Assembly: GCF_021491375.1 (NCBI RefSeq)
Contig: NZ_JAKEVY010000001.1
Span: 682,001-746,000 of the forward strand
Direction: 5' to 3'
DNA length: 64,000 nt
Source: Flavihumibacter fluminis
GTDB lineage: Bacteria > Bacteroidota > Bacteroidia > Chitinophagales > Chitinophagaceae
Shown here: positions 1-64,000 of the stretch, piece after piece
Position numbering within the stretch: position 1 is the stretch's first letter
How the letters are laid out: every line of letters begins with the position of its first letter
Notes under the pieces: model-generated
Seen by the model: the letters and a program-made list of their open reading frames with translations, nothing else
Told to the model about the DNA's origin: nothing
Database searches by the model: none
Position numbers and translations under genes: made by a program

Positions 1-694
1 GTTCGTTGGAAAACCGTAATTGGTGAATATCGATCAGGTTTTGGAGGTGATGAACTTCCTGTTTAAGGTTAACCATGCCATTATCCTTATCTAGTCCCTC
101 TATGCTATAGCGCATGATTTCAGACAGTTTCAGGATGTTATCGGCCAGTTCTTCTGAATAATACTGGGCATGTGAGAACAGTGTATTCAGGGTATTGTAT
201 AAAAAGTGGGGGTTTACCTGGGCTTTCAGGAAGTTATATTCGGTATGAAGTTGCTGGATTTCCAGCTGGCGGTTATTTAATTCGAGTTCCTGGATCCGCT
301 TTTGTCGTTCGAGTGAATAGATAAAATAGGAGTACCCAAGTGCAAATATGCTGTACTGCATGTAATAAGCTAACGAATAGCCAATTTCTTCTCTGTTTTT
401 GACAAACTCAACAAAATCAAATTGACCATAAAACAAAAGTATCAAATACCTTAAAAAATAGAAAGCAGGAAACAAGAATAACAAAAGCACAACCTTTCGT
501 ATCCTTGTTTTATGGTTTGCAAAAATACCCTTAAATAAGATGTTAGTGCAAAAATAGAACCATCCAATGCTGGGTATGTAATAAGCTAATGATGGTAAAA
601 TCACAATCTCACCTCTGGTCACTAAAACCATCATCTGAGTTGTTCCGATCCATGTAACCCAGACAAGCAAATGCTTTAGAAATTTGGTGTGCAT
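1..694 (-). CDS. LytS-like sensor histidine kinase (3' end outside window)
   Basis: This is the N-terminal 231 residues of a membrane histidine kinase; the gene runs off the left edge. Four hydrophobic segments are visible (roughly residues 8-27, 32-58, 66-95 and 110-130). A short coiled linker follows, then the His_kinase (LytS/YpdA) box with the conserved NPHFLYNTLN motif carrying the phospho-accepting His. I start it at the ATG at 694 rather than the in-frame ATG at 706, because AGGA (702-699) lies five bases before it and the 706 ATG lies inside a perfect inverted repeat. Kinases of this family usually pair with a LytTR response regulator, which may lie to the left. It is 72 bp downstream of the lanthipeptide precursor on the same strand, so a role in sensing or regulating that locus is plausible but inferred. 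Confidence 0.88.
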   Translation of the reverse strand, partial: MHTKFLKHLLVWVTWIGTTQMMVLVTRGEIVILPSLAYYIPSIGWFYFCTNILFKGIFANHKTRIRKVVLLLFLFPAFYFLRYLILLFYGQFDFVEFVKNREEIGYSLAYYMQYSIFALGYSYFIYSLERQKRIQELELNNRQLEIQQLHTEYNFLKAQVNPHFLYNTLNTLFSHAQYYSEELADNILKLSEIMRYSIEGLDKDNGMVNLKQEVHHLQNLIDIHQLRFSNE

Positions 695-700
695 TTTTTC

Positions 701-747
701 CTGCATTCAGAATTATTTCAGCATATAGTTACAAATTCTGAATGCAG
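701..747 (-). promoter_or_regulatory. Perfect 14-bp inverted repeat before the kinase start
   Basis: CTGCATTCAGAATT (701-714) and AATTCTGAATGCAG (734-747) are exact reverse complements separated by 19 bases. On the minus strand the 3' arm ends in the AGGA that precedes the kinase ATG at 694. A folded RNA would therefore partly hide the ribosome binding site. No T-tract follows on the minus strand, so it does not look like an intrinsic terminator. It could be an RNA switch or a dimeric protein operator. The symmetry is seen; the function is inferred. Confidence 0.6.
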
Positions 748-766
748 CCACCAAAAAAAGACCAGT

Positions 767-961
767 TTAAATCATAATCCCGCCTTTTGTAGTTGGCTTC
801 GGAGTAGATGGACCGCATACTTCAATGAATGACGGAATAAACCGAATATCATTCCCCTTTACAAAAGGTTGCTGGCTGGTAGGTACTTCTGCCTGCTTTA
901 CCATAATAGCGATTGTTTTCTTTTGAATATTCAGTCTGGATTTGATTTGCTCGGGTCTCAT
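767..961 (-). CDS. lanA: Candidate class I lanthipeptide precursor peptide
   Basis: A 64-residue peptide encoded 92 bp downstream of lanB on the same strand. Residues 10-18 read LNIQKKTIA, which resembles the L-x-L/I-x-K-x-TIA leader motif of Bacteroidota class I lanthipeptide precursors. The C-terminal half contains Ser/Thr at 28, 29, 44, 52, 53, 57 and 58 and a single Cys at 49 (VCGPSTPKPTTKGG). There is no Gly-Gly cleavage site between leader and core; the only GG is four residues from the end (G60-G61). With one Cys only one (methyl)lanthionine ring could form, so much of the product may carry free dehydroamino acids or be linear. Small size, composition and position support the call, but no database match was possible. 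A short unrelated peptide remains an alternative. Confidence 0.68.
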   Translation of the reverse strand: MRPEQIKSRLNIQKKTIAIMVKQAEVPTSQQPFVKGNDIRFIPSFIEVCGPSTPKPTTKGGIMI

Positions 962-962
962 T

Positions 963-999
963 GTCAGATGATTTATTTTTAATGAATGAATTATCTGAC
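963..999 (-). promoter_or_regulatory. Inverted repeat abutting the precursor start codon
   Basis: GTCAGAT (963-969) and ATCTGAC (993-999) form a 7-bp inverted repeat around a 23-base AT-rich loop. On the minus strand its 3' arm ends one base before the lanA ATG at 961. A hairpin would occupy the ribosome loading region. The same geometry, an arm ending just before the start codon, is seen at the downstream kinase gene. The repeat could also be a protein-binding site; function is not shown. Confidence 0.4.
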
Positions 1000-1053
1000 G
1001 AAACTATCCCGGCCACCAGCCACCACCTTATCTATTACACCAACTGACGTATT

Positions 1054-4000
1054 CTAGGTACGAACAGGTTTTTTTCGCATTTTTTCTGCATAATAATAGC
1101 GATACAAAAAATCATAACAGATCATTTCATGCTGCCGCGGTTGTGAAGGAAACAAGCGGTTCAATTGCATATGTATCAGGCTTGCTACCAACTCTTCCAG
1201 TATTGGATCTAGCAGCTTTTGTTGCTGAAGATATAATATCTCGCGTACTGCAGCCTCCATTTCAGAAACTCTGAAACCAGCTCCACTAGCGGTTTCCAGC
1301 TCACGCTTCAATTGATCGCGATATTTTCGGTACCGGAAATCCAATTGCTGTTTTAAGAGTTTCCCTGTATGGAATTCTTCCGCAAAAGCGTTTTTCAGTT
1401 TTTCTAATACGGTTGTTTTCTTATCGAGATCCCATCCAAAAGAATTGAGCAATGCATCAATTCCTTTTAAGCCCCAAAGCCACCTCGCATGTTCCCGTTC
1501 ATCTCCTTCAGTATTGCTTAACCAATTCACCGTTGCAATACTATTCTGATGAAAAATCGTTTCCACTGCTGCTATCGACTGGGTTCCATAACGCGCTGTT
1601 TCACGCTGGTAGGTATCCAACTGGATTTTCCAGATAAATCCTTGTTGCTCAAATTCAGAAACAGTTGAATGAACTAATTGTATGACTTTTCCAAACAGTT
1701 CCGGATCCCTGAGCTGCACCCGGAACCGAATATGAAAATGAGGATCCAGGTAGCGGATAAAGAACCACTTTCGGATGAGCTCCTCCTTTTCAAGGTATTG
1801 AGTTAGTGGATATAGGGCCTGCGTCAGAATTTTTTCCGCAGAACGACTTCCACAATATAATTTAACATACAACCACTCCGATCCTACCGAAAACCGATCT
1901 GTAACAAGTGATTGTTCCAGCTCCGGCAGAGAAACTGAATAGGTTGCTTCCTGTTTTTGCAGAATTGCAATAAACTGATTAGCATGGAATGCTCCTTCCG
2001 AATTCCGGACACCGGTTTGACTCCTGTAAAGAAACTCCCTTATTACCAGTGCCTGGCGTTTGGATAAAACATCGAAAAACAGCTTTCTTAATAAGGGGTC
2101 AGAAAAATTGATTAATAACTCATTATCCCCATCCGCCAGTACAATTTTTTCAGGTAGTCGCCATTTGGATAGCCAGTTTTGTAGCGTCCGATCACGTTCC
2201 TCTTCACCAGCCTTGAGCAATTCCTCCCAATCCGCTCTTTCGAGAGTCCAGGTTGCAGGGTGCAATACCACTTTTTTGTATAGAACCTCAGGCAGGAATT
2301 TATAAACCTGGGCGACTCCTCCCCAATTAAATTGATAGCCCCCGGAAATACCCTGACTTTGCAGATCACACAAAAATTCATAAACCGGAAGTGGTTGGAT
2401 TCGAAAATTATGCGCACTGGATAAGCGCGGGATAATTTCCCTGTTTAATTTCCTGGATCGCAGGACCACCCGGTTGTTCCGCACTGAAACCAGTAAATCA
2501 CTTGCAGGAACCTGGAATTCATCCGGCACAGAAGCTTTTGCCAGGTAGGGAATCTCGTACGACCTGAATGCCGGGTGTAGCAAAATATTCCCCATTCTGC
2601 TTTCTGGAAGATGTACAATTTCAGCGTATAGAATGGCAGGTTCCAATTCCTGCTCCAGTTGGGTTACATTGTTTACAATTTCTCCAATTTCAGGCGAACC
2701 ATGTGCAAATCGGCCCAACAGATTAGCGGCACTGAAACCGGCAGCAGATTCCAGGTATAAAACCGATTGTTCAGCATCAAGCAGCCGAAACATTAGAGAT
2801 AAAGAAGGTGCAGCAACCAGCTCTACTTCCTTGAATTGCTCCAGGTCTTTATCATCGAGTTCGATTCGCTGTTTCCGTTCTTCCAGTGTTTGCCGGATTT
2901 TTGCATCCCAGAATTTTTCCAGTTTCCCCCAGGACAGCGTTTCCGGCACCTCGGGCCGGACAAAAACAAAATCATTGAGCAGGGGACTTAATTCTACTCC
3001 CGTATTTCCTCTGTAAGGAATACCTGTTTCCGTATCCAGAAGTTCGAGCAATGGCATTTCCCGGTCTTCATATCGCTCTTTAAACAATCGAATAAACTCC
3101 TGCATTTCCTGTGACGGTACAGGGCTCAGTCGATGCAATACCGCCAACGCTTCCAGTAATTGATCCTGGTACCGATCATCCACCTGGTTTTGTTCTAGAG
3201 AAAAAAAGAGATCACACTGAAACAGTTTCCCGGCATCAAAGGCAACCGGTAAGCGAACCAGTTCCTCCTGGATAGCTTCATAAGCTGCTGCGGGATTGAC
3301 ACGCTGAATATCCAATTGCTCCAACCTGTCAGCTATACCCGTTAAAAAATCAATCAGAACGCTCAGCATTCCCTGATCATCCGCTTCCAGCTTTCCAAGA
3401 ATCGATTTTAGCTGGAAAATAAACTCCGGTCCCGTTATGGCTGGTTCCAACTCACTGACCAGGACCTGGGCATCAATTAATCCATGAATGAATTCCCTCG
3501 CTTCTTCGGTTGAAATTTCCGCATCTACCAACTGAGCCGCCAATGCTTCTATTCGCTGAAAATCGGTAGCCGCCAATATCACGCGATCAATGTATTCGGT
3601 ACGTTGAATAGAGCTGATTTTATGGACGCGTTTACCATCCTGGTAATAGTATTCAATGTATCTTATTTCATCACCTATTTTGTAAAGGGTTGAATTCCTC
3701 GTAAAGCCAAGTTTCTCCTTTATACCAGTTGCTCCTGCCAGATACTGGGCAAGTGCACAGAGAAAATGCATATCAAACCGCGTATGACGATAAAATTGAT
3801 CCTGATCCAAAACCAATTTCGTATCACCCGTATTCCAATTCGCTACAGCACAGCCTGAAAAGAGCCCGAATGGAGTACATCTGCTATACATCCGTGTGTA
3901 ATACTTCAGTATTGCCTGTTGCATTTTTTTAATTGCACGTGCATCGGATTCCTCCCCTTCCAGCAATTTCCTGCAAGCTGTATGAAGTACCGGTGATGCC

Positions 4001-4131
4001 AGGTAAACAGCTTCCATGAAACGCTTGTCTTTCAGCAGTTCCTTCCAACTCCCGGAATTCAGGCTTGCTGAAAGCGGGAACTGGGGTGTCCGCAGCACCA
4101 GCTTTGGATGGAATTGATAGTGCCCATTCAT
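1054..4131 (-). CDS. lanB: Lantibiotic dehydratase with fused thiopeptide-type C-terminal domain
   Basis: A full-length class I LanB of 1025 residues. The N-terminal glutamylation region opens with the typical LRTPQFPLS segment (13-21) and carries the LanB hallmark TPFGLFSG near residues 86-93. A second conserved stretch (LPVYEFLCDLQ) comes later in this region. The SpaB_C/elimination domain covers about 745-1005, with RYLDPHFHIRFR near 794 and YQRETARYG near 844. Enzymes of this family add glutamate from glutamyl-tRNA to Ser/Thr of a precursor and eliminate it to give dehydroalanine/dehydrobutyrine. Both halves are on one polypeptide here, unlike split LanB systems. Its only visible substrate is the short peptide just downstream. 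Its ATG is 16 bases beyond a strong terminator, leaving little room for its own promoter. No LanC is within the window. Confidence 0.93.
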   Translation of the reverse strand: MNGHYQFHPKLVLRTPQFPLSASLNSGSWKELLKDKRFMEAVYLASPVLHTACRKLLEGEESDARAIKKMQQAILKYYTRMYSRCTPFGLFSGCAVANWNTGDTKLVLDQDQFYRHTRFDMHFLCALAQYLAGATGIKEKLGFTRNSTLYKIGDEIRYIEYYYQDGKRVHKISSIQRTEYIDRVILAATDFQRIEALAAQLVDAEISTEEAREFIHGLIDAQVLVSELEPAITGPEFIFQLKSILGKLEADDQGMLSVLIDFLTGIADRLEQLDIQRVNPAAAYEAIQEELVRLPVAFDAGKLFQCDLFFSLEQNQVDDRYQDQLLEALAVLHRLSPVPSQEMQEFIRLFKERYEDREMPLLELLDTETGIPYRGNTGVELSPLLNDFVFVRPEVPETLSWGKLEKFWDAKIRQTLEERKQRIELDDKDLEQFKEVELVAAPSLSLMFRLLDAEQSVLYLESAAGFSAANLLGRFAHGSPEIGEIVNNVTQLEQELEPAILYAEIVHLPESRMGNILLHPAFRSYEIPYLAKASVPDEFQVPASDLLVSVRNNRVVLRSRKLNREIIPRLSSAHNFRIQPLPVYEFLCDLQSQGISGGYQFNWGGVAQVYKFLPEVLYKKVVLHPATWTLERADWEELLKAGEEERDRTLQNWLSKWRLPEKIVLADGDNELLINFSDPLLRKLFFDVLSKRQALVIREFLYRSQTGVRNSEGAFHANQFIAILQKQEATYSVSLPELEQSLVTDRFSVGSEWLYVKLYCGSRSAEKILTQALYPLTQYLEKEELIRKWFFIRYLDPHFHIRFRVQLRDPELFGKVIQLVHSTVSEFEQQGFIWKIQLDTYQRETARYGTQSIAAVETIFHQNSIATVNWLSNTEGDEREHARWLWGLKGIDALLNSFGWDLDKKTTVLEKLKNAFAEEFHTGKLLKQQLDFRYRKYRDQLKRELETASGAGFRVSEMEAAVREILYLQQQKLLDPILEELVASLIHMQLNRLFPSQPRQHEMICYDFLYRYYYAEKMRKKPVRT

Positions 4132-4146
4132 TAGTGCAATCTTCCG

Positions 4147-4183
4147 AAAAAAAAACTGGTCCGCCTCCGCGGACCAGTTTTTT
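4147..4183 (-). terminator. Intrinsic terminator between the OmpA-like gene and lanB
   Basis: A 10-bp perfect stem (ACTGGTCCGC at 4155-4164 with GCGGACCAGT at 4169-4178) with a four-base loop is followed on the minus strand by a run of nine T. It should end OmpA-like transcripts. It also has six T on the plus side. Because lanB starts only 16 bases further on, it may instead gate read-through into lanB. Confidence 0.85.
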
Positions 4184-4204
4184 ATACAAACTATAAGTAT
4201 TCGA

Positions 4205-5527
4205 TTACTGACTTACCTTGAATTCAACCCGGCGGTTCTGTGTACGACCGGCGGCAGTGCCATTATCAGCAACAGGCTGATCCTGGCCAAACCCTATCGC
4301 ATTCAAACGATCAGCGGCTACGCCCTTCTTAACCAGGTAAGCAACAACGGCAGCGGCACGCTTTTCAGACAACTTCTGGTTGAACTCAGCCTTACCTGTG
4401 TTATCAGTGTGTCCACCAACCTCAACTTTCAATTGCGGGTACTGCTCATTGAGGATACGGGCAGCTTTATCAAGCTCCTTACGGGCAGCGGCTGTGAGGG
4501 TTGCACTTCCGGTTACAAACTGAACTGCACTTGCGTTGAATTTAGAGGCTTCCAGTTTGGGACAACCACCATTATCAGCCGGACCAGCCAGATCCGGGCA
4601 ACGATCTTCCTCATCATTTACACCATCGTTATCACGGTCAGGAATCGGGCAACCCTGGTAACGGGCAACACCTGCAACGTCCACACACTTATCTTCTTCA
4701 TCATTGATGCCATCACCATCGGTATCTGGAATCGGACATCCGTTGTAACGGGCAATACCAGGCACATCCGGACATTTGTCATCTTTGTCAGCAATACCAT
4801 CACCATCTTTATCAGGACAACCCTGCAGGGAGGCAAGACCTGGAATTTCAGGACAGGCATCCAGTGAATCCACTACACCATCCTTATCGGTATCAACAGG
4901 TTCAACCATTGGAGGAGGCGGAGGAGGAATTACTTTTACTTCTTTTGGCTTACCGATATTGCCGGCGAAACCAATGCTATGGTAAAAATGGTTCTCAGTT
5001 GTATTGGTAATTCTCATGCGGTACTGAGAATTGATCAACAGGAAGGCTTCGTCAAAGAAGTTCACCTGCCAACCCACTCCCACAGGGAGAATAGCACCAT
5101 AATATCCTTTGAATTTGGAAGCGCCTAAACCGGCAGACAGATATGGAGTAACCCAATACTTATCAGACAGCATTTTGGCATTCACCATGGCATCCCACTC
5201 AAACAATGCACCATCGCCAACGGGACCCTTATCACGAATTGGGTAATCCAGGAAAGACACCCCAAGGGTTGTAGAGAAATCGAGGTGGTTAGTCAACCCC
5301 TTCAGGTAATTCACACCAAAACCAAAATTGTGATCACCCAGTTTTGCCCACTGTTTGTCTTTTAAAACAGTACTCAAAGAGGAATTCCGGATTTTCTCAG
5401 GAGTTTCAAAGTCATTACCGAAGAAATGAATTCCGAGTGCGGGGCGCTTTTTATAATCATTGTTTTGGGCGAATACAGCAGATGTAAAAGTGCATCCAAC
5501 CAACAATGAAACTATTAATTTCTTCAT
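4205..5527 (-). CDS. OmpA-family outer membrane protein with TSP3 repeats
   Basis: A 440-residue surface protein. A signal peptide (1-20, ending VFAQ) leads into a predicted beta-barrel to about 205, then a proline linker (PPPPPP). Four calcium-binding thrombospondin type 3 repeats (DTDKDGV, DKDGDGI, DTDGDGI and DRDNDGV, each followed by a Cys-Pro pattern) cover about 212-325. The C-terminal OmpA domain (about 330-440) shows GHTDNTG and NRRVEF, which bind the diaminopimelate of peptidoglycan. The protein should tether the outer membrane to the wall. It has its own promoter upstream and a terminator downstream, so it appears monocistronic. It is abundant in many Bacteroidota, but expression here is not known. 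Confidence 0.92.
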   Translation of the reverse strand: MKKLIVSLLVGCTFTSAVFAQNNDYKKRPALGIHFFGNDFETPEKIRNSSLSTVLKDKQWAKLGDHNFGFGVNYLKGLTNHLDFSTTLGVSFLDYPIRDKGPVGDGALFEWDAMVNAKMLSDKYWVTPYLSAGLGASKFKGYYGAILPVGVGWQVNFFDEAFLLINSQYRMRITNTTENHFYHSIGFAGNIGKPKEVKVIPPPPPPMVEPVDTDKDGVVDSLDACPEIPGLASLQGCPDKDGDGIADKDDKCPDVPGIARYNGCPIPDTDGDGINDEEDKCVDVAGVARYQGCPIPDRDNDGVNDEEDRCPDLAGPADNGGCPKLEASKFNASAVQFVTGSATLTAAARKELDKAARILNEQYPQLKVEVGGHTDNTGKAEFNQKLSEKRAAAVVAYLVKKGVAADRLNAIGFGQDQPVADNGTAAGRTQNRRVEFKVSQ

Positions 5528-5551
5528 ATGCGTAGTTTATTTAAACTGCCG

Positions 5552-5583
5552 CAAAAATAAACCCTCCTGCTTAAACTTGGAAA
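5552..5583 (-). promoter_or_regulatory. Bacteroidota-type promoter for the OmpA-like gene
   Basis: On the minus strand TATTTTTG (5559-5552) matches the -7 consensus TAnnTTTG exactly. A TTTC (5583-5580), one change from TTTG, lies 20 bases upstream as the -33 element. The predicted transcript would start near 5545 and carry a leader of about 18 bases. Confidence 0.6.
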
Positions 5584-5604
5584 TTATTTATTATTGGTAG
5601 GTGG

Positions 5605-6033
5605 CTATTGTTCAATCGGTTTCTTTTTTCCCAGCACTTCCACCTTCACTTTTGTGAGCCCCCTGGAGTAAAAACCAAGCTTTTTGGCCGCTGTAGCAGA
5701 CAAGTCCACCACCCGCGTATTGGCATGGTGCAGGCGATCATTGATTTTTACAATCACAGAGCGTTTATTTCTTCGGTTGGTCACCCTCACCCAGGTTCCG
5801 AAGGGTAGTCCATTGTGCGCTGCCGTTAGTTTACTGGAATCATATTTTTCACCACTTGCGGTTAAACGCCCTTGAAATTTTGCTGCATAGTAACTGGCCA
5901 CCCCATATTGGACAGAATCCAGGTTGACAATTCTTTTTTTAGCCGGGAGTTGGGTGGAATCCTGTGCAAATGATGCTACGGAGCACAGTAAAAATAGTAA
6001 TCCCAATATGGATAATACGGTTTTTATAGTCAT
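5605..6033 (-). CDS. rlpA: RlpA-like septal ring protein (DPBB domain)
   Basis: A 142-residue secreted protein with an N-terminal signal peptide (to about 24, SFAQ). A double-psi beta-barrel RlpA domain follows from about residue 43: GVASYYAAKFQGRLTASGE, then the PFGTWVRVTN and VIVKINDR strands, and the VDLSATAAKKLG helix. RlpA proteins are lytic transglycosylases or wall-binding proteins acting on glycan strands lacking stem peptides. It lacks a SPOR domain, so it is a short version. Its ATG overlaps the stop of the upstream L,D-transpeptidase gene by four bases, indicating translational coupling and joint wall remodelling. Confidence 0.88.
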   Translation of the reverse strand: MTIKTVLSILGLLFLLCSVASFAQDSTQLPAKKRIVNLDSVQYGVASYYAAKFQGRLTASGEKYDSSKLTAAHNGLPFGTWVRVTNRRNKRSVIVKINDRLHHANTRVVDLSATAAKKLGFYSRGLTKVKVEVLGKKKPIEQ

Positions 6034-7706
6034 GGATTATTTGATTTGGAAGCGAAATACCTTTCTTTCAGGCGTTTGTCTTCCTCATAAATATCGGGAA
6101 AAAACCGAATATCTCCATCGGCACCTGCTGCGGTTATATAGCGGATATAGATTGGCACCTGCGGAAAATCACCGATGGTCTTTTTTTCCTGCCGCTGTAT
6201 CAATGCCCTGATCGTATCCGGATGATACCGTATTTCATTGTTTCGAACCAGGAAATGCGATAAATCTTCCCATTTCTGGACCCTTACACAACCGTGACTA
6301 AGCGCCCGGTTGTCCCTTGAAAAAAGACCTCTCGCATTGGTATCGTGCAGATAAACACTGTACTTGTTCCTGAAATTGAATTTCATTACACCCAAACTGT
6401 TATCATCGCCCTGTCGCTGCCTTAGCAGATAGGGGAAACTATTTTTATTTACTTTGTTCCAGTCAATGGTTTCAGGTGCAATTACACTGTCGTAGCGGTC
6501 TACTACCATAAGGTTTTCCTTGGCCAGGTATTGGATATCCTTCCTGATTTTGGGCAGCATTTCTTTAAAAATGATGCTGTAAGGCACTGTCCACTGCGGA
6601 TAGGTAATGAAATTGGTGATGGAACTATTCAAAACAGGCGTTGGCGTTTTAGGGGTCCCGATTATAATTTTTGACTGAAGTGCTACGGTATCGTAATCCA
6701 TCACTTCCAGTTGATACGCCGGCAGGTTCACCCACAAATAGGTTTCCGGCATAGTGTCAGGCAACTGGCGGTAACGATCCAGGTTAAGCGCTATTGTTTT
6801 GAAATAATCCCAATCGGTAGTATTCAGACTGGCTACCGTTAACTGTGCAACAAATCCTGTTGTAATAATACCTTTGGATGACTGGTATTTTTTAACCGCT
6901 TTGGCAAAGACAAGGGAGTCATCTCCGGCTACCCAGCTACTGTCCAGGAATCCCATTGCCTTTAATTTTTTACCTACCTGTTGTACAAAAGCCATGGAAT
7001 CAGTAGCAGGGTACTGAATGGATTCAACAGGTTGAAAATTAGCCTTCGCCAGGAAAGCAGCAAGCCCTTTTTTCAGCTCCTGGTACCCTTTATGCTTTGG
7101 CTCCAGCCGGTTCAACATCGTTTGCACCTGCCCGTTACGATGGAGCGATCCCAGCAGATTCAGTTTCTCTTCATCTGTAAAGGCCGAATCTTTTCGAATG
7201 GTAATACTATCGCGGTTCAGATGCCCGTATTTGAGGTGATGGGCCATTTTCCAGCAGGCATCTGTCAGCAACAGATCTGCCCTTGCCCAAAGTGCTGCAT
7301 TTTTCCTGCTAACAGAATCCAGGATTATTTTATTCCGGATTTCCAGCAAAATAGGATGATGATAATCAGAAGGAAAAAGACCATAGGAGGTAGCCTGGCT
7401 AATCATAAAGAACAGACTGTCTCCTGCCGGCTTCCAGTGATCGGCTTCACTCCAGATCGGATGATATCCGTTTTTTTCATAGAATTCCTGCATAAGGGAG
7501 TATTCCGTCAGCAGGACACTATCCTTCAGGTATCCATCCCGGTTCGTCAAGTAGCGAAGTAGTTCATGAATCTGTTCACTCACCACCATGGGCACTTCTT
7601 CTTTCTTGTCCACCAATACCACTTCCTCAGGTGAAGTAGAGCTGAAACAGCCGGCTAGCGTACTGACTAAACAAACAATTCCAATGCAGCGAAGTATATT
7701 TCTCAT
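6030..7706 (-). CDS. YcbB/LdtD-family L,D-transpeptidase, lipoprotein
   Basis: A 558-residue predicted lipoprotein (lipobox STLAGC, Cys20). It has the large N-terminal scaffold domain of YcbB enzymes, a peptidoglycan-binding-like segment near 240-295, and a YkuD catalytic domain near 330-510. The catalytic motif is SHGCVRV, with His471 and Cys473. These enzymes form 3-3 crosslinks in peptidoglycan or attach proteins to it. It lies 35 bp downstream of aroC and overlaps rlpA by four bases. It could therefore be read from the aromatic operon or from a promoter of its own, which I could not find in the 35-bp gap. Confidence 0.9.
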   Translation of the reverse strand: MRNILRCIGIVCLVSTLAGCFSSTSPEEVVLVDKKEEVPMVVSEQIHELLRYLTNRDGYLKDSVLLTEYSLMQEFYEKNGYHPIWSEADHWKPAGDSLFFMISQATSYGLFPSDYHHPILLEIRNKIILDSVSRKNAALWARADLLLTDACWKMAHHLKYGHLNRDSITIRKDSAFTDEEKLNLLGSLHRNGQVQTMLNRLEPKHKGYQELKKGLAAFLAKANFQPVESIQYPATDSMAFVQQVGKKLKAMGFLDSSWVAGDDSLVFAKAVKKYQSSKGIITTGFVAQLTVASLNTTDWDYFKTIALNLDRYRQLPDTMPETYLWVNLPAYQLEVMDYDTVALQSKIIIGTPKTPTPVLNSSITNFITYPQWTVPYSIIFKEMLPKIRKDIQYLAKENLMVVDRYDSVIAPETIDWNKVNKNSFPYLLRQRQGDDNSLGVMKFNFRNKYSVYLHDTNARGLFSRDNRALSHGCVRVQKWEDLSHFLVRNNEIRYHPDTIRALIQRQEKKTIGDFPQVPIYIRYITAAGADGDIRFFPDIYEEDKRLKERYFASKSNNP

Positions 7707-7741
7707 ATTGACTGTTCTACCCTCATCCCTAAATATAATAT

Positions 7742-8737
7742 TTATGGGAGGACCCGGGAAATTTGTCCCGATTGAATCATCAGGTCCGCCAGCACAATAG
7801 CAGTCACTGCTTCCAAAACAACCGGCACGCGAAGCGCTATGCAGAGATCATGCCTTCCTTTCACAGAAAAAGTTTCCTGCTCACCGGTCTCCCAGTTCAG
7901 CGTCAACTGTTCTTTTGGAGTAGAAGAAGTTGGCTTGATGGCTATCCTGAATATTAATTCGTTTCCATTGGTAATGCCTCCAACAATTCCCCCAGCATGA
8001 TTGGTTCGGGTTTTACCTTTGGAATCCTCAATAGCATCGTTGTGTTCAACGCCAAACATCCGTGCAGCAGCAAATCCGGTTCCGAATTCAATACCACGCA
8101 CCGCAGGTATGGCAAATACGGCATGACTGATCAGGGATTCTACCGAATCAAAAAAGGGTTCACCCAGACCAATGGGTAATCCACTAACCCTGCATTCCAC
8201 GATTCCTCCTATGGAATCCTTGGCATCAATCGCTTTTTGCAAACCTTTCTCCAGGTCAGCTTCTCCCCCGATCTCAAGAATGGTGGCTGCTACAGTGATG
8301 GGATTCAGCATTTTTTTTGCTACCACCCCTGCCGCAACAAGTCCAACTGTAAGTCGGCCACTGAAATGACCACCACCCCGAAAATCTTCAAAGCCGCCGA
8401 ATTTTTTATGGGCTACAAAATCAGCGTGACCAGGCCTTGGTACAGCACGCTGCTTTTCATAATCCCCGGAACGGGTATTTTTATTTTCAAACAAGATGGT
8501 CAGGGGCGCACCGGTTGCCTTACCATTAAAAAGTCCGGTTTGAAAGAGTGGCAGATCATCTTCCTTTCGGGGAGTGGTGCCTTTTTGTGTGCCGCCTTTC
8601 CTGCGTTCAATATCAATATGAAAATCTTCCAGTGCAAGTGGCAGGCCGGATGGAACACCGTCAATGATCACACCTACAGCCGGACCATGAGATTCCCCTA
8701 CAATGGATACCCGAAAATTACGTCCGAATGAATTCAT
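7742..8737 (-). CDS. aroC: Chorismate synthase
   Basis: A 331-residue enzyme catalysing the FMN-dependent removal of phosphate from EPSP to give chorismate. Family signatures are GESHGPAVGVIIDG near residues 15-28, RPGHADF, FEDFRGGGHFSGR and the late SSTPKEQ. At 331 residues it is slightly shorter than the usual 350-360. It overlaps aroA by four bases (ATGA), so the two are translationally coupled. It is the last dedicated gene of the aromatic cluster. Confidence 0.96.
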   Translation of the reverse strand: MNSFGRNFRVSIVGESHGPAVGVIIDGVPSGLPLALEDFHIDIERRKGGTQKGTTPRKEDDLPLFQTGLFNGKATGAPLTILFENKNTRSGDYEKQRAVPRPGHADFVAHKKFGGFEDFRGGGHFSGRLTVGLVAAGVVAKKMLNPITVAATILEIGGEADLEKGLQKAIDAKDSIGGIVECRVSGLPIGLGEPFFDSVESLISHAVFAIPAVRGIEFGTGFAAARMFGVEHNDAIEDSKGKTRTNHAGGIVGGITNGNELIFRIAIKPTSSTPKEQLTLNWETGEQETFSVKGRHDLCIALRVPVVLEAVTAIVLADLMIQSGQISRVLP

Positions 8738-10008
8738 GCTTCTTGGTTTAGTTTGGCTCCCAATGAACGGATATGTTCATAAAAATCGGGATAGGATTTA
8801 TTGATGGCTTCCGCTTTTTCGATGTTGGTGCTGCCATCCGCTTTTAAGGCTGCCACGGCACAGGCCATTGCAATGCGATGATCATGATGCGAATGCACCT
8901 TCGCACCGGTCAGTCCGTTTCCTCCCTTAATCAGCATCAGGTCGTCCTGCAATTCAATCGAAAGTCCCATTTTGCCGAATTCCTCCTGCAGGGTCAGCGC
9001 GCGATTACTTTCCTTGTGCGTGAGCCTGCCAACCCCTTCAATTACCGTGGTGCCTTCACAATAGGCGGCCAGCGCTACAAGCGGAGGAAATAAATCCGGA
9101 CAATCAGTCGCATTGAAATGAAATGCTTTCATCGGCACCGGACGAATGGTGATCTGTTCCGGTTCAATACTGATGCCGGCACCACAACTCATCAATGCCT
9201 GCAGGATAGCTTTATCCGCCTGCGTTGAAAAAACATCCAGCCCCTTAATAATCGTTTCACCTGCAATTGCTGCTGCTACCAGTAAAAAGGCTCCCCCACT
9301 CCAGTCGCCTTCTACTGTGTAAGTTCGACTATCCGTTACTGTTGGGCGATTACCAGTAAAATAAAAGCTTTCATAGTTGTTATTCTGCGGCACTTCCAAC
9401 CCAAAGTCTTCCATCACTTTGAGCGTGAGGTCGACATATGGTTTACTTTTTAAATTAGTTACCGTTATGGTTACATCTTTTGCCCCAGATGCAGCATAAG
9501 CCAGGAGAATTCCAGTCAGAAACTGTGAGCTGAGTGATCCGTCGATGGTGATATTACCGGGTTTAACCGGACCTTTCACAACCAATGGCAATTTGCCCTG
9601 TTGCGATTGAACCGACACCTGCAGTTGAGGCAATACTTCATCAAAAAAATCCATGGGACGTGTTACCAGGCTTCCTTCACCGGTGATGGTAATCGCCTGC
9701 TCATTCAACGCCACCAGTGGTGTAAACATCCGGATACCAAGGCCACTTTCACCGCAATGAACGGTAGTAGAACGGGCATGGATACCCGAAGAACGGATGA
9801 TCAGTTCATTCTCTTTCTGTTCAATAGCCGCGCCCAATGCCTGGATTACGCCCAAAGCAGCTTTGTCGTCATTTGATTTTCCGGGATTGCGGATGATGCT
9901 GGTGCCACCGGCAGCAATCGCTGCCGCACAGGCGCGCTGCATGGAGCTTTTGGAGGCAGGTGCCCAGATTTCACCCTTTATGGAAGAAGGTTCTACCGTA
10001 ACTACCAT
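8734..10008 (-). CDS. aroA: 3-phosphoshikimate 1-carboxyvinyltransferase (EPSP synthase)
   Basis: A 424-residue enzyme that joins shikimate-3-phosphate to phosphoenolpyruvate. The two-domain inverted repeat fold is recognisable from PASKSSMQRACA at the N-terminus, the CGESGLGIRM active-site loop near 84-93, SLSSQFLTG, and the C-terminal HDHRIAMA. The CGESGLGIRM loop differs from the common NAGTAxR form, as it does in many Bacteroidota. That loop lies near the phosphoenolpyruvate and glyphosate site. It lies nine bases after aroB and overlaps aroC. Confidence 0.96.
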   Translation of the reverse strand: MVVTVEPSSIKGEIWAPASKSSMQRACAAAIAAGGTSIIRNPGKSNDDKAALGVIQALGAAIEQKENELIIRSSGIHARSTTVHCGESGLGIRMFTPLVALNEQAITITGEGSLVTRPMDFFDEVLPQLQVSVQSQQGKLPLVVKGPVKPGNITIDGSLSSQFLTGILLAYAASGAKDVTITVTNLKSKPYVDLTLKVMEDFGLEVPQNNNYESFYFTGNRPTVTDSRTYTVEGDWSGGAFLLVAAAIAGETIIKGLDVFSTQADKAILQALMSCGAGISIEPEQITIRPVPMKAFHFNATDCPDLFPPLVALAAYCEGTTVIEGVGRLTHKESNRALTLQEEFGKMGLSIELQDDLMLIKGGNGLTGAKVHSHHDHRIAMACAVAALKADGSTNIEKAEAINKSYPDFYEHIRSLGAKLNQEA

Positions 10009-10017
10009 TATGCTGTA

Positions 10018-11037
10018 TTATATCTGTTCTATTAATTGTTTAACCTGCGTCAATGGAAGCGTATGAACAACTCCCTTTCCGATTTTTTGCAGCAGGATAT
10101 AATGAAGATTGGAGCGCTCTCTTTTTTTGTCGTGTTTCAACACATCAAAAACTTTGGTTCGATCGAAATCAGCATAGGTCGGTAACCCATACTGATCAAT
10201 CAGCTTCACCAACGCAGTCGCCTGCTTAAATCCGAGCAATGCTTCTGATAAATGTGCCGCATAGGTCATACCAATAGAAACCGCCTGTCCGTGAGACAAT
10301 TCATACTGATTCTCCAGGGCGTGCCCGAGGGTATGTCCGAAATTCAGCAGTTTGCGATCACCCTGTTCGGTTTCATCGAGCTGCACCACTTTTGTTTTTA
10401 ACAGGGCATTCCTTCGAACCAGGGCAGCAAGCTCCGATTTCTTTTTCTGATACCAGGCGGCATCATGTTCCTTTAAACTGCGAAACATGGCTGCATCCTT
10501 GATAGCTGCATGTTTAATGATCTCCGCAAACCCGTTTTGCCATTCGGCTGTTGGCAGGGTTTGAAGCAGACTGGTATCAAAAAACAGGAAGGAAGGTTGT
10601 CTGATAGTACCTACCAGATTCTTGTAAACCTCCACATCCACGCCGTTTTTGCCACCAATAGAAGCATCCACCATGGCCAGCAGACTGGTTGGAATAAAAC
10701 CGGTTCGGATCCCACGCATGTAAATCGCGCCCACATATCCTGCAAGATCAGTTATTACACCTCCTCCCAGGCCAATTAGGGTGGTTTTTCGGTCGGCTTC
10801 CATCTCAATGAGCGAATCAATCACAGTATCCGCTGTTTGCTGGATCTTGTATTCTTCACCAGCTTTGATGACAATGGTATTCCAGCCTTTCAACTTTGAT
10901 TTACAAGCTTCAAATACATGTTCATCAGTGAGGATGATACTATGTTTTTTATCGGCAACATTTTTCAGTTGGGATAAACTCGCACCAAAATAATAGTCGG
11001 TGATGGTTTGTCCGATCCGGATTTTTTTTATTTCCAT
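10018..11037 (-). CDS. aroB: 3-dehydroquinate synthase
   Basis: A 339-residue NAD-dependent enzyme converting DAHP to 3-dehydroquinate. Seen motifs include the nucleotide-binding GGGVITDLAGYVGAIYMRG segment (about 93-111), IPTSLLAMVDASIGGKNGVD, and the metal ligands in GFAEIIKHA and NFGHTLGHALE. The length fits the family. It lies nine bases downstream of the DAHP synthase/chorismate mutase gene, consistent with one operon. Confidence 0.96.
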   Translation of the reverse strand: MEIKKIRIGQTITDYYFGASLSQLKNVADKKHSIILTDEHVFEACKSKLKGWNTIVIKAGEEYKIQQTADTVIDSLIEMEADRKTTLIGLGGGVITDLAGYVGAIYMRGIRTGFIPTSLLAMVDASIGGKNGVDVEVYKNLVGTIRQPSFLFFDTSLLQTLPTAEWQNGFAEIIKHAAIKDAAMFRSLKEHDAAWYQKKKSELAALVRRNALLKTKVVQLDETEQGDRKLLNFGHTLGHALENQYELSHGQAVSIGMTYAAHLSEALLGFKQATALVKLIDQYGLPTYADFDRTKVFDVLKHDKKRERSNLHYILLQKIGKGVVHTLPLTQVKQLIEQI

Positions 11038-11046
11038 GCGCCCTGC

Positions 11047-12138
11047 TTAGCTGTTCATGATTTTGTTCTGGTGGTTGATGGACTCCATATGCACCGCATC
11101 AAAGTAACGGGTGATGAATTCCTTGCTCAATCCCAGTTTATCGCCTTTCAGGAAGGCACGATCCAGGATTTCATTCCAGCGATTGGTTTGCAGGATGGTG
11201 ATATTGTTATTCTTTTTGTAAGTACCGATTTGTTCAGCCACTTTCATACGTTGTCCCAGTATCTGCATCAGTTCATCATCGAGGTGATTGATCTGCTGGC
11301 GAAGTTTTTCAAGTGCCGCATGATAGGCTTCGGAATCCACATCTTCTCTTCTCCAGGTAATGCTGTCAAGCATTTCTGCGAGACGGGCGGGGGTTACCTG
11401 CTGCTTGGCATCGCTCCAGGCATTATCAGGATCAATATGGCTTTCGATGATCATGCCGTCGTAATCAAGGTCAATAGCTTTCTGCATCACATCCAGCAGG
11501 ATATCTCTTCTGCCGCAGATATGGGAAGGATCATTGATCATCATCATTTCCGGGAAGCGGCGTTTCATTTCGATTGCCAGATGCCACATCGGTGCATTTC
11601 GGAATTCTGTATTTCCATATGAAGAGAAACCGCGATGGATCAAACCAATCTGGTTGATACCGGCTTTCGCAACACGTTCAACCGCGCCGAGCCACAGTTC
11701 AAGATCAGGATTGATAGGGTTCTTGATCAGTACTGGCACATCCACTCCTTTAAGCGCATCGGCTACTTCCTGCACACTGAAGGGGTTTACGGTGGTTCGG
11801 GCACCAATCCACAAAACATCCACGTCGAAGTGCAGCGCATCTTCCACCTGCTTGGCTGTAGCTACTTCCACTGCAACCGGCATCCCGGTGAGCTTTTTAG
11901 CCTGCTGTAACCAGGGTAGCCCTTTGGTACCGATACCTTCAAAAGAACCCGGACGTGTACGTGGTTTCCAGATACCGGCTCTCATGATATCTACCTTACC
12001 GGTCTGTGCCAGCTGCTGGGCAGTTTGTAATACCTGCTCTTCGGTTTCTGCGCTGCAGGGACCCGCGATGATCAATGGGCGCTTGGCCCATGCTTCCTGT
12101 GTTACCTGTTTCATTGTTTTGTTGTCGGTTGCTTGCAT
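11047..12138 (-). CDS. Bifunctional DAHP synthase / chorismate mutase (type II)
   Basis: A 363-residue fusion. The N-terminal 255 residues form a class I-beta-type DAHP synthase (IIAGPCSAE, MRAGIWKPRTRPGSFEG, HRGFSSYG, DPSHICGRRD). A linker leads to an AroQ-type chorismate mutase near 270-350 (HAALEKLRQQINHLDDELMQ, then KVAEQIGTYKK). It performs the first committed step of the pathway and the branch-point step towards prephenate. In such fusions the mutase domain often senses prephenate or chorismate for feedback; that is family knowledge and not shown here. A heptad repeat array and about 100 bp separate it from tyrA. Confidence 0.94.
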   Translation of the reverse strand: MQATDNKTMKQVTQEAWAKRPLIIAGPCSAETEEQVLQTAQQLAQTGKVDIMRAGIWKPRTRPGSFEGIGTKGLPWLQQAKKLTGMPVAVEVATAKQVEDALHFDVDVLWIGARTTVNPFSVQEVADALKGVDVPVLIKNPINPDLELWLGAVERVAKAGINQIGLIHRGFSSYGNTEFRNAPMWHLAIEMKRRFPEMMMINDPSHICGRRDILLDVMQKAIDLDYDGMIIESHIDPDNAWSDAKQQVTPARLAEMLDSITWRREDVDSEAYHAALEKLRQQINHLDDELMQILGQRMKVAEQIGTYKKNNNITILQTNRWNEILDRAFLKGDKLGLSKEFITRYFDAVHMESINHQNKIMNS

Positions 12139-12180
12139 AAAATTACTGTATTTAAAAAGTTTACTATTTATTGTTTAATA

Positions 12181-12243
12181 CTTCCATCCCCCATCTTCCA
12201 TTCCTCCCTCTTCCATTCTCACTTCTCACGTCTCACGTTTCAC
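12181..12243 (-). repeat. 7-bp-period purine-rich array at the 3' end of tyrA
   Basis: Read on the minus strand, degenerate heptads follow each other: AGTGAAA, CGTGAGA, CGTGAGA, AGTGAGA, ATGGAAG, AGGGAGG, AATGGAA. The tyrA stop codon TGA lies inside the first unit. Related arrays occur near 13119, 19383, 19501, 19681, 20943 and 41056. Confidence 0.75.
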
Positions 12244-13088
12244 TTAATTATCCTGCTAATCCTGTTCGCATTCTCTATCAATTCCTGCAAATACGCATAG
12301 TTCTCTTTCTCCAGGCAGGCTTTGAATTTGCGTAGCTGTGTAATATGTTCATTGAGCACATCGAGCACATTCTCGCGGTTTTGCATAAAGATAGGAACCC
12401 ACATAGAGGGATTGGATTTAGCCAGGCGTACGGTACTCTCAAAACCACCACTCGCCAGTTCAAAAATCGCCTGGTCTTCTCTTTCTTTCTCCAATACGGT
12501 ATTGGCGAGCGCGAAGGAAGTAATATGGGAAATATGACTCACATAGGCAGCATGCAGATCGTGATCATGTGCATTCATTTCCAGCAGGTGCATGCCAATT
12601 TTCTGAAAAGCATTTTTTACCCAGCTAACAGCATCCGCATCACTTTCTGCGGCGTTGCACAATACGACAGCCTTATTTTCAAATGCATGTTTTACAGCGG
12701 CGGCAGGGCCGCTGTATTCCGTACCCCACATCGGATGTGAAGCTACATATCGCCCTCTACGGGGATGTTCTTTCACTGCATCAATCAATTGCCCCTTGGT
12801 AGATCCGGCATCCAGCACAATCTGATGGCTAACGCGGTCCAGCACTTTGGGCAACAATCCTGTCATTTTATCAACGGGAATGCAGAGGATAACGACATCC
12901 GATTCTTCAATTGCCTGCTCCAGCGGCAACACTTCGTCCACCAATCCCATTTCCAGCGCTTTTGCTGCGTGATCCGGATTGGCTTCCACACCAACAATAC
13001 CGGCCGCCAGGCCTTTTTCATTTAACTGCAATGCCAGCGATCCGCCAATCAGCCCCACTCCAACTATTGCAATTCGTTTTCGTTCCAT
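12240..13088 (-). CDS. tyrA: Prephenate dehydrogenase
   Basis: A 282-residue NAD(P)-dependent enzyme converting prephenate to 4-hydroxyphenylpyruvate for tyrosine. It shows the Rossmann motif VGVGLIGGSLA (9-19), the HPMWGTEYSG segment near 118-127, and the helical dimerisation half (HDLHAAYVSHISH). No ACT domain is present. It is the third gene of the aromatic operon. Its stop codon is supplied by the first unit of a heptad repeat array. A pyrimidine-rich stretch of about 80 bp separates it from the aminotransferase gene upstream. Confidence 0.93.
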   Translation of the reverse strand: MERKRIAIVGVGLIGGSLALQLNEKGLAAGIVGVEANPDHAAKALEMGLVDEVLPLEQAIEESDVVILCIPVDKMTGLLPKVLDRVSHQIVLDAGSTKGQLIDAVKEHPRRGRYVASHPMWGTEYSGPAAAVKHAFENKAVVLCNAAESDADAVSWVKNAFQKIGMHLLEMNAHDHDLHAAYVSHISHITSFALANTVLEKEREDQAIFELASGGFESTVRLAKSNPSMWVPIFMQNRENVLDVLNEHITQLRKFKACLEKENYAYLQELIENANRISRIIK

Positions 13089-13118
13089 GCTATTTTCAAC
13101 TTTACTGTATGTTTATTA

Positions 13119-13193
13119 GTCTCCCCTGTCTCCCTTCTCCTCCGTCTCCTTTGTCTCCCGCCTCCATTCCCTCACCCCTTCTTCCATCCTCCG
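13119..13193 (-). repeat. Purine-rich low-complexity array at the 3' end of the aminotransferase gene
   Basis: On the minus strand the stretch reads as G/A-rich units such as GGATGGAAGAAGGGG and repeated GGAGAC, less regular than the other arrays. It overlaps the last codons of the aminotransferase (tail GGWKKG) and supplies its TGA stop. Confidence 0.6.
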
Positions 13194-14353
13194 GAATTTT
13201 TCCTTACCCGTTCCATCGCTTCTTTCAATTTCTCCTCCGGACTGCAAAGACTCACCCGAATAAATCCATTACCTGCTGAACCGAAGATGCCGCCCGGCGT
13301 AATGAATACATTTGCGCCATAGAGGATCGCATCACTCATTTCAAAACCATCTTTATATTGGTCAGGAATTTTTGCCCAAACGAACATGCCTACCTGTTCC
13401 GGATTATACGTTGCGTTCAATTCATCAAGTAATTCAAATACCAGTTTCCTCCGCCGGCGATATACATCATTTACAGATGCATACCAATCAGCTCCCAGTT
13501 GCAAAGCTTTTGCAGCAGCCAACTGAGCAGGCAAAAACATACCGCTGTCCATATTGCTTTTGAAGCGGATCACTTCATCAATGCGATCCTTCGCACCTGC
13601 CAGCATACCAATTCTCCAGCCTGCCATATTCTGGCTTTTACTGAGTGAGTTCAATTCTACCACTACTTCCATCGCACCAGGTACAGCCAGCAAACTAGAT
13701 GGCTGATCATTCAGAATAAAACTATAGGGATTATCATGACAGATCAGGATCTGATGTTTTTTGGCAAATGCAATCAGGCGTGCATAAAAGGCCGCCGATG
13801 GAACCTGCCCGGTTGGCATATGCGGATAATTCACCCACATCAGTTTCACCTTACTCAGATCCGTTTTATCCAGCGCATCCAAATCCGGCTCCCAGTTTAA
13901 GGCTTCCACCAGTTCATACGAAACCGGTTCTCCACCCGCCAGTTTCACGGCACTGCTGTATGTTGGATAACCCGGGTTGGGAATCAACGCCTGATCTCCC
14001 GTATTCAGATAAGTCATGCAGATATGCATAATCCCCTCCTTGCTTCCGATCAATGGCAGGATTTCGGTTTCCGGATTCAAATCCACCCCATACCAGGTAG
14101 CATACCAATCGGCCATTGCCTTGCGCAATACAGGCGATCCCTTATAGCTCTGGTAAGCGTGTACATTGGGTTTTGCGGCTTCTTCCTGAAGGGTTTTTAT
14201 CACATCGGGATGTGGCGGTAAATCCGGACTTCCAATACCCAAATTGATAATCGCCTTGCCCTCTTTATTAAGCGCATCAATCTCGCGAAGCTTCTGAGAA
14301 AAATAATATTCTCCAATGCCATTCAGTCGGTCTGCGGTTTTCAGCTGCATCAT
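13172..14353 (-). CDS. PLP-dependent class I/II aminotransferase (probably aromatic)
   Basis: A 393-residue fold-type I aminotransferase with the PLP-lysine motif SLSKSQNMAGWR near 235-246, the DNPY segment, and the C-terminal substrate Arg in IRVSL. Placed between pheA and tyrA, it probably transaminates phenylpyruvate and 4-hydroxyphenylpyruvate (or prephenate). The specificity is inferred from context. Its ATG overlaps the pheA stop by four bases. The last residues (GGWKKG) come from the purine-rich repeat that begins inside the gene, which suggests a repeat-driven change of the C-terminus. Confidence 0.9.
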   Translation of the reverse strand: MMQLKTADRLNGIGEYYFSQKLREIDALNKEGKAIINLGIGSPDLPPHPDVIKTLQEEAAKPNVHAYQSYKGSPVLRKAMADWYATWYGVDLNPETEILPLIGSKEGIMHICMTYLNTGDQALIPNPGYPTYSSAVKLAGGEPVSYELVEALNWEPDLDALDKTDLSKVKLMWVNYPHMPTGQVPSAAFYARLIAFAKKHQILICHDNPYSFILNDQPSSLLAVPGAMEVVVELNSLSKSQNMAGWRIGMLAGAKDRIDEVIRFKSNMDSGMFLPAQLAAAKALQLGADWYASVNDVYRRRRKLVFELLDELNATYNPEQVGMFVWAKIPDQYKDGFEMSDAILYGANVFITPGGIFGSAGNGFIRVSLCSPEEKLKEAMERVRKNSGGWKKG

Positions 14354-15177
14354 TGCTTACCATTTTTATAAATTCCATAAACCTGCAAACTCACGGTCAG
14401 CGGTTCGATTTCTTTTATTACTCCCTGGAACTGTTCCAGGCTGTCGAATTCCATATCCGCATGGAAACTGTATTGCCAGTCGCTGCCAGGAATCGGAAAA
14501 CTCTGCAACTTGCTCAAATTGATTCCTCCTTCCGCAATTCTGGTCAATACTTTCGCAAGGCTTCCCCTTGAGTGATCGGTATGAAAATTAACCGAAGCTT
14601 TGTTGGCATCCGTAATCTCCTGCACCATATCCCTTCTTTGAAGAATGAGAAAGCGGGTATAGTTGTTTTTCATCGTGTGGATATTCGGAGCCAGCACTTC
14701 GAGATCAAACAGATCTGCCGCCAGTTTACTGGCAATAGCTGCTGCATGTTTATTGTGCTTCTGGTGAATATGTTTGGCACTGAGGGCAGTATCCTCTGTT
14801 TCCACGAGTTTCCAGTTGAACTTCTCCAGGTAATCGATGCATTGCAGAATGGCCATCGGATGTGAATGCACTTCCCGGATGTCTTCCAGTTTTACACCGG
14901 GATTTACCAGCAGGTTCTGTTTAATCTGGAGATACACTTCGCCTACCACCTGCAGGTTACTTTTCTGTAATAAATTATAGTTGGGAAGTATGCTGCCCGC
15001 GATGGAATTCTCAATTGCCATTACTCCGCCTTCGCTTTCTTTTTTACTGGATGCAATTTTAACTACCTCGCGGAAGGTATCGCAGGGAATGACTTCAACA
15101 TCCTTGCCGAAAAATTGCTGGGCTGCCACCTGGTGGAAGCTGCCTTCATAACCCTGTATGGATACTCTTGTTGCCAT
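14350..15177 (-). CDS. pheA: Prephenate dehydratase with ACT domain
   Basis: A monofunctional prephenate dehydratase of 275 residues. The catalytic region is about 1-180, with GYEGSFHQ, ENSIAGSI and the NNYTRFLIL motif that contains the conserved Thr-Arg-Phe. A C-terminal ACT domain (about 190-270) with the RGSLAKVL segment should bind phenylalanine for feedback inhibition. I start it at the ATG at 15177, not the TTG nine bases earlier, which lies in a T-tract. The ATG directly follows a terminator hairpin, and a Phe/Tyr-rich leader peptide lies upstream. It is the first structural gene of the seven-gene aromatic operon. Confidence 0.95.
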   Translation of the reverse strand: MATRVSIQGYEGSFHQVAAQQFFGKDVEVIPCDTFREVVKIASSKKESEGGVMAIENSIAGSILPNYNLLQKSNLQVVGEVYLQIKQNLLVNPGVKLEDIREVHSHPMAILQCIDYLEKFNWKLVETEDTALSAKHIHQKHNKHAAAIASKLAADLFDLEVLAPNIHTMKNNYTRFLILQRRDMVQEITDANKASVNFHTDHSRGSLAKVLTRIAEGGINLSKLQSFPIPGSDWQYSFHADMEFDSLEQFQGVIKEIEPLTVSLQVYGIYKNGKQ

Positions 15178-15212
15178 AAAAAACAAGAGTCCCGGGCTTT
15201 CGCCGGGACTCT
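15178..15212 (-). terminator. Attenuator terminator before pheA
   Basis: On the minus strand AGAGTCCCGG (15212-15203) pairs perfectly with CCGGGACTCT (15195-15186) across a seven-base loop. It is followed by TGTTTTTT running up to the pheA ATG. This is a strong Rho-independent terminator located inside the operon leader, 21 bases after the stop codon of a Phe/Tyr-rich leader peptide. The arrangement is that of transcription attenuation. A competing antiterminator is less clear: GCCGG (15267-15263) could pair with CCGGC (15206-15202). Confidence 0.82.
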
Positions 15213-15233
15213 TTATGTTTAGTTTTAGTGATC

Positions 15234-15329
15234 TTAATTCGCTGATCTAACACAAAGCATCGCCGGCCTTCTGCCTGTAAAAAAGTAGAAGTAAAAATAA
15301 AATCGGCCAAATGCATTTGCTGTGATCAT
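15234..15329 (-). CDS. Phe/Tyr-rich leader peptide of the aromatic operon
   Basis: A 31-codon open frame (ATG at 15329, TAA at 15236-15234) containing AFGRFYFYFYFFTG. Nine of residues 7-17 are Phe or Tyr, eight of them in an unbroken run (codons at about 15302-15279). Ribosomes would stall on this run when charged tRNA-Phe or tRNA-Tyr is scarce. The role parallels the pheL leader peptide of enterobacteria, though there is no obvious sequence homology beyond the Phe run. The downstream terminator ends exactly at pheA. No convincing -7/-33 promoter was found directly upstream, so transcription may begin further left of the leader (higher coordinate) or read in from the gene at 15399. There is no Trp codon, arguing for Phe/Tyr rather than Trp control. 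Confidence 0.82.
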   Translation of the reverse strand: MITANAFGRFYFYFYFFTGRRPAMLCVRSAN

Positions 15330-15398
15330 GAAGTAAAAATATACAATGATTGAATACAACAAAAAAGTTTTTTCCTTACGAATGTTAGTTAAACCGCC

Positions 15399-15962
15399 TC
15401 ATTGCAGGCGTTTCATCTGTTGTTCATCCATTTTCCGGAAAAGGTGAAAAGGTTTAAACGTACGCCAGTTATCCAGCTCCACCAGCTCTATTATCCGTTG
15501 TAATTTAGATTTCCGGAAATCATACTGTGTTTGTTCCGGCATATTTAATAAGACAGCCCATCCGTTTTCATCCACCATCTCCTCGTACCACTCTTCATAG
15601 TAATCGCGGTCTCCGGAATGATAGTTCAACACATTTTCAGCAATGAAGATGAACTTATGAATGCCTGCTTCCTGGAACTTGTCAATCACCTCCCTTTTAA
15701 GTTGCATGATGTCATTCTCAATGGCATCATTCCATTCACCCAGCAGTTCAATGATAGCGTACTGTTCTTCGTAATCTGCCAGGATGACTTTCAGATAGAG
15801 GGTTCTAGATCCAAACTCATCCCACTGGGGATGGATATAGAAATTATAAATGGTTTGGGAATATTCAAACTCAGAATAAACGCGCCCGTAAAAAGGTGAT
15901 CGCTCATCTTCTTCGCTCACATAGATATGACGCCAGTTGTAAAATGGTTCAATTTCGTGCAC
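15399..15962 (-). CDS. Conserved-looking acidic protein of unknown function
   Basis: A 187-residue soluble protein, rich in Glu/Asp and aromatic residues, with no signal peptide or membrane segment. I do not recognise the family. It opens with HEIEPFYNWRHIYVSEEDER and contains a hydrophobic strand (KFIFIAEN, near residue 103) followed by an acidic patch (YYEEWYEEMVDENG). The start is GTG at 15962, since no ATG precedes the conserved-looking N-terminus. It lies 32 bp downstream of murQ on the same strand and 70 bp upstream of the Phe/Tyr leader gene, so its transcript might run into the attenuator region. Confidence 0.75.
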   Translation of the reverse strand: MHEIEPFYNWRHIYVSEEDERSPFYGRVYSEFEYSQTIYNFYIHPQWDEFGSRTLYLKVILADYEEQYAIIELLGEWNDAIENDIMQLKREVIDKFQEAGIHKFIFIAENVLNYHSGDRDYYEEWYEEMVDENGWAVLLNMPEQTQYDFRKSKLQRIIELVELDNWRTFKPFHLFRKMDEQQMKRLQ

Positions 15963-15994
15963 ACCGGCAAGTTACTAAGTTCTCCCAAATATGC

Positions 15995-16825
15995 TTAAGC
16001 CGGATTGGCTGCTCTCCAGGCGTCTACTGCTTTTTTAACACTACCGTATTTTAGCAGTAACCCTTTTGCCGCTTCGTAATCGTCCAGTTTCAGTTGCTGC
16101 AAAACCATATGGGTACCACGGTCTACCAGCTTTTCATTACTGAGCTGCATGTTCACCATTTTATTGTCTTCCACCCTTCCGATTTGTATCATGACAGTAG
16201 TGGAAATCATATTGAGCACCAGTTTTTGTGCGGTTCCACTTTTCATGCGGGTTGATCCGGTAACGAATTCGGGGCCAACCACTACTTCAATTGGGAAATC
16301 TGCTTCCTGGCTTACAGGAGAGTTGGGATTGCAGGAAATGGAGCCGGTGAGTATACCATTTTCGCGGCATTTTTTTAAAGCACCGATTACATAAGGAGTG
16401 GTACCACTTGCAGCAATTCCAACCACCACGTCCTTTTCACTGACAAAATGTTTTTTAAGGTCTTCCCAGCCCTGCTGCAAACTGTCTTCTGCATTTTCCA
16501 CCGCTTTCTGAATGGCTTCCTCACCACCGGCAATCAATCCGATTACGAGCCCATACGGCATGCCATATGTTGGCGGAATTTCACTGGCATCCAGAATTCC
16601 CAAACGCCCGCTGGTACCTGCTCCCAGATAGAATAAACGTCCGCCTGCAAGCATATTATCTGTAATAGCGGAAACCAGTTTTTCAATCTGAGGGATTGCT
16701 TTGGCAACGGCCAACGGTACTTCCTGGTCTTCTCTGTTTATATTCTGCAAAATCTCCGACACCTCCATTTTTTCCAGGTGACGATACCGGCTTTCCTGCT
16801 CGGTTACTTTAACAAATTCGGGCAT
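15995..16825 (-). CDS. murQ: N-acetylmuramic acid 6-phosphate etherase
   Basis: A 276-residue SIS-fold enzyme that splits the lactyl ether of MurNAc-6-phosphate to give GlcNAc-6-phosphate and D-lactate in peptidoglycan recycling. Family signatures are GAGTSGRLGILDASEIPPTYG (about 70-90), IAASGTTPYVIGAL and GSTRMKSGTAQK. It is somewhat shorter than the usual 295-300 residues, with a compact C-terminus. It follows the sugar kinase gene by 21 bases, which fits a MurNAc/GlcNAc phosphorylation and cleavage pair. Confidence 0.95.
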   Translation of the reverse strand: MPEFVKVTEQESRYRHLEKMEVSEILQNINREDQEVPLAVAKAIPQIEKLVSAITDNMLAGGRLFYLGAGTSGRLGILDASEIPPTYGMPYGLVIGLIAGGEEAIQKAVENAEDSLQQGWEDLKKHFVSEKDVVVGIAASGTTPYVIGALKKCRENGILTGSISCNPNSPVSQEADFPIEVVVGPEFVTGSTRMKSGTAQKLVLNMISTTVMIQIGRVEDNKMVNMQLSNEKLVDRGTHMVLQQLKLDDYEAAKGLLLKYGSVKKAVDAWRAANPA

Positions 16826-16846
16826 ATGCTTGCGTTGATCTTGAAA

Positions 16847-17686
16847 TTATTGGTGGTACTGAATCAATCCTTCAATCGGATGCTGAAGAATTTTTCCAAG
16901 TTCCAGTTCGTACGAGGAACAAAGGTCGGAAACCACATCACGGAATCCAAATGCTACCCCACCCACAAAATGAATCGGATAGTTCCAACTTTCCTTGTAT
17001 TTGATCACATGTTGAAAGAAGAAATCATTCAGGCCATCTTCAATGATATTTTCAATCATGTAATGGCCGCGGTTTTCAGCCAGGAAAAGTGTGAAGCTGG
17101 CCAGAAAACGGTTGGGCAGAGGTTGTTTATAAACCCGATCCAAGATATCAACATCGTTCATTTTAAACTTGTCTTCAAACCGGTAGGCCAATTCTTCATC
17201 AAAGGTTTTATACAGGTAATACTGAATTACTTTTTTCCCCAGGTAGGCGCCGCTTCCTTCATCGCCCAGTACATAGCCCAAACCCGGACTGTTCTTCACA
17301 ATTTTTTTTCCATCGTAATAACAGGAATTACTACCGGTTCCAAGGATACAGGCAATGCCTTTCCCCCGCTGACAAACTGCACGGGCAGCACCCATCAGGT
17401 CGTGATTGACTTCCACCGGCTGACCCGGAAATACCCGTTGAATGGCTTTCTGTACAGATTTCCGGTTGGCGGGATTTTTGCACCCCGTACCGTAATAGTA
17501 GATTGCTTCCAGTTTATAACGACTGATTTCGGGGTATAAATCACGCCGAATCAGTTCTTCGATTTGGTCAGTATTGAGAAAATAGGGACTGATACCCAGG
17601 GTGAAAACCGTTTTTTTAACCTTTCCTTTGTCCACTACACACCATTCGCACTTGGTTGCACCACTGTCTGCAAGTAATATGGCCAT
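16847..17686 (-). CDS. BadF/BadG-type N-acetylglucosamine/MurNAc kinase
   Basis: A 279-residue ASKHA-fold sugar kinase. The phosphate-1 loop LLADSGATKCEWCVVD lies at 4-19 and the phosphate-2 loop CILGTGSNSCYY near 115-126; the adenosine motif appears as VGGVAFGF near the C-terminus. It is similar in kind to NagK-like and MurK-like kinases. Its position directly upstream of murQ suggests it phosphorylates MurNAc and/or GlcNAc released from the wall. The exact substrate is inferred from context. It is divergent from the S41 protease gene across about 108 bp. Confidence 0.87.
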   Translation of the reverse strand: MAILLADSGATKCEWCVVDKGKVKKTVFTLGISPYFLNTDQIEELIRRDLYPEISRYKLEAIYYYGTGCKNPANRKSVQKAIQRVFPGQPVEVNHDLMGAARAVCQRGKGIACILGTGSNSCYYDGKKIVKNSPGLGYVLGDEGSGAYLGKKVIQYYLYKTFDEELAYRFEDKFKMNDVDILDRVYKQPLPNRFLASFTLFLAENRGHYMIENIIEDGLNDFFFQHVIKYKESWNYPIHFVGGVAFGFRDVVSDLCSSYELELGKILQHPIEGLIQYHQ

Positions 17687-17794
17687 GAATTCACTTTAAT
17701 GCTGGGACGAAAATAAAACTATGTTAGCATACTGGAGCAATAATATGGAGAGCGGCTCCGGGCATTTCAGTAATTTGCAGCTTTAGAACGTAAT

Positions 17795-19447
17795 ATGAAG
17801 CAAGGAAAAAAAGTTCAGGTTTGGCTTCCCCTGCTCTTCGCAGTTGTCATGATCGGGGGAATGGTAATAGGTTACAAACTGCGCGATAATACACAGGTTG
17901 CCAGTAATGTTTTCAGGTTTGATACCAAAAGATCACCACTTCAGGAAGTACTGGACCTGGTGATGTTGAAATACGTAGACAAAGTATCGGTGGATACACT
18001 TGGAAATGCTGCTATCCAGGATATGCTGACCAAACTGGATCCGCACAGCAATTTTATCCCGGCGCAACACCTGGGTGCTTTAACAGAAGACCTTCAGGGA
18101 AATTTCCAGGGTATTGGAATTGAATTCCAACTATTCCGGGATACCGTCAATGTTGTAAATGTGGTTCCGGGCGGCCCAAGTGAAAAAGCCGGCCTTCAGG
18201 TTGGGGATAAATTTCTCAAAGTGGGTGATACCACTGTTACCGGAGGTATCAGTTCGGATCGTATCAAGGAACTGCTGCGTGGCCCTGGCGGCTCCAAAGT
18301 AACCACGACCCTCCTGCGGAATGGCCAACCTATAACGGTGACAATTACGCGTGGAACCATCCCGCTTCCTTCCCTGGATGCAGCCTATTTACTAGAACCT
18401 GAAACAGGTTACATGCGGATCAGCAAATTTTCAGAAACTACCTATGAAGAATTCATGGCTGGACTGGAAAAATTGCTGGGTGAAGGGATGAAATCGCTGA
18501 TTCTTGACCTCCGTGGCAATGGTGGCGGCATTTTGGGTGAAGCGGTTGATATGGCGGATGAATTTCTGGATGGCGATAAACTGATCGTATACACCGAAGG
18601 AAATAACATGAAACGCCAGGAGTATCGGTCCCGCCGGAATGGGTTGTTTGAAAAAGGCAACCTGGTGTTGTTGATGGATGAACAATCTGCCTCCGCCAGT
18701 GAAGTGTTGGCAGGTGCCCTGCAGGACTGGGACCGGGCTACCATAATAGGCAGACGCAGTTTTGGCAAAGGATTGGTGCAGGAACAGTATCAGTTGAGCG
18801 ATGGGTCGGCTTTGCGCCTCACTGTTGCCCGTTATTATACTCCCAGTGGACGCAGTATTCAGAAACCCTACGATAAGGGTATTGAAGACTACCAGGATGA
18901 CCTGCACAAGCGATTTGAAAACGGCGAAATGAACAATGCCGACAGCATTCATGCAGCCAATGGTAAAGCTTATAAGACCAGCAAAGGCAGAACGGTTTAT
19001 GGAGGTGGAGGAATTGTACCGGATGTATTTGTTGGCGCCGATACCACCCTTTTATCCAGCTCAGTAACTGCCTTGTACCGGAACAACACCATTGGTAATT
19101 TCACCTACCTCTATTATGTCCGCAACCGCGCATCCGTGGATGAATTCAAGAGTCCGGTTTCCTACAATGATGCCATCCGGTTTTCAGAAAATGACTGGCA
19201 AAGCCTTAAAAAGATGGCTGAACAGGACAGTGTTAAGGTGGGTGATTTCACTTCCGCTGACCTTTCCTTTTTATCTGAGCGCATGAAAGCCCTAATTGCC
19301 CGGTATCGCTGGAGAAGCGAAGGGTATTTCCAGGTACTGAATGCAGGGGATGAAGTAGTGAGGAAGGCGATGGAGGAAGTACATGGAAGTGGAGGAATGG
19401 AAGAGGGGAAAAAGGGGGAAGGGAAGATGGAAGAAGGGAAGAAATGA
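17795..19447 (+). CDS. S41-family C-terminal processing peptidase
   Basis: A 550-residue membrane-anchored periplasmic serine protease. An N-terminal hydrophobic helix (8-26) leads to a PDZ domain (about 85-175) and the S41 catalytic core. The nucleophile lies in SASASE (Ser298/300/302) and the general base is Lys325 in FGKGLVQ. It resembles CtpA/Prc enzymes that trim or degrade envelope proteins. The last twenty or so residues (GGMEEGKKGEGKMEEGKK) are low complexity and encoded by a purine-rich heptad array, so the natural C-terminus probably ended earlier. A weak -7-like TAATTTG sits at 17771-17777. Confidence 0.92.
   Translation: MKQGKKVQVWLPLLFAVVMIGGMVIGYKLRDNTQVASNVFRFDTKRSPLQEVLDLVMLKYVDKVSVDTLGNAAIQDMLTKLDPHSNFIPAQHLGALTEDLQGNFQGIGIEFQLFRDTVNVVNVVPGGPSEKAGLQVGDKFLKVGDTTVTGGISSDRIKELLRGPGGSKVTTTLLRNGQPITVTITRGTIPLPSLDAAYLLEPETGYMRISKFSETTYEEFMAGLEKLLGEGMKSLILDLRGNGGGILGEAVDMADEFLDGDKLIVYTEGNNMKRQEYRSRRNGLFEKGNLVLLMDEQSASASEVLAGALQDWDRATIIGRRSFGKGLVQEQYQLSDGSALRLTVARYYTPSGRSIQKPYDKGIEDYQDDLHKRFENGEMNNADSIHAANGKAYKTSKGRTVYGGGGIVPDVFVGADTTLLSSSVTALYRNNTIGNFTYLYYVRNRASVDEFKSPVSYNDAIRFSENDWQSLKKMAEQDSVKVGDFTSADLSFLSERMKALIARYRWRSEGYFQVLNAGDEVVRKAMEEVHGSGGMEEGKKGEGKMEEGKK
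19383..19446 (+). repeat. Purine-rich heptad array within the S41 protease 3' end
   Basis: Degenerate 7-base G/A units (GTGGAGG, AATGGAA, GAGGGGA and so on) run to the stop codon and encode the Gly/Glu/Lys/Met tail of the protease. It shares the GGAATGGAAGA motif with the tyrA array on the opposite strand. Confidence 0.65.
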
Positions 19448-19500
19448 CACCTAACCCCCAATAATTAGCACTTGACCGAAAGCAGGGCGTTTCACAGGAA

Positions 19501-19535
19501 AGTGAGACGTCAGACGTCAGACGTGAAAAGTGAAA
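19501..19535 (+). repeat. Heptad array between S41 protease and the DUF6249-like gene
   Basis: AGTGAGA, CGTCAGA, CGTCAGA, CGTGAAA and AGTGAAA follow one another with exact 7-base spacing. A matching array in the opposite orientation lies at 19681-19757, so the two could fold together. Confidence 0.75.
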
Positions 19536-19592
19536 CCGGAGGGTTTTTAAGGCAATCGCTAGCAGTGCGTTACTTTAAAAACCCTCCGGTTT
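19533..19592. terminator. Perfect 18-bp inverted repeat, probable bidirectional terminator
   Basis: AAACCGGAGGGTTTTTAA (19533-19550) and its exact reverse complement at 19575-19592 flank a 24-base loop. It lies between two convergent genes (S41 protease and the DUF6249-like gene). The internal TTTTT/AAAAA tracts are part of the stem. Position suggests transcription termination for both directions, although the loop is long for a classic terminator and no long T-tract follows. The rest of 19448-19741 holds only repeats. Confidence 0.55.
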
Positions 19593-19680
19593 TAAATACA
19601 GGTATAAGGTTTAGTATTCAGGATGAGGTAGTATTTCTTATAAAGGTGCAGCATCCAGGAATCAGGTGTAAAGTATGGGA

Positions 19681-19757
19681 GTCTTCCATTCCTACATCTT
19701 CCTTTCCCCCTCTTCCCTTCTCACGTCTGACGTCTGACGTTTCACTTTTCCCCTTCC
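19681..19757 (-). repeat. Heptad array at the 3' end of the DUF6249-like gene
   Basis: Read on the minus strand: AAGTGAA, ACGTCAG, ACGTCAG, ACGTGAG, AAGGGAA, GAGGGGG, AAAGGAA. The DUF6249-like gene stops on the TGA of its AAGTGAAACGT start, the same element that ends tyrA. Confidence 0.75.
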
Positions 19758-20095
19758 TTATCCAACAACTCCTTCTTCTCAATCTGATAGGATCTGATCA
19801 GGCCAAGACCACCACCGATGGCGATCAGCGCGAACCAGAGGGCAGGGTTTTCATCATCGTGCAACATATATTGGGTAATGATATACGCAAGGGCCAAACC
19901 GATACCGGCGCCCAGGAAAAGCAAACCGTTCTTAAGGTTGCGGTAAGGAGCGGGGCGATTGGCAAACTCCTTGGGATTGAGTCCTCTTTCAATCATTGCC
20001 ATATTCTCACGGCTTTTCAGGTAAACGATACCAAATACCATGGCGAAGGCGCCCAGGGGAACTAAAATCGGGATCAAAACTTCTGCGGTTTGCAT
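19742..20095 (-). CDS. Small DUF6249-like membrane protein
   Basis: A 117-residue inner-membrane protein with three hydrophobic helices at about 6-26, 57-75 and 84-101. Between the first two is a conserved-looking charged loop (MAMIERGLNPKEFANRP). It resembles the DUF6249 family common in Bacteroidota, whose function is unknown. The C-terminus (LLDKEGEK) runs into a heptad repeat array that supplies the stop codon. It is divergent from the sigma factor gene across 261 bp in which I see no other gene. A role with the sigma/anti-sigma pair is possible but unsupported. Confidence 0.8.
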   Translation of the reverse strand: MQTAEVLIPILVPLGAFAMVFGIVYLKSRENMAMIERGLNPKEFANRPAPYRNLKNGLLFLGAGIGLALAYIITQYMLHDDENPALWFALIAIGGGLGLIRSYQIEKKELLDKEGEK

Positions 20096-20356
20096 ACAAT
20101 GTTTTTTATGGTTGTGTTTTAATTGTTTCTGTTCAATCAGACTACCGCTTCCGGATCCAGGTTACAGCAGCGAAGAACTTTTTTTTGACTGGTTGTATAA
20201 ACCCCGATCAGTCAACAACCGGGTTCTGGGAATATGACGGCAGGTTTTTCTATCAGGTTACAGCCGAATCCGAAATACGCCCAACTTATCTTAATTTTAG
20301 TGTTGTACATTATTACCTGTAACCTAACAACCGCAACCGGCGTCCTACTCCCTGTA

Positions 20357-20941
20357 ATGCAACCAGCAACACCGGATAACGAGATCATACAAATGGTGAA
20401 GAATGGTAATCAGCAGGCCTACAGCCAGTTGGTTACCAGGTACCAGAACTATGTATTCACCATAGTGTTAAGGTATATCAACAGTCGGGAGGATGCTGAG
20501 GAAGTGGCCCAGGATGTGTTCATCAAAGCCTATAAAAGCCTCGCAGATTTCAGAGGAGAGAGTAAGTTCAGTACATGGATCTATACGATTACCACCACCA
20601 GCTGCCTGACCTTCCTGAGAAAGAAAAAACTGGAAGTACATTCGCTGGATAATGAAAAGGTAATGGCCCATGCGGAACAGGTTGACAGTGGAATGCGGGC
20701 CAACCAGGTGGAACAGAAATCCAAACTGGCGATGGTGAACCAGGCTATTTCCCTGCTGTCGCCGGATGACGCCCAGGTAATTACACTTTTCTATAAGGGA
20801 GAACAGAGCCTGGATGAAATTGCACAGATATTGGGACAGGAAACCAATGCAATTAAAGTAAGGTTACACCGGGCAAGGCAACGACTTCGGGATAAAATGG
20901 AAAAATTCTTCCCCCAGGAAGTCCGCGACCTGACCACTTAA
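20357..20941 (+). CDS. ECF RNA polymerase sigma factor
   Basis: A 194-residue extracytoplasmic-function sigma factor. Region 2 spans about 10-75 (NGNQQAYSQLVTRYQNYVFT, then EDAEEVAQDVFIKAYKSL and FSTWIYTI). Region 4 covers about 130-185 (LSPDDAQVITLFYKGEQSLDE, then the recognition helix in NAIKVRLHRARQRLRDK). An in-frame upstream extension to 20234 would add a hydrophobic 41-residue segment, which is not expected in this family, so I use the ATG at 20357. It precedes a membrane protein gene by 38 bp, the usual layout of a sigma/anti-sigma operon. Confidence 0.93.
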   Translation: MQPATPDNEIIQMVKNGNQQAYSQLVTRYQNYVFTIVLRYINSREDAEEVAQDVFIKAYKSLADFRGESKFSTWIYTITTTSCLTFLRKKKLEVHSLDNEKVMAHAEQVDSGMRANQVEQKSKLAMVNQAISLLSPDDAQVITLFYKGEQSLDEIAQILGQETNAIKVRLHRARQRLRDKMEKFFPQEVRDLTT

Positions 20942-20942
20942 A

Positions 20943-20977
20943 ATATAATTCACAATTCATCATTCATAATTTTTACT
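20943..20977 (-). repeat. Short heptad array between sigma factor and its partner
   Basis: On the minus strand GAATGAT, GAATTGT and GAATTAT units repeat with 7-base spacing directly after the sigma factor stop codon. The motif is shared with the longer array at 41056. The purine-rich strand here is antisense to the preceding gene, unlike the other arrays. Confidence 0.5.
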
Positions 20978-20979
20978 TC

Positions 20980-21492
20980 ATGTCACAGAATATAGAAATG
21001 GAAGCCCGCCTCTGGGAATACATCGATGGGATAGCGAAGCCGGAAGAACGTTCGGTGATTGAAGCCCTGATTCAAACCCAGCAGGAATGGAGGGAGAAAT
21101 ACCAGGAGATGGTAGCACTTCACCAGGATTTGCAGGAACACCTGGAGTTGGAAGCCCCTTCCCTTCGTTTTACCAAAAACGTGATGGAAGAAATCGCAAG
21201 ATTACATATTGCTCCAGCTACCAGCACTTATATCAATAAAAAGATCATCTACGGAATTGCAGGATTTTTCATCACCCTGATTGTTGGCTTTGTAATATAT
21301 GCCATTGCACAGATCGATTGGAGCAGTGGATCCGGTAGTGGGGGCTTTGAATGGAACCGCATCGATTTTTCCGGAATATTCAACAATCAATTCGTGAATA
21401 TTTTCATGATGGTGAATATTGTACTGGGATTGATGCTCTTTGACCGGTATCTCACTGCACAGAAAAAAAACTGGAAAAAGCAGGCTTCCTGA
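20980..21492 (+). CDS. Probable anti-sigma factor, membrane protein
   Basis: A 170-residue protein with a cytoplasmic N-terminal helical part (EARLWEYIDGIAKPEERSVIEAL, reminiscent of anti-sigma domains), a transmembrane helix near 88-110 and a second near 138-155. It lies 38 bp downstream of the ECF sigma factor gene in the same direction. A His-x3-Cys-x2-Cys zinc motif is absent, so it is not a classic ZAS protein. The assignment rests on gene order and topology. It could also be a general membrane partner of unknown role. Confidence 0.65.
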   Translation: MSQNIEMEARLWEYIDGIAKPEERSVIEALIQTQQEWREKYQEMVALHQDLQEHLELEAPSLRFTKNVMEEIARLHIAPATSTYINKKIIYGIAGFFITLIVGFVIYAIAQIDWSSGSGSGGFEWNRIDFSGIFNNQFVNIFMMVNIVLGLMLFDRYLTAQKKNWKKQAS

Positions 21493-21545
21493 GCGATTGG
21501 GCTTCATCTGGCAAAATCACTCAAACGGTTGCATATGGAAGGATG

Positions 21546-21569
21546 AGACCGAATGCTTAAGTTCGGTCT
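21546..21569. promoter_or_regulatory. 8-bp inverted repeat upstream of the GalNAc-type kinase gene
   Basis: AGACCGAA (21546-21553) and TTCGGTCT (21562-21569) are exact reverse complements around an eight-base loop. It lies between the anti-sigma-like gene and the kinase gene, 29 bp before the latter's ATG. It lacks a T-tract, so an operator or leader hairpin is as likely as a terminator. Confidence 0.4.
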
Positions 21570-21597
21570 ATAAAAGGCCTTATCCATATAAACTAAC

Positions 21598-22680
21598 ATG
21601 GAACAACAGATTTTGCCAGCCTATCTGAAAGAAACAGCCCATCTTTCAACCGAAACGTTCGGATCGGGATTGATTAATACTACCTGGAAAGTAACGGATA
21701 AAAATCGCTCTTATATCCTGCAACGCATTAACCAGGATGTATTCAAACATCCGGAATGGATTGCATCCAATCTCAGGCAAATCGGGAGTTACCTTAAAAC
21801 TCATCACCCTGATTATCTGTTTGTTGAACCTGTTAAAACGCTTGATAACCAGGACCTCGCAATTTCAAAAGAAGCCGGTTATTTCAGATTGCTCCCTTTT
21901 ATCAAAGATTCCCATAGCATTGATGTGGTAACAGAACCTTCCCAGGCCTATGAAGCTGCCAAACAATTCGGAAGATTTACCGCTTTGCTGGAAGGAATAA
22001 AACTGGATGAACTACATACTACGATCGCGGATTTCCATAATCTCACCTTGCGGTTTCGTCAGTTTGAAGATGCCATTGCTTCCGGGATTCCGGATCGGAT
22101 ACAAAAGGCCGGTCCCGAAATTGACTATCTCAAGAATAAATCGGGAATCGTTACTACCTACCAGCATATTTGTAATAACCCTTCTTTCCATTTACGTGTA
22201 ACCCATCATGATACCAAGATCAGTAATGTATTGCTGGATGCCTCCAATAAAGGGCTCTGTGTGATAGACCTCGATACCGTGATGGCAGGGTATTTCATTA
22301 GTGATGTGGGTGATATGTTACGGACTTATCTCTCTCCCGCCAGTGAAGAAGAAACAGACCTGGAAAAGATCTGCATTCGTACGGATATTTTTGAAGCCAT
22401 CGTAAAAGGTTACCTGTCCGAAATGAATGCAATTCTTTCGGACGATGAAAGAAGAGCTTTCATTTATGCGGGCAAATTCATGATCTATATGCAGGCCATT
22501 CGGTTTCTCTCCGATTACCTGATTGGCGACACCTATTATGGTGCCAGGTATGCTGATCATAACCTGCAACGCGCGCGCAACCAGATCCGCCTTTTACAGG
22601 AACTGGAAGCAAAAGAACCAGAACTAACAGAGATCCTTAACCGATATATTTTTCATCAAGATCAAACAACATCAATATGA
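21598..22680 (+). CDS. NahK-like N-acetylhexosamine kinase (APH-fold phosphotransferase)
   Basis: A 360-residue aminoglycoside-phosphotransferase-fold kinase. The N-lobe nucleotide loop reads FGSGLINTTW (about 20-29). The catalytic loop is HHDTKISNVLLD (about 203-214) and the metal-binding DLDT follows near 224-227. It resembles N-acetylhexosamine 1-kinases that phosphorylate GlcNAc/GalNAc at C1. The next gene, overlapping by four bases, encodes a GH109-type N-acetylgalactosaminidase. Together they suggest release and activation of GalNAc. Homoserine- or choline-kinase-like functions are alternatives for this fold. Confidence 0.8.
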   Translation: MEQQILPAYLKETAHLSTETFGSGLINTTWKVTDKNRSYILQRINQDVFKHPEWIASNLRQIGSYLKTHHPDYLFVEPVKTLDNQDLAISKEAGYFRLLPFIKDSHSIDVVTEPSQAYEAAKQFGRFTALLEGIKLDELHTTIADFHNLTLRFRQFEDAIASGIPDRIQKAGPEIDYLKNKSGIVTTYQHICNNPSFHLRVTHHDTKISNVLLDASNKGLCVIDLDTVMAGYFISDVGDMLRTYLSPASEEETDLEKICIRTDIFEAIVKGYLSEMNAILSDDERRAFIYAGKFMIYMQAIRFLSDYLIGDTYYGARYADHNLQRARNQIRLLQELEAKEPELTEILNRYIFHQDQTTSI

Positions 22681-24107
22681 GTTCAAACAGAAGAAAATTC
22701 CTGCGGAACCTCACAATGGGTACCGGCGCGCTGGTGAGCAGCTGGCCGGTTCTGGGCAAGGACCTTGCAGAAGATGCACCCCATCCCACAGCAAAGACCT
22801 CTCCCTCCTTTAACATGTGCGGATACGCTGCACCCAAACTTGAAAAGGTTCGAATCGGTTTTATCGGGCTGGGCATGCGCGGTCCGGGAGCTGTTGAGCG
22901 CATGAGCCATATTGAAGGAGTAGAAATTAAAGCGCTTTGCGATCTTTATCCCGAAAGGGCCGCGGCCGCTCAGCAAATCCTCACCAAAGCAGGATTACCC
23001 AAGGCGAAAGAATTCTCTGGTGAAAATGGCTGGAGACAGGTTTGTGAGCAAAAAGATATTGATTTGATTTATATCACAACACCCTGGGACTTACACACAC
23101 CAATCGCTCTTTATGCCATGAACAATGGCAAACACGCAGCCACTGAAGTACCGGCAGCGCTTTCTATTGATGAATGCTGGCAGCTCGTGGAAACATCCGA
23201 GCGCACCCGTAAACATTGTATGATGCTGGAGAACTGCTGTTATGATTTCTTTGAACTGCTTACGCTGAACATGGCGCGGAATGGCCTCTTTGGAGAAGTA
23301 CTCCATGTAGAAGGAGCCTATATCCACGATCTGCTGGATCTAAATTTCAGTAAAAAAGGATATGCCAATATGTGGAGACTAAAAGAGAATATCCGCATGA
23401 ACGGTAGTCTCTATCCAACCCACGGCCTGGGTCCTGTTGCACAATGCATGAATATCAATCGTGGTGATCAGTTCGATTACCTGATCTCCATGTCAACGAA
23501 TGATTTCACCATGGGAGCACATGCAGCAGAACTTGCAAAAACCGATTCGTTTTTCTCCCCTTACGTTAATCAGAAATACCGGGGAAATATGAACAATACC
23601 CTGATCCGCACCCACAAGGGCAAAAGCATTCTCATCCAGCACGATGTCAGCTCTCCCCGTCCCTACAGCCGCATACACCTGGTAAGTGGCACAAAAGGGG
23701 TGGCACAGAAATGGCCCAGTCCTGCGAAGATCGCTTTTGGCCACAGTTGGATAAAACAGGAAGAATTTAAGGCTTTGGAAGATAAACATACTCCACCCAT
23801 CGTCAAACATATTGGAGAAATAGCCAAGGGCGTTGGTGGTCATGGGGGTATGGATTTCATTATGGACTGGCGACTGATCGATTGTTTGCGTAATGGTTTG
23901 CCGCTGGACCAGGACGTGTACGATGCAGCACTTTGGAGTTGTATTATTCCGCTCTCTAACCAGTCGGTAAATAACAGGAGCCGCAGTATGGATATCCCTG
24001 ATTTCAGCAGGGGCAACTGGATCACAAATAAACCGGTGGATCTGACACTCAATGGAGGAGGCAATACCCCGGTTCGTAAAATTGAAAAAAGCGGTAAACA
24101 GCTATAA
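22677..24107 (+). CDS. GH109-type Gfo/Idh/MocA protein (alpha-N-acetylgalactosaminidase-like)
   Basis: A 476-residue secreted Gfo/Idh/MocA protein. A twin-arginine-like signal (NRRKFLRN) starts the protein. The NAD-binding GFIGLGMRGPGA motif lies near 61-72. The TPWDLHTPIALYAM segment, EVPAALSIDECW, and the GH109 hallmark YPTHGLGPVAQ (near 247-257) follow. GH109 enzymes hydrolyse terminal alpha-GalNAc using tightly bound NAD+ through an oxidation-elimination mechanism. Its gene overlaps that of the sugar kinase by four bases and is followed by a strong terminator, so the two form a compact operon. Confidence 0.88.
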   Translation: MSSNRRKFLRNLTMGTGALVSSWPVLGKDLAEDAPHPTAKTSPSFNMCGYAAPKLEKVRIGFIGLGMRGPGAVERMSHIEGVEIKALCDLYPERAAAAQQILTKAGLPKAKEFSGENGWRQVCEQKDIDLIYITTPWDLHTPIALYAMNNGKHAATEVPAALSIDECWQLVETSERTRKHCMMLENCCYDFFELLTLNMARNGLFGEVLHVEGAYIHDLLDLNFSKKGYANMWRLKENIRMNGSLYPTHGLGPVAQCMNINRGDQFDYLISMSTNDFTMGAHAAELAKTDSFFSPYVNQKYRGNMNNTLIRTHKGKSILIQHDVSSPRPYSRIHLVSGTKGVAQKWPSPAKIAFGHSWIKQEEFKALEDKHTPPIVKHIGEIAKGVGGHGGMDFIMDWRLIDCLRNGLPLDQDVYDAALWSCIIPLSNQSVNNRSRSMDIPDFSRGNWITNKPVDLTLNGGGNTPVRKIEKSGKQL

Positions 24108-24136
24108 AGAAGGTTTTCGTTGATTGGTTTTACTTA

Positions 24137-24167
24137 AACCCGTTCTCTGAAAAGAGACGGGTTTTTT
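24137..24167 (+). terminator. Intrinsic terminator after the GH109-type gene
   Basis: AACCCGT (24137-24143) pairs with ACGGGTT (24157-24163). After one bulged T, CTCT pairs with AGAG around a GAAA tetraloop. Six T follow. Confidence 0.9.
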
Positions 24168-24380
24168 AATAAAAATTGGCAGCTCGGCGGTTAGTAGAAA
24201 CAAACCATCTGCTGCCAACAAAACGACTGCTAAATTGCTCATTCTGGAAGAACCAAAACGAACCTGTAAAATAGCTCGTAATTCAACTGGTATTTAATAC
24301 TATTTTACTCAATCTTCATACTTTCATTTCCAAAACGGTTACTGGTTATCAATCCCTGGCTAAAGTCATATTCCTGATTT
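24168..24380. other. Intergenic stretch, no gene seen
   Basis: Between the terminator and the promoter elements of the AraC gene I find no open frame, repeat or conserved RNA structure that I can support. The sequence is AT-rich. Confidence 0.6.
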
Positions 24381-24412
24381 TTTGTAATTTACCCCAGACT
24401 AATACTATTTTG
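24381..24412 (+). promoter_or_regulatory. Likely promoter of the AraC-type regulator gene
   Basis: TTTG (24381-24384) and TATTTTG (24406-24412) resemble the Bacteroidota -33 and -7 elements with a spacer of 21. The -7 box has one base fewer than TAnnTTTG between TA and TTTG. A transcript would start close to the ATG at 24424. Confidence 0.45.
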
Positions 24413-24423
24413 ACTAGCTACAT

Positions 24424-25314
24424 ATGAAAAACGACCTGCTTAGAGAGATTACGCCGCTTACCCAAAGTGATTGTTTTACCCTTTTTTCCCGAGTGAAATC
24501 AGATTTCGATTTTCCTCTGCATTATCACGAAGAGTTTGAACTCAACTTTATTGAAAATGCAACTGGAGCAAGGAGGATTATCGGCGATCACATGGAAGAA
24601 ATAAGCTCCCTGGAATTGGTATTGGTTGGATCAAACCTTCAGCATGGCTGGTTCAATCACAAATGTGTCAGTAAAGAAATCAAAGAAGTAACCATACAGT
24701 TTCACAAGGATCTGTTTGATGAAAAATTTCTGCGCCGGAATCAGTTAAGCTTTATCCGGGCTATGCTGGAAAAATCAAACCGGGGTATTCTGTTTTCGCC
24801 GGAAACTACCCAACAGGTAGCCGGCCGGATAAAAGCATTGAACCAGAAACATGGGTTTGACTCGGTATTAGAATTGTTTTCTATCCTGCATGATCTCTCC
24901 ACCTCCAGGAATATGCGCATCCTTTCCGATGCCAGCTTCAACAATGCAGAACACTTCACATATAACAGTCGCCGTATTGGTACAGCAATGGATTACCTCA
25001 ACAATAATTTTGAAAAGCCGATCTCTTTAACCGATGTGGCTAAACTGGTCAATATGTCGGATGTGGCTTTCAGCCGGTTTTTTAAAAACAGAACGGGTAA
25101 TAATTTTATTGACAGCCTGATTGAGATCAGGTTGGGACATGCCTCGCGTATGCTCATAGACACCACACACACAATCGGAGAAATCGCCTATCGTTGCGGC
25201 TTCAATAATATGTCCAATTTCAACCGGGTTTTCAAAAAGAAAAAAGGCTGTACACCCAAAGAATTCCGCGAAAACTATAATGCCGTTGGAGCCGGCACCC
25301 GCGTCTTTATCTGA
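24424..25314 (+). CDS. AraC-family transcriptional regulator
   Basis: A 296-residue regulator. The N-terminal cupin-like sensor domain (about 10-120) shows DFPLHYHEEFELNFI, and the C-terminal AraC domain has two helix-turn-helix motifs at about 190-285 (ISLTDVAKLVNMSDVAFSRF and IGEIAYRCGFNNMSNFNRVF). Such proteins often activate sugar-utilisation genes. The nearest candidates are the GalNAc pair upstream or the convergent amidohydrolase gene. The two genes converge without any intergenic base. Confidence 0.92.
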   Translation: MKNDLLREITPLTQSDCFTLFSRVKSDFDFPLHYHEEFELNFIENATGARRIIGDHMEEISSLELVLVGSNLQHGWFNHKCVSKEIKEVTIQFHKDLFDEKFLRRNQLSFIRAMLEKSNRGILFSPETTQQVAGRIKALNQKHGFDSVLELFSILHDLSTSRNMRILSDASFNNAEHFTYNSRRIGTAMDYLNNNFEKPISLTDVAKLVNMSDVAFSRFFKNRTGNNFIDSLIEIRLGHASRMLIDTTHTIGEIAYRCGFNNMSNFNRVFKKKKGCTPKEFRENYNAVGAGTRVFI

Positions 25315-26409
25315 TCAGCGCGGAAACAGGCTCGCATCGATGCCCGGAATAATGCGAAGGGCGTTTTTGTAATATACTTTTTTAAGTACCTCATCCGGCA
25401 GATCAAGTCCGTACATTCTCCAGAATGCATGGTATTTTTTATGGTAAGGAAAATATTCATCGGCTGTTTCCAGTACCCTGAAATAGGTTGCATATTCTGA
25501 AGGCACCCAACTGTCTTTTCCAAAAAGGATACGATCCTGGTATTTAAGGAAAAAATCATGAGCTGAACGGGGCTGCCGACCCAGTTCTGCAATTACGGCT
25601 CCAAACTCCACCACCACATTCGGCATCACCTGCAACAGGGAGTCCAGTTTTTTCAGGTTATTCGGATACCAGCCAAAATGCGCAGCAATAAATGTAGTGC
25701 CCGGGTGTTTTTTGAACATCCGGTGCTGCTCTGCAATCAATACCTCCCAGGGAGCCGGATCCTCATTCGAACGTTTCCGACGCGGATGTGTGTAAAGTTC
25801 CAGCAATCGCTCGTTTTCATTCGTTAATTCTTCCCAGAAAGAGGCAGGGTCTGCTGTGTGAATAAGGACCGGAATCTTGAGTTCGCCACATTTTTTCCAG
25901 ATGGGATCCAGTCGGTGATCATCTACAGTCACCCGGTTTCCCCTGGTATCCTTCACCGAAAATCCCAGGTTTTTGAACACTTTCAATCCGCGGGCACCAT
26001 TGTTATAATCTTCCTGTAATTGCTTTACTGCATTCTCCGACCAGCCTTCTGTGCCGATGCCCCCAAAATCGATATTGTGAAACACAATAAATCTTCCGGG
26101 ATATTGCTTACGCGCGTTCTCTACTTTCTGTTTGAGCTCGGCACCATTACCACCACTCAGGTTGACCATCACCTTCATATTGAGCGCATCCATATTGCTG
26201 ATGATATCAGCCAGTGAACCTGAGCCCATCCGGTACTGGTGGTTGTGCACGTCAACAAATGGAAATTTTGAACGGGTTACCGGATTTTCGGGCACCACCA
26301 GCGTAGAGGGAGGGTTATACGATTCAAAATCAATTTTAGGTTGTTGGGCACAGGCGATCAGGGTGGTTGACAACAAAACAGAACCCAGAACTGTAATTCG
26401 TTTAAGCAT
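25315..26409 (-). CDS. Secreted amidohydrolase-family protein
   Basis: A 364-residue TIM-barrel metallohydrolase with a lipoprotein-like or cleavable signal peptide (TTLIACAQQ, Cys at about 20). Metal-site motifs visible are VDVHNHQ (strand 1 HxH), HTADPASF, AAHFGW and a late FGKDSW. It belongs to the amidohydrolase_2 type that includes decarboxylases and lactonases acting on organic acids. The substrate is not predictable. It is convergent with the AraC gene and divergent from the ABC exporter gene across 63 bp. Confidence 0.85.
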   Translation of the reverse strand: MLKRITVLGSVLLSTTLIACAQQPKIDFESYNPPSTLVVPENPVTRSKFPFVDVHNHQYRMGSGSLADIISNMDALNMKVMVNLSGGNGAELKQKVENARKQYPGRFIVFHNIDFGGIGTEGWSENAVKQLQEDYNNGARGLKVFKNLGFSVKDTRGNRVTVDDHRLDPIWKKCGELKIPVLIHTADPASFWEELTNENERLLELYTHPRRKRSNEDPAPWEVLIAEQHRMFKKHPGTTFIAAHFGWYPNNLKKLDSLLQVMPNVVVEFGAVIAELGRQPRSAHDFFLKYQDRILFGKDSWVPSEYATYFRVLETADEYFPYHKKYHAFWRMYGLDLPDEVLKKVYYKNALRIIPGIDASLFPR

Positions 26410-26472
26410 ATCGGTTTAATTAAGCAGGTTGCTGATGTATCTTGCGCTCAGTTTAATCAGAAACATAAAAAT

Positions 26473-28374
26473 ATGGCAAGAGGACGGAACAGGAACAAGG
26501 AGGATAACGCAGAGGAGCGTCCAAAAGTTAAAATTTCCAAAGAATCACTTCGCCAGGCCCTGGTGCTTTTCAGGTATCTGAAGCCTTTCCGCGGTCAATT
26601 TATCATGAGCCTGGTATTCATCGCTTTATCGGCTTTAACCACCAGTCTCTTCCCTTTGTTTCTTGGAAAAATGATAGATGCAGCCGTTCCGGGAGGCGGC
26701 GCTGCGGTTGTTCCTTCTGCCCCTTCCAATCTGCCTTTCGGGCAGCAGTTGAAGGAAGTGAAATGGAGTCTGAATACCAGCCTGCTTTTCATCTTTATTA
26801 CGCTCAGTTTTCAAATGTTCTTTTCCTATATGCGTGTATACCTGCTGACGGCAGTGGGCGAACGTTCCCTGGCAGGCATGCGGAAAGACGTATACAGCAA
26901 ACTGCTGAGTATGCCCATGTCTTATTTCTCTGAAAAAAGAGTAGGTGAATTGAGCAACCGGATTTCATCGGATCTCTCCCAGATCCAGGACGCAATATCC
27001 TTTACCCTGGCCGAATTCCTTCGGGGCATATTCACTCTGGTAATAGGGCTTTTCTTTATTTTCTGGATCAGTCCGGAACTGGCACTGGTAATGCTGGGCG
27101 TGGTACCTGTAATTGCAATCCTGGCCGTTGTTTTTGGCAAGCGCATTCGCAAAATGGCACGGAAAGCACAGGATGAATTAGCTGAAAGTGGCACGATTGT
27201 GCAGGAAACTTTTCAGGGGATAACGGTTGTTAAAGCTTTCACCAGTGAATTTCACGAGATCAAGCGGTATGTAAAAAGTATTTTTGCTGTTGTTGATACA
27301 TCTATCAAAAACGCACGCTATCGGGGTGCGTTTGTTTCCTTTATGATCTTTAGTGTGTTTGGTGCCATCGCTTTTGTTATGTGGTATGGTGCTAATATGA
27401 TTCAATCAGGTGAACTTACCCTGGGTTCCCTTACCATGTTCGTCATCTTTTCAATGTTTGTAGGTGGAACTTTTGCAGGCTTCGCCGATATGTTTTCCCA
27501 ATTGCAAAAAACCCTGGGGGCAACTGAAAGCATCCGCGAAATTCTCCGCAGCGAAAGCGAACCGGTTTCGCTGGAAGCTATCACTGTGGCACCGGAAAAC
27601 CGCATCCGTGGGGATGTACAGTTCGAACATATTTTCTTCAGCTATCCTTCGCGTAAAGACACACCTGTGCTGAAAGGCCTTAGCTTGTCTGCGCAAAATG
27701 GGCAACAGGTTGCGATTGTGGGGCCCAGTGGTGCAGGTAAATCCACCCTGGTTTCCATGCTGCTCCGCTTTTATGAACCCGATGCGGGGAATTTGTTTTT
27801 CGATGGCAAACCAGCCTCCAGTTTTCCTTTATCAGAGTTACGTGCCCAGATGGCCTATGTACCACAGGAAGTATTGCTGTTTGGTGGCACTATCCGGGAA
27901 AACATCGCTTATGGAAAACCTGATGCAACAGATGAAGAAATCACCCAGGCAGCAATCAAAGCAAATGCACATCGGTTTATTGAAGCTTTTCCTGATCAAT
28001 ACAACACTGTTGTAGGTGAAAGAGGTATTCAGTTGAGTGGCGGACAAAGACAACGGGTTGCCATCGCGCGAGCTATCCTGAAAGATCCGGCTATCCTGAT
28101 ACTCGATGAAGCTACTTCTTCTCTCGATAGCGAAAGTGAACAGCTGGTTCAGGAAGCCCTCGATAATCTGATGAAAGGCAGAACCTCTTTTGTGATTGCA
28201 CACCGGCTGTCCACCATCCGGAATGCTGATAAGATAGTGGTAGTGGATAAGGGCGTAGTACACGAATCTGGCACCCATGCAGAACTGATGGCAAAAGACG
28301 GACTCTACCGCAGGCTGAATGAAATGCAATTCGAATTTGGAGTCGTTACCCAATCAGTTACCGAAACCATTTAA
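26473..28374 (+). CDS. MsbA-like ABC exporter (fused permease-ATPase)
   Basis: A 633-residue half-transporter. Six transmembrane helices occupy about 35-335. The ATPase domain follows, with Walker A GPSGAGKST (near residue 417), signature LSGGQRQR, Walker B ILILDEA and the H-loop AHRLST. It should work as a homodimer exporting lipids, lipid-linked molecules or drugs; MsbA-like proteins flip lipid A core. It lies alone, with an esterase gene three bases downstream that may be co-transcribed. Confidence 0.93.
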   Translation: MARGRNRNKEDNAEERPKVKISKESLRQALVLFRYLKPFRGQFIMSLVFIALSALTTSLFPLFLGKMIDAAVPGGGAAVVPSAPSNLPFGQQLKEVKWSLNTSLLFIFITLSFQMFFSYMRVYLLTAVGERSLAGMRKDVYSKLLSMPMSYFSEKRVGELSNRISSDLSQIQDAISFTLAEFLRGIFTLVIGLFFIFWISPELALVMLGVVPVIAILAVVFGKRIRKMARKAQDELAESGTIVQETFQGITVVKAFTSEFHEIKRYVKSIFAVVDTSIKNARYRGAFVSFMIFSVFGAIAFVMWYGANMIQSGELTLGSLTMFVIFSMFVGGTFAGFADMFSQLQKTLGATESIREILRSESEPVSLEAITVAPENRIRGDVQFEHIFFSYPSRKDTPVLKGLSLSAQNGQQVAIVGPSGAGKSTLVSMLLRFYEPDAGNLFFDGKPASSFPLSELRAQMAYVPQEVLLFGGTIRENIAYGKPDATDEEITQAAIKANAHRFIEAFPDQYNTVVGERGIQLSGGQRQRVAIARAILKDPAILILDEATSSLDSESEQLVQEALDNLMKGRTSFVIAHRLSTIRNADKIVVVDKGVVHESGTHAELMAKDGLYRRLNEMQFEFGVVTQSVTETI

Positions 28375-28377
28375 CCT

Positions 28378-29325
28378 ATGCTAATTCGGGCAGTTTTGAC
28401 AGGAATGCTGTCAGTACTCATATTTACTAACACTCAGGCACAGCCGAAATCCAGCGTTCGGTACAAAGACATCCTGTTTGAGAAAGTGGATCGTAAAAGG
28501 AATCTTTCCTACCAGGAACAAGAAACACCTGGCGTTAAAAAAAGGTTCCACAAATTTGATTGGTATGCATCCGCCGAAGACAAAAACCGCAGGCGTCCTT
28601 TGATCATTGCCATGCATGGCGGCGGATTTAAACTCGGCAACAAAGCATCCGACAGTACTCCTTTCTGGGCAAGAGAATTTGCCAAAAGGGGATACGCTGT
28701 AGCGTCGATCAATTACAGGAAGAGTAAAAAAAAGCCGCTCTCCCGTTTTGAAGATCTTGCCGACGGTTGTTTTGAAGCGTTGAAAGACCTGCAGTTAGCC
28801 ATTGATTACTTCAAACGAAATCACGAGCAATACGGCATTGATCCGGATCAAATCATCCTGGCAGGGAATTCAGCCGGTGGCATGATGGCCCTCCACGAAG
28901 TATGCAGCAGTGAATCGGAACTTGCTGCCTATCTCAAACGCGCCAATAGTGCCAGTCTCGACACCACCCACAATCCTAACCGGGTATTGGCCGCTATCAA
29001 TATGTGGGGCTCAATTTATGACAGTACGTGGATTAAAAATGCCAGGGTGCCAATTGTTTCCATACATGGAAGCAAAGACCGGGTAGTACCTTCCAATAAT
29101 ACGGCAGGACCGTTTTTTGGCACTGAAATCATTGCACGGGAGGCCCATCGTGCGGGAATTACCCATTATGTACAGTTATATGAAGGAGCCGGACATGAGC
29201 TGCACAAACATTTCAACCCGGTATTTGGCGGAGGCCCTGGTGCGAGGCGCCGCTGGCGCGATATGACCCAACGGATTGCTGCTTACCTCCAGGAAGAACT
29301 TTCCTTAAAGGATGCTTCTCAATAA
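28378..29325 (+). CDS. Secreted alpha/beta hydrolase (esterase/lipase-like)
   Basis: A 315-residue protein with a signal peptide (about 1-20, TNTQAQ). The esterase fold shows the oxyanion motif MHGGGF (near 79-84), the nucleophile elbow GNSAGG (near 162-167), an Asp in SIHGSKDRVVP and the catalytic His in EGAGHEL. It fits the hormone-sensitive lipase/BD-FAE group of carboxylesterases. It starts three bases after the ABC exporter gene and its 3' end overlaps the convergent acyl-CoA dehydrogenase-like gene by 21 bp. Confidence 0.87.
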   Translation: MLIRAVLTGMLSVLIFTNTQAQPKSSVRYKDILFEKVDRKRNLSYQEQETPGVKKRFHKFDWYASAEDKNRRRPLIIAMHGGGFKLGNKASDSTPFWAREFAKRGYAVASINYRKSKKKPLSRFEDLADGCFEALKDLQLAIDYFKRNHEQYGIDPDQIILAGNSAGGMMALHEVCSSESELAAYLKRANSASLDTTHNPNRVLAAINMWGSIYDSTWIKNARVPIVSIHGSKDRVVPSNNTAGPFFGTEIIAREAHRAGITHYVQLYEGAGHELHKHFNPVFGGGPGARRRWRDMTQRIAAYLQEELSLKDASQ

Positions 29326-30294
29326 AGGATGCAGGGCAGCCGTATGAATATTTCTCCACACACGATTTAGTTCAGAATCTTCTTTAGCGCCGGCCAGCGA
29401 CTGATATCCGTACAAGTTCTGAATCAATTGTAAGGCTTGCCGCGTAATACTTCTGGCTTGAGCACTGACAACATCAATAGCCGACGGCTCAGGACCTATG
29501 CCTTGCTTTACCTGCTCCCAGTTGTCCCGACAGGTTTGCAATAACTCCATTCTCAATTGATTAAAGGGTTCCGTTGAAATCCTACTTTGATGTTCAGCCA
29601 ATTCAACAAAACGTTTAACCATTCCAGTTATATTGGCTGCCAGCGTATAAGCAGCCAGCAATTCAAAAGGCAATTTAAACACCGGATCCGGATGGGTTGC
29701 CCGTTCGGGATCAATAACAAAAGCTCTTCGTGCTGGAATCCATTGCGGAGTAACTTTAAAACCATTGCTGGCAGTGGCTTTCATTCCCATGGTTGACCAG
29801 TTTCCGATTAGCTCAACTTCTTTTGCATCAAGCAGCATCGCAACTATAGTTCCTTGTACATTGAAATTGGCAGTCAGGTAAGTTGCATTGGAAGCACCAC
29901 TTGCATGTGGCCATTCTCCTTTTATCCAATACCCCCCATCTAAAGGAACTGCGGCACCTCCGGCATTCCCACTACCCGTAATACACAAGCCTTCCTGGAT
30001 AAGCAAATCAGCCTGCAGCGTTTTATCCATAAAACCAAGAAACCAGTGAGCCCCACTGCAAAGCGTAATGGTCCAGCCCAGCGAACCATCTATCCACGCT
30101 ATCTTTTCCAGTATTTCCACTGCTTCGGGGAATTCCATGCCCATTCCTCTCAAATCTATTGGAAGATAGAGGTTCAGCCAGTTGGCTTTAAGCACCTGTT
30201 CCCATATAACCTCTGGCAATTCCCCTCTCAATTCCGCTTCCCTGGCGGTATCCCGTACCAGCTCTATAAACTCAACACTCGTATCAATATTCAT
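29305..30294 (-). CDS. Acyl-CoA dehydrogenase-like flavoprotein
   Basis: A 329-residue protein with the three-part fold of acyl-CoA dehydrogenases: an N-terminal helical domain (to about 90, with LEKIAWIDGSLGW), a middle beta-barrel (about 95-190, GSGNAGGAAVPLDGGYWIKGEW), and a short C-terminal helical bundle. At 329 residues it is shorter than typical members (about 380). It may therefore belong to the flavin monooxygenase/DszC-like subgroup rather than the beta-oxidation enzymes. It lies two bases upstream of nothing related: the next gene on its strand is the alpha-2-macroglobulin, whose stop almost abuts its start. Confidence 0.8.
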   Translation of the reverse strand: MNIDTSVEFIELVRDTAREAELRGELPEVIWEQVLKANWLNLYLPIDLRGMGMEFPEAVEILEKIAWIDGSLGWTITLCSGAHWFLGFMDKTLQADLLIQEGLCITGSGNAGGAAVPLDGGYWIKGEWPHASGASNATYLTANFNVQGTIVAMLLDAKEVELIGNWSTMGMKATASNGFKVTPQWIPARRAFVIDPERATHPDPVFKLPFELLAAYTLAANITGMVKRFVELAEHQSRISTEPFNQLRMELLQTCRDNWEQVKQGIGPEPSAIDVVSAQARSITRQALQLIQNLYGYQSLAGAKEDSELNRVWRNIHTAALHPLLRSIL

Positions 30295-30296
30295 TT

Positions 30297-33200
30297 TTAC
30301 CGGCTTGTGATCACTATTTTCCCTGCACCATGATAGGAATGATAATCATTGTTATACATAGCATCTGCGCTTACTGGTCCCTGTTGAAATGTACCTGGAG
30401 AAACCGCACGCACCGTGTAATAATACACTTGCCGGTTATTAGTAGCATCCACAAACAGATGCAGCCGGTCATCGCGTATATCCATTGCTGTTGGAGTAAC
30501 TGCATCTTTTATCCAGTCCATACCAGGAATATCTTTTATCCTTGGATTTTCAATTTCAAATCCGGCAGGAAGCAAATCCGTAATAACTACATTATCAATA
30601 GCACCTGCATACGCTTTTTCAAGGGTTAGCTGAACAACAACGAGGTCGTTCTGCCGGAAATTTCTGCCTGCAATCGGTTTCCCGTTCCGGTCAAAGAAAG
30701 CTCTCCGGATTTTGAGGTATTGGTCCTCCTGCTTATAGGATCCGCTTGCACTGATTCCTTCTGCTTCCCACCAGTAATATACGGGTCCACCGTTTGCGCT
30801 GATCTGCACAGGCCCGTTTCCAAGTGAAGCAGCTTCAACTGTCAGCAGTTTATCCTTAAGGGTAGCAATCGTTTTACCATTGCTTTGAATCGTTGCGGTA
30901 GCTGTATTATTGGCCTGGCGGGCAGCCAGTTTCCCAAGTGCCAGCATACCAAAGGATGCTTCCTGGGTGCTGAACCAATTTAATTCTTTAAAGCGTTGTG
31001 CTAAATTCCTAGCCAAACCTGACACCTGTGGATGATCCGGTTGTACTTCAATTAATACATTGAGCGCAATTGCCTCATCCCGAAGGGGAGAATAAAAACT
31101 GCCACCCGTAACAGCAACAGATCGCTCTCCTGAAAAGGAAGAGGGCAATAACTCAGCAAACCTATTGCGATCTCCCGCCAATGCATAAGCTGCCGACAAC
31201 AGGTATTTGCTATCCAGGCTTAGCTGATCGGGTTTGGACTTGTAATAATTCATCACAGATATATTTGACTTACCGCCCAGTGCCAGTACGTATAAACTGT
31301 ACGCCACTTCTTTGGGAGCGATCTTCTTTTGCTGGTTGTCATTGTAATAGTAAGTGATGGTATTTCGAACACTCAGGCGTTGGTTGATATAGTTCAGGAG
31401 CGTTTCCAGCAGGGAACGATCCACTTCAAAGCCGGCTTTTCTGGCTTCAATCAAAAAATGAGCCGCATAAATACTGGTCCACCATTGCTCGGTACGGTCA
31501 TTGTCCCAAAGCGTTACCGCTCCATTGTACAATTGCCGCATTTTAATTTTGCGGATGGCTTCCAATACATTGGCTGCTGCCGCTTTGCGCGATGCATCTC
31601 CTTTTTGCAGCAACTCACTCAAATCACCAAAATACAATTGTGGAAAGGCCGCTGAAATACTCTGCTCTGTACACCCATACGGATAGTTAACCAACCTTTC
31701 TAGTATATTTCCCAACTCCAGCACCGGAGAAGGACTCACTACCAGTTTTTTTCGAACCGATGTTGGCATAAAATCAGGATCACCAATGTTTAGATTTACA
31801 GAACCATTTGCCTTAACAGCTCCCGATCCGGTTCTTTTCTGCAAGGTGGAAGCAGGTCGAACCGTAATATCTACTTCTTCCGAATAAACCGCCCCTCCTG
31901 CTTTCACATCAATTTTCACCTGTCCGTTGCCGATTGACGGGTTTGCGGCCGCCGTAAATACAAGTCGTTGTTCCGAGTTGGCATCAATCGTAACCGGTTG
32001 TTCTGAAGCTCCGGAGGCTGTTATTGATCCGCTGACTTTGATGGTGGCAGAGCCGGTCATTGATTTGGCTGTTGTATTACTAAGCGTTACAGGTATTTCA
32101 ATACTGTCACCCGGACTCATAAACCTTGGCAAGGCAGTACTAATGACAACAGGATCCGCAATTTTCATTGTTTTTTCGGCAGAACCGAACCGGTTGCCTG
32201 CATGCGCTACTGCCATCAACCGAACCTCTCCCGAAAAGGCAGGTATCTCAACATTAAACGAAGCTTCGCCATTACTACCGGTGCTTACCAATCCGCTCCA
32301 GTACGATAAAATCTTTACCCGTTTATTCGGCATAGGATTTACCCGCTGGTCCATTCTCAGCTCACCATCCCCACCAGTACTGCTTCGGGTCGCTTTCAAT
32401 TCCGGAAACAGCAGCGGATACAAATCAAAGGCATTTACACCAAGGGCTCTGTCCGCATAAAAATAGCCGTATGGATCCGGAGTTTTATAATCCGTTACCT
32501 GCAGCACGCCATTATCCACGGCAGCTAAAGTAACCATCGAACCCGGTACTGCTTTTACCCGTACCTGCTGGGTTTTCTTAGACCGACTCGATGCTTCAGC
32601 CAGGATCTCCACCGGAATAGAACGACGTTTTTCCCTTACCGTTACCCCTTTAAATCCATGAGCAACTGTCAGAGGAAGATCACTTACCGTATGTGTTTTG
32701 ATAAGGGTAGCTGTGATGTATACATTCGGCAAATGAGCTTCGCTTATTGGCAAGGTAAGTGTAGCGCTGCGCTTCTCCACATTCAGGTATTGGTAGCTCA
32801 GCACCTTATCCTGCTCCATTGTAACCAGCAAACGACCGCTGAATGGTGTTTTAAACAGGAGCTTCACCTCTTCTCCAGGGTTATACATTTCCTTATCGGT
32901 TTCAATGTCAATATTGCCATCCGTATTTACTTCGAAAGAAGTATAATCACCCCCCCAATGTCCATAACTGTAAAAAGTTCTGCTAACATAAGTAGTACTA
33001 CCGGGAAGGCTTAAACGAAGTTCATAATTACCCGGAGACCTGGGTATAAAACTATAGGATGAGTTCTCTCCGGAGATGGTTACCGTGCTGCTGGCAAGGA
33101 TCTTTTCCTCTTTCTGGCTTTCATACCGGAAATAGGATCCACTTTTGCTTAATACGGTCCGGTATTCATGTTTGATTACTTCCACCGTTGCTTTCTGACC

Positions 33201-35693
33201 TGTTACTACCTGCTCTGCCTTATTCAATGCGATCAGTGGAAACTTCACGGCCTGGTTCAGTGGAAAATAATCATATCCATTGTCGCCAATTCCAAGGAAA
33301 GCGTCCTGCGTACTGATATCCGCCTGTACCATCCTGCTCACCGGTCGGCCGGTTTCATCAAAAACAGTTGTAAAGAATTTCGCCTGCAGTAATCCGATCA
33401 TCTTATACAAAGCAGGAACCGTATAGGAAATACGGGCACGGCCCTCCGCATCGGTTTGTCCCTCTTCCATCTTTTTGTCAAAGAAGCTTTGCTGGTTGGT
33501 CAGTGAAAACTGGTAGCCGCCATATTTTTTCGGTGAGAAAAGGACTTGCTTTACCTGGATTTCGGTTTCATAGTTCCGGTTGGCGGCAGGCGGACCAAAA
33601 AAATTCTGTGCCTCCAATGCCAGGGTGGCTGTTTCACCGGGCTTGAGCTCTTTTTTATCCAGGCTGGTTTGTACTTTGATACGATCTGGCACAAACTCTT
33701 CCACCTGGATGGGCAGACTGGTCAGCAGTACATCATTTCCGCTGTACAATTCCAGTATATACGTACCCGTTAGGGCTGCAACCGGAATATCAATACTGCC
33801 GTCGGTACTACCTTCTTTATTAAGCGTTTTTCGGAAACTCTTCATCTCCTTTCCTGTGGGGAACAACACTTTACCCTTTATAGGCAGATCAGCAACCGGA
33901 TTCCAGTTATAATCACGTACGATTGCAGCAAAATGCACCTGTTCACCCGGACGATAAATTCCCCGCTCTGTGTAAACAAACGCATCCAGTCCGGTTGCAT
34001 TCAGCTGCTTTCCACCTACTTCAAAACGCGAGGTATTGACACGGGTATTACCAAAGAGCAGGTAGTTGAAGTCAGTAGCGGTTTTGGCAATGACCATAGC
34101 CGGACGAAAACCAGCCTGTTCCTTTCGGGCATAACTGATTTCTGCAACTCCTTCTGAATTGGTGGTACCCATACCCAATACTTGGTTATTGGCCCCGTAA
34201 GCTACCAGGTTCACACCTGTCAGGGCGGTTGCTGATGCAATGGAATTGGTAAATACAAAAATCTTCTCCTGTCCTTCTTTCACAATCAACCCGATATCGG
34301 AAAGTGAAATCATACGATTGTCACTCACCCAGTAATCATCCATGGATCGAACCTTGATATGATAGGCACCCTTCAGTTCCGGCAGCCGATCCTCCAGGTT
34401 AAATTCAAGTAATTGAGAACTGCCAACACGTGGCAGCGAACGGGTATCGATTTCTTTTTCATAGATCACATCACCAAGGGTAAAATCGCCTTCTCCCTCA
34501 TAATAATATTCATCATAATCACCTACTCCATTGGATTCCTTGGGGTAATAGCCATAGCGGTTTGCGGCAAGCAGATTGGATTCATAAATTTTGGAAACAA
34601 CCAGTTTCAGCTTCGGCACATTCACTATTTTGATCTCGATATTGCGTGCTCCTTCGGCCGATAAATAACTGGCTTTCCCGTTCATAAAACGAATGGATGG
34701 CTCCAGGGCTCCAAAAGCAATCGACTCGGTTTGTTCTTCTTTCAGTTGTCCCCCTAATATCCCTTTCAGTCCTTTTTTAATTTCCAGTTGATACGATTTT
34801 TCGGAGTCAAATGCATCACTGCTGATCATAAACCCATCTTCCATGAGTTGCACCTGGAAAGCAACAGTGGGATCAAGAGTAATAAAGTTTTTCAACCCCG
34901 CTTCCACCACCTGTTGGCTGGTCCTTACCAGTATGCGGCCGGTAGTTCCGTCGTGTTCGGGTTGCACGCCATTGATGGTAAGCACAAAGGGGGAGGCCAG
35001 CACCACCGGCTGTTTAACTGCTTCTTTCAATCCCTGTTTCCCTCCATCCGGGGTAAGCCCCTTCTCCAGTACCAGGTCCAGAGAAAGGTCCTTATCTTCT
35101 GCTTTTAGTCCTTGCAGACGCAGGGTCATTTTGGAATCTATACCCACCGTTAGCAATGAATAAGGTATAGCTGTTTCTCCTTTTAATATGCGAAGTTGTT
35201 CTTTCAGCCGGGAAGGATCCAGTTTATAATTAAAGTAAAGATCCAGTTGCGGAACCGGATTCGTACTGCCTTCTTCCGTCAACACCCAGGAAGCATTTAT
35301 TTCATCCAGGTTGAGTAGCGGTGTACTGAATTGAAGTTTATCGCCGTTTTCTATCTGATTAAATGCAGATCCATTCAAAATAGCGGAGGTAAGTCGCGCG
35401 GTATAATTTGTTGCCGGCAGCAAAGGAGCCGCGGGAGAAAAGACCAGCAGATTGGATTGTTCCCACCGGAATTTGCCCCGAATTGCCGGTTCAAACTGCA
35501 CATACTCCGTAGAATCCCATCGATTCAGCAAACTGTCAGAAACGATGGGATGATTGAACCGGAATACCAGGTTCTGCAATGGCATCACTTCTTTTTCGGC
35601 ATTAGTATATTCAAGTACTACTGCTTTTCGGTTACAGGCAAGGAAGGAGAAAAACAGGATAAGGTAAAAGGAGATTCGTTTCAGGGAAAACAT
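30297..35693 (-). CDS. Bacterial alpha-2-macroglobulin lipoprotein
   Basis: A 1798-residue envelope protein with a lipoprotein signal (FSFLAC, Cys20). Long beta-rich MG domains fill the N-terminal two-thirds, with the MG2-type segment containing TGLDAFVYTERGIYRPGEQ near the middle. The thioester-like motif is YPYGCTEQ, with Cys at about 1341, followed by the alpha/alpha toroid and a C-terminal receptor-binding-like domain. Such proteins trap proteases that attack the cell. The gene is divergent from PBP1C, and the pairing of these two families is well known in bacteria. A consensus promoter sits in front. Confidence 0.92.
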   Translation of the reverse strand: MFSLKRISFYLILFFSFLACNRKAVVLEYTNAEKEVMPLQNLVFRFNHPIVSDSLLNRWDSTEYVQFEPAIRGKFRWEQSNLLVFSPAAPLLPATNYTARLTSAILNGSAFNQIENGDKLQFSTPLLNLDEINASWVLTEEGSTNPVPQLDLYFNYKLDPSRLKEQLRILKGETAIPYSLLTVGIDSKMTLRLQGLKAEDKDLSLDLVLEKGLTPDGGKQGLKEAVKQPVVLASPFVLTINGVQPEHDGTTGRILVRTSQQVVEAGLKNFITLDPTVAFQVQLMEDGFMISSDAFDSEKSYQLEIKKGLKGILGGQLKEEQTESIAFGALEPSIRFMNGKASYLSAEGARNIEIKIVNVPKLKLVVSKIYESNLLAANRYGYYPKESNGVGDYDEYYYEGEGDFTLGDVIYEKEIDTRSLPRVGSSQLLEFNLEDRLPELKGAYHIKVRSMDDYWVSDNRMISLSDIGLIVKEGQEKIFVFTNSIASATALTGVNLVAYGANNQVLGMGTTNSEGVAEISYARKEQAGFRPAMVIAKTATDFNYLLFGNTRVNTSRFEVGGKQLNATGLDAFVYTERGIYRPGEQVHFAAIVRDYNWNPVADLPIKGKVLFPTGKEMKSFRKTLNKEGSTDGSIDIPVAALTGTYILELYSGNDVLLTSLPIQVEEFVPDRIKVQTSLDKKELKPGETATLALEAQNFFGPPAANRNYETEIQVKQVLFSPKKYGGYQFSLTNQQSFFDKKMEEGQTDAEGRARISYTVPALYKMIGLLQAKFFTTVFDETGRPVSRMVQADISTQDAFLGIGDNGYDYFPLNQAVKFPLIALNKAEQVVTGQKATVEVIKHEYRTVLSKSGSYFRYESQKEEKILASSTVTISGENSSYSFIPRSPGNYELRLSLPGSTTYVSRTFYSYGHWGGDYTSFEVNTDGNIDIETDKEMYNPGEEVKLLFKTPFSGRLLVTMEQDKVLSYQYLNVEKRSATLTLPISEAHLPNVYITATLIKTHTVSDLPLTVAHGFKGVTVREKRRSIPVEILAEASSRSKKTQQVRVKAVPGSMVTLAAVDNGVLQVTDYKTPDPYGYFYADRALGVNAFDLYPLLFPELKATRSSTGGDGELRMDQRVNPMPNKRVKILSYWSGLVSTGSNGEASFNVEIPAFSGEVRLMAVAHAGNRFGSAEKTMKIADPVVISTALPRFMSPGDSIEIPVTLSNTTAKSMTGSATIKVSGSITASGASEQPVTIDANSEQRLVFTAAANPSIGNGQVKIDVKAGGAVYSEEVDITVRPASTLQKRTGSGAVKANGSVNLNIGDPDFMPTSVRKKLVVSPSPVLELGNILERLVNYPYGCTEQSISAAFPQLYFGDLSELLQKGDASRKAAAANVLEAIRKIKMRQLYNGAVTLWDNDRTEQWWTSIYAAHFLIEARKAGFEVDRSLLETLLNYINQRLSVRNTITYYYNDNQQKKIAPKEVAYSLYVLALGGKSNISVMNYYKSKPDQLSLDSKYLLSAAYALAGDRNRFAELLPSSFSGERSVAVTGGSFYSPLRDEAIALNVLIEVQPDHPQVSGLARNLAQRFKELNWFSTQEASFGMLALGKLAARQANNTATATIQSNGKTIATLKDKLLTVEAASLGNGPVQISANGGPVYYWWEAEGISASGSYKQEDQYLKIRRAFFDRNGKPIAGRNFRQNDLVVVQLTLEKAYAGAIDNVVITDLLPAGFEIENPRIKDIPGMDWIKDAVTPTAMDIRDDRLHLFVDATNNRQVYYYTVRAVSPGTFQQGPVSADAMYNNDYHSYHGAGKIVITSR

Positions 35694-35712
35694 AGTAGGT
35701 TGGAATTGTTAC

Positions 35713-35743
35713 CAAATGTATTCACAAGTTTAACGAAATCAAA
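35713..35743 (-). promoter_or_regulatory. Consensus Bacteroidota promoter for the alpha-2-macroglobulin gene
   Basis: On the minus strand TTTG (35743-35740) is followed after exactly 19 bases by TACATTTG (35720-35713), an exact match to TTTG-N19-TAnnTTTG. Transcription would start near 35706, giving a leader of only 13-14 bases. Confidence 0.85.
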
Positions 35744-35783
35744 ATATCGGAAACCAGTAAGTTTGTTAAAGCAATCAAGTACC

Positions 35784-38084
35784 TTGAAGTTTTCCAATCG
35801 AATCAAAAAAACAGTCCTCCTCCTACTGGGAGCGGGATTATTTTTTTTACTGTTACAGCTTCTGTTTCCCCTGCCAGATGAACCGGAATGGTCAGCAGTT
35901 ATTAAAGACAACAAAGGCAGGGTGGTGCATGCATTTTTAACCTCCGATCAGAAATGGCGGATGAAAACAGAGCTTACCGAAATTTCTCCTTTGCTGCAAA
36001 AAGCGATCCTTGAAAAAGAAGATCGCTGGTTTTACTATCATCCGGGAGTGAATCCGGTTGCCGTTATCAGAGCAGGGTGGAATAATCTCATAAAAGGCAA
36101 AAGAACTTCCGGCGCTTCCACCATTACGATGCAGGTAGCAAGGGCCCTGGAACCTGGCAGGAGAACCTGGTGGAAGAAGATAACCGAAAGTTTTCGGGCA
36201 GTGCAACTGGAGATTCGGTACAGCAAAAAAGAGATTCTGCAACTCTATCTGAACCTCGTGCCTTATGGTGGTAATATTGAAGGCGTAAAATCTGCATCGG
36301 TCCTGTATTTTGAGAAAAATCCCGATCATTTATCCCTGGCAGAAATCATGGCCCTGTCAGTGATCCCTAACCGTCCCAATTCCCTGGTTATGGGCAAACA
36401 CAATGATCGAATTGTAACAGAACGTAACCGATGGCTGGAACTATTCCGGCAAAACGGCATCTTCCCAGAAAACGATATCCGGGACGCCATCGAAGAACCG
36501 CTCACTGCTTACCGGCATTCGGCTCCGCGATTCATCCCGCATCTCTCGTACAAATTACGGAAGTCAGGCGCCATCTCCATTCCAACCGCCATCGATTTAA
36601 ACACTCAATTACAAGTGGAGAAACTGGTGGCTGATTATATCCGGCCCCTTCGGTATCAATCCATTCGCAATGCAGCTGTTATTGTAGTGGAAAATGCCAG
36701 TGGAAAGGTCATCAGTTACCTGGGATCGGCTGATTTTAAAGACGTATCAGACGGAGGCCAGGTTAATGGGGCTGCCGCCATCCGCCAGCCAGGCAGTACC
36801 TTAAAACCGCTGGTATATGGGTTGGCGATCGATGCCGGACTCCTAACACCTAAGACCATGTTGTCTGATGTAGCTACTAACTATGAAGGATATGCGCCTG
36901 AAAATTTTGACCGTCAGTTCAATGGAGCAGTAAGTATGGAATACGCGTTGGATCACAGCCTCAATATTCCGGCGGTTCGTACGCTGGCATCGCTGGGCAA
37001 AGACAAACTGATTGAAACCCTTTCCGGCATTGGCTTTCAGCAGATCAAAAAAGACCGGGGAAAACTGGGATTATCCATGGTGCTGGGAGGTTGCGGAACC
37101 AGCCTGGAAGAGTTAACCTCCCTGTTTAGCAGCTTTGCACGGGGAGGGATTTATCGCCCTCTCCAATTCACCACAATCGACACCAATCACTTGCAACAAC
37201 CTGTATTTTCTACTGCTTCGGCTTATATGATCAACCAGGTTTTAAGCAAGGTAAACCGACCCGATTTTCCGTTAAGCTGGCAGAGCACAGAGAAAATGCC
37301 CAAAATTGCCTGGAAAACCGGAACCTCCTATGGCCGTCGGGATGCCTGGAGCATCGGTTTTAACCAGCGATATACGATTGGGGTTTGGGTAGGTAATTTT
37401 TCGGGTGAATCCGCCGCTTCCCTCAGTGGAGCAGAAACTGCTACTCCCCTGCTATTCCGGCTCTTTAACACCATCGATTATGATTCTGACCAGGACTGGT
37501 TTACACAGCCCGCTGATTGTGATATCCGAAAAGTATGCGCTACGAGCGGACTACCGCCAGGAGAATACTGCGAATCACAGATCACGGATTATTTTATTCC
37601 ATTGGTATCCGGCAACAAAACCTGCGAACACAGCAGGGAGATTCCCATTCGTGCGGATGGAATCTATTCCTATTGTATGCAATGCCTCCCGGATGCAGGC
37701 TATAAAAAAGAACGATATCCGCTTTATGAACCGGCCCTGTTGCGTTGGATGGATGAACGCAAAATCAGTTATAAAAAAATTCCTCCGCATAACCCCGACT
37801 GTGAGCAGGTCTTTCGGGAAGGTGCGCCTGCTATTCTTTCCCCCCGCAATGGCAGTGAGTATTTATTGGAAAAAAGCAACCCGGAACCGCTTTTGCTGCA
37901 GTGCCAGGCTGCTTCGGATGTACTACGGGTTCACTGGTATATCAATGACCACTATTACAAATCAGCCGGTGTGAAGGAAAGAGTATTCTTTCAACCTGTA
38001 GCCGGACCTGTAAAAATTTCCTGTACAGATGACAAGGGCCGCAACCGGGATATCCGGATCCAGGTGCAATACTGGGAAAACTGA
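35784..38084 (+). CDS. pbpC: Penicillin-binding protein 1C
   Basis: A 766-residue bifunctional peptidoglycan synthase. A membrane anchor (about 8-28) precedes the GT51 glycosyltransferase domain with EKEDRWFYYHPG (Glu near 79) and ASTITMQVAR. The transpeptidase domain shows SxxK in GSTLKP (near 337), SLN (near 391) and KTGT (near 510). A C-terminal BiPBP_C domain covers about 670-766. The open frame extends upstream to 35331 but that part is antisense to the alpha-2-macroglobulin gene. No ATG fits, so I use the TTG at 35784; TTG at 35763 is an alternative. PBP1C proteins commonly accompany alpha-2-macroglobulins. Confidence 0.9.
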   Translation: MKFSNRIKKTVLLLLGAGLFFLLLQLLFPLPDEPEWSAVIKDNKGRVVHAFLTSDQKWRMKTELTEISPLLQKAILEKEDRWFYYHPGVNPVAVIRAGWNNLIKGKRTSGASTITMQVARALEPGRRTWWKKITESFRAVQLEIRYSKKEILQLYLNLVPYGGNIEGVKSASVLYFEKNPDHLSLAEIMALSVIPNRPNSLVMGKHNDRIVTERNRWLELFRQNGIFPENDIRDAIEEPLTAYRHSAPRFIPHLSYKLRKSGAISIPTAIDLNTQLQVEKLVADYIRPLRYQSIRNAAVIVVENASGKVISYLGSADFKDVSDGGQVNGAAAIRQPGSTLKPLVYGLAIDAGLLTPKTMLSDVATNYEGYAPENFDRQFNGAVSMEYALDHSLNIPAVRTLASLGKDKLIETLSGIGFQQIKKDRGKLGLSMVLGGCGTSLEELTSLFSSFARGGIYRPLQFTTIDTNHLQQPVFSTASAYMINQVLSKVNRPDFPLSWQSTEKMPKIAWKTGTSYGRRDAWSIGFNQRYTIGVWVGNFSGESAASLSGAETATPLLFRLFNTIDYDSDQDWFTQPADCDIRKVCATSGLPPGEYCESQITDYFIPLVSGNKTCEHSREIPIRADGIYSYCMQCLPDAGYKKERYPLYEPALLRWMDERKISYKKIPPHNPDCEQVFREGAPAILSPRNGSEYLLEKSNPEPLLLQCQAASDVLRVHWYINDHYYKSAGVKERVFFQPVAGPVKISCTDDKGRNRDIRIQVQYWEN

Positions 38085-38090
38085 ACCAAT

Positions 38091-38717
38091 TTAAAATCTG
38101 CCAAACTTAAAGGTGATAGTAGCTGATACCCCACTCAGGTCTTCATCACTCAGTCCTTTACTGTTGGAGCCAAAAGCACGACGGTAAGAAACACCCGGAC
38201 TGAAACGCATCCAGTTCGTAAGATTTAACTCAACTTGTGCGCCGGGTTCCATCAGGAAAAAGAAGTTTGGATTACGGCTATCGTAGTCTTCCCAATTATC
38301 GTAATCGCCACGGTCGTATTGCAGTATGAAGCCGGCACCGGTAAGCAGGTTCACAGCGAAATGAACTTTTTTGGTGGAACCGATCACATATTCTGTCATT
38401 AAACCGAATTGTCCGTATTGATAGGTCATTCGTTCTCCATCCCAGATCTTATTAGCATCCGGTACAGCGATTCGATTGGTAGTGGCTCCAGCGGCAACAC
38501 CGATAAGAAAGGAGCGATTGACATACCAGCCGCCATACACTTCATTGATATTGGCAAACTGCCCATTGATACGGGTAAACTTATTGGAAATTGCACCATA
38601 TCCGCCGGATTTGCGAATGCCATTGGATTTAAAAATGGTTTGGTTTTGCTGTGCCTGAAGTGACAGGTTTCCGAGGGTGAGCAACGCCATTGCCACCAGC
38701 ATTGATTTGATCGTCAT
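38091..38717 (-). CDS. Predicted outer membrane beta-barrel protein
   Basis: A 208-residue protein with a signal peptide (about 1-24, SLQAQQ) and alternating hydrophobic/polar strands ending in SATITFKFGRF. The terminal Phe is typical of outer-membrane barrels. It has a porin-like small-barrel look but no family I can name. The ATG at 38717 is chosen because the signal peptide begins there; the reading frame extends upstream only through a TTG. It converges with PBP1C with a 6-bp gap. Confidence 0.78.
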   Translation of the reverse strand: MTIKSMLVAMALLTLGNLSLQAQQNQTIFKSNGIRKSGGYGAISNKFTRINGQFANINEVYGGWYVNRSFLIGVAAGATTNRIAVPDANKIWDGERMTYQYGQFGLMTEYVIGSTKKVHFAVNLLTGAGFILQYDRGDYDNWEDYDSRNPNFFFLMEPGAQVELNLTNWMRFSPGVSYRRAFGSNSKGLSDEDLSGVSATITFKFGRF

Positions 38718-38782
38718 GATTCTTGCTATTTGAGAATCCGACAATCAATAATACCCTTACCCCTATTCCGGTGCCAAAAAAA

Positions 38783-40204
38783 TCAGGGCTTTTCAAAATA
38801 GGCTTTGGCATTGTGATAGCAGATATCCGCAACAATGCCACCCATCCAGTTCAGATCATTTGGCAATAACCCCTTTTCAATATCGGTACCAATCAGATTA
38901 CACAAGAGCCTCCGGAAATATTCATGCCTTGAATAGGAAAGAAAACTTCGGCTATCGGTAGTCATTCCGATAAAACTGCTGAGCAAACCTATATGGGAAA
39001 GTGCGTTTAATTGTTTTTCCATGCCATCCAACTGATCCAGGAACCACCAGCCCGATCCAAACTGAATTTTGCCGATGGTTTTCCCATCCATAAAATTGCC
39101 GGCCATACTGGCAAACACTTCATTCAGCCCAGGATTTAGGTTATACAGGATGGTTTTAGCCAATTGATCTGTCTGGTCCAGGGCATCGAGGAACCTGGCC
39201 AGGCGCATGGCCTGCTGGTCATCACCAATGGAATCCACTCCCGCATCAGCGCCCAGCTTTCGCAGTAAGCGTGTATTGAGATTCCGGATGGCCCCCAGGT
39301 GAAACTGTTGCACCCATCCCTTTGCATGATAACTGCGGCATAAATGCAGCAGGATAAAGCCAGACAAAGCATCCGGTGCCTGAACCTGGTAGTTTTTGGT
39401 AGCCAGCAAAAGTCGGAAATCCTGCTCTACCTGCTTTTTATCTTTCAATTGCGTAAGATCCGGTAATTGTACAAGTCCAAGATCTGCCACTCTGCAACCA
39501 TTTGCATGAAAATAATCAATGCGGTTATCCAATACCGTTAGCAAGTCATCGAGTTCATGAATGGATTGTCCGCTTACCGTTTCAAGTTTCTCTATATAAC
39601 TCAGCCAGGCTGCCTGGTTGTTCACATTCAATACGGGGTCGGGACGGAAGCTGGGCAGCACTTTAAAGTCTGCCTCCTGTTTTGTGAATGCCTGGTGATG
39701 GCGGAGATCATCACAGGGGTCATCCGTTGTTCCCACCATTTCTACCTTACGGTTACGAATAAGCGCTTGTGCACGGAACGCATCGGTATTTAGCAATTCA
39801 TTGCAATGCCGATAAATGGAATCGGCTGTTTCACTGTTCAGGAATTCATGAATACCAAAGGGATTAGCCAGTTCCATTGCGCTCCAGTGAAACAAGGGAT
39901 TACGAACGGTACGAGGTGCTATCGAAGCCCAGGCTTTGAATTTTTCTTCATCCGTTGCAGCACCCGTAATCAGTTCTTCAGCTATTCCAAGTGCCCGCAT
40001 CGCCCGCCATTTATAATGATCCCCTTTGAGCCATATCTCAGTCAAATTGGCAAATTGTTTATTGGTGGCAATCTCTTCCGGGGAAAGATGACAATGATAA
40101 TCAATGGTCGGAAGGTCTTTGGCAACATCAAAATAAAGGCGTCGGGCAGGTTCATTCTGTAGTAGAAAGTTTTCTCCCGGCCATTGTTTAGACAGTTTTT
40201 CCAT
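38783..40204 (-). CDS. uxaC: Glucuronate/galacturonate isomerase
   Basis: A 473-residue member of the uronate isomerase family that converts D-glucuronate to D-fructuronate and D-galacturonate to D-tagaturonate. Recognisable parts are IDYHCHLSPEEIATNK (metal-binding HxH), GTTDDPCDD, and GMTTDSRSFLSYSRHEYFRR near the end. It is the last gene of a minus-strand run with an SDR oxidoreductase, a DUF1080 protein and a Gfo/Idh oxidoreductase, and lies 26 bp downstream of the SDR gene. Confidence 0.94.
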   Translation of the reverse strand: MEKLSKQWPGENFLLQNEPARRLYFDVAKDLPTIDYHCHLSPEEIATNKQFANLTEIWLKGDHYKWRAMRALGIAEELITGAATDEEKFKAWASIAPRTVRNPLFHWSAMELANPFGIHEFLNSETADSIYRHCNELLNTDAFRAQALIRNRKVEMVGTTDDPCDDLRHHQAFTKQEADFKVLPSFRPDPVLNVNNQAAWLSYIEKLETVSGQSIHELDDLLTVLDNRIDYFHANGCRVADLGLVQLPDLTQLKDKKQVEQDFRLLLATKNYQVQAPDALSGFILLHLCRSYHAKGWVQQFHLGAIRNLNTRLLRKLGADAGVDSIGDDQQAMRLARFLDALDQTDQLAKTILYNLNPGLNEVFASMAGNFMDGKTIGKIQFGSGWWFLDQLDGMEKQLNALSHIGLLSSFIGMTTDSRSFLSYSRHEYFRRLLCNLIGTDIEKGLLPNDLNWMGGIVADICYHNAKAYFEKP

Positions 40205-40230
40205 GAATGCTTCTTTACTGAAAGGTTGAA

Positions 40231-41052
40231 TTACACACCACTAAAAATGGAGAAACCTCCATCAATCACTACCTGTGAGCCGGTCACAAAACGGGAGGCA
40301 TCACTCAATAACCAGATGAGTGCACCAGTCAGTTCTTCGGGTTTACCAAAGCGTTTGAAAGGGGTGTTATTGATGATGGATTGTCCGCGTTCCGACAGCG
40401 TTCCATCCGGATGCCATACCAATTTGCGATTCTGTTCCGTCAGGAAGAAACCTGGTGTAAGCGCATTCATACGGATCCGGTCTCCATACCGTTTAGCCAG
40501 TTCTACAGCAAACCATTCGTTATAACAATCCACTGCCGCTTTCCCGAGATTGTAGCCGAGCACTTTGGTAACTGCTTGTTTTGAGTTCATGGAGGATATA
40601 TTCACGATACTGGCGGTTTCATTTTTCGCCAGTGCAGGGCCAAAAATTTGTGTCGGCAATACGGTACCCCACAGATTAATATCCATTACGGTTTTCATGC
40701 CTTCAAGATTCATAGTGAACAGATCCTCGTCGTTCTGCAATACACCAATCGGCATGTTACCACCCGCTCCATTTACGAGTCCGTCTATCTTGCCAAACGC
40801 ATCAAGCACCTGATCCCGGGCTTTCACCAGTTCCTCTTCCTTCATGACATCAGCCACCAGTGCGATTGCTTTTCCGCCGTGCGAGCGAATCTTTTCGGCC
40901 CTTTCTTCTGCTACTGCGGCATTGCGCCCCAACACACCAACAGCCGCACCGGCATCACCGATCGCCTCTACAAATGCACCACCTAAAACACCGGTACCAC
41001 CGGTAACAACTACTACTTTTCCTTCGAGAGAGAAATTTTTTAAAAAAGACAT
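40231..41052 (-). CDS. SDR oxidoreductase, probably D-mannonate/fructuronate oxidoreductase
   Basis: A 273-residue short-chain dehydrogenase with the cofactor motif TGGTGVLGGAF (17-27), VNGAGGN, and catalytic residues in NISSMNS with YNLGK. It resembles SDR-type D-mannonate oxidoreductases such as B. subtilis YjmF. Because it sits directly upstream of uxaC, it would reduce D-fructuronate to D-mannonate in the uronate pathway. A mannonate dehydratase (uxuA) is not in the window. The specific substrate is inferred from context. Confidence 0.82.
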   Translation of the reverse strand: MSFLKNFSLEGKVVVVTGGTGVLGGAFVEAIGDAGAAVGVLGRNAAVAEERAEKIRSHGGKAIALVADVMKEEELVKARDQVLDAFGKIDGLVNGAGGNMPIGVLQNDEDLFTMNLEGMKTVMDINLWGTVLPTQIFGPALAKNETASIVNISSMNSKQAVTKVLGYNLGKAAVDCYNEWFAVELAKRYGDRIRMNALTPGFFLTEQNRKLVWHPDGTLSERGQSIINNTPFKRFGKPEELTGALIWLLSDASRFVTGSQVVIDGGFSIFSGV

Positions 41053-41055
41053 AAT

Positions 41056-41151
41056 GGAAGTATGAAGTGAGAATTATGAATTATGAATTATGAATTATGA
41101 AGTGAGAAGTGCGTAACTACTTCATACTTCTTACTTCATACTTCTAACTTT
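41056..41151. repeat. Two opposed heptad arrays between the SDR and DUF1080 genes
   Basis: On the plus strand GAAGTAT, GAAGTGA, then four GAATTAT units, GAAGTGA and GAAGTGC follow each other with exact 7-base spacing. After a few bases the pattern continues as the complement (TTCATAC, TTCTTAC, TTCATAC, TTCTAAC). The halves could form a long imperfect hairpin; the outer 17 bases match at 16 positions. The last six codons and the stop of the DUF1080 gene lie inside the array. Confidence 0.8.
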
Positions 41152-42489
41152 AATAGATCTGTAGTCTACTGCGTCGCCATGGTCCTGCAACAAAATATGT
41201 CCCTTAGGGGCCATACCGAAATCTTTCCAGTTTGCATATTTGCTACGGGCAACAAGTGCATAATAAATGGGGGTTCCTCTCTGGTATTCGACTACTTTGT
41301 ATCCGTTTAAAAAATGTTCGATCCGGTTATCAGGATACACCCGGATCATGCCTTTATTCCATTCACCGGGCTTGCGTTTTGCCTGGTCCATTTTCAGGGA
41401 AGGAATCAGGTCATAAAGGGATGCCATCGTCCGGTTACCCACCACTCCCATTTTTGCATCCGGATGCTTTTCATCATCGAGCACCTGGTATTCCAACCCG
41501 ATGGCCGAACCACTGCTTTGTTCATTTTCTGTTACGAAGTATTTCACACCACTGTTAGCACCCGATGTAATCCGGAATTCAAACTGCAATTCAAAGGCAC
41601 TGAATTCTTCTTCCGTAACTATATCACCACCATTGGTGGATTCTCCACCTCCACCGGGCAATACGCTTAAGACACCGTTCTGAATTTGCCAGCCTTTTTC
41701 CGGGAACTTATCCTTATGCGCCCCTCTCCAGCCTTTGGTATCTATGCCATTCCAAAGCAGCCTTACTCCCTGGGCTTTTTCTTCAGCGGAGAGACTGTTT
41801 GGATTCAGGTTTACAATAAAAATGGGTTCAGCTTTTTTGGGCAGAAGATTAGTTGACTGAATGCGGATATTTCTCCATTTGATTTGCTTGCCAGGCAGGT
41901 CGTTTTTCCCTATGGAATGTACCTGCAAAGCAATAAATCCGCTGGTGAGCATACTGTCTTCCAGATGTGCAGTGGGGATTCCATTCACAAATGTGCGAAC
42001 AGTTTTGCCCAAACATTCAATCCGGTAATGATTCCACTGGTTGTTTTTAAAAGCGGATTTGCCTTTCTCATTGTATTCGAGGGAATACAGCCACAATCTT
42101 CTGGCTTCATCATAAATGCCGCCACTCCAGGATCTTTTGGAAGGATCAATTTCCATCTGGTAACCGTGCACTCGACCGTTCATATAGTCTGCCCTGCTCT
42201 CACTACGAAACTGTATACCGGAATTCATACTCGGATCCACCATAAACTCCAGTTCGAGAATAAAATCGGTGTAATTCTTTTCGGTTGCCAGGAAAGAATT
42301 CGGTTCATCGGACACTGTGGTACCTACAATTGCACCATCTTTCACTTCGTATTTGGCTTTGCCATTCAATTGTTTCCAGCCTTTTAAATCACGACCATTA
42401 AATAGTGATACCCATTGTTCGCGACTGTTTTGCGCCGCCGCAACAAAAAACAAGCACATGCAGCCAATCGTCAGTAGCAGATTTCTCAT
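41131..42489 (-). CDS. Secreted protein with two DUF1080 (3-keto-disaccharide hydrolase) domains
   Basis: A 452-residue secreted protein (signal peptide about 1-19, FFVAAAQN). It has two tandem DUF1080 concanavalin-like domains at about 24-215 and 228-448, each with a W-x-L-FNG or LLWNG opening and a DFILELEF/AFELQFEF strand with a following NSGI/NSGV turn. DUF1080 proteins hydrolyse 3-keto-glycosides generated by Gfo/Idh oxidoreductases; one such gene lies 16 bp upstream. The protein ends KVRSMK, encoded by a heptad repeat array. Confidence 0.88.
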   Translation of the reverse strand: MRNLLLTIGCMCLFFVAAAQNSREQWVSLFNGRDLKGWKQLNGKAKYEVKDGAIVGTTVSDEPNSFLATEKNYTDFILELEFMVDPSMNSGIQFRSESRADYMNGRVHGYQMEIDPSKRSWSGGIYDEARRLWLYSLEYNEKGKSAFKNNQWNHYRIECLGKTVRTFVNGIPTAHLEDSMLTSGFIALQVHSIGKNDLPGKQIKWRNIRIQSTNLLPKKAEPIFIVNLNPNSLSAEEKAQGVRLLWNGIDTKGWRGAHKDKFPEKGWQIQNGVLSVLPGGGGESTNGGDIVTEEEFSAFELQFEFRITSGANSGVKYFVTENEQSSGSAIGLEYQVLDDEKHPDAKMGVVGNRTMASLYDLIPSLKMDQAKRKPGEWNKGMIRVYPDNRIEHFLNGYKVVEYQRGTPIYYALVARSKYANWKDFGMAPKGHILLQDHGDAVDYRSIKVRSMK

Positions 42490-42505
42490 ACCAGTAGTTT
42501 AAGGA

Positions 42506-43828
42506 TTATAATTTCATTTCCCAGCCCTTCGCATACTCACGGCGCCAGAGTTGAGCAGCCTGTTTATCGTTCAGAATATGTCCGTTTTTGGGATCGCAAT
42601 TCAAAACGCGCCCAGTTCTCCAGGAGATGTTACCCAACTGCGCCAGCAGGGTACTTTTATGTCCTTCCAGAATGGGAGAGGTCAGCGCCTGTTGTTTACG
42701 GATCGCTTCAATAAAATTGTGCAGGTGAATCGTATCCAGGTTAGCTCCCATACCAACTGTGTTGGTGGCATCAATCTTTCCAATTTCTGTCTCCACTTTT
42801 TTAATGAGTTTATTGTCCAGATCAAATACCTGGTAATCATCTCCACCAGGAATTACCATTGTCCCTTTTTCACCATAGAAAATCACGCCTCTTCCGCTGC
42901 CTTCAACTGTATGCGGATTGCAACTGCGCGACTCCCATAACATCGCTTTCCGGTCGGGGAATTCCAATGTAATGGTTTGTGTATCGGGGGTTTCCCAATC
43001 GTCGTTAAATGCATATCGCCCTCCCGCTGATACCACTTTGGTGGGATAGTCCACACCCAACCCCCAGCGCATTACATCAATTTCATGCGTGCCATTATTC
43101 AATGCTTCTCCGGTTCCCCAATTCCAGAACCAGTGCCAGTTGTAATGAATCAAGTTATCGCGGTAGGCCGTCCGGGGAGCAGGCCCCTGCCACAGTTCAT
43201 AATCCAGGTGTGACGGTACAGCTGCCGGCTTGCCTTTTCCAATTGATTTTCGATTGGCAGCATACCATCCCTTTGCAAAATAAACACGGCCGATTACATC
43301 ATTTTTCAACTCCTGCATAGCCTGTTGTACTTTAGGAAAGGAACGACGCTGGTTTCCCATCTGGATTAGCTTCCCGTATTTCGCAGCTGCAGCTACCAGT
43401 ATTTCTCCCTCCGACGGATTATGGCTACAGGGTTTCTCCACGTATACATGTTTACCCGCCTGCACAGCCATCAGGGTAGCAGGTGCATGCCAGTGATCCG
43501 GTGTTGCTATACAAATGGCGTCCAGGTCTTTTTCTTCCAGCAGCTTGCGTACATCGGTATAGCCTTTTGGTCTTTTACCTGTCTGCTTCTGAATGGCAGC
43601 AATGGTTTTTTCCAACACCTGTTTGTCAACGTCACATATATACCCAACTTCAACACCCTGCATGCCTGCAAAGAGCTCAGCCAGATAGGCACCCCTGCTA
43701 TTGGTACCCACTACACCAATCACCACCCGGGAACTGGGTGGCACACCTGCTTTCAGGAAATGGGGGAAAAACAAAACACCTGTTGCAGCCAATGCCGACT
43801 GCTGGAGAAATTTTCTACGGTCAGCCAT
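42506..43828 (-). CDS. Secreted Gfo/Idh/MocA-family oxidoreductase
   Basis: A 440-residue oxidoreductase with a twin-arginine-like signal (DRRKFLQQSALAATG). The NAD-binding GVVGTNSRGAY motif lies near 37-47, ATPDHWHAPATLMA near 108-121, and the EKPCSHNPSEGE segment near 131-142 carries the conserved Lys-Pro. With the downstream DUF1080 protein it could oxidise glycosides at C3 and allow cleavage of the keto-sugar. Substrate is unknown. A LacI-type operator lies 71 bp upstream of its ATG. Confidence 0.87.
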   Translation of the reverse strand: MADRRKFLQQSALAATGVLFFPHFLKAGVPPSSRVVIGVVGTNSRGAYLAELFAGMQGVEVGYICDVDKQVLEKTIAAIQKQTGKRPKGYTDVRKLLEEKDLDAICIATPDHWHAPATLMAVQAGKHVYVEKPCSHNPSEGEILVAAAAKYGKLIQMGNQRRSFPKVQQAMQELKNDVIGRVYFAKGWYAANRKSIGKGKPAAVPSHLDYELWQGPAPRTAYRDNLIHYNWHWFWNWGTGEALNNGTHEIDVMRWGLGVDYPTKVVSAGGRYAFNDDWETPDTQTITLEFPDRKAMLWESRSCNPHTVEGSGRGVIFYGEKGTMVIPGGDDYQVFDLDNKLIKKVETEIGKIDATNTVGMGANLDTIHLHNFIEAIRKQQALTSPILEGHKSTLLAQLGNISWRTGRVLNCDPKNGHILNDKQAAQLWRREYAKGWEMKL

Positions 43829-43898
43829 ACGTTTAATTTATGGTAAGCATGTTGCTATTAAAATTGCACTTTCCGCAGCTTACCCCCAAGTTTTCTTA

Positions 43899-43912
43899 TG
43901 CAAACGTTTACG
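43899..43912. promoter_or_regulatory. LacI-family operator overlapping the lacI stop codon
   Basis: TGCAAACGTTTACG has the central CG-flanked palindrome AAACGTTT with outer G and C, as in many LacI/GalR operators. It sits at the 3' end of the LacI-type gene and upstream of the Gfo/Idh gene, where it could control the Gfo/Idh-DUF1080-SDR-uxaC run. I found no second clear copy in the cluster. Confidence 0.65.
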
Positions 43913-44924
43913 GCCTCAGAGTCCGGATAGAATCACCTTCCTGTATAACAGAAGGAAGTGTTGGCGATGCCTCTGCCGGATAGATTTTCTTCTTTTTTAT
44001 CACTTTAAAAAGCAATTCCGCAGCCTCCTTTCCGATTTCAAAGGCCGGCTGCACGATGGAAGCAAGGGAGGGACTCAGGAACCGGGCAGCGGCCAGGTTG
44101 GTGAAGCTGATTAATTGATAGTTTTCCGGAATGGACTGCCCCAGTTGTCGACTGATTTCATACAACAACAAGGCCATCGATTCGGATGCGCCCAAAAAAG
44201 CATCCGGTTGATGGATGGCGATAAAGTCTTTCAACCTGGCAATATCTTCATCCGGCCGGCCAGTACCACTGAAAACCATGGGTTCTGCACCTGGCCTGTA
44301 TTGTTGTACAGCTTTCTGATAACCGGCCAGTCTGGTACGGATAATATATAAATTAGGATTCAGTCCCAGGAAGGCAATTCGTTCAGCTCCCCGCTCAATC
44401 AGCAAACGAGTCGCTTCATAACTGACAACCTCATTATTGGTACTCACTTTCGGCACATCCAGTTCATTCACCAGGCGGTCGAACAATACCAGGGGATAAT
44501 TAGCAGCCACCAACTGATCCAGGTGCGCATATCCGTTTCCGTTATGAGTTACTGAAATGAGTAAACCATCCGCTCTGCCATTACCCAGGAGTTGCACAAA
44601 TTCGAGTTCCTTTACAGGGTCTTCGTGTGTCAGATAGATTAATACATGATAATTGTTTAACCGCGCGATGCTTTCCACACCACTGATGACCTGGGAAAAA
44701 AAATGATTTTCCACTTCCGGAACAATAACGGCAATGGTTTTACTTGAACCTGCGCGAAGGCCACTGGCATACACATTCGGACTGTATCCCAGTTCGTTGG
44801 CAGCCTGCTTCACTTTTTCTCTTGTTGTTGCTGAAATTTCATGACTGTTTTGCAAGGCACGCGAAACAGTAGCGATGGACAACCCCAGCTGCTCAGCTAT
44901 TGTTTTGATGGTTATCCTTTTCAT
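43908..44924 (-). CDS. LacI-family transcriptional regulator
   Basis: A 338-residue repressor. The N-terminal helix-turn-helix (TIKTIAEQLGLSIATVSRAL, about 4-23) and hinge helix (KVKQAANELGYSPN) precede the periplasmic-binding-like sensor domain. I use the ATG at 44924, where the helix-turn-helix begins, rather than an upstream in-frame start inside the MFS gene. It lies one base after the MFS stop codon. It probably responds to a sugar acid or glycoside and controls the genes on either side. Confidence 0.93.
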   Translation of the reverse strand: MKRITIKTIAEQLGLSIATVSRALQNSHEISATTREKVKQAANELGYSPNVYASGLRAGSSKTIAVIVPEVENHFFSQVISGVESIARLNNYHVLIYLTHEDPVKELEFVQLLGNGRADGLLISVTHNGNGYAHLDQLVAANYPLVLFDRLVNELDVPKVSTNNEVVSYEATRLLIERGAERIAFLGLNPNLYIIRTRLAGYQKAVQQYRPGAEPMVFSGTGRPDEDIARLKDFIAIHQPDAFLGASESMALLLYEISRQLGQSIPENYQLISFTNLAAARFLSPSLASIVQPAFEIGKEAAELLFKVIKKKKIYPAEASPTLPSVIQEGDSIRTLRP

Positions 44925-44925
44925 C

Positions 44926-46152
44926 TTATTCCTCCAGGAAATCCAGATCTCTGCCATGCGTTTCAGAGATCGTCAGTGTTGAATAAATACCTATGACAAA
45001 ACAGATCAGGCCCACCAGTGCACCTGCCTGAATCACGCTAAATCCTCCTTTAAATATACCATAGAGCGTAGTCATGCCAACCACTGTACCACGAACCATA
45101 TTCGGAATCGTAGTGGCTGCTGTTGCTCTTAAATTGGTTCCAAACTGCTCCGCACCAATCGTTACAAACATGGCCCAGTAACCTATTCCGAGTCCCAGTA
45201 ACAAATTGACCCCGTAAAACATAGTAGCCGAATTGATTCCTGCGAACAAATAAATCAGGCTGGCTGCCAGGGTAAACAACATCATGTAGAGTACCGCTTT
45301 TTTCCTGGATTCCAGGGCATGACTGATCACACCACTCGATAAATCACCAATGGATAAGCCTACATAACACCACATGATGGAAAGTCCGGGTTGTATGGGC
45401 GTTTCAATTCCCAAAGCGGTACCGAACTCATTGCTGAAGGTGGCAAGAATACCAATTACAAACCAGGTTGGCAATCCCATTCCAATGCATTTAAGGTAGC
45501 GTACCAACCGGTCTTTATTGGTGAACAAGGAAAAGAAGTTTCCCTTTTTTACATGATGTTGTTCTTTTAATGCAGAAAAAACGCCGGACTCAAATACCCC
45601 CACCCGCATTAAAAGGAGGGCGATCCCCATTCCACCTCCAATGAAGTAGGCCGTTCTCCAGTCGAAGAGTTCCACTGTAAAATAAGCAGCTACAGCCCCT
45701 AGCAATCCCACACCCGCAACCAGGGAGGTTCCCAGCGCACGCAATTTTTTAGGCAGCACTTCGGCTACGAGTGTAATACCTGCTCCCAATTCACCTGCCA
45801 GCCCGATACCTGCAATAAAGCGGAGTATTTTATAGGTTTCCGGATCTTTTACAAAACCACAGGCAATATTGGCCAGTGAATAGGTAAGGATTGATCCAAA
45901 CAAGACCGACAAACGTCCTTTTTTATCGCCTAAAACACCCCAGAGAATGCCTCCTATCAATAAGCCGGTCATCTGCCAGTTCAGGATGGATGCGCCAACG
46001 GTGGAAAGAGACGCTTCATCCAGTCCCATACTTTTTAGGCTGGGTATTCTTACAATGCCGAATAATAACAAATCATAGATATCAACAAAATAACCAAGGG
46101 CAGCTACTATAACCGGTATGCTGAACAAATGCTGGTAGGTCGTTTTCTGCAT
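44926..46152 (-). CDS. MFS transporter (SHS/sugar-acid type)
   Basis: A 408-residue, 12-helix major facilitator. It shows the GDKKGRLSVL loop between helices 2 and 3, a GELGAGITLVAEVLP segment, and ESRKKAVL between helices 6 and 7, typical of the SHS family carrying organic acids or hexuronates. The start at 46152 (MQKTTYQHLF) is the first ATG. Its gene runs directly into lacI with one base between, so both are likely one transcript. Uronate uptake is an inference from the linked isomerase. Confidence 0.87.
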   Translation of the reverse strand: MQKTTYQHLFSIPVIVAALGYFVDIYDLLLFGIVRIPSLKSMGLDEASLSTVGASILNWQMTGLLIGGILWGVLGDKKGRLSVLFGSILTYSLANIACGFVKDPETYKILRFIAGIGLAGELGAGITLVAEVLPKKLRALGTSLVAGVGLLGAVAAYFTVELFDWRTAYFIGGGMGIALLLMRVGVFESGVFSALKEQHHVKKGNFFSLFTNKDRLVRYLKCIGMGLPTWFVIGILATFSNEFGTALGIETPIQPGLSIMWCYVGLSIGDLSSGVISHALESRKKAVLYMMLFTLAASLIYLFAGINSATMFYGVNLLLGLGIGYWAMFVTIGAEQFGTNLRATAATTIPNMVRGTVVGMTTLYGIFKGGFSVIQAGALVGLICFVIGIYSTLTISETHGRDLDFLEE

Positions 46153-46191
46153 ATGGGGTATCAATGCGTTGAATAAAGTTCTAAATATAAT

Positions 46192-47148
46192 TTATCTGAG
46201 TTGAACACCAACCGGTGAATCTGGCTGACACGCGTCCTGGTGAAATAATTTAATACGATTTCCTGATTCCAGCTCAACAGTTAACAGGTACCCATAACCG
46301 ACAAACTCAGTTTCTTTGACATATCCTTTAAGCGGAGCTGTATTTACAGTACTTAGCTGAAGCTGTGCCGGCCGGATGATTTTGGGAAACTCCAATCGCT
46401 CTCCGCTCAATTGCTCCCATTCACTTGCATTCAGCACCGAATAAGTGCCCAGTAAGCCGGCTGTATATTCATCTTCCGGGGCATAAAATAAACTGGCAGG
46501 ATTTCCTTTTTGAAGCTGCCTACCCTCGCGTAAGATCAGCAGTTCATCCGCCCAACTCAGCCAGTCGCCCGGGTCATGTGATACCAATACCCAATTTATT
46601 TGCATAGCCTTACCCAGATCCAGCATCACCTGCTTCATGGTCTGTTTATGCAGTGCATCCAGATTGGAGAAGGGCTCATCCAGCAGAAACAATATTGGCG
46701 CACCTACCAGCAGACGTGCCATGGCAATGCGTTGTCTTTCACCACCCGACAATTGATCTGTTTTACGATTCAGTAAATGATCGATCTGGCAAAGCCGGTA
46801 TATTTCTGCCGCCTCCTGTTCCGTTACTTTTTCCGCATAGTTTAAAATTTCCTGTACCCGGTAATTGTTTCGCAGTTCAAAATGCTGCGACAAATAGGCA
46901 ATCTTACGATGTCCTGGTATTAGTTTTTCCCAGGCTTCTTCCACCCGCTCACCCTGCAGATAAACGGCCCCGCTTTTCAGATTTTGCAAACCTGCAATGG
47001 CTTTCAGCAGGGTCGATTTGCCCGAGCCGGTTTCACCTGCAACGGCCAGTTTCTGTCCCGGCCGCAACTCCAGACTGATCGGATACAAGACCATCCGGTC
47101 ACCGATCCTAACTGAAATCTCTTGTACCTCTAATATGGCCTTATGCAT
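46192..47148 (-). CDS. Orphan ABC transporter ATPase with TOBE-like C-terminus
   Basis: A 318-residue ATP-binding subunit of the importer type. Walker A is GETGSGKST (near 37-45), the signature LSGGERQR, Walker B ILFLLDEP, and the H-loop VSHDPGDW. The C-terminal 90 residues form a beta-rich TOBE-like extension (GYVKETEFVGYGYLLTVELESG), as in ferric, molybdate or sugar importers. No permease or binding protein gene is next to it; instead it overlaps an MFS gene by eight bases and precedes another. It may work with a permease encoded elsewhere. Confidence 0.85.
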   Translation of the reverse strand: MHKAILEVQEISVRIGDRMVLYPISLELRPGQKLAVAGETGSGKSTLLKAIAGLQNLKSGAVYLQGERVEEAWEKLIPGHRKIAYLSQHFELRNNYRVQEILNYAEKVTEQEAAEIYRLCQIDHLLNRKTDQLSGGERQRIAMARLLVGAPILFLLDEPFSNLDALHKQTMKQVMLDLGKAMQINWVLVSHDPGDWLSWADELLILREGRQLQKGNPASLFYAPEDEYTAGLLGTYSVLNASEWEQLSGERLEFPKIIRPAQLQLSTVNTAPLKGYVKETEFVGYGYLLTVELESGNRIKLFHQDACQPDSPVGVQLR

Positions 47149-48301
47149 ATTTTTTCCTCCAATACATGTACACGATGGCTGCCAGGGTTATGATGGCAGC
47201 GCTGTAAAACAATCCGGGAATCCGGTTGATATGATCCTGATACACGGTTCCTGCAATCAGGGCTCCCAGCCCGATACCCGCTTCCAGCGCAATATACATG
47301 GTTGCCATCGCTTTCCCGCGTTTATCGGGATCACTCATATCAACTGTCCAGGCATTGATGCCGGGAGATAATATTCCGGTAGCAATGCCATAAAGAACTC
47401 CACCTGTAAGTAAACCCCAGCTGCTTTGCCAGCTTGCAATGACTATCAGTGAGAATACCAGCATGATCAGTCCGCCCCTTATTACTGTCTCACGGCCACG
47501 CCTATCCGAAACTTTACCTGCTACAAAGCGTACTACCAGGGAAGCAATGGTAAAGACCATAAAAAACAAACCTTTATTGTGTATGCCGATATGATCGCCC
47601 CAGTCAGGAACCAGTGTAAGAATAGCGCCATAAGAAAGATAGGAAAGCAGGGTAACCAGTGCCGCAGGAAAAACTTTCCATTCAAAGATATCATTCCTTC
47701 CCACCTGCAGGTGCCTCAATTGAAAACGTTGTTTTCCTGGCAATGTTTCCTTCATATTGTAAAGGATAGCAATTGACAGGAGGGCCAGAAAGGAGGATGC
47801 ATAAAACAATACATCAATAGAATAAAACTGTACGATCGTACTTCCCAATGCGGGACCCAGGGCCATCCCGGTACTGAAAAAGAGCCCATGTATACCCATC
47901 GCCTCTCCCCAGCGCCCAACCGGTACAAGGTCTGCCACGTAAGCTGCTGTAGCTGTAGGTTTAAAACCGGTTGAGAATCCATGAATCAGTCGCAATAATA
48001 AAAAGCCGGCAACAGAGGTGAGCAGGGGGTATAAAAAACCACAGACAAAACAGACCAGGCTGCCGATGGCCATCACCGGGATTCTGCCAATCGAATCAGT
48101 AAGTTTTCCACTAAATGGTCGGGATATACCTGCCGTAAGTGTAAAAAGTGCAATGATTAATCCCTTGTATTCCGCACCTCCAAGGCTAGACAAATAAGCC
48201 GGCAATTCCGGTATCAGCATATTAAAACTGGCAGAAAAAAAGAGCGAACTCAGACAAACCATTGCGAAAGGCCAGTTATAAATGGGATGTACTGCCTTCA
48301 T
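47141..48301 (-). CDS. MFS transporter
   Basis: A 386-residue, 12-helix major facilitator of the drug/sugar efflux type (LTDSIGRIPVMAIGSL between helices 2 and 3, SDRRGRETVIRGG in the second half). I start it at the ATG at 48301 (MKAVHPIYNWPF), since the upstream in-frame part is the gene at 48298-48597 in another frame. It overlaps that gene by four bases and the ABC ATPase gene by eight, so the three are translationally coupled. Substrate is unknown. Confidence 0.88.
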   Translation of the reverse strand: MKAVHPIYNWPFAMVCLSSLFFSASFNMLIPELPAYLSSLGGAEYKGLIIALFTLTAGISRPFSGKLTDSIGRIPVMAIGSLVCFVCGFLYPLLTSVAGFLLLRLIHGFSTGFKPTATAAYVADLVPVGRWGEAMGIHGLFFSTGMALGPALGSTIVQFYSIDVLFYASSFLALLSIAILYNMKETLPGKQRFQLRHLQVGRNDIFEWKVFPAALVTLLSYLSYGAILTLVPDWGDHIGIHNKGLFFMVFTIASLVVRFVAGKVSDRRGRETVIRGGLIMLVFSLIVIASWQSSWGLLTGGVLYGIATGILSPGINAWTVDMSDPDKRGKAMATMYIALEAGIGLGALIAGTVYQDHINRIPGLFYSAAIITLAAIVYMYWRKKYA

Positions 48302-48597
48302 GTAAGAAATCGTTTCACCAGTTCCTTCCACTCTTCTTTGATATCCACAGCCGGCATCATGGCTCCTGCACGATTGTACCAGTAGCGGGCATTCCATTCA
48401 TCACCTTCAACCCGGTGCAGGTAGGCATGCAGTAATGCGGCTTGTTTATCGGGCACATCCTGGATTAGCGCGTGCGCTTTTTCCCAATTGCCACTACCTT
48501 CTTCCCATAGAGCCTGTTGGTAAATGGTCAGTCCGGCAGGCTGTTGCCCCTGCATCACGGACTCAATAAATTCATCAACCGATAAACGCGCCGCCAT
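48298..48597 (-). CDS. Small TPR-like protein of unknown function
   Basis: A 99-residue soluble protein, MAARLSVDEF at the start, with two helices that look like tetratricopeptide units (LTIYQQALWEEGSGNWEKAH and AALLHAYLHRVEGDEWNARYWYNRAG). I do not recognise a named family, although short proteins with this pattern are common in Bacteroidota. The ATG at 48597 is chosen over an upstream TTG. Its end overlaps the MFS start by four bases, and it begins two bases after the response regulator stop on the same strand. Confidence 0.78.
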   Translation of the reverse strand: MAARLSVDEFIESVMQGQQPAGLTIYQQALWEEGSGNWEKAHALIQDVPDKQAALLHAYLHRVEGDEWNARYWYNRAGAMMPAVDIKEEWKELVKRFLT

Positions 48598-48598
48598 A

Positions 48599-49033
48599 TT
48601 AGTTTTGTTTAACCGGTAATTGAACGATATTGATCCAGAAAGTTTCAATAGACTTTATGACAGTAATAAACTTGGAAAAATCTACCGGCTTGGTAATATA
48701 ACAATTCGCATGTTGGGAATAAGTTTCATTGATATCCCGTTCAGAGGCGGAAGAAGTCAGGATAACTACTGGTATAACTTTAAATCGCTCATGCGTTTTT
48801 ATATATTGCAAAACCTGCTTTCCGTCTATTTTTGGAAGATTGATATCCAGCAAAATCATATCAGGCTCTTCCGCATCAGCAAAGCTTCCTTCTTTGTTGA
48901 GGTACTGGATGGCTTCTTCCCCATCGTTCACAACTTTCACACTGTTTGCCAGCCTTATACTTTCAAATGCTTCAAGTGTAAGAACAACATCACCTTCATT
49001 GTCTTCTACCAGCAGTATCCGAATTGGTTCCAT
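48599..49033 (-). CDS. Rcp1-like single-domain response regulator
   Basis: A 144-residue receiver-only protein. Acidic pocket residues appear in ILLVEDNEGD, the phospho-acceptor Asp in MILLDINLPKIDGK (near 66), the conserved Thr/Ser in VVILTSSAS, and the Lys in CYITKPVDF. There is no output domain. This is the Rcp1 type that pairs with PAS/phytochrome-like kinases. The gene lies 25 bp downstream of the large kinase gene on the same strand. The ATG at 49033 is chosen because an upstream TTG would lie in the spacer. Confidence 0.92.
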   Translation of the reverse strand: MEPIRILLVEDNEGDVVLTLEAFESIRLANSVKVVNDGEEAIQYLNKEGSFADAEEPDMILLDINLPKIDGKQVLQYIKTHERFKVIPVVILTSSASERDINETYSQHANCYITKPVDFSKFITVIKSIETFWINIVQLPVKQN

Positions 49034-49058
49034 GCAGAGGTTGGTAATTTGCGACAAG

Positions 49059-52000
49059 TTACTTTACAATTGTGAAATAGAAAGTGCTTCCTTTCCCAGG
49101 GGCTGAATCTACCCAGATTTTCCCTCCCATTTTCTCCACGATCCGCTTACAAATGGATAGCCCAATACCCGTTCCAGTATACGTTTTTTGCTGATGCAGG
49201 CGTTGAAACACCTGGAAAACCTTATCAGAATAGCGCATATCCAGCCCGATTCCATTGTCTTTTACCTGGATTGTCCAGTTATCACCACTATCTTCCACTC
49301 CTACCTGCACCAGCGGATCCTTTTCTCCCCTGTATTTTAGGGCGTTCCCCAACAGATTCTGCATTAATTGCAGCAATTGTGTATAGTTCGCTCTGGGTAT
49401 GATGGGCAGATGTTCGGTAAGGATGACCGCATTCGATTCTTCTATCTTGGTCTTGAGTAAAATCTGAACATCCCGCATCACCAGGTTAAGGTCAACCGGT
49501 ACGACATCTGCTGAAGTATTTCCAACCCTGGCATAATCCAGTAATCCGTGGATCAGGTCTTTCATCCGGTTGGCACCATCCACAGCAAATTCAATATAGG
49601 TATCCGCTTTTTTATCGAGCTGACCATGGTAACGTTGTTTGAGCAATTGCAAAAAACTGGATACCATCCTTAATGGCTCCTGTAAATCATGCGAAGCAAT
49701 AAATGCAAATCTTTCCAGATCGGCATTGGAGGCGGATAATTCTTCCGCTTTGGCAAGCAGTTCCTGGTTGAGTTCTTCCAGTTTCCGATATGCTTTTCTG
49801 AGTTCGGAAATATTTCGTGCAAAGCAGGCTGCTCCAACTACCTCCTCTTTTTCATTTCGCATGGGAGAAAAAGAAACCATGTAAAACTGCTCATTGATTC
49901 CCGAATCCTGGAAATAAACCTGTTCCGCAGTAAAGGGTTCCCCTAACAGTGAGCGCTCGTAGAGCGGTTTCCATTGCTCAATTATATGATAGGGCAACAC
50001 ATCCGCGAGTATTGGCATTCCTTCTTCAATAGGCACACCTGTGAGTTCCTGATAGCCATCCAAAAATGCATTGTTAGCCACAATCAGTTCCATTCGCGTA
50101 TTGTAAGACCAGATCATATCCCCGGTATTGTTTATCAACGCATCCAGGTTTTGTTGTACCCGCAATATTTCATTCAGGAATTCTTTCCGATGCGTGATAT
50201 CCTGTGTTGCGCCAATCATCCGAATGGCCTTCCCTTCGGCTGTTCGGATTATAAATCCCTTGTCATGCACATATGCCAACTTTCCATCTGCCTTAAGGAA
50301 CCGATACTCATCCTGCCAATAGTTTGTCTGCGGATCCATCAGTACATCACCTCTTCTTTTTAATACGCCTTCAAGGTCTTCCGGATGTACCCGTTTCATC
50401 CAAAAACTACGATCCTTGCTGGCTTCCTCACTATCATAACCAAACAGGTTTTCCAAACCCCGGCCTGTCCGAACGACCTCATTCGTAAGCAGGTTCCAAT
50501 CCCAGATGGCATCATTGGTAGCCCTTGCCACAAGGTTGTAGCGTTCGTTGACTTCCAGTATCTCCAACAGGTATTTTTTTCGCTCCGATATATCGGTATG
50601 AATACCATATACTGCTTCAACATTGCCATCTTCATCCAGTATTGGACCAGCACTTAGGTATAAATCAAGTAATCTGCCATCCTTACCCAATAATTGCACT
50701 TCTCCTGTAAAATAGCCACCCGCCAGTATGGTATCAAACATCTCCCAACCTTGTTCCTTGTTGGCATAAACTAGTGCAGGAGATTCCATATTTTGAAGAT
50801 CATCCGGACTATATCCCATCATTTCCTGCATGGCATGATTGAGGTAACTGCTGTTGGTTGCCGGTGAATAAATCGCTACTCCCTCCTGTGAGCTATCGAG
50901 TACTTTTTTGAATTGTACCAGGTTGCGCTCAGCTTCCTTTAATTCTGAGATATCCTTTCCATAGGCAAACACCACGCCTTCCTCATATACCAACTCAGAA
51001 CTGCTCCAGGCCAACCACTTCCACTCTTCGTTCACGGTTTTGAAACGACATTCAAATCCTTCCATGCGTTGCCCGGCGAATGCGGATTCCAGCACATTCA
51101 ATGCTGCATCCAGGTCTTCCGGATGAACAAAGGATAGAATCGGATTCGATAAAATAAACGCCTCCTCAAAACCAAGCAGCCTGATAAAAGCCGGATTAAC
51201 TTTCTTGAAAAAGCCGTTGGCACTGGCCATACAAAGAGGATCCGGACAATGGGTAAAGAACATACTCAATTCCAGTTCACTCTTCTTGGTTTTGATATCG
51301 ATTCCCATTTTAGAACCCAGCTCCGCGCAAAACTCCAGTAGCTCCTGGTCCGGTTTTCTCAGGTCTGGGTAGTAAAATTGTAAAAGGGTGATTGTATGCT
51401 CCTGGTAAATTACCGGAATGATCAGGGTGCTTACCCCGTGCTGCTCCAGGTCGAGGAAAGCAGGTTCACCCCTTTTCCAATATTCGCCCAGGTAATGCTT
51501 ATTCAGATATAATTCACGGTCCGTAGTCAGCAGTACTCCCCAACTGGCCGTTCGCATTAATTTTAATTGTCCTTCATTCAAAAGCCAGGCATTTCCACTC
51601 CGGGCTTCCAGATATGTTCCTGTTAGTGCCAACACTTTTTCCAAAGCAGCTTCAATATCCTGACTAACCAGTATCGCTTCAGTAATTCTTGCCAATAACC
51701 GATCCTGCTCCTGTCGTTTACGGATACTAGTTATATCCCTTGAAATCCCGACCATTCCAAACACCTCTCCCGCTTCATTTTTCAGTGGAACTTTCGTGGT
51801 AAGGGCAAAACGCAAACCACCGTCTTTTGGAAAAAGCTGCTCTTCTTTGTTAAAAACAGATTGACCAGTTTGTAATACTGTCTGATCATCTTTCCAGAAA
51901 CTGTTAGCCTTTTCTTCTCCCAGTAATTCAATGATAGTCTTTTGTGAAACCGAACCCTCAAGGTCCACACCAAACAGATCAAGCTGTGCCTGGTTACAAA

Positions 52001-53609
52001 TGAGATGTTTGCCTTCCTGATCTTTGACAAATATATAATCCGGAATATTGTCAATAATGGCTCTGAGTCGATTCCGCTCTTCCTGCAGTCGCTTTTCTGC
52101 TTCTTTGACTGAACTTATATCCGTCATTGCACCAATCATTCGCAAGGGCGCCCCACTCTCATAACGGATCAAAAATCCTTTGTCCTGGACATAAGCATAT
52201 TCCCCGTTTGCCTTTTTGAACCGGTATTCACCAATCCAGGTATCCAGACTTCTATCGGCAAGTACTTCGTCCAATCTGGATAAAACACGCTGTTTATCCT
52301 CCGGGTGGATCAGTTCTTCCCACAGGCCAGGATCAACAGAATTTCCCTGGTGATTGTATCCAAACAGTTTATGAAAACCGTCTCCCCAATAAAGATGATT
52401 GTTTTTCAAATCCCAATCCCAGATTGCATCTGAGGTGGCCTTATTTACCAGCTCCAAACGTTCATTTGAAATACGAATGGCTTCTGTTCGGTTAACCTCC
52501 TCCGTTATATCCTGTGCGGTTCCTTTAAATTTCAGAACCTGGCCGTTTGCATCCAGTTCAAATGCACCACGCTCCCGGATATATTTTATAGTGCCATCCT
52601 CAAGCAATATCCGGTGAACGGCATCCAGCATTTTTGCTTCCCTTATGCATTGTTCATTCAAGGCTTTAAAGGATTCCCTGTCATCAGGATGAATGGTGGA
52701 ATAAAAATATTCCAATGTTGGCTTTTCAATTGGATTAAGTCCCCATATAGAATAGGTTTCAGCGGACCAGCTCATTGCCTGCAGTTGCATATCAAACTCC
52801 CAATAACCAAGATGTGCCAGATTCTGCGCTTCAGCCAGTACCGTATTTATTCGCAATAATTCATCCTGCTGCTTTTTTCGATCCGTTATGTCCCGAAACA
52901 CATCTACTACCCCCCTGACCTCCGGGTCCTTCAGCAGATTAATCATATTACCTTCCAGCCACCGCCAATCTCCGTTTTTATGTTTGACTCTGGCATCCGC
53001 TCCTTTAACCAATTCTCCCGGAGAGGACAACATTTGCATCCACGCTTCCTTGACTTGATCCTGATCCTCTGGATGTAACAATTCAAACAAATTCAACTGT
53101 CTGCATTCCAGTTCTGAATAACCCAGCAATTTGGTGACATTGGGGCTGACATAAAGAACACTGCCATCCTCACCCAGCAAGCCAACGGCATCCATGCCGG
53201 TTTCAAGGAGCGTCTGCAGGGTTCGCTCTCTAAGTAAATCGGCCTTTTTTTCGATAGCCTGGTGTTGCACTACTACCAGCAAAAAATCCAGCTCTTGTAT
53301 GAGAGATAGCTCCATCCTGCCTGTATATTCCAGTTCCCCGACTTTGAATCGTTTATTTTGAACGGTCAGTTCAGGATGTTCAGGAGTAAGTAACGGCATG
53401 GCTGCTTCCAGCTCAATTACCCAAAGCGGGTGGAGAAACTCACGGATATGCATACCCGCTTCTACTTTTTCAGTAGTTATGAAAACAGAAGATTGCGGAG
53501 AACAATCAGCCAACCTGCATTGTCGGTCAATTACCAGGTAGTCAATTTTCAGTTGCCGCAATATGGCAGCCTGTACCTGGGTTTGAAGTGAACTAGGCGG
53601 AGGATTCAA
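49059..53609 (-). CDS. Cytoplasmic histidine kinase with eight PAS domains and one GAF domain
   Basis: A 1516-residue soluble kinase. A degenerate N-terminal sensor segment (about 1-120) is followed by four PAS domains, a GAF domain (near 640-800), four more PAS domains, then HisKA with phospho-His in SHDLQEPLR and an HATPase domain with NLLGNALKY, DNGIGLD and GTGIGLSICKR. No transmembrane helix or receiver is present. PAS domains 3 and 7 are alike (DAIWDWDL/DAIWDWNL, AYVQDKGF/AYVHDKGF, RMIGA), suggesting internal duplication. The start is TTG at 53609, as no upstream ATG is in frame. Its partner is the response regulator just downstream. Confidence 0.92.
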   Translation of the reverse strand: MNPPPSSLQTQVQAAILRQLKIDYLVIDRQCRLADCSPQSSVFITTEKVEAGMHIREFLHPLWVIELEAAMPLLTPEHPELTVQNKRFKVGELEYTGRMELSLIQELDFLLVVVQHQAIEKKADLLRERTLQTLLETGMDAVGLLGEDGSVLYVSPNVTKLLGYSELECRQLNLFELLHPEDQDQVKEAWMQMLSSPGELVKGADARVKHKNGDWRWLEGNMINLLKDPEVRGVVDVFRDITDRKKQQDELLRINTVLAEAQNLAHLGYWEFDMQLQAMSWSAETYSIWGLNPIEKPTLEYFYSTIHPDDRESFKALNEQCIREAKMLDAVHRILLEDGTIKYIRERGAFELDANGQVLKFKGTAQDITEEVNRTEAIRISNERLELVNKATSDAIWDWDLKNNHLYWGDGFHKLFGYNHQGNSVDPGLWEELIHPEDKQRVLSRLDEVLADRSLDTWIGEYRFKKANGEYAYVQDKGFLIRYESGAPLRMIGAMTDISSVKEAEKRLQEERNRLRAIIDNIPDYIFVKDQEGKHLICNQAQLDLFGVDLEGSVSQKTIIELLGEEKANSFWKDDQTVLQTGQSVFNKEEQLFPKDGGLRFALTTKVPLKNEAGEVFGMVGISRDITSIRKRQEQDRLLARITEAILVSQDIEAALEKVLALTGTYLEARSGNAWLLNEGQLKLMRTASWGVLLTTDRELYLNKHYLGEYWKRGEPAFLDLEQHGVSTLIIPVIYQEHTITLLQFYYPDLRKPDQELLEFCAELGSKMGIDIKTKKSELELSMFFTHCPDPLCMASANGFFKKVNPAFIRLLGFEEAFILSNPILSFVHPEDLDAALNVLESAFAGQRMEGFECRFKTVNEEWKWLAWSSSELVYEEGVVFAYGKDISELKEAERNLVQFKKVLDSSQEGVAIYSPATNSSYLNHAMQEMMGYSPDDLQNMESPALVYANKEQGWEMFDTILAGGYFTGEVQLLGKDGRLLDLYLSAGPILDEDGNVEAVYGIHTDISERKKYLLEILEVNERYNLVARATNDAIWDWNLLTNEVVRTGRGLENLFGYDSEEASKDRSFWMKRVHPEDLEGVLKRRGDVLMDPQTNYWQDEYRFLKADGKLAYVHDKGFIIRTAEGKAIRMIGATQDITHRKEFLNEILRVQQNLDALINNTGDMIWSYNTRMELIVANNAFLDGYQELTGVPIEEGMPILADVLPYHIIEQWKPLYERSLLGEPFTAEQVYFQDSGINEQFYMVSFSPMRNEKEEVVGAACFARNISELRKAYRKLEELNQELLAKAEELSASNADLERFAFIASHDLQEPLRMVSSFLQLLKQRYHGQLDKKADTYIEFAVDGANRMKDLIHGLLDYARVGNTSADVVPVDLNLVMRDVQILLKTKIEESNAVILTEHLPIIPRANYTQLLQLMQNLLGNALKYRGEKDPLVQVGVEDSGDNWTIQVKDNGIGLDMRYSDKVFQVFQRLHQQKTYTGTGIGLSICKRIVEKMGGKIWVDSAPGKGSTFYFTIVK

Positions 53610-53736
53610 GGCTATAGGTTAATATCAGAGAAAACTAGCGATTTACCGCGTATTCTACTGTAGAAATTTAACGAAATACCGGTCTGCACAATAAAATCAG
53701 CTTTCCGGGGTTATAATAAATACTAAAAATCCGTAT

Positions 53737-53943
53737 ATGAAAAGTTTCCGTACCCTGCTGATCGCAGCGATCCGGCATGTCCTGCTGGTATGGGGAATCG
53801 CCCTCGCCTGCCTCACCTATTTTTCCAACAAACCCGCTGATCAACGACTGGGCTGGTATATTGCCGCCGCCGCGCTGATACTGTTCCACGCATTGGTGCG
53901 GGTTCGACAAACCAGACTACAGGCCCGTTTAGCGGCTTCCTAA
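53737..53943 (+). CDS. Small two-helix membrane protein
   Basis: A 68-residue protein with two hydrophobic segments (about 5-27 and 38-55) and a basic C-terminal tail (VRVRQTRLQARL). No family recognised. An overlapping frame on the other strand is less plausible because this one begins with a clean ATG after an AT-rich leader and has membrane-protein composition. Its 3' end overlaps the convergent arylesterase gene by 15 bp. Confidence 0.62.
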   Translation: MKSFRTLLIAAIRHVLLVWGIALACLTYFSNKPADQRLGWYIAAAALILFHALVRVRQTRLQARLAAS

Positions 53944-54606
53944 CAAGGGCTGCAAATACTTCCAAATGCTGTTGGCCACCATTTGGTGGCCTTCTGCTGT
54001 TGGATGTATACCATCCGCCAGGTTAAGGGATCGTTCACCAGCCACCCCGTCCAGCAAAAACGGTATGAGCGTGGCATTATTGGTCTTTGCCAACTCGGGG
54101 AATATGGATTGGAAATCTTTTGCATATTCCGGGCCCATATTCGGTGGCACCATCATCCCGGCCACCACCAGTTTCACCTCCGGATTGGCGGCTTTCACTT
54201 TGTCCAGTATGCCCTGCAGGTTTTTCCTGGTTTCCGCTACCGGTATGCCTCTAAGTCCGTCATTTGCTCCCAGTTCCAATACAAATATGTCGGGCTTTTG
54301 CTGCAAAATCCAGTCGATACGGGTCAATCCCCCGGCCGATGTTTCCCCGCTCAGTCCGGCATTGATCACCTCATATCCCAGTTCCAGAGAGTCAATTTTT
54401 ACCTGGGTTCGGGCTGGAAAAGCTTCTTCCGGATCCAATCCAAATCCCGCCGTCAGACTATTCCCAAAAAAGACCAGTTTCTTATCCGCAAGCTTTTTAT
54501 TGGTTGCAGCCACTTCCTGTTGTGCTTCCTTTTTTTGCGATCCACTTCCACAAGCCATCCATCCCGATGCCAGCAGGATTAATCCCCATATTCTCAACCT
54601 TGACAT
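53929..54606 (-). CDS. tesA: TesA-like SGNH arylesterase, lipoprotein
   Basis: A 225-residue lipoprotein (lipobox ASGWMAC, Cys about 17). SGNH blocks are FFGNSLTAGFGL (Ser in block I; Asn replaces the usual Asp of GDSL), GLSGETSAGG, GANDGLRG and DGIHPTAEGH. It hydrolyses aryl or acyl esters and thioesters in the periplasm. I choose the ATG at 54606 because AAGG lies just upstream and the signal peptide begins there. It is divergent from an ABC ATPase/FtsX-type permease pair, the tesA-ybbA-ybbP arrangement known in enterobacteria. Confidence 0.88.
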   Translation of the reverse strand: MSRLRIWGLILLASGWMACGSGSQKKEAQQEVAATNKKLADKKLVFFGNSLTAGFGLDPEEAFPARTQVKIDSLELGYEVINAGLSGETSAGGLTRIDWILQQKPDIFVLELGANDGLRGIPVAETRKNLQGILDKVKAANPEVKLVVAGMMVPPNMGPEYAKDFQSIFPELAKTNNATLIPFLLDGVAGERSLNLADGIHPTAEGHQMVANSIWKYLQPLLGSR

Positions 54607-54648
54607 ATTTACCTTGTTATTCGCCATATAAAACAGTTATTTTACCAA

Positions 54649-55359
54649 ATGAGTTTGACAACATCCCCTATACTGGAAGCAGTTGGCCTTTCCAAAACCT
54701 ATCCTTCCGCCAACCAACAACTCCAGGTGCTACAAGATATTAGTTTTTCCATTCAACCCGGCGAAACGGTTTCTGTCGTCGGTCCATCCGGCTCCGGCAA
54801 AACCACCCTGCTGGGCCTATGTGCAGGGCTTGACCGGGCCAGTTCCGGGTATGTAGCACTCAATGGGATCCGGTTACAGGACCAGTCGGAAGATGCGCTG
54901 GCCGGTATTCGTAACAAATACATTGGGTTTGTTTTCCAGAATTTTCAGCTCCTGCCCACCCTTACCGCACTCGAAAATGTGATGGTACCCATGGAATTGA
55001 AAAAAGAAAAGGATATCCGGTCGCGTGCACTGGAGTTACTGGACCAGGTGGGACTCGCCTCCCGCAGCCACCACTACCCATCCCAACTTTCCGGAGGGGA
55101 ACAACAGCGGGTTTCCATTGCCAGGGCATTTGCCAATCAGCCTAAAATTCTTTTTGCAGACGAGCCTACCGGCAACCTCGATGCTGAAACTTCCGAAAAA
55201 GTGGAATCCCTGCTGTTCAATCTGAATAAAGCGGCAGGTACCACCCTGGTAATGGTGACCCACGACCTTGAACTGGCTGCCAAAACCGGAAGGATCATCA
55301 AACTCAAAGGCGGTAAACTGGTTTCAGACGAAAGCAACAGGGAGGTAGTTACATCATGA
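54649..55359 (+). CDS. YbbA-like ABC transporter ATPase
   Basis: A 236-residue ATPase of the LolD/MacB type: Walker A GPSGSGKTT (near 44-52), signature LSGGEQQR, Walker B ILFADEP, and the H-loop VTHD. It powers the FtsX-type permease encoded by the next gene, overlapping by four bases. It is divergent from the tesA-like gene. Such trios are thought to act on envelope lipids or toxic compounds, but the exact substrate is unknown. Confidence 0.92.
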   Translation: MSLTTSPILEAVGLSKTYPSANQQLQVLQDISFSIQPGETVSVVGPSGSGKTTLLGLCAGLDRASSGYVALNGIRLQDQSEDALAGIRNKYIGFVFQNFQLLPTLTALENVMVPMELKKEKDIRSRALELLDQVGLASRSHHYPSQLSGGEQQRVSIARAFANQPKILFADEPTGNLDAETSEKVESLLFNLNKAAGTTLVMVTHDLELAAKTGRIIKLKGGKLVSDESNREVVTS

Positions 55360-57887
55360 ATACTGCCTGGATTTTTCAAATGGCCTGGCGCGATAGCCGC
55401 CGCAACCGCTCAAGGTTACTGCTCTTCATATCCTCCATCATCCTGGGCATTGCTGCGCTGGTGGCGATTTACGGTTTAGGGTATACGTTAGAACGCGATA
55501 TCGATTCACAGGCGAAAACATTGATTGGCGCCGATCTTGCCCTGGATGCCAACCAGCCGCCCGATGCAACTGTTCAGCAATTGATAGATTCGCTCGGAAA
55601 AACCGGCACAGCCGCCTCCGAAAACAATTTTGCCTCCATGATTTATTTCACCAAATCAGGAGGTACACGGCTCGCACAGGTTCGCGCCGTGAGTGCAGGC
55701 TTTCCCTTTTACGGGGCTATCGAAACCCGGCCTGCCAATGCCTACCAACGTTTTGCCAGGCAGGAAGGTGCAATGGTAGAACGTACCCTGCTGCTTCAAT
55801 TCAATGCCCAACCGGGAGATTCCATCCGGGTTGGTGAAAAGACCTTCCTGATCCTTGGAGAAATTTTACAATCGCCCGGAAAAACCGGCTTCTCGGCTGC
55901 TGTGGCTCCCGCTGTATGGATTCCAAAGCAGGACCTCGATGCCACCGGCCTGCTCCAGAAAGGCAGCCGAATCAATTACCTCTACTATTTTAAGTTCAAA
56001 TCCGATAAGGTAGTAGAAGAAGTACTACCCCGCATCGAAACAAGGCTGGAAGATGCCGGATGGGATATTGAAACTGTTGAAAGCCGAAAACGCAATACCG
56101 GCAGGGCTTTCGAAGATCTGAATGAATTTCTTAAGCTGGTGAGTTTTATCGCCTTACTGCTTGGCTGCATAGGCGTTGCCAGTGCTATTCATATCTATGT
56201 GAAAGAAAAAATCAGTTCGATCGCCATTCTTAAATGCATGGGCGCCACCAATCGCCAGGCCTTCCTGATTTTCCTGGTGCAAATGCTGGTGATCGGTTTT
56301 ATAGGAAGCATCCTGGGTGCTATCCTTGGTACCGTTATCCAGTTCCTGCTTCCTTCTGTGTTCAAAGATTTTCTGCCAATCGAAATTTCGATGCAGGTTT
56401 CCTGGAAAGCAATTGGGCAGGGTATACTGGTAGGACTCCTGGTATCACTTCTCTTTGCTCTGTGGCCATTATTGAGTGTTCGGAAAGTATCGCCGTTAAA
56501 TACCCTTCGGGTAACGGTTACGCATAATCGCTGGTGGCAGGATCCCTGGCGTTTACTGGTTAGCGTTGGGATGCTGGTTTTCATTTTTGGCTTCAGCTGG
56601 CTGCAAATCGGAACAGCCGGAGCTGCTGCTGGTTTCACCCTGGGAGTGATTCTTTCATTTCTTTTATTATCCGGAGCTGCCTGGTTGCTGATATACGGAA
56701 TCAGGCGATTTTTTCCGAGCCGGCTTGCTTATGTATGGCGACAAGGATTTGCGAACCTATTTCGACCCAATAACCAGACCGTGATCCTGGTTGTGGCAAT
56801 CGGATTAGGCTCCAGTTTCATTGCCCTCCTTTTTTATATCCAGGAAGTGCTGACTGGCAAGGTTCAGATGGCTGCCAGCGAAAATCAGCCCAACCTGGTG
56901 GTGTTTGATATTCAGCCGGCACAGAAAGATTCGCTTTTCCAGCTTACCCGGGAATTCCAGCTGCCGGTGATCCAGGACGTACCGATTATCACCATGCGCT
57001 TGTCGGAAATCAAAGGATACAGTGCAGCTGACCTGAAAGCCGATACTACCATCGATATTCCAAGAAGAGCATTTGACGGAGAGATACGTGCTACCTACCG
57101 CGATAGCCTCACCGAAGCGGAAACAATTGTGCAAGGGAAATTGCAGGATTCGGCAAGGTCTATGAATGAGATCCTGATCTCTATCGAGGAAGGTTATGCG
57201 AAACGACTAAAAGTAACATTAGGGGATGAACTGGTTTTTAATGTGCAGGGAGCCCCGATCCGTACCAAAGTGGGCAGCCTTCGGCAGGTCGATTGGAACC
57301 GGGTACAAACAAATTTCAGAGTCATCTTTCCGAAAGGAGTGCTGGAACAGGCACCCAAATTTCATGTACTGGTAACGCGGGTACCATCTGCCGATTATTC
57401 GGCCAGGTACCAGCGTGCTCTGGTCGAAAATTTTCCAACTGTATCAGTAATCGATCTCAATCTCATCCTGACAGTAGTGGACGATATACTGGATAAGATC
57501 CGTTTTGTCATTCAATTCATCGGAGGGTTCAGTATTGTGACCGGCATCATTGTGCTGATTGCATCCATCCTGATCAGTAAATACCAGCGCATGCAGGAAA
57601 CGGTTTTACTCAGAACACTGGGAGCAACCAGCAAACAGGTATTTGCGATCACTGCCCTGGAGTATTTTTTCCTAGGAGCTCTGGCCGCTTTCACCGGCAT
57701 TGTGCTGGCCCTAATTGGAGCAGCATTGCTGGCGCGATTTAGTTTCGATGCTACCTTCATTCCACCACTGGCACCTACCCTGCTGATCTTTGTTGCCATC
57801 ACCGGATTAACCGTACTGATCGGACTCCTGAACAGCAGAACTGTTTTAAAAGCGCCTCCTTTATCGATTCTGAATAGTGGAAGTTAG
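55356..57887 (+). CDS. YbbP-like FtsX-family ABC permease
   Basis: An 843-residue membrane protein with two FtsX units. Helices lie at about 20-42, 260-285, 310-340, 355-385, 405-430, 440-465, 495-515, and three more near the C-terminus (720-835). Two large periplasmic loops are between them. It is the permease partner of the upstream ATPase; the genes overlap by four bases. By analogy to YbbP/LolCDE it may extrude lipids or couple ATP hydrolysis to periplasmic work. Confidence 0.9.
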   Translation: MNTAWIFQMAWRDSRRNRSRLLLFISSIILGIAALVAIYGLGYTLERDIDSQAKTLIGADLALDANQPPDATVQQLIDSLGKTGTAASENNFASMIYFTKSGGTRLAQVRAVSAGFPFYGAIETRPANAYQRFARQEGAMVERTLLLQFNAQPGDSIRVGEKTFLILGEILQSPGKTGFSAAVAPAVWIPKQDLDATGLLQKGSRINYLYYFKFKSDKVVEEVLPRIETRLEDAGWDIETVESRKRNTGRAFEDLNEFLKLVSFIALLLGCIGVASAIHIYVKEKISSIAILKCMGATNRQAFLIFLVQMLVIGFIGSILGAILGTVIQFLLPSVFKDFLPIEISMQVSWKAIGQGILVGLLVSLLFALWPLLSVRKVSPLNTLRVTVTHNRWWQDPWRLLVSVGMLVFIFGFSWLQIGTAGAAAGFTLGVILSFLLLSGAAWLLIYGIRRFFPSRLAYVWRQGFANLFRPNNQTVILVVAIGLGSSFIALLFYIQEVLTGKVQMAASENQPNLVVFDIQPAQKDSLFQLTREFQLPVIQDVPIITMRLSEIKGYSAADLKADTTIDIPRRAFDGEIRATYRDSLTEAETIVQGKLQDSARSMNEILISIEEGYAKRLKVTLGDELVFNVQGAPIRTKVGSLRQVDWNRVQTNFRVIFPKGVLEQAPKFHVLVTRVPSADYSARYQRALVENFPTVSVIDLNLILTVVDDILDKIRFVIQFIGGFSIVTGIIVLIASILISKYQRMQETVLLRTLGATSKQVFAITALEYFFLGALAAFTGIVLALIGAALLARFSFDATFIPPLAPTLLIFVAITGLTVLIGLLNSRTVLKAPPLSILNSGS

Positions 57888-57925
57888 GCAGCCCGCTTTG
57901 TAGTATCTTGCAGAAAAACCGACGA

Positions 57926-58966
57926 ATGTCGAAGGAAGTTATCGTAATCAAACTGGGAACTGCCGTAATCAGCAAGGCCGATGGAACCATAGATACTGCT
58001 ATTATTAAAAAAGTGGCGGGAGAAATTGCAGCATTGAGCAAGCGTTATAATATCGTTCTGGTTTCCAGCGGCGCCGTTGGAAGTGGTAAGAAATACCTGA
58101 AAGCTTACAAGGGCAGTTTACTGGAAAGAAAGGCTGCTGCTGCTGTGGGCAACCCGATACTGATACAACTCTATCACAAATATTTTCAACAACATTCCAT
58201 CAATGTTGCACAGGCTCTTTGTGAACGCGTACACTTTTCCAATCGCGTACAATTCCTGCAACTAAAACAAACCTTTGCTACTTTTTGGGAGAATAATATC
58301 ATACCAATCGTAAATGAAAACGACCTGGTAAGCAATGTTGAGATCAAATTTTCCGATAATGATGAACTGGCCACGCTGATCGCGATTGGGTTTGATGCCA
58401 GTCACCTGATCTTATGTACCTCTACCGGTGGCGTGTTAGACGATCAGAAAAAAATCATTCCACTGGTTGAAAAGGTTGACGGATCCGTCATGAAGTTTAT
58501 CACCAAAGACAAAAGCGGTCCGGGTTTAGGAGGCATGTTATCCAAACTCACGTTTACCCGCCTGGCTTCCTCTCTTGGCATTGAAGTAACGATTGGAGGC
58601 TTAAAAGGTAAGCAGCCACTTCAGGATGCACTCGCCAGAAAAAATGGAACCAGTTTTCTGGCAAAAAAATCAAATCTGCGGGCCAGGCAAAAATGGCTGG
58701 CAAGCGGTTCGATTACACTAGGCAAAATCACGGTAGATAAAGGAGCGGCCAAGGCATTGTTAAACCGGAAAAGTTTGCTCACCATTGGCATCGCTAAAGT
58801 GGAAGGGAAATTCCTGGAAGGAGAAGTTATTCAATTGATGGAAGAGGATAACACCATTTTAGGTGTAGCCAAAGCGAAACTGGATGCAGCCTCCATGGAA
58901 GCACATCGTGCCAGCAAAAATGTAATTGCAGCACATGCGGATGACATTGTACTATTCAACGACTAA
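57926..58966 (+). CDS. proB: Glutamate 5-kinase
   Basis: A 346-residue amino acid kinase catalysing the first step of proline synthesis. It shows VIVIKLGTAVISK (5-17), LVSSGAVGSGKKY, NENDLVSNVEIKFSDND with the substrate residues, and GPGLGGMLSKLT. A PUA-like C-terminal part covers about 265-345 (KGAAKALLNRKSL, then GEVIQLM). The start is the ATG at 57926; an upstream TTG would add six residues. It is followed after two bases by proA. Confidence 0.95.
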   Translation: MSKEVIVIKLGTAVISKADGTIDTAIIKKVAGEIAALSKRYNIVLVSSGAVGSGKKYLKAYKGSLLERKAAAAVGNPILIQLYHKYFQQHSINVAQALCERVHFSNRVQFLQLKQTFATFWENNIIPIVNENDLVSNVEIKFSDNDELATLIAIGFDASHLILCTSTGGVLDDQKKIIPLVEKVDGSVMKFITKDKSGPGLGGMLSKLTFTRLASSLGIEVTIGGLKGKQPLQDALARKNGTSFLAKKSNLRARQKWLASGSITLGKITVDKGAAKALLNRKSLLTIGIAKVEGKFLEGEVIQLMEEDNTILGVAKAKLDAASMEAHRASKNVIAAHADDIVLFND

Positions 58967-58968
58967 TC

Positions 58969-60213
58969 ATGATCAACATAACCAACTCACTGCAAAAAAC
59001 CCATAAAGCAGCCAGAACCCTGCAGGCACTTTCCAATTCAGCCATCCAGAAGCTACTACTGGATATGGCAAAAGCTCTGGAAGAAAAACAAGCAACCTTA
59101 CTCAAAGCCAATGCAGGCGATCTTTCCCGCCAGGCAAAAGACAATCCGCGTAACGACCGGCTGTTGTTGAATGAACAGCGAATCAAAAACATAGCCGCGA
59201 GTATGCGAAAAGTAGCAAAATTGCCCGACCCAACCGGTCGGGTTCTGGAAGAAAGAATACTCTACAATGGTATTCATCTTAAAAAAATAGCGGTTCCATT
59301 GGGAGTGGTTGGTGCGATTTATGAATCACGTCCGAATGTCACCTTTGATATCGCAGCGCTTTGTTTGCGTAGCCGGAATGCAGCGGTATTGAAAGGAAGC
59401 AGTGAGGCTGCTGATACCAATGCAGCGGCCGTAAAACTCATCCATTCCGTTTTAAAAGCACACGGACTACCTACAGCGCTTGTGAATTTATTGCCACCCG
59501 ACCGGGAAGTGGTGCAACAACTTTTTGAAGCTACCAACTATCTGGATGTGCTGATTCCCCGTGGCTCGGATCAGCTGATTCAATTTGTTCGCCAGCACAG
59601 CCGCGTTCCGGTGATTGAAACCGGTGCCGGCGTTTGTCATGTATACATTGAGAAAAAAGCGAATCTTAAAAAAGCGGTGGATATTATTGTTAACGCAAAG
59701 ACTTCCCGGCCATCCGTTTGTAACGCCGCGGATACTATCCTGCTTGATAAAGCCATTGCCCCAACAGTACTGAACGCATTACAGCCCCCCTTCACTGCAT
59801 TTGAAGTGGAAATTTTTGCTGACCCTGCTGCTTATAAATTATTGAAAGGATATCCATTCCTGCGTAAGGCAACCAAAGCAGAATTCGGAAGGGAATTCCT
59901 CAGTTTGAAATGTGCTATTAAAATTGTGGATGGAATAGATGAAGCTTTGGAACATATTGACACTTATTCTACCAAACATTCGGAAGCCATTGTTTCAGAA
60001 GACAAAAAACAATGTGCGCGTTTTATCCGGGAAGTAGATGCTGCGGCCGTCTATTCCAATGCTTCCACCCGTTTTACAGATGGCGAAGAATTTGGCCTGG
60101 GTGCAGAAATTGGAATCTCCACTCAAAAATTACATGCTCGCGGCCCTTTTGCGTTGGAGAAACTGGTTACGGAGAAATGGATTCTGGAAGGTAACGGACA
60201 GATACGAAAATAA
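58969..60213 (+). CDS. proA: Gamma-glutamyl phosphate reductase
   Basis: A 414-residue aldehyde dehydrogenase-fold enzyme for the second proline step. Signatures include VVGAIYESRPNVTFDIAALC, LKGSSEAADTN, GAGVCHVYIEKKA with the catalytic Cys in SRPSVCNAADT, and the C-terminal GLGAEIGISTQKLHARGPF. It starts two bases after proB, a conserved two-gene operon. It ends three bases before the convergent DUF3037 gene. Confidence 0.96.
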   Translation: MINITNSLQKTHKAARTLQALSNSAIQKLLLDMAKALEEKQATLLKANAGDLSRQAKDNPRNDRLLLNEQRIKNIAASMRKVAKLPDPTGRVLEERILYNGIHLKKIAVPLGVVGAIYESRPNVTFDIAALCLRSRNAAVLKGSSEAADTNAAAVKLIHSVLKAHGLPTALVNLLPPDREVVQQLFEATNYLDVLIPRGSDQLIQFVRQHSRVPVIETGAGVCHVYIEKKANLKKAVDIIVNAKTSRPSVCNAADTILLDKAIAPTVLNALQPPFTAFEVEIFADPAAYKLLKGYPFLRKATKAEFGREFLSLKCAIKIVDGIDEALEHIDTYSTKHSEAIVSEDKKQCARFIREVDAAAVYSNASTRFTDGEEFGLGAEIGISTQKLHARGPFALEKLVTEKWILEGNGQIRK

Positions 60214-60216
60214 AAT

Positions 60217-60600
60217 TCAGAGCACCAGCTCTTCAAAAAGTTTTTGCAGCGCCATACTGGGGTCTTCACAAAATCCCGGATGCACTTTTGAGCTTTGCAG
60301 GATCGTACTCCTGGTAGCTGTCAGCCAGCGAAAGCGGCTGGGTTGATCCAGTTGTGCAATTTGTCCGCCTTGTTTACTACCATTGCAAATCCGTTCAAAG
60401 GATTCCAGATACTGTTTTAGTTCTTCAATATCAAGCGCTGCAAACAGTGCTTTTAAGCGTAACTCATCCAGGTGAAATTTACACTGAAGAAAACGGGCTT
60501 CCTTGCTGTACAGCACGACTCCAATATTGCAGAATTCCTCCCGCTCCACCCTGGGCACCACCCGCAAAACGGCGTATTCAAATAAGCGCTTTCCTTGCAT
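60217..60600 (-). CDS. DUF3037-domain protein
   Basis: A 127-residue soluble protein that opens FEYAVLRVVPRVEREEFCNIGVVLYS, the typical DUF3037 start. Function unknown. Its gene overlaps the end of the upstream HipA-like kinase gene by 23 bases, an arrangement that recurs in other genomes. The overlap makes co-translation likely and points to a shared task. Confidence 0.82.
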   Translation of the reverse strand: MQGKRLFEYAVLRVVPRVEREEFCNIGVVLYSKEARFLQCKFHLDELRLKALFAALDIEELKQYLESFERICNGSKQGGQIAQLDQPSRFRWLTATRSTILQSSKVHPGFCEDPSMALQKLFEELVL

Positions 60601-61375
60601 CGATCGCCTGGTTTAAAAAGATGGAAGAATGAGTAAACCGATTCCACAAAAAGGTTTTATAAACAGTCCGCTGTTCATCAAAGCTCAGCTTGCTTTCAGC
60701 AGATAACCAGTCATCCGGGATAAGCTCAACGATAGCATCAAGCACGGATTTATCAATTTTTTCCCTTGCCCATTGGTCCGCCGCATTCAGTTCCTTTGCA
60801 AAGGGCAGGAGCACATGATCTTTGATCGCAGCAAATGGTTTCAAGCTCTGTGCTTCCCAATCGTCCCAACTGTGGTGGAAATACAAACAGGCTCCATGAT
60901 CAATCACCCACAACTCCTTGTACCACATCAGCATATTGGTATTCCGACAAGTTCGATCCACATTGGTCAGGAAGGCATCCATCCACACAATTCTGGAAGC
61001 AGTTTGAGGATCTGGTTGGATTACATTCGGATCATAGGTGATAGAACCGGATAAGTAATGAACGCCAATATTTAATCCAACGCTGGCTTTCAGCAGATCC
61101 TGGATCTCTTCATCGGGTTCTGTTCTGCCAAATGCTTCATCTATGGTTGCATATACCAGCTCCGGCACTTTCAGTCCCAATAGTTTGGCAATCATTCCTC
61201 CTATTAATTCTGCAATCAATGCTTTTGTTCCCTGTCCGGCTCCCCTGAATTTCAACACATACAAAAAACCATCATCACCCTCAGCAATTGCAGGCAGTGA
61301 TCCTCCTTCACGCAAGGGCGTAACGTAACGGGTAACCGCTATTGTTCGCATTTCATATGGATTGCTGCCTGTCAT
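60578..61375 (-). CDS. HipA-like kinase family protein
   Basis: A 265-residue protein related to the HipA kinase fold. It shows VLKFRGAGQGTKALIAELIGGMIAKLLG with an ATP-binding Lys, a catalytic loop near RIVWMDAFLTNVDRTCRNTNML (Asp, Asn), and VIDHGACLYFHH as the metal-binding motif. It lacks the usual HipB antitoxin partner and the longer HipA C-domain, so a toxin role is not supported. It is coupled to a DUF3037 gene by 23-bp overlap. Substrate unknown. Confidence 0.78.
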   Translation of the reverse strand: MTGSNPYEMRTIAVTRYVTPLREGGSLPAIAEGDDGFLYVLKFRGAGQGTKALIAELIGGMIAKLLGLKVPELVYATIDEAFGRTEPDEEIQDLLKASVGLNIGVHYLSGSITYDPNVIQPDPQTASRIVWMDAFLTNVDRTCRNTNMLMWYKELWVIDHGACLYFHHSWDDWEAQSLKPFAAIKDHVLLPFAKELNAADQWAREKIDKSVLDAIVELIPDDWLSAESKLSFDEQRTVYKTFLWNRFTHSSIFLNQAIDARKALI

Positions 61376-61393
61376 ACTGTTCAAAAATACCTG

Positions 61394-62293
61394 CTATTTT
61401 TTATAATTGGACCAGTTAATCATGAGTACACTTAGCAGGATGGTGATCAGGCCAAGCACTTGCCAGCCACTTACTGTTTCATGCGCAAAAAGCACTCCCA
61501 GCAAAACTGCGATAACCGGATTTACATAGGCGTAGGTGCCTGCCTGTGCAGCTGGACGCACAGCGAGTAAATAGATATAACTCATGAAAGCGATCACTGA
61601 ACCTGGAATGGTTAAATATAATAAGGACAACCATCCGCCGGTACTTACCTGGCTCCATTCGAACCCATTCCACTCACCGGTAATAAAACTGGGAATTAGT
61701 GAAAACAAACCGGCTGAGAATAATTGAATTCCGGCACTGGTGGCCACATCCACTTGAACAGCTTTATATTTCACATACAAGGATCCGATCGTCCATGCTA
61801 TACAACCGAGTAAAATAACCCCGATACCAATTACCTGCATCCAACCTTTTTCTGCCTGCAAGCCATTTCTTACTCCTGCCCCGAATAGTAAGAGAATGCC
61901 AAAAAAACCGAGTATAACACCCATGATCACCCGCTTGTCACCGAAATAGTAAGACCATTGTTTTCGATCCAGCAAGACAAACCAGATGGGCAGAGAGGCA
62001 ACAAGGATGGCAGCTAATCCTGAACCCAGGTATTGCTGCGACCATAATACCGAACCACTGCCACCAACCAGCATCAGTATACCTCCCACACTGTTTATGA
62101 TTATCGCTCTTTTCCCGGGCATTGGTTTTTTATTAAAAAAAGACCAGGCAAGCAGTATTAGTCCCGCTATTGCAAAACGCATCGCACCCATCAGGTATGG
62201 AGGAATAGTAGCCAACCCAAACTGTGCAGCGAGGTAGGTAGAACCCCAAATAAGGTAAACAGCCGCAAATGCTAAAATGACTTTTACAGGCAA
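61394..62293 (-). CDS. EamA-family (DMT) transporter
   Basis: A 299-residue integral membrane protein with ten hydrophobic helices forming two EamA units (about 1-135 and 150-290). Hallmarks are AVYLIWGSTYLA near the N-terminus and AYVNPVIAVLLGVLFAHE near the C-terminus. Members export amino acids or metabolites. The start appears to be TTG at 62293, since no in-frame ATG lies upstream and the first helix follows directly. It sits 18 bp downstream of nothing related; the next gene on its strand is the HipA-like kinase. Confidence 0.88.
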   Translation of the reverse strand: MPVKVILAFAAVYLIWGSTYLAAQFGLATIPPYLMGAMRFAIAGLILLAWSFFNKKPMPGKRAIIINSVGGILMLVGGSGSVLWSQQYLGSGLAAILVASLPIWFVLLDRKQWSYYFGDKRVIMGVILGFFGILLLFGAGVRNGLQAEKGWMQVIGIGVILLGCIAWTIGSLYVKYKAVQVDVATSAGIQLFSAGLFSLIPSFITGEWNGFEWSQVSTGGWLSLLYLTIPGSVIAFMSYIYLLAVRPAAQAGTYAYVNPVIAVLLGVLFAHETVSGWQVLGLITILLSVLMINWSNYKK

Positions 62294-62632
62294 TGGAATA
62301 AATTAAGGCGTAATGATACTACATTTTAACAATTAACTTATCCACAGCTATACACAGTCCTAATTGATTGATTACAATGAAAATACATAAGTTATACAGG
62401 AGTCTTTTGATACGCTTCGTAGTTTCCCTAAGTACATAAACCTTGCATTGGCGGCGCCGCTGCACTATTTTTGCACCATCTTATTTGGTCAGGCTACCGG
62501 ACAATTGAAAAACCCAAACTCGTCCGCCCCCCGGTTTCCTGATTAACTCATCCAATCTTCCTGTGATTTTCCAGTTCTGATTATTATTATCCATAAGCCT
62601 GGGTCGGCATTGTTCATCTTTAATGTACCCGT
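62294..62632. other. Intergenic region with DnaA-box-like sites
   Basis: This divergent 339-bp gap holds one perfect DnaA box TTATCCACA (62338-62346), a one-mismatch CTATACACA (62348-62356), and weaker TTATACAGG (62392-62400) and TTATCCATA (62587-62595). The left half is AT-rich. It also contains a promoter for the downstream gene and a GC palindrome (GCGGCGCCGC, 62451-62460). No open frame is convincing. The DnaA-like sites may be chance or a DnaA-regulated promoter; calling it a replication origin is not supported without skew data. Confidence 0.35.
62442..62473 (+). promoter_or_regulatory. Bacteroidota-type promoter for the lytic transglycosylase gene
   Basis: CTTG (62442-62445) is followed after 20 bases by TATTTTTG (62466-62473), an exact match to TAnnTTTG. 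The transcript would start near 62480 and carry a leader of about 150 bases before the ATG. Confidence 0.6.
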
Positions 62633-63346
62633 ATGTTAAGATCTCAATCGCTGAAACTCATTTTGGTTCTTTTTTTGTTCGTGTTCATCAGTGCATCCGC
62701 TCGCAATTCCATGCGTGAGCGAAATGTACAGATTGAAGCAGCTACACGTAGCCTAAGCGCCTTCAATGTATTTGAACCCGAAACCTATTCTCATCATTAT
62801 GGACTGCAACTGTACATTAGCAATTACAATAAAATGCAGTCGGAGCTTTTCACTAAAATTCAAAAAACAGAAAAAGCCAAGCTCAAATTAATTGATAAGA
62901 TTTTTACGTCTTATAAACTACCCGGAGAATTAAAATACCTCGCCATTGTTGAATCGGAAATGAAAAGTTCCGCTACATCAAGAGTTGGTGCGCTTGGTGT
63001 TTGGCAACTGATGCCATCAACTGCAATGGATCTTGGTCTTCGTGTTGATTCTACCGTTGACGAACGTTTACACCTGCAGAAAAGTACAAAAGCAGCCGCT
63101 CTTTATCTGCGCGATTTATACAGAACTTTTAACGACTGGTCACTCGCGATTGCCGCGTATAATTGTGGCCCCGGTCCCGTTTTTAAAGCCATTAAAAAAG
63201 CCGGCTCCAATAACTATTGGGATCTTCAACAATACCTCCCAAAAGAGACAAGGCATCATGTCAAAAAACTGATGGCTACACAGGTGTTTTTTGAAGGCAA
63301 ATCAAACTTAACGGACTACTATGACGGTACCCTTGCGAGTAAATAA
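62633..63346 (+). CDS. Lytic transglycosylase (SLT domain)
   Basis: A 237-residue secreted enzyme with a signal peptide (about 1-23, SASARN) and an SLT domain near 90-220. The catalytic Glu lies in LAIVESEMKSSA, followed by GALGVWQLMPSTA and AIAAYNCGPGPV. It cleaves peptidoglycan glycan strands with 1,6-anhydro product. It lacks the LysM repeats of MltD. The 3' end overlaps the convergent surface-protein gene by 39 bp. Confidence 0.9.
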   Translation: MLRSQSLKLILVLFLFVFISASARNSMRERNVQIEAATRSLSAFNVFEPETYSHHYGLQLYISNYNKMQSELFTKIQKTEKAKLKLIDKIFTSYKLPGELKYLAIVESEMKSSATSRVGALGVWQLMPSTAMDLGLRVDSTVDERLHLQKSTKAAALYLRDLYRTFNDWSLAIAAYNCGPGPVFKAIKKAGSNNYWDLQQYLPKETRHHVKKLMATQVFFEGKSNLTDYYDGTLASK

Positions 63347-64000
63347 TTCACCGGTATCGCAAATGAATTCAGCAAAATAAACATAGGTGCCTGCTGCAGC
63401 GGGATTGCCGGAAATAGTGCCATCCCATCCTGCCTGGCGTTCACCAATCTGGAAGTTTTTCCGCTCAAAGATCACATCCCCCAAACGGCTGTAAATCCGC
63501 AGGCTTTTAACCTCCCTGATCCCCTTACCCATTAGGTTAAACCGGTCATTTTTACCATCTTTATTGGGAGTGAAGGCATTCGGTATGGAAACGTTCTCAG
63601 CACATTCCAGCTGGAACCCGACCGCATCAGTAGCAACACAACCATATTGGTTCTGTACCGTAATAGTGATGGGTGCATTGTCTCTCGGAAATGCAAGTGG
63701 TTCCGGGCAGGTAGCACAACTTACAAACCAGCGGGGCGACCAGCTATAACTAACCACATCAGCACTATAGGTTGGTTTTAATTGTACCTGGTCCCCGGTT
63801 GCAAGGCGAATATCATTACCAGCATCTACAGTTGGCAGTTCCCTCACCATAACCAATACCTCAGCAGTATCTGTGAAGCAATTGTAAGCATCATAACCTA
63901 CTACTCTATAACGGGTATCAGTAACCGGACTTGCAATTGGATTCGGACTGGTTGATGAACTCAATCCTTCACCACTAATCCATTGATAGCTGGAAGCACC
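63308..64000 (-). CDS. T9SS type B sorted surface protein (5' part outside window)
   Basis: The C-terminal 230 residues of a large secreted protein; the open frame continues beyond the right edge. A PKD/SprB-like segment (YQWISGEGL, then TDTRYRVVGYDAYNC) leads to the gliding motility-associated C-terminal domain (SIPNAFTPNKDGKNDRF, then SLRIYSRLGDVIFE and AAGTYVYFAEF). This domain targets proteins to the type IX secretion system. Its presence supports a Bacteroidota source. Confidence 0.88.
   Translation of the reverse strand, partial: GASSYQWISGEGLSSSTSPNPIASPVTDTRYRVVGYDAYNCFTDTAEVLVMVRELPTVDAGNDIRLATGDQVQLKPTYSADVVSYSWSPRWFVSCATCPEPLAFPRDNAPITITVQNQYGCVATDAVGFQLECAENVSIPNAFTPNKDGKNDRFNLMGKGIREVKSLRIYSRLGDVIFERKNFQIGERQAGWDGTISGNPAAAGTYVYFAEFICDTGELFTRKGTVIVVR

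Follow-up and report, generated by a model that had tools for sequence, protein, structure and literature searches.

In the enterobacterial pheL and trpL leaders (Rfam Phe_leader, RF01859, and its relatives), a short ORF with codons for the end product precedes alternative protector, antiterminator and terminator helices, and the terminator lies before the first gene. The known pheL leaders sense Phe alone, and in classical attenuators the switch is decided during transcription.

This kind of attenuator is already known, and elements at homologous sites in the phylum Bacteroidota were noted earlier. In 2010, the authors of one study knew of leader-peptide systems demonstrated in Proteobacteria and Actinobacteria only (PMC2965389). 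A putative attenuator had been listed in 2005 before the Bacteroides thetaiotaomicron genes pheA > hisHb > aroAIbeta-aroQ > tyrA (PMC1173090, Table 7), an operon of the same phylum homologous to the one described here, but the listing is database-derived and, as far as it goes, describes no leader peptide. Long 5' UTRs of B. thetaiotaomicron were reported to contain short ORFs reminiscent of leader peptides (PMC7366714), and short uORFs with Phe and Tyr near genes of shikimate metabolism, comparable with the leader described below, were proposed as candidate regulators among five genomes (PMC6429828, Fig. 6 legend). In Flavobacterium psychrophilum, a structured element 5' of pheA, which has no Rfam match and recurs in further genera of that family, was reported in 2021 together with strong clues for leader-peptide attenuation before amino-acid operons (PMC9723704). 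It precedes the same gene in the same phylum and is likely the same element as here; its description, as far as it goes, names neither sensor codons nor alternative helices for pheA. In the literature searched, which covered few subscription journals, we found brief mentions only and no account of a mixed Phe/Tyr leader with alternative helices in Chitinophagaceae.

The stretch of DNA analysed here (the window; 64,000 nucleotides) comes from a genome of 4.71 Mb in 41 contigs, and its features are collected in Table 1. The initial annotation had proposed a 31-codon frame with nine Phe/Tyr in residues 7–17 upstream of pheA, which was confirmed by translation (F7 and F10-Y11-F12-Y13-F14-Y15-F16-F17). 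The GC-rich hairpin that it placed behind the frame was also present, but it comprised 11 pairs instead of 10, and the short gap after the leader stop codon was 20 nt, not 21 as claimed. The T-tract was found to end exactly at the pheA start codon (ATG at 15177), as had been described. Profile searches with Pfam and NCBIfam returned the proposed gene order of pheA, aminotransferase, tyrA, DAHPS-CM, aroB, aroA and aroC, with neighbouring genes overlapping by 4 bp or separated by gaps of 9 to ∼100 bp. Directly upstream of the leader lies a codirectional ORF of 187 aa (15399–15962, minus strand), which is separated by 69 nt from the leader ATG and had no match to Pfam or NCBIfam profiles at E 0.001.

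Table 1. Coordinates of the leader, its RNA elements and the genes of the operon within the window.
Feature	Position	Strand	Basis or description
Possible -33 element TTG of a Bacteroidota-type promoter	15360-15362	minus	motif match; 18 nt before the -7 box
Possible -7 box TATTTTTA	15334-15341	minus	motif match; TAnnTTTG with one mismatch
Leader peptide ORF	15329-15234	minus	31 codons plus stop; ATG at 15329; peptide MITANAFGRFYFYFYFFTGRRPAMLCVRSAN
Segment 1 (∼codons 4-9), pairs with segment 2 as protector	15304-15320	minus	partner swap, pair counts, folding
Sensor codons 10-17 (FYFYFYFF), expected ribosome stall site	15279-15302	minus	sequence comparison
Segment 2 GGCCGGCGATGCTTTGTGTTAGATCA, pairs with 1 or 3	15243-15268	minus	partner swap, pair counts, folding
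Segment 3 (linker CTAAACATAAAG and terminator 5' arm), pairs with 2 or 4	15201-15222	minus	partner swap, pair counts, folding
Intrinsic terminator hairpin (3:4) AAGAGTCCCGG-CGAAAGC-CCGGGACTCTT	15213-15185	minus	11 pairs, 7 of them G-C
T-tract GTTTTTT, abutting the pheA start codon	15184-15178	minus	sequence
pheA, prephenate dehydratase	14350-15177	minus	Pfam and NCBIfam
Class I/II aminotransferase	13172-14353	minus	Pfam and NCBIfam
tyrA, prephenate dehydrogenase	12240-13088	minus	Pfam and NCBIfam
DAHP synthase fused to chorismate mutase (DAHPS-CM)	11047-12138	minus	Pfam and NCBIfam
aroB, 3-dehydroquinate synthase	10018-11037	minus	Pfam and NCBIfam
aroA, EPSP synthase	8734-10008	minus	Pfam and NCBIfam
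aroC, chorismate synthase	7742-8737	minus	Pfam and NCBIfam

From the sequence evidence, the locus is best read as a trpL/pheL-type attenuator in which the ribosome controls transcription through a mixed Phe/Tyr sensor, a reading to which we assign a probability of roughly 0.88. The logic would be that of pheL and trpL, but three differences were observed. There is no recognisable sequence kinship, RF01859 scoring 19.2 bits where the gathering score is 55; the sensor is mixed for Phe and Tyr, and the operon spans chorismate synthesis and both terminal branches; and the ORF begins at, or a few nucleotides from, the predicted transcript start. An Rfam scan of the window gave no family at threshold, and a known Rfam element, a T-box or a riboswitch was ruled out, the scores of Phe_leader (19.2 of 55 bits) and Leu_leader (15.8 of 50 bits) being far below threshold.

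For comparison with relatives, the best 80 of 196 pheA relatives were taken, and one of them with only 48 nt of upstream sequence (L027) was dropped, leaving 79; loci L082–L111 entered no count. The initial annotation had suggested that the upstream regions of relatives be compared, and the same arrangement was found upstream of pheA in the window and in all 79 assessable relatives (from the best 80 of 196): a short ORF containing a dense run of Phe/Tyr, with a GC-rich hairpin and a T-rich tail behind it. For two of the 79 (L044 and L060) the leader was set by separate reading, the first terminator finder having given no result there. The 79 relatives contain near-identical strains, and 66 non-redundant leaders, the window included, were obtained from the best 80 of 196. 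The window's pheA protein was 99% identical to those of two Flavihumibacter records (L002 and L003). It was also 98% identical to that of a locus titled Flavipsychrobacter sp. MAG (L004, JAEUVF010000013.1), whose genus label may be wrong. The aminotransferase gene followed pheA in 80/80 loci of the best 80 of 196 relatives; tyrA was also present in 76/80 and the DAHPS gene in 42/80, the fetched DNA ending early in some loci.

Across the leaders of these 79 relatives (of the best 80 of 196), the distance from stop codon to terminator was 14–43 nt, and that from the terminator end to the pheA match, measured to the start of the protein match, was 7–189 nt. Only some species therefore have the terminator close to the pheA start, and a role of the hairpin in controlling pheA translation is not conserved.

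Chance was ruled out as the origin of the ORF and terminator by this conservation, by shuffled sequences and by the other upstream regions of the window. At least seven Phe/Tyr in 10 residues together with a terminator were found in 77/80 pheA upstreams (330 nt each; the window and 79 from the best 80 of 196), compared with 0/800 dinucleotide shuffles; when the terminator was not demanded, the shuffles reached 2/800. Among the upstreams of the 78 mechanically called ORFs of at least 100 aa in the window, the sole match was that of pheA. The same results bear on the idea that the hairpin is a constitutive terminator of the upstream 187-aa gene and the Phe/Tyr ORF a product of chance. That gene (15399–15962) indeed has the same direction, and its end lies 69 nt upstream of the leader ATG, but the absence of such an arrangement from 800 shuffles, its presence in 79/79 relatives (of the best 80 of 196) and the covarying alternative structure described below make this explanation exceedingly improbable.

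The composition of the leaders is consistent with a joint sensor, in which a given position may be Phe or Tyr while both are always represented. At least three Phe and at least two Tyr, and an adjacent FY or YF pair, were present in 80/80 leaders (the window and 79 from the best 80 of 196), and across the leaders each of the two amino acids was encoded by both of its codons. When runs of equal length were compared pairwise without further alignment, F/Y swaps were the commonest amino-acid change (1074/2041), and 882 differences were synonymous. A single-amino-acid attenuator, for example one for Phe, in which the other residue is merely tolerated since the codons of Phe and Tyr are alike, would agree with the Phe-only response of known pheL leaders and with the excess of Phe in the peptides of the 79 relatives from the best 80 of 196 (437 Phe, 307 Tyr and 11 Trp). 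It is nevertheless improbable, given the constant presence of both residues in adjacent pairs, the lead of F/Y swaps among the amino-acid differences of the run and the fact that the operon makes both Phe and Tyr. The proposal of the initial annotation that one mixed Phe/Tyr sensor controls the whole operon fits the counts in the 80 leaders (from the best 80 of 196), and an operon beginning with aroF, described below, is headed likewise. Its view that the alternating Phe-Tyr run is unusual, on the other hand, has to be toned down, because uORFs with Phe and Tyr (PMC6429828) and pheA attenuators or elements in Bacteroidota (PMC1173090, PMC9723704) had been reported before.

Neither an antiterminator nor a protector had been noted in the initial annotation; both were found here and co-vary, the protector being the least convincing. 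Segment 2, which directly follows the Phe/Tyr run and has the consensus GGCCGGGAAUGCUUUUGUUGA, has two possible partners: segment 1 (AACAAAAGCA), located where the ORF begins, or segment 3, composed of UCAACAUAAAG and the terminator 5' arm UCCCGGCC. Three mutually exclusive helices, namely the 1:2 protector (the weakest), the 2:3 antiterminator and the 3:4 terminator, co-vary in the 66 non-redundant leaders. In the partner-swap test, pairing of segments within the same leader was compared with pairing between species in these 66 leaders (from the best 80 of 196) with 5000 permutations. The energies of own and between-species pairs were −24.1 and −20.7 kcal/mol for 2:3 (0/5000 permutations as good), −21.4 and −17.9 kcal/mol for 3:4 (0/5000), and −10.25 and −9.40 kcal/mol for 1:2 (1/5000). 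The control pairings 1:3 (951/5000), 2:4 (483/5000) and 1:4 (4805/5000) were not significant.

Pair counts supported 2:3 and 3:4 strongly and 1:2 less so. In 2:3, 87.4% of the cells were paired and 39 cells were changed on both sides, as illustrated by the column pair 83:113 (G-C in 37, A-U in 13 and U-A in 3 leaders), whereas 94.1% were paired in 3:4 with 30 double-change cells, and 79.4% in 1:2 with 19. The covariation score of each helix exceeded those of all 500 shuffles and of all slid versions. The number of further pair types in 2:3 did not beat the shuffles (78/500). For 1:2, the pairs with double changes were not above the shuffles (6 versus 5.3; 230/500), three slid versions held more double-change cells (22, 23 and 26 versus 19), and the helix was weak or missing in some relatives (L013 and L081).

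It was observed that segment 2 is read in a different frame in 7/66 leaders, which indicates that conservation acts at the RNA level and not at the peptide level. This bears on whether the leader peptide itself arrests the ribosome, as in TnaC- or Erm-like systems, sensing free Phe/Tyr or another ligand through the sequence of the nascent chain. The conserved short ORF close to the terminator and the frequent PGMLLL-like C-terminal residues would be in line with such an arrest peptide. However, the order of F and Y varies among the leaders, the nucleotides of segment 2 are kept where the frame is not, and no conserved arrest sequence like those of TnaC/Erm leaders was seen among the compared leaders, in which both run order and C-terminal frame vary. 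We thus consider an arrest peptide very improbable and retain attenuation by ribosome position as the preferred reading.

The leaders were also folded with modelled ribosome positions. When the ribosome was placed in the middle of the run and the nascent RNA extended as far as the terminator loop, 62/66 leaders formed at least 14 antiterminator pairs, compared with 202/1320 (15%) when segment 2 was shuffled, and the mean energy of the nascent fold was −21.7 versus −9.6 with segment 2 shuffled. A first measure with a cut-off of 6 antiterminator pairs was reached by 66/66 leaders and also by 817/1320 shuffles (62%), so that only the longer helix is informative; it was too lax and was replaced by the cut-off of at least 14 after the shuffle control. 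Placing the ribosome at the stop codon gave the terminator in 66/66. Without ribosome, the terminator was present in 65/66 and the protector in 62/66, and some antiterminator pairing was seen in 8/66.

For nascent RNA, these models give the geometry of an attenuator, in that a ribosome in the run would free segment 2 and a ribosome at the stop codon would block it, while equilibrium folding of the full leader was mixed. With a stalled ribosome on the full leader, the minimum-energy fold contained at least 6 antiterminator pairs in 44/66 leaders and terminator pairs in 50/66, some leaders having both; antiterminator pairs outnumbered terminator pairs in just 20/66, and the window's own leader folded into the terminator. 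If the proposed mechanism holds, this mixed equilibrium implies that the switch must be decided during transcription, with the antiterminator forming first.

A mechanism can be proposed as follows. RNA polymerase would begin transcription at the leader ATG or immediately upstream of it, and the nascent RNA would be engaged by a ribosome. When charged tRNA-Phe and tRNA-Tyr are plentiful, the ribosome would pass the Phe/Tyr codons and reach the stop codon, where it would cover segment 2, or segment 2 would stay paired with segment 1; the 3:4 terminator would then form and transcription would end before pheA. When either charged tRNA is scarce, the ribosome would stall in the run and mask segment 1, which a ribosome stalled early in the run would cover. 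Segment 2 would then be free to pair with the linker and the terminator 5' arm, and the resulting 2:3 helix would block the terminator, allowing transcription of the seven-gene operon, from DAHP synthase through both terminal branches. Attenuation in an operon of a major phylum is thereby given a concrete model at the level of sequence, with a leader that matches no Rfam family. According to this model, a single leader would respond to two amino acids and so set the flux through the pathway, from the first step of the shikimate route to both end products.

A standard sigma-70 scan found nothing before the leader, and the Bacteroidota motif was used instead. In addition to the candidate -7 box of the window listed in Table 1, an equally scoring candidate, TATATTTT, was found 2 nt further upstream of TATTTTTA; these candidates would place the transcription start at, or no more than 2 nt from, the leader ATG. 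A perfect TAnnTTTG was the best match within 45 nt before the leader ATG in 64/80 leaders (from the best 80 of 196), compared with 6.5% of shuffles, and it ended 4–10 nt before the ATG in 57 of these 64. With one-mismatch boxes counted too, the number rose to 72/80 (from the best 80 of 196); a box with one mismatch, the type seen in the window and in its closest relatives, was the best match in 55% of shuffles.

The TAnnTTTG box of F. psychrophilum is reported to span −12 to −5 (PMC9723704), from which a 5' UTR of 0–6 nt is predicted across the leaders. For the window, the motif match weakly suggests a 5' UTR of 0–2 nt. The leader ORF thus probably lies on a nearly leaderless mRNA with the start as predicted. 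Such starts would be unusual, since leaderless transcripts are given as just 5.5% of the mapped mRNAs of F. psychrophilum, with a median 5' UTR of 24 nt, in the account of PMC9723704. The same source describes translation initiation in these bacteria as not reliant on Shine-Dalgarno signals. If the leaderless start is true, the locus would offer a direct test bed for transcription-translation coupling and for leaderless initiation.

In a sample of the class Bacteroidia, 50/178 genomes, that of the window included, had a prephenate dehydratase match. Of the remaining 49 pheA genes, 31 had, within ∼520 nt upstream, an ORF starting with ATG and carrying six or more Phe/Tyr/Trp in 10 residues (five or more in 35), and the terminator finder detected a terminator behind 25 of the 31 leaders and none behind 6. 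Two of the 49 pheA genes were from the window's family, and both had the leader. In the family f13, 6/6 sampled pheA genes (L165, L166, L172, L173, L183 and L192) were without an aromatic leader in the stretch read. Outside the class, 1/19 pheA upstreams had at least six aromatic residues in 10; these 19 were hand-chosen from 77 genomes with a match, and one comprised only 352 nt. Two of the 14 pheA genes without leader belonged to one genus with the operon order aroF-aroB-aroA-pheA-aminotransferase, and there a Phe/Tyr leader and a hairpin were found before aroF, indicating that the sensor is linked to the first position of the operon rather than to pheA itself. At these loci (genus g176, family f16), the leader MLITAAIYFTFFYFYFRSQ... 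lies at 465 of the reverse complement in L226 and at 541 in L227.

A covariance model of the element gave matches in 71/395 genomes of the class. The 30 best loci comprised 29 that contain pheA and the one aroF-first operon. Two matches in a relative without pheA match (G031) were terminator-like stretches with no Phe/Tyr leader. The model therefore also catches ordinary terminators, and the class-wide matches were not counted as leaders. Seven weak matches elsewhere in the window's genome (E 0.014–0.88) lay at places where no similarity to pheA, the aminotransferase, tyrA or DAHPS was detected.

Leaders of other amino-acid operons were seen in the same genome. The upstream of hisG (L112, contig C11) contains the leader MKRNSNIHHHHVLLPAR with HHHH and a strong terminator just before hisG, which is likely a His attenuator; that of trpE (L150, contig C11) contains MTKNIQTIQWWWHTNSSGVL with WWW and a terminator, likely a Trp attenuator; and that of ilvD (L151, contig C21) contains MNNVTITSIIRLFAAVIIVVVVIIPVITGGGNSM with an Ile/Val run and a strong terminator, likely an Ile/Val attenuator. 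Upstream of a thrA-like aspartokinase gene (L153, contig C21), the leader MAFISTYTTTTTTITTR with a Thr run was followed by a hairpin of GGGCC-TTC-GGGC type and a T run; this hairpin was chosen by eye, the finder having picked a different one. Neither of two genes of lysC type, nor a second ilvD-like gene, showed a leader with corresponding amino acids (a fourth aspartokinase match, below threshold, L156, was left out). Pairing like 2:3 was better than in shuffles for trp and ilv (0/300 each), moderately so for his (15/300) and no better for thr (116/300).

The his, trp, ilv and thr leaders support attenuation as a general strategy of this organism. It can be put forward, at about even odds, that amino-acid synthesis in Bacteroidia is run by classical attenuators (here for Phe/Tyr, His, Trp, Ile/Val and perhaps Thr), with leader ORFs at or a few nucleotides from the 5' end of the transcript and with the Phe/Tyr leader reading both amino acids as one signal. 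If so, ribosomes would engage nascent RNA that is leaderless or almost so, and would do this without a Shine-Dalgarno sequence; this would imply tight transcription-translation coupling in the phylum. Boxes similar to that before the Phe/Tyr leader were observed 8 and 7 nt before the ATG of the his and trp leaders of the same genome, respectively, that of trp with one mismatch.
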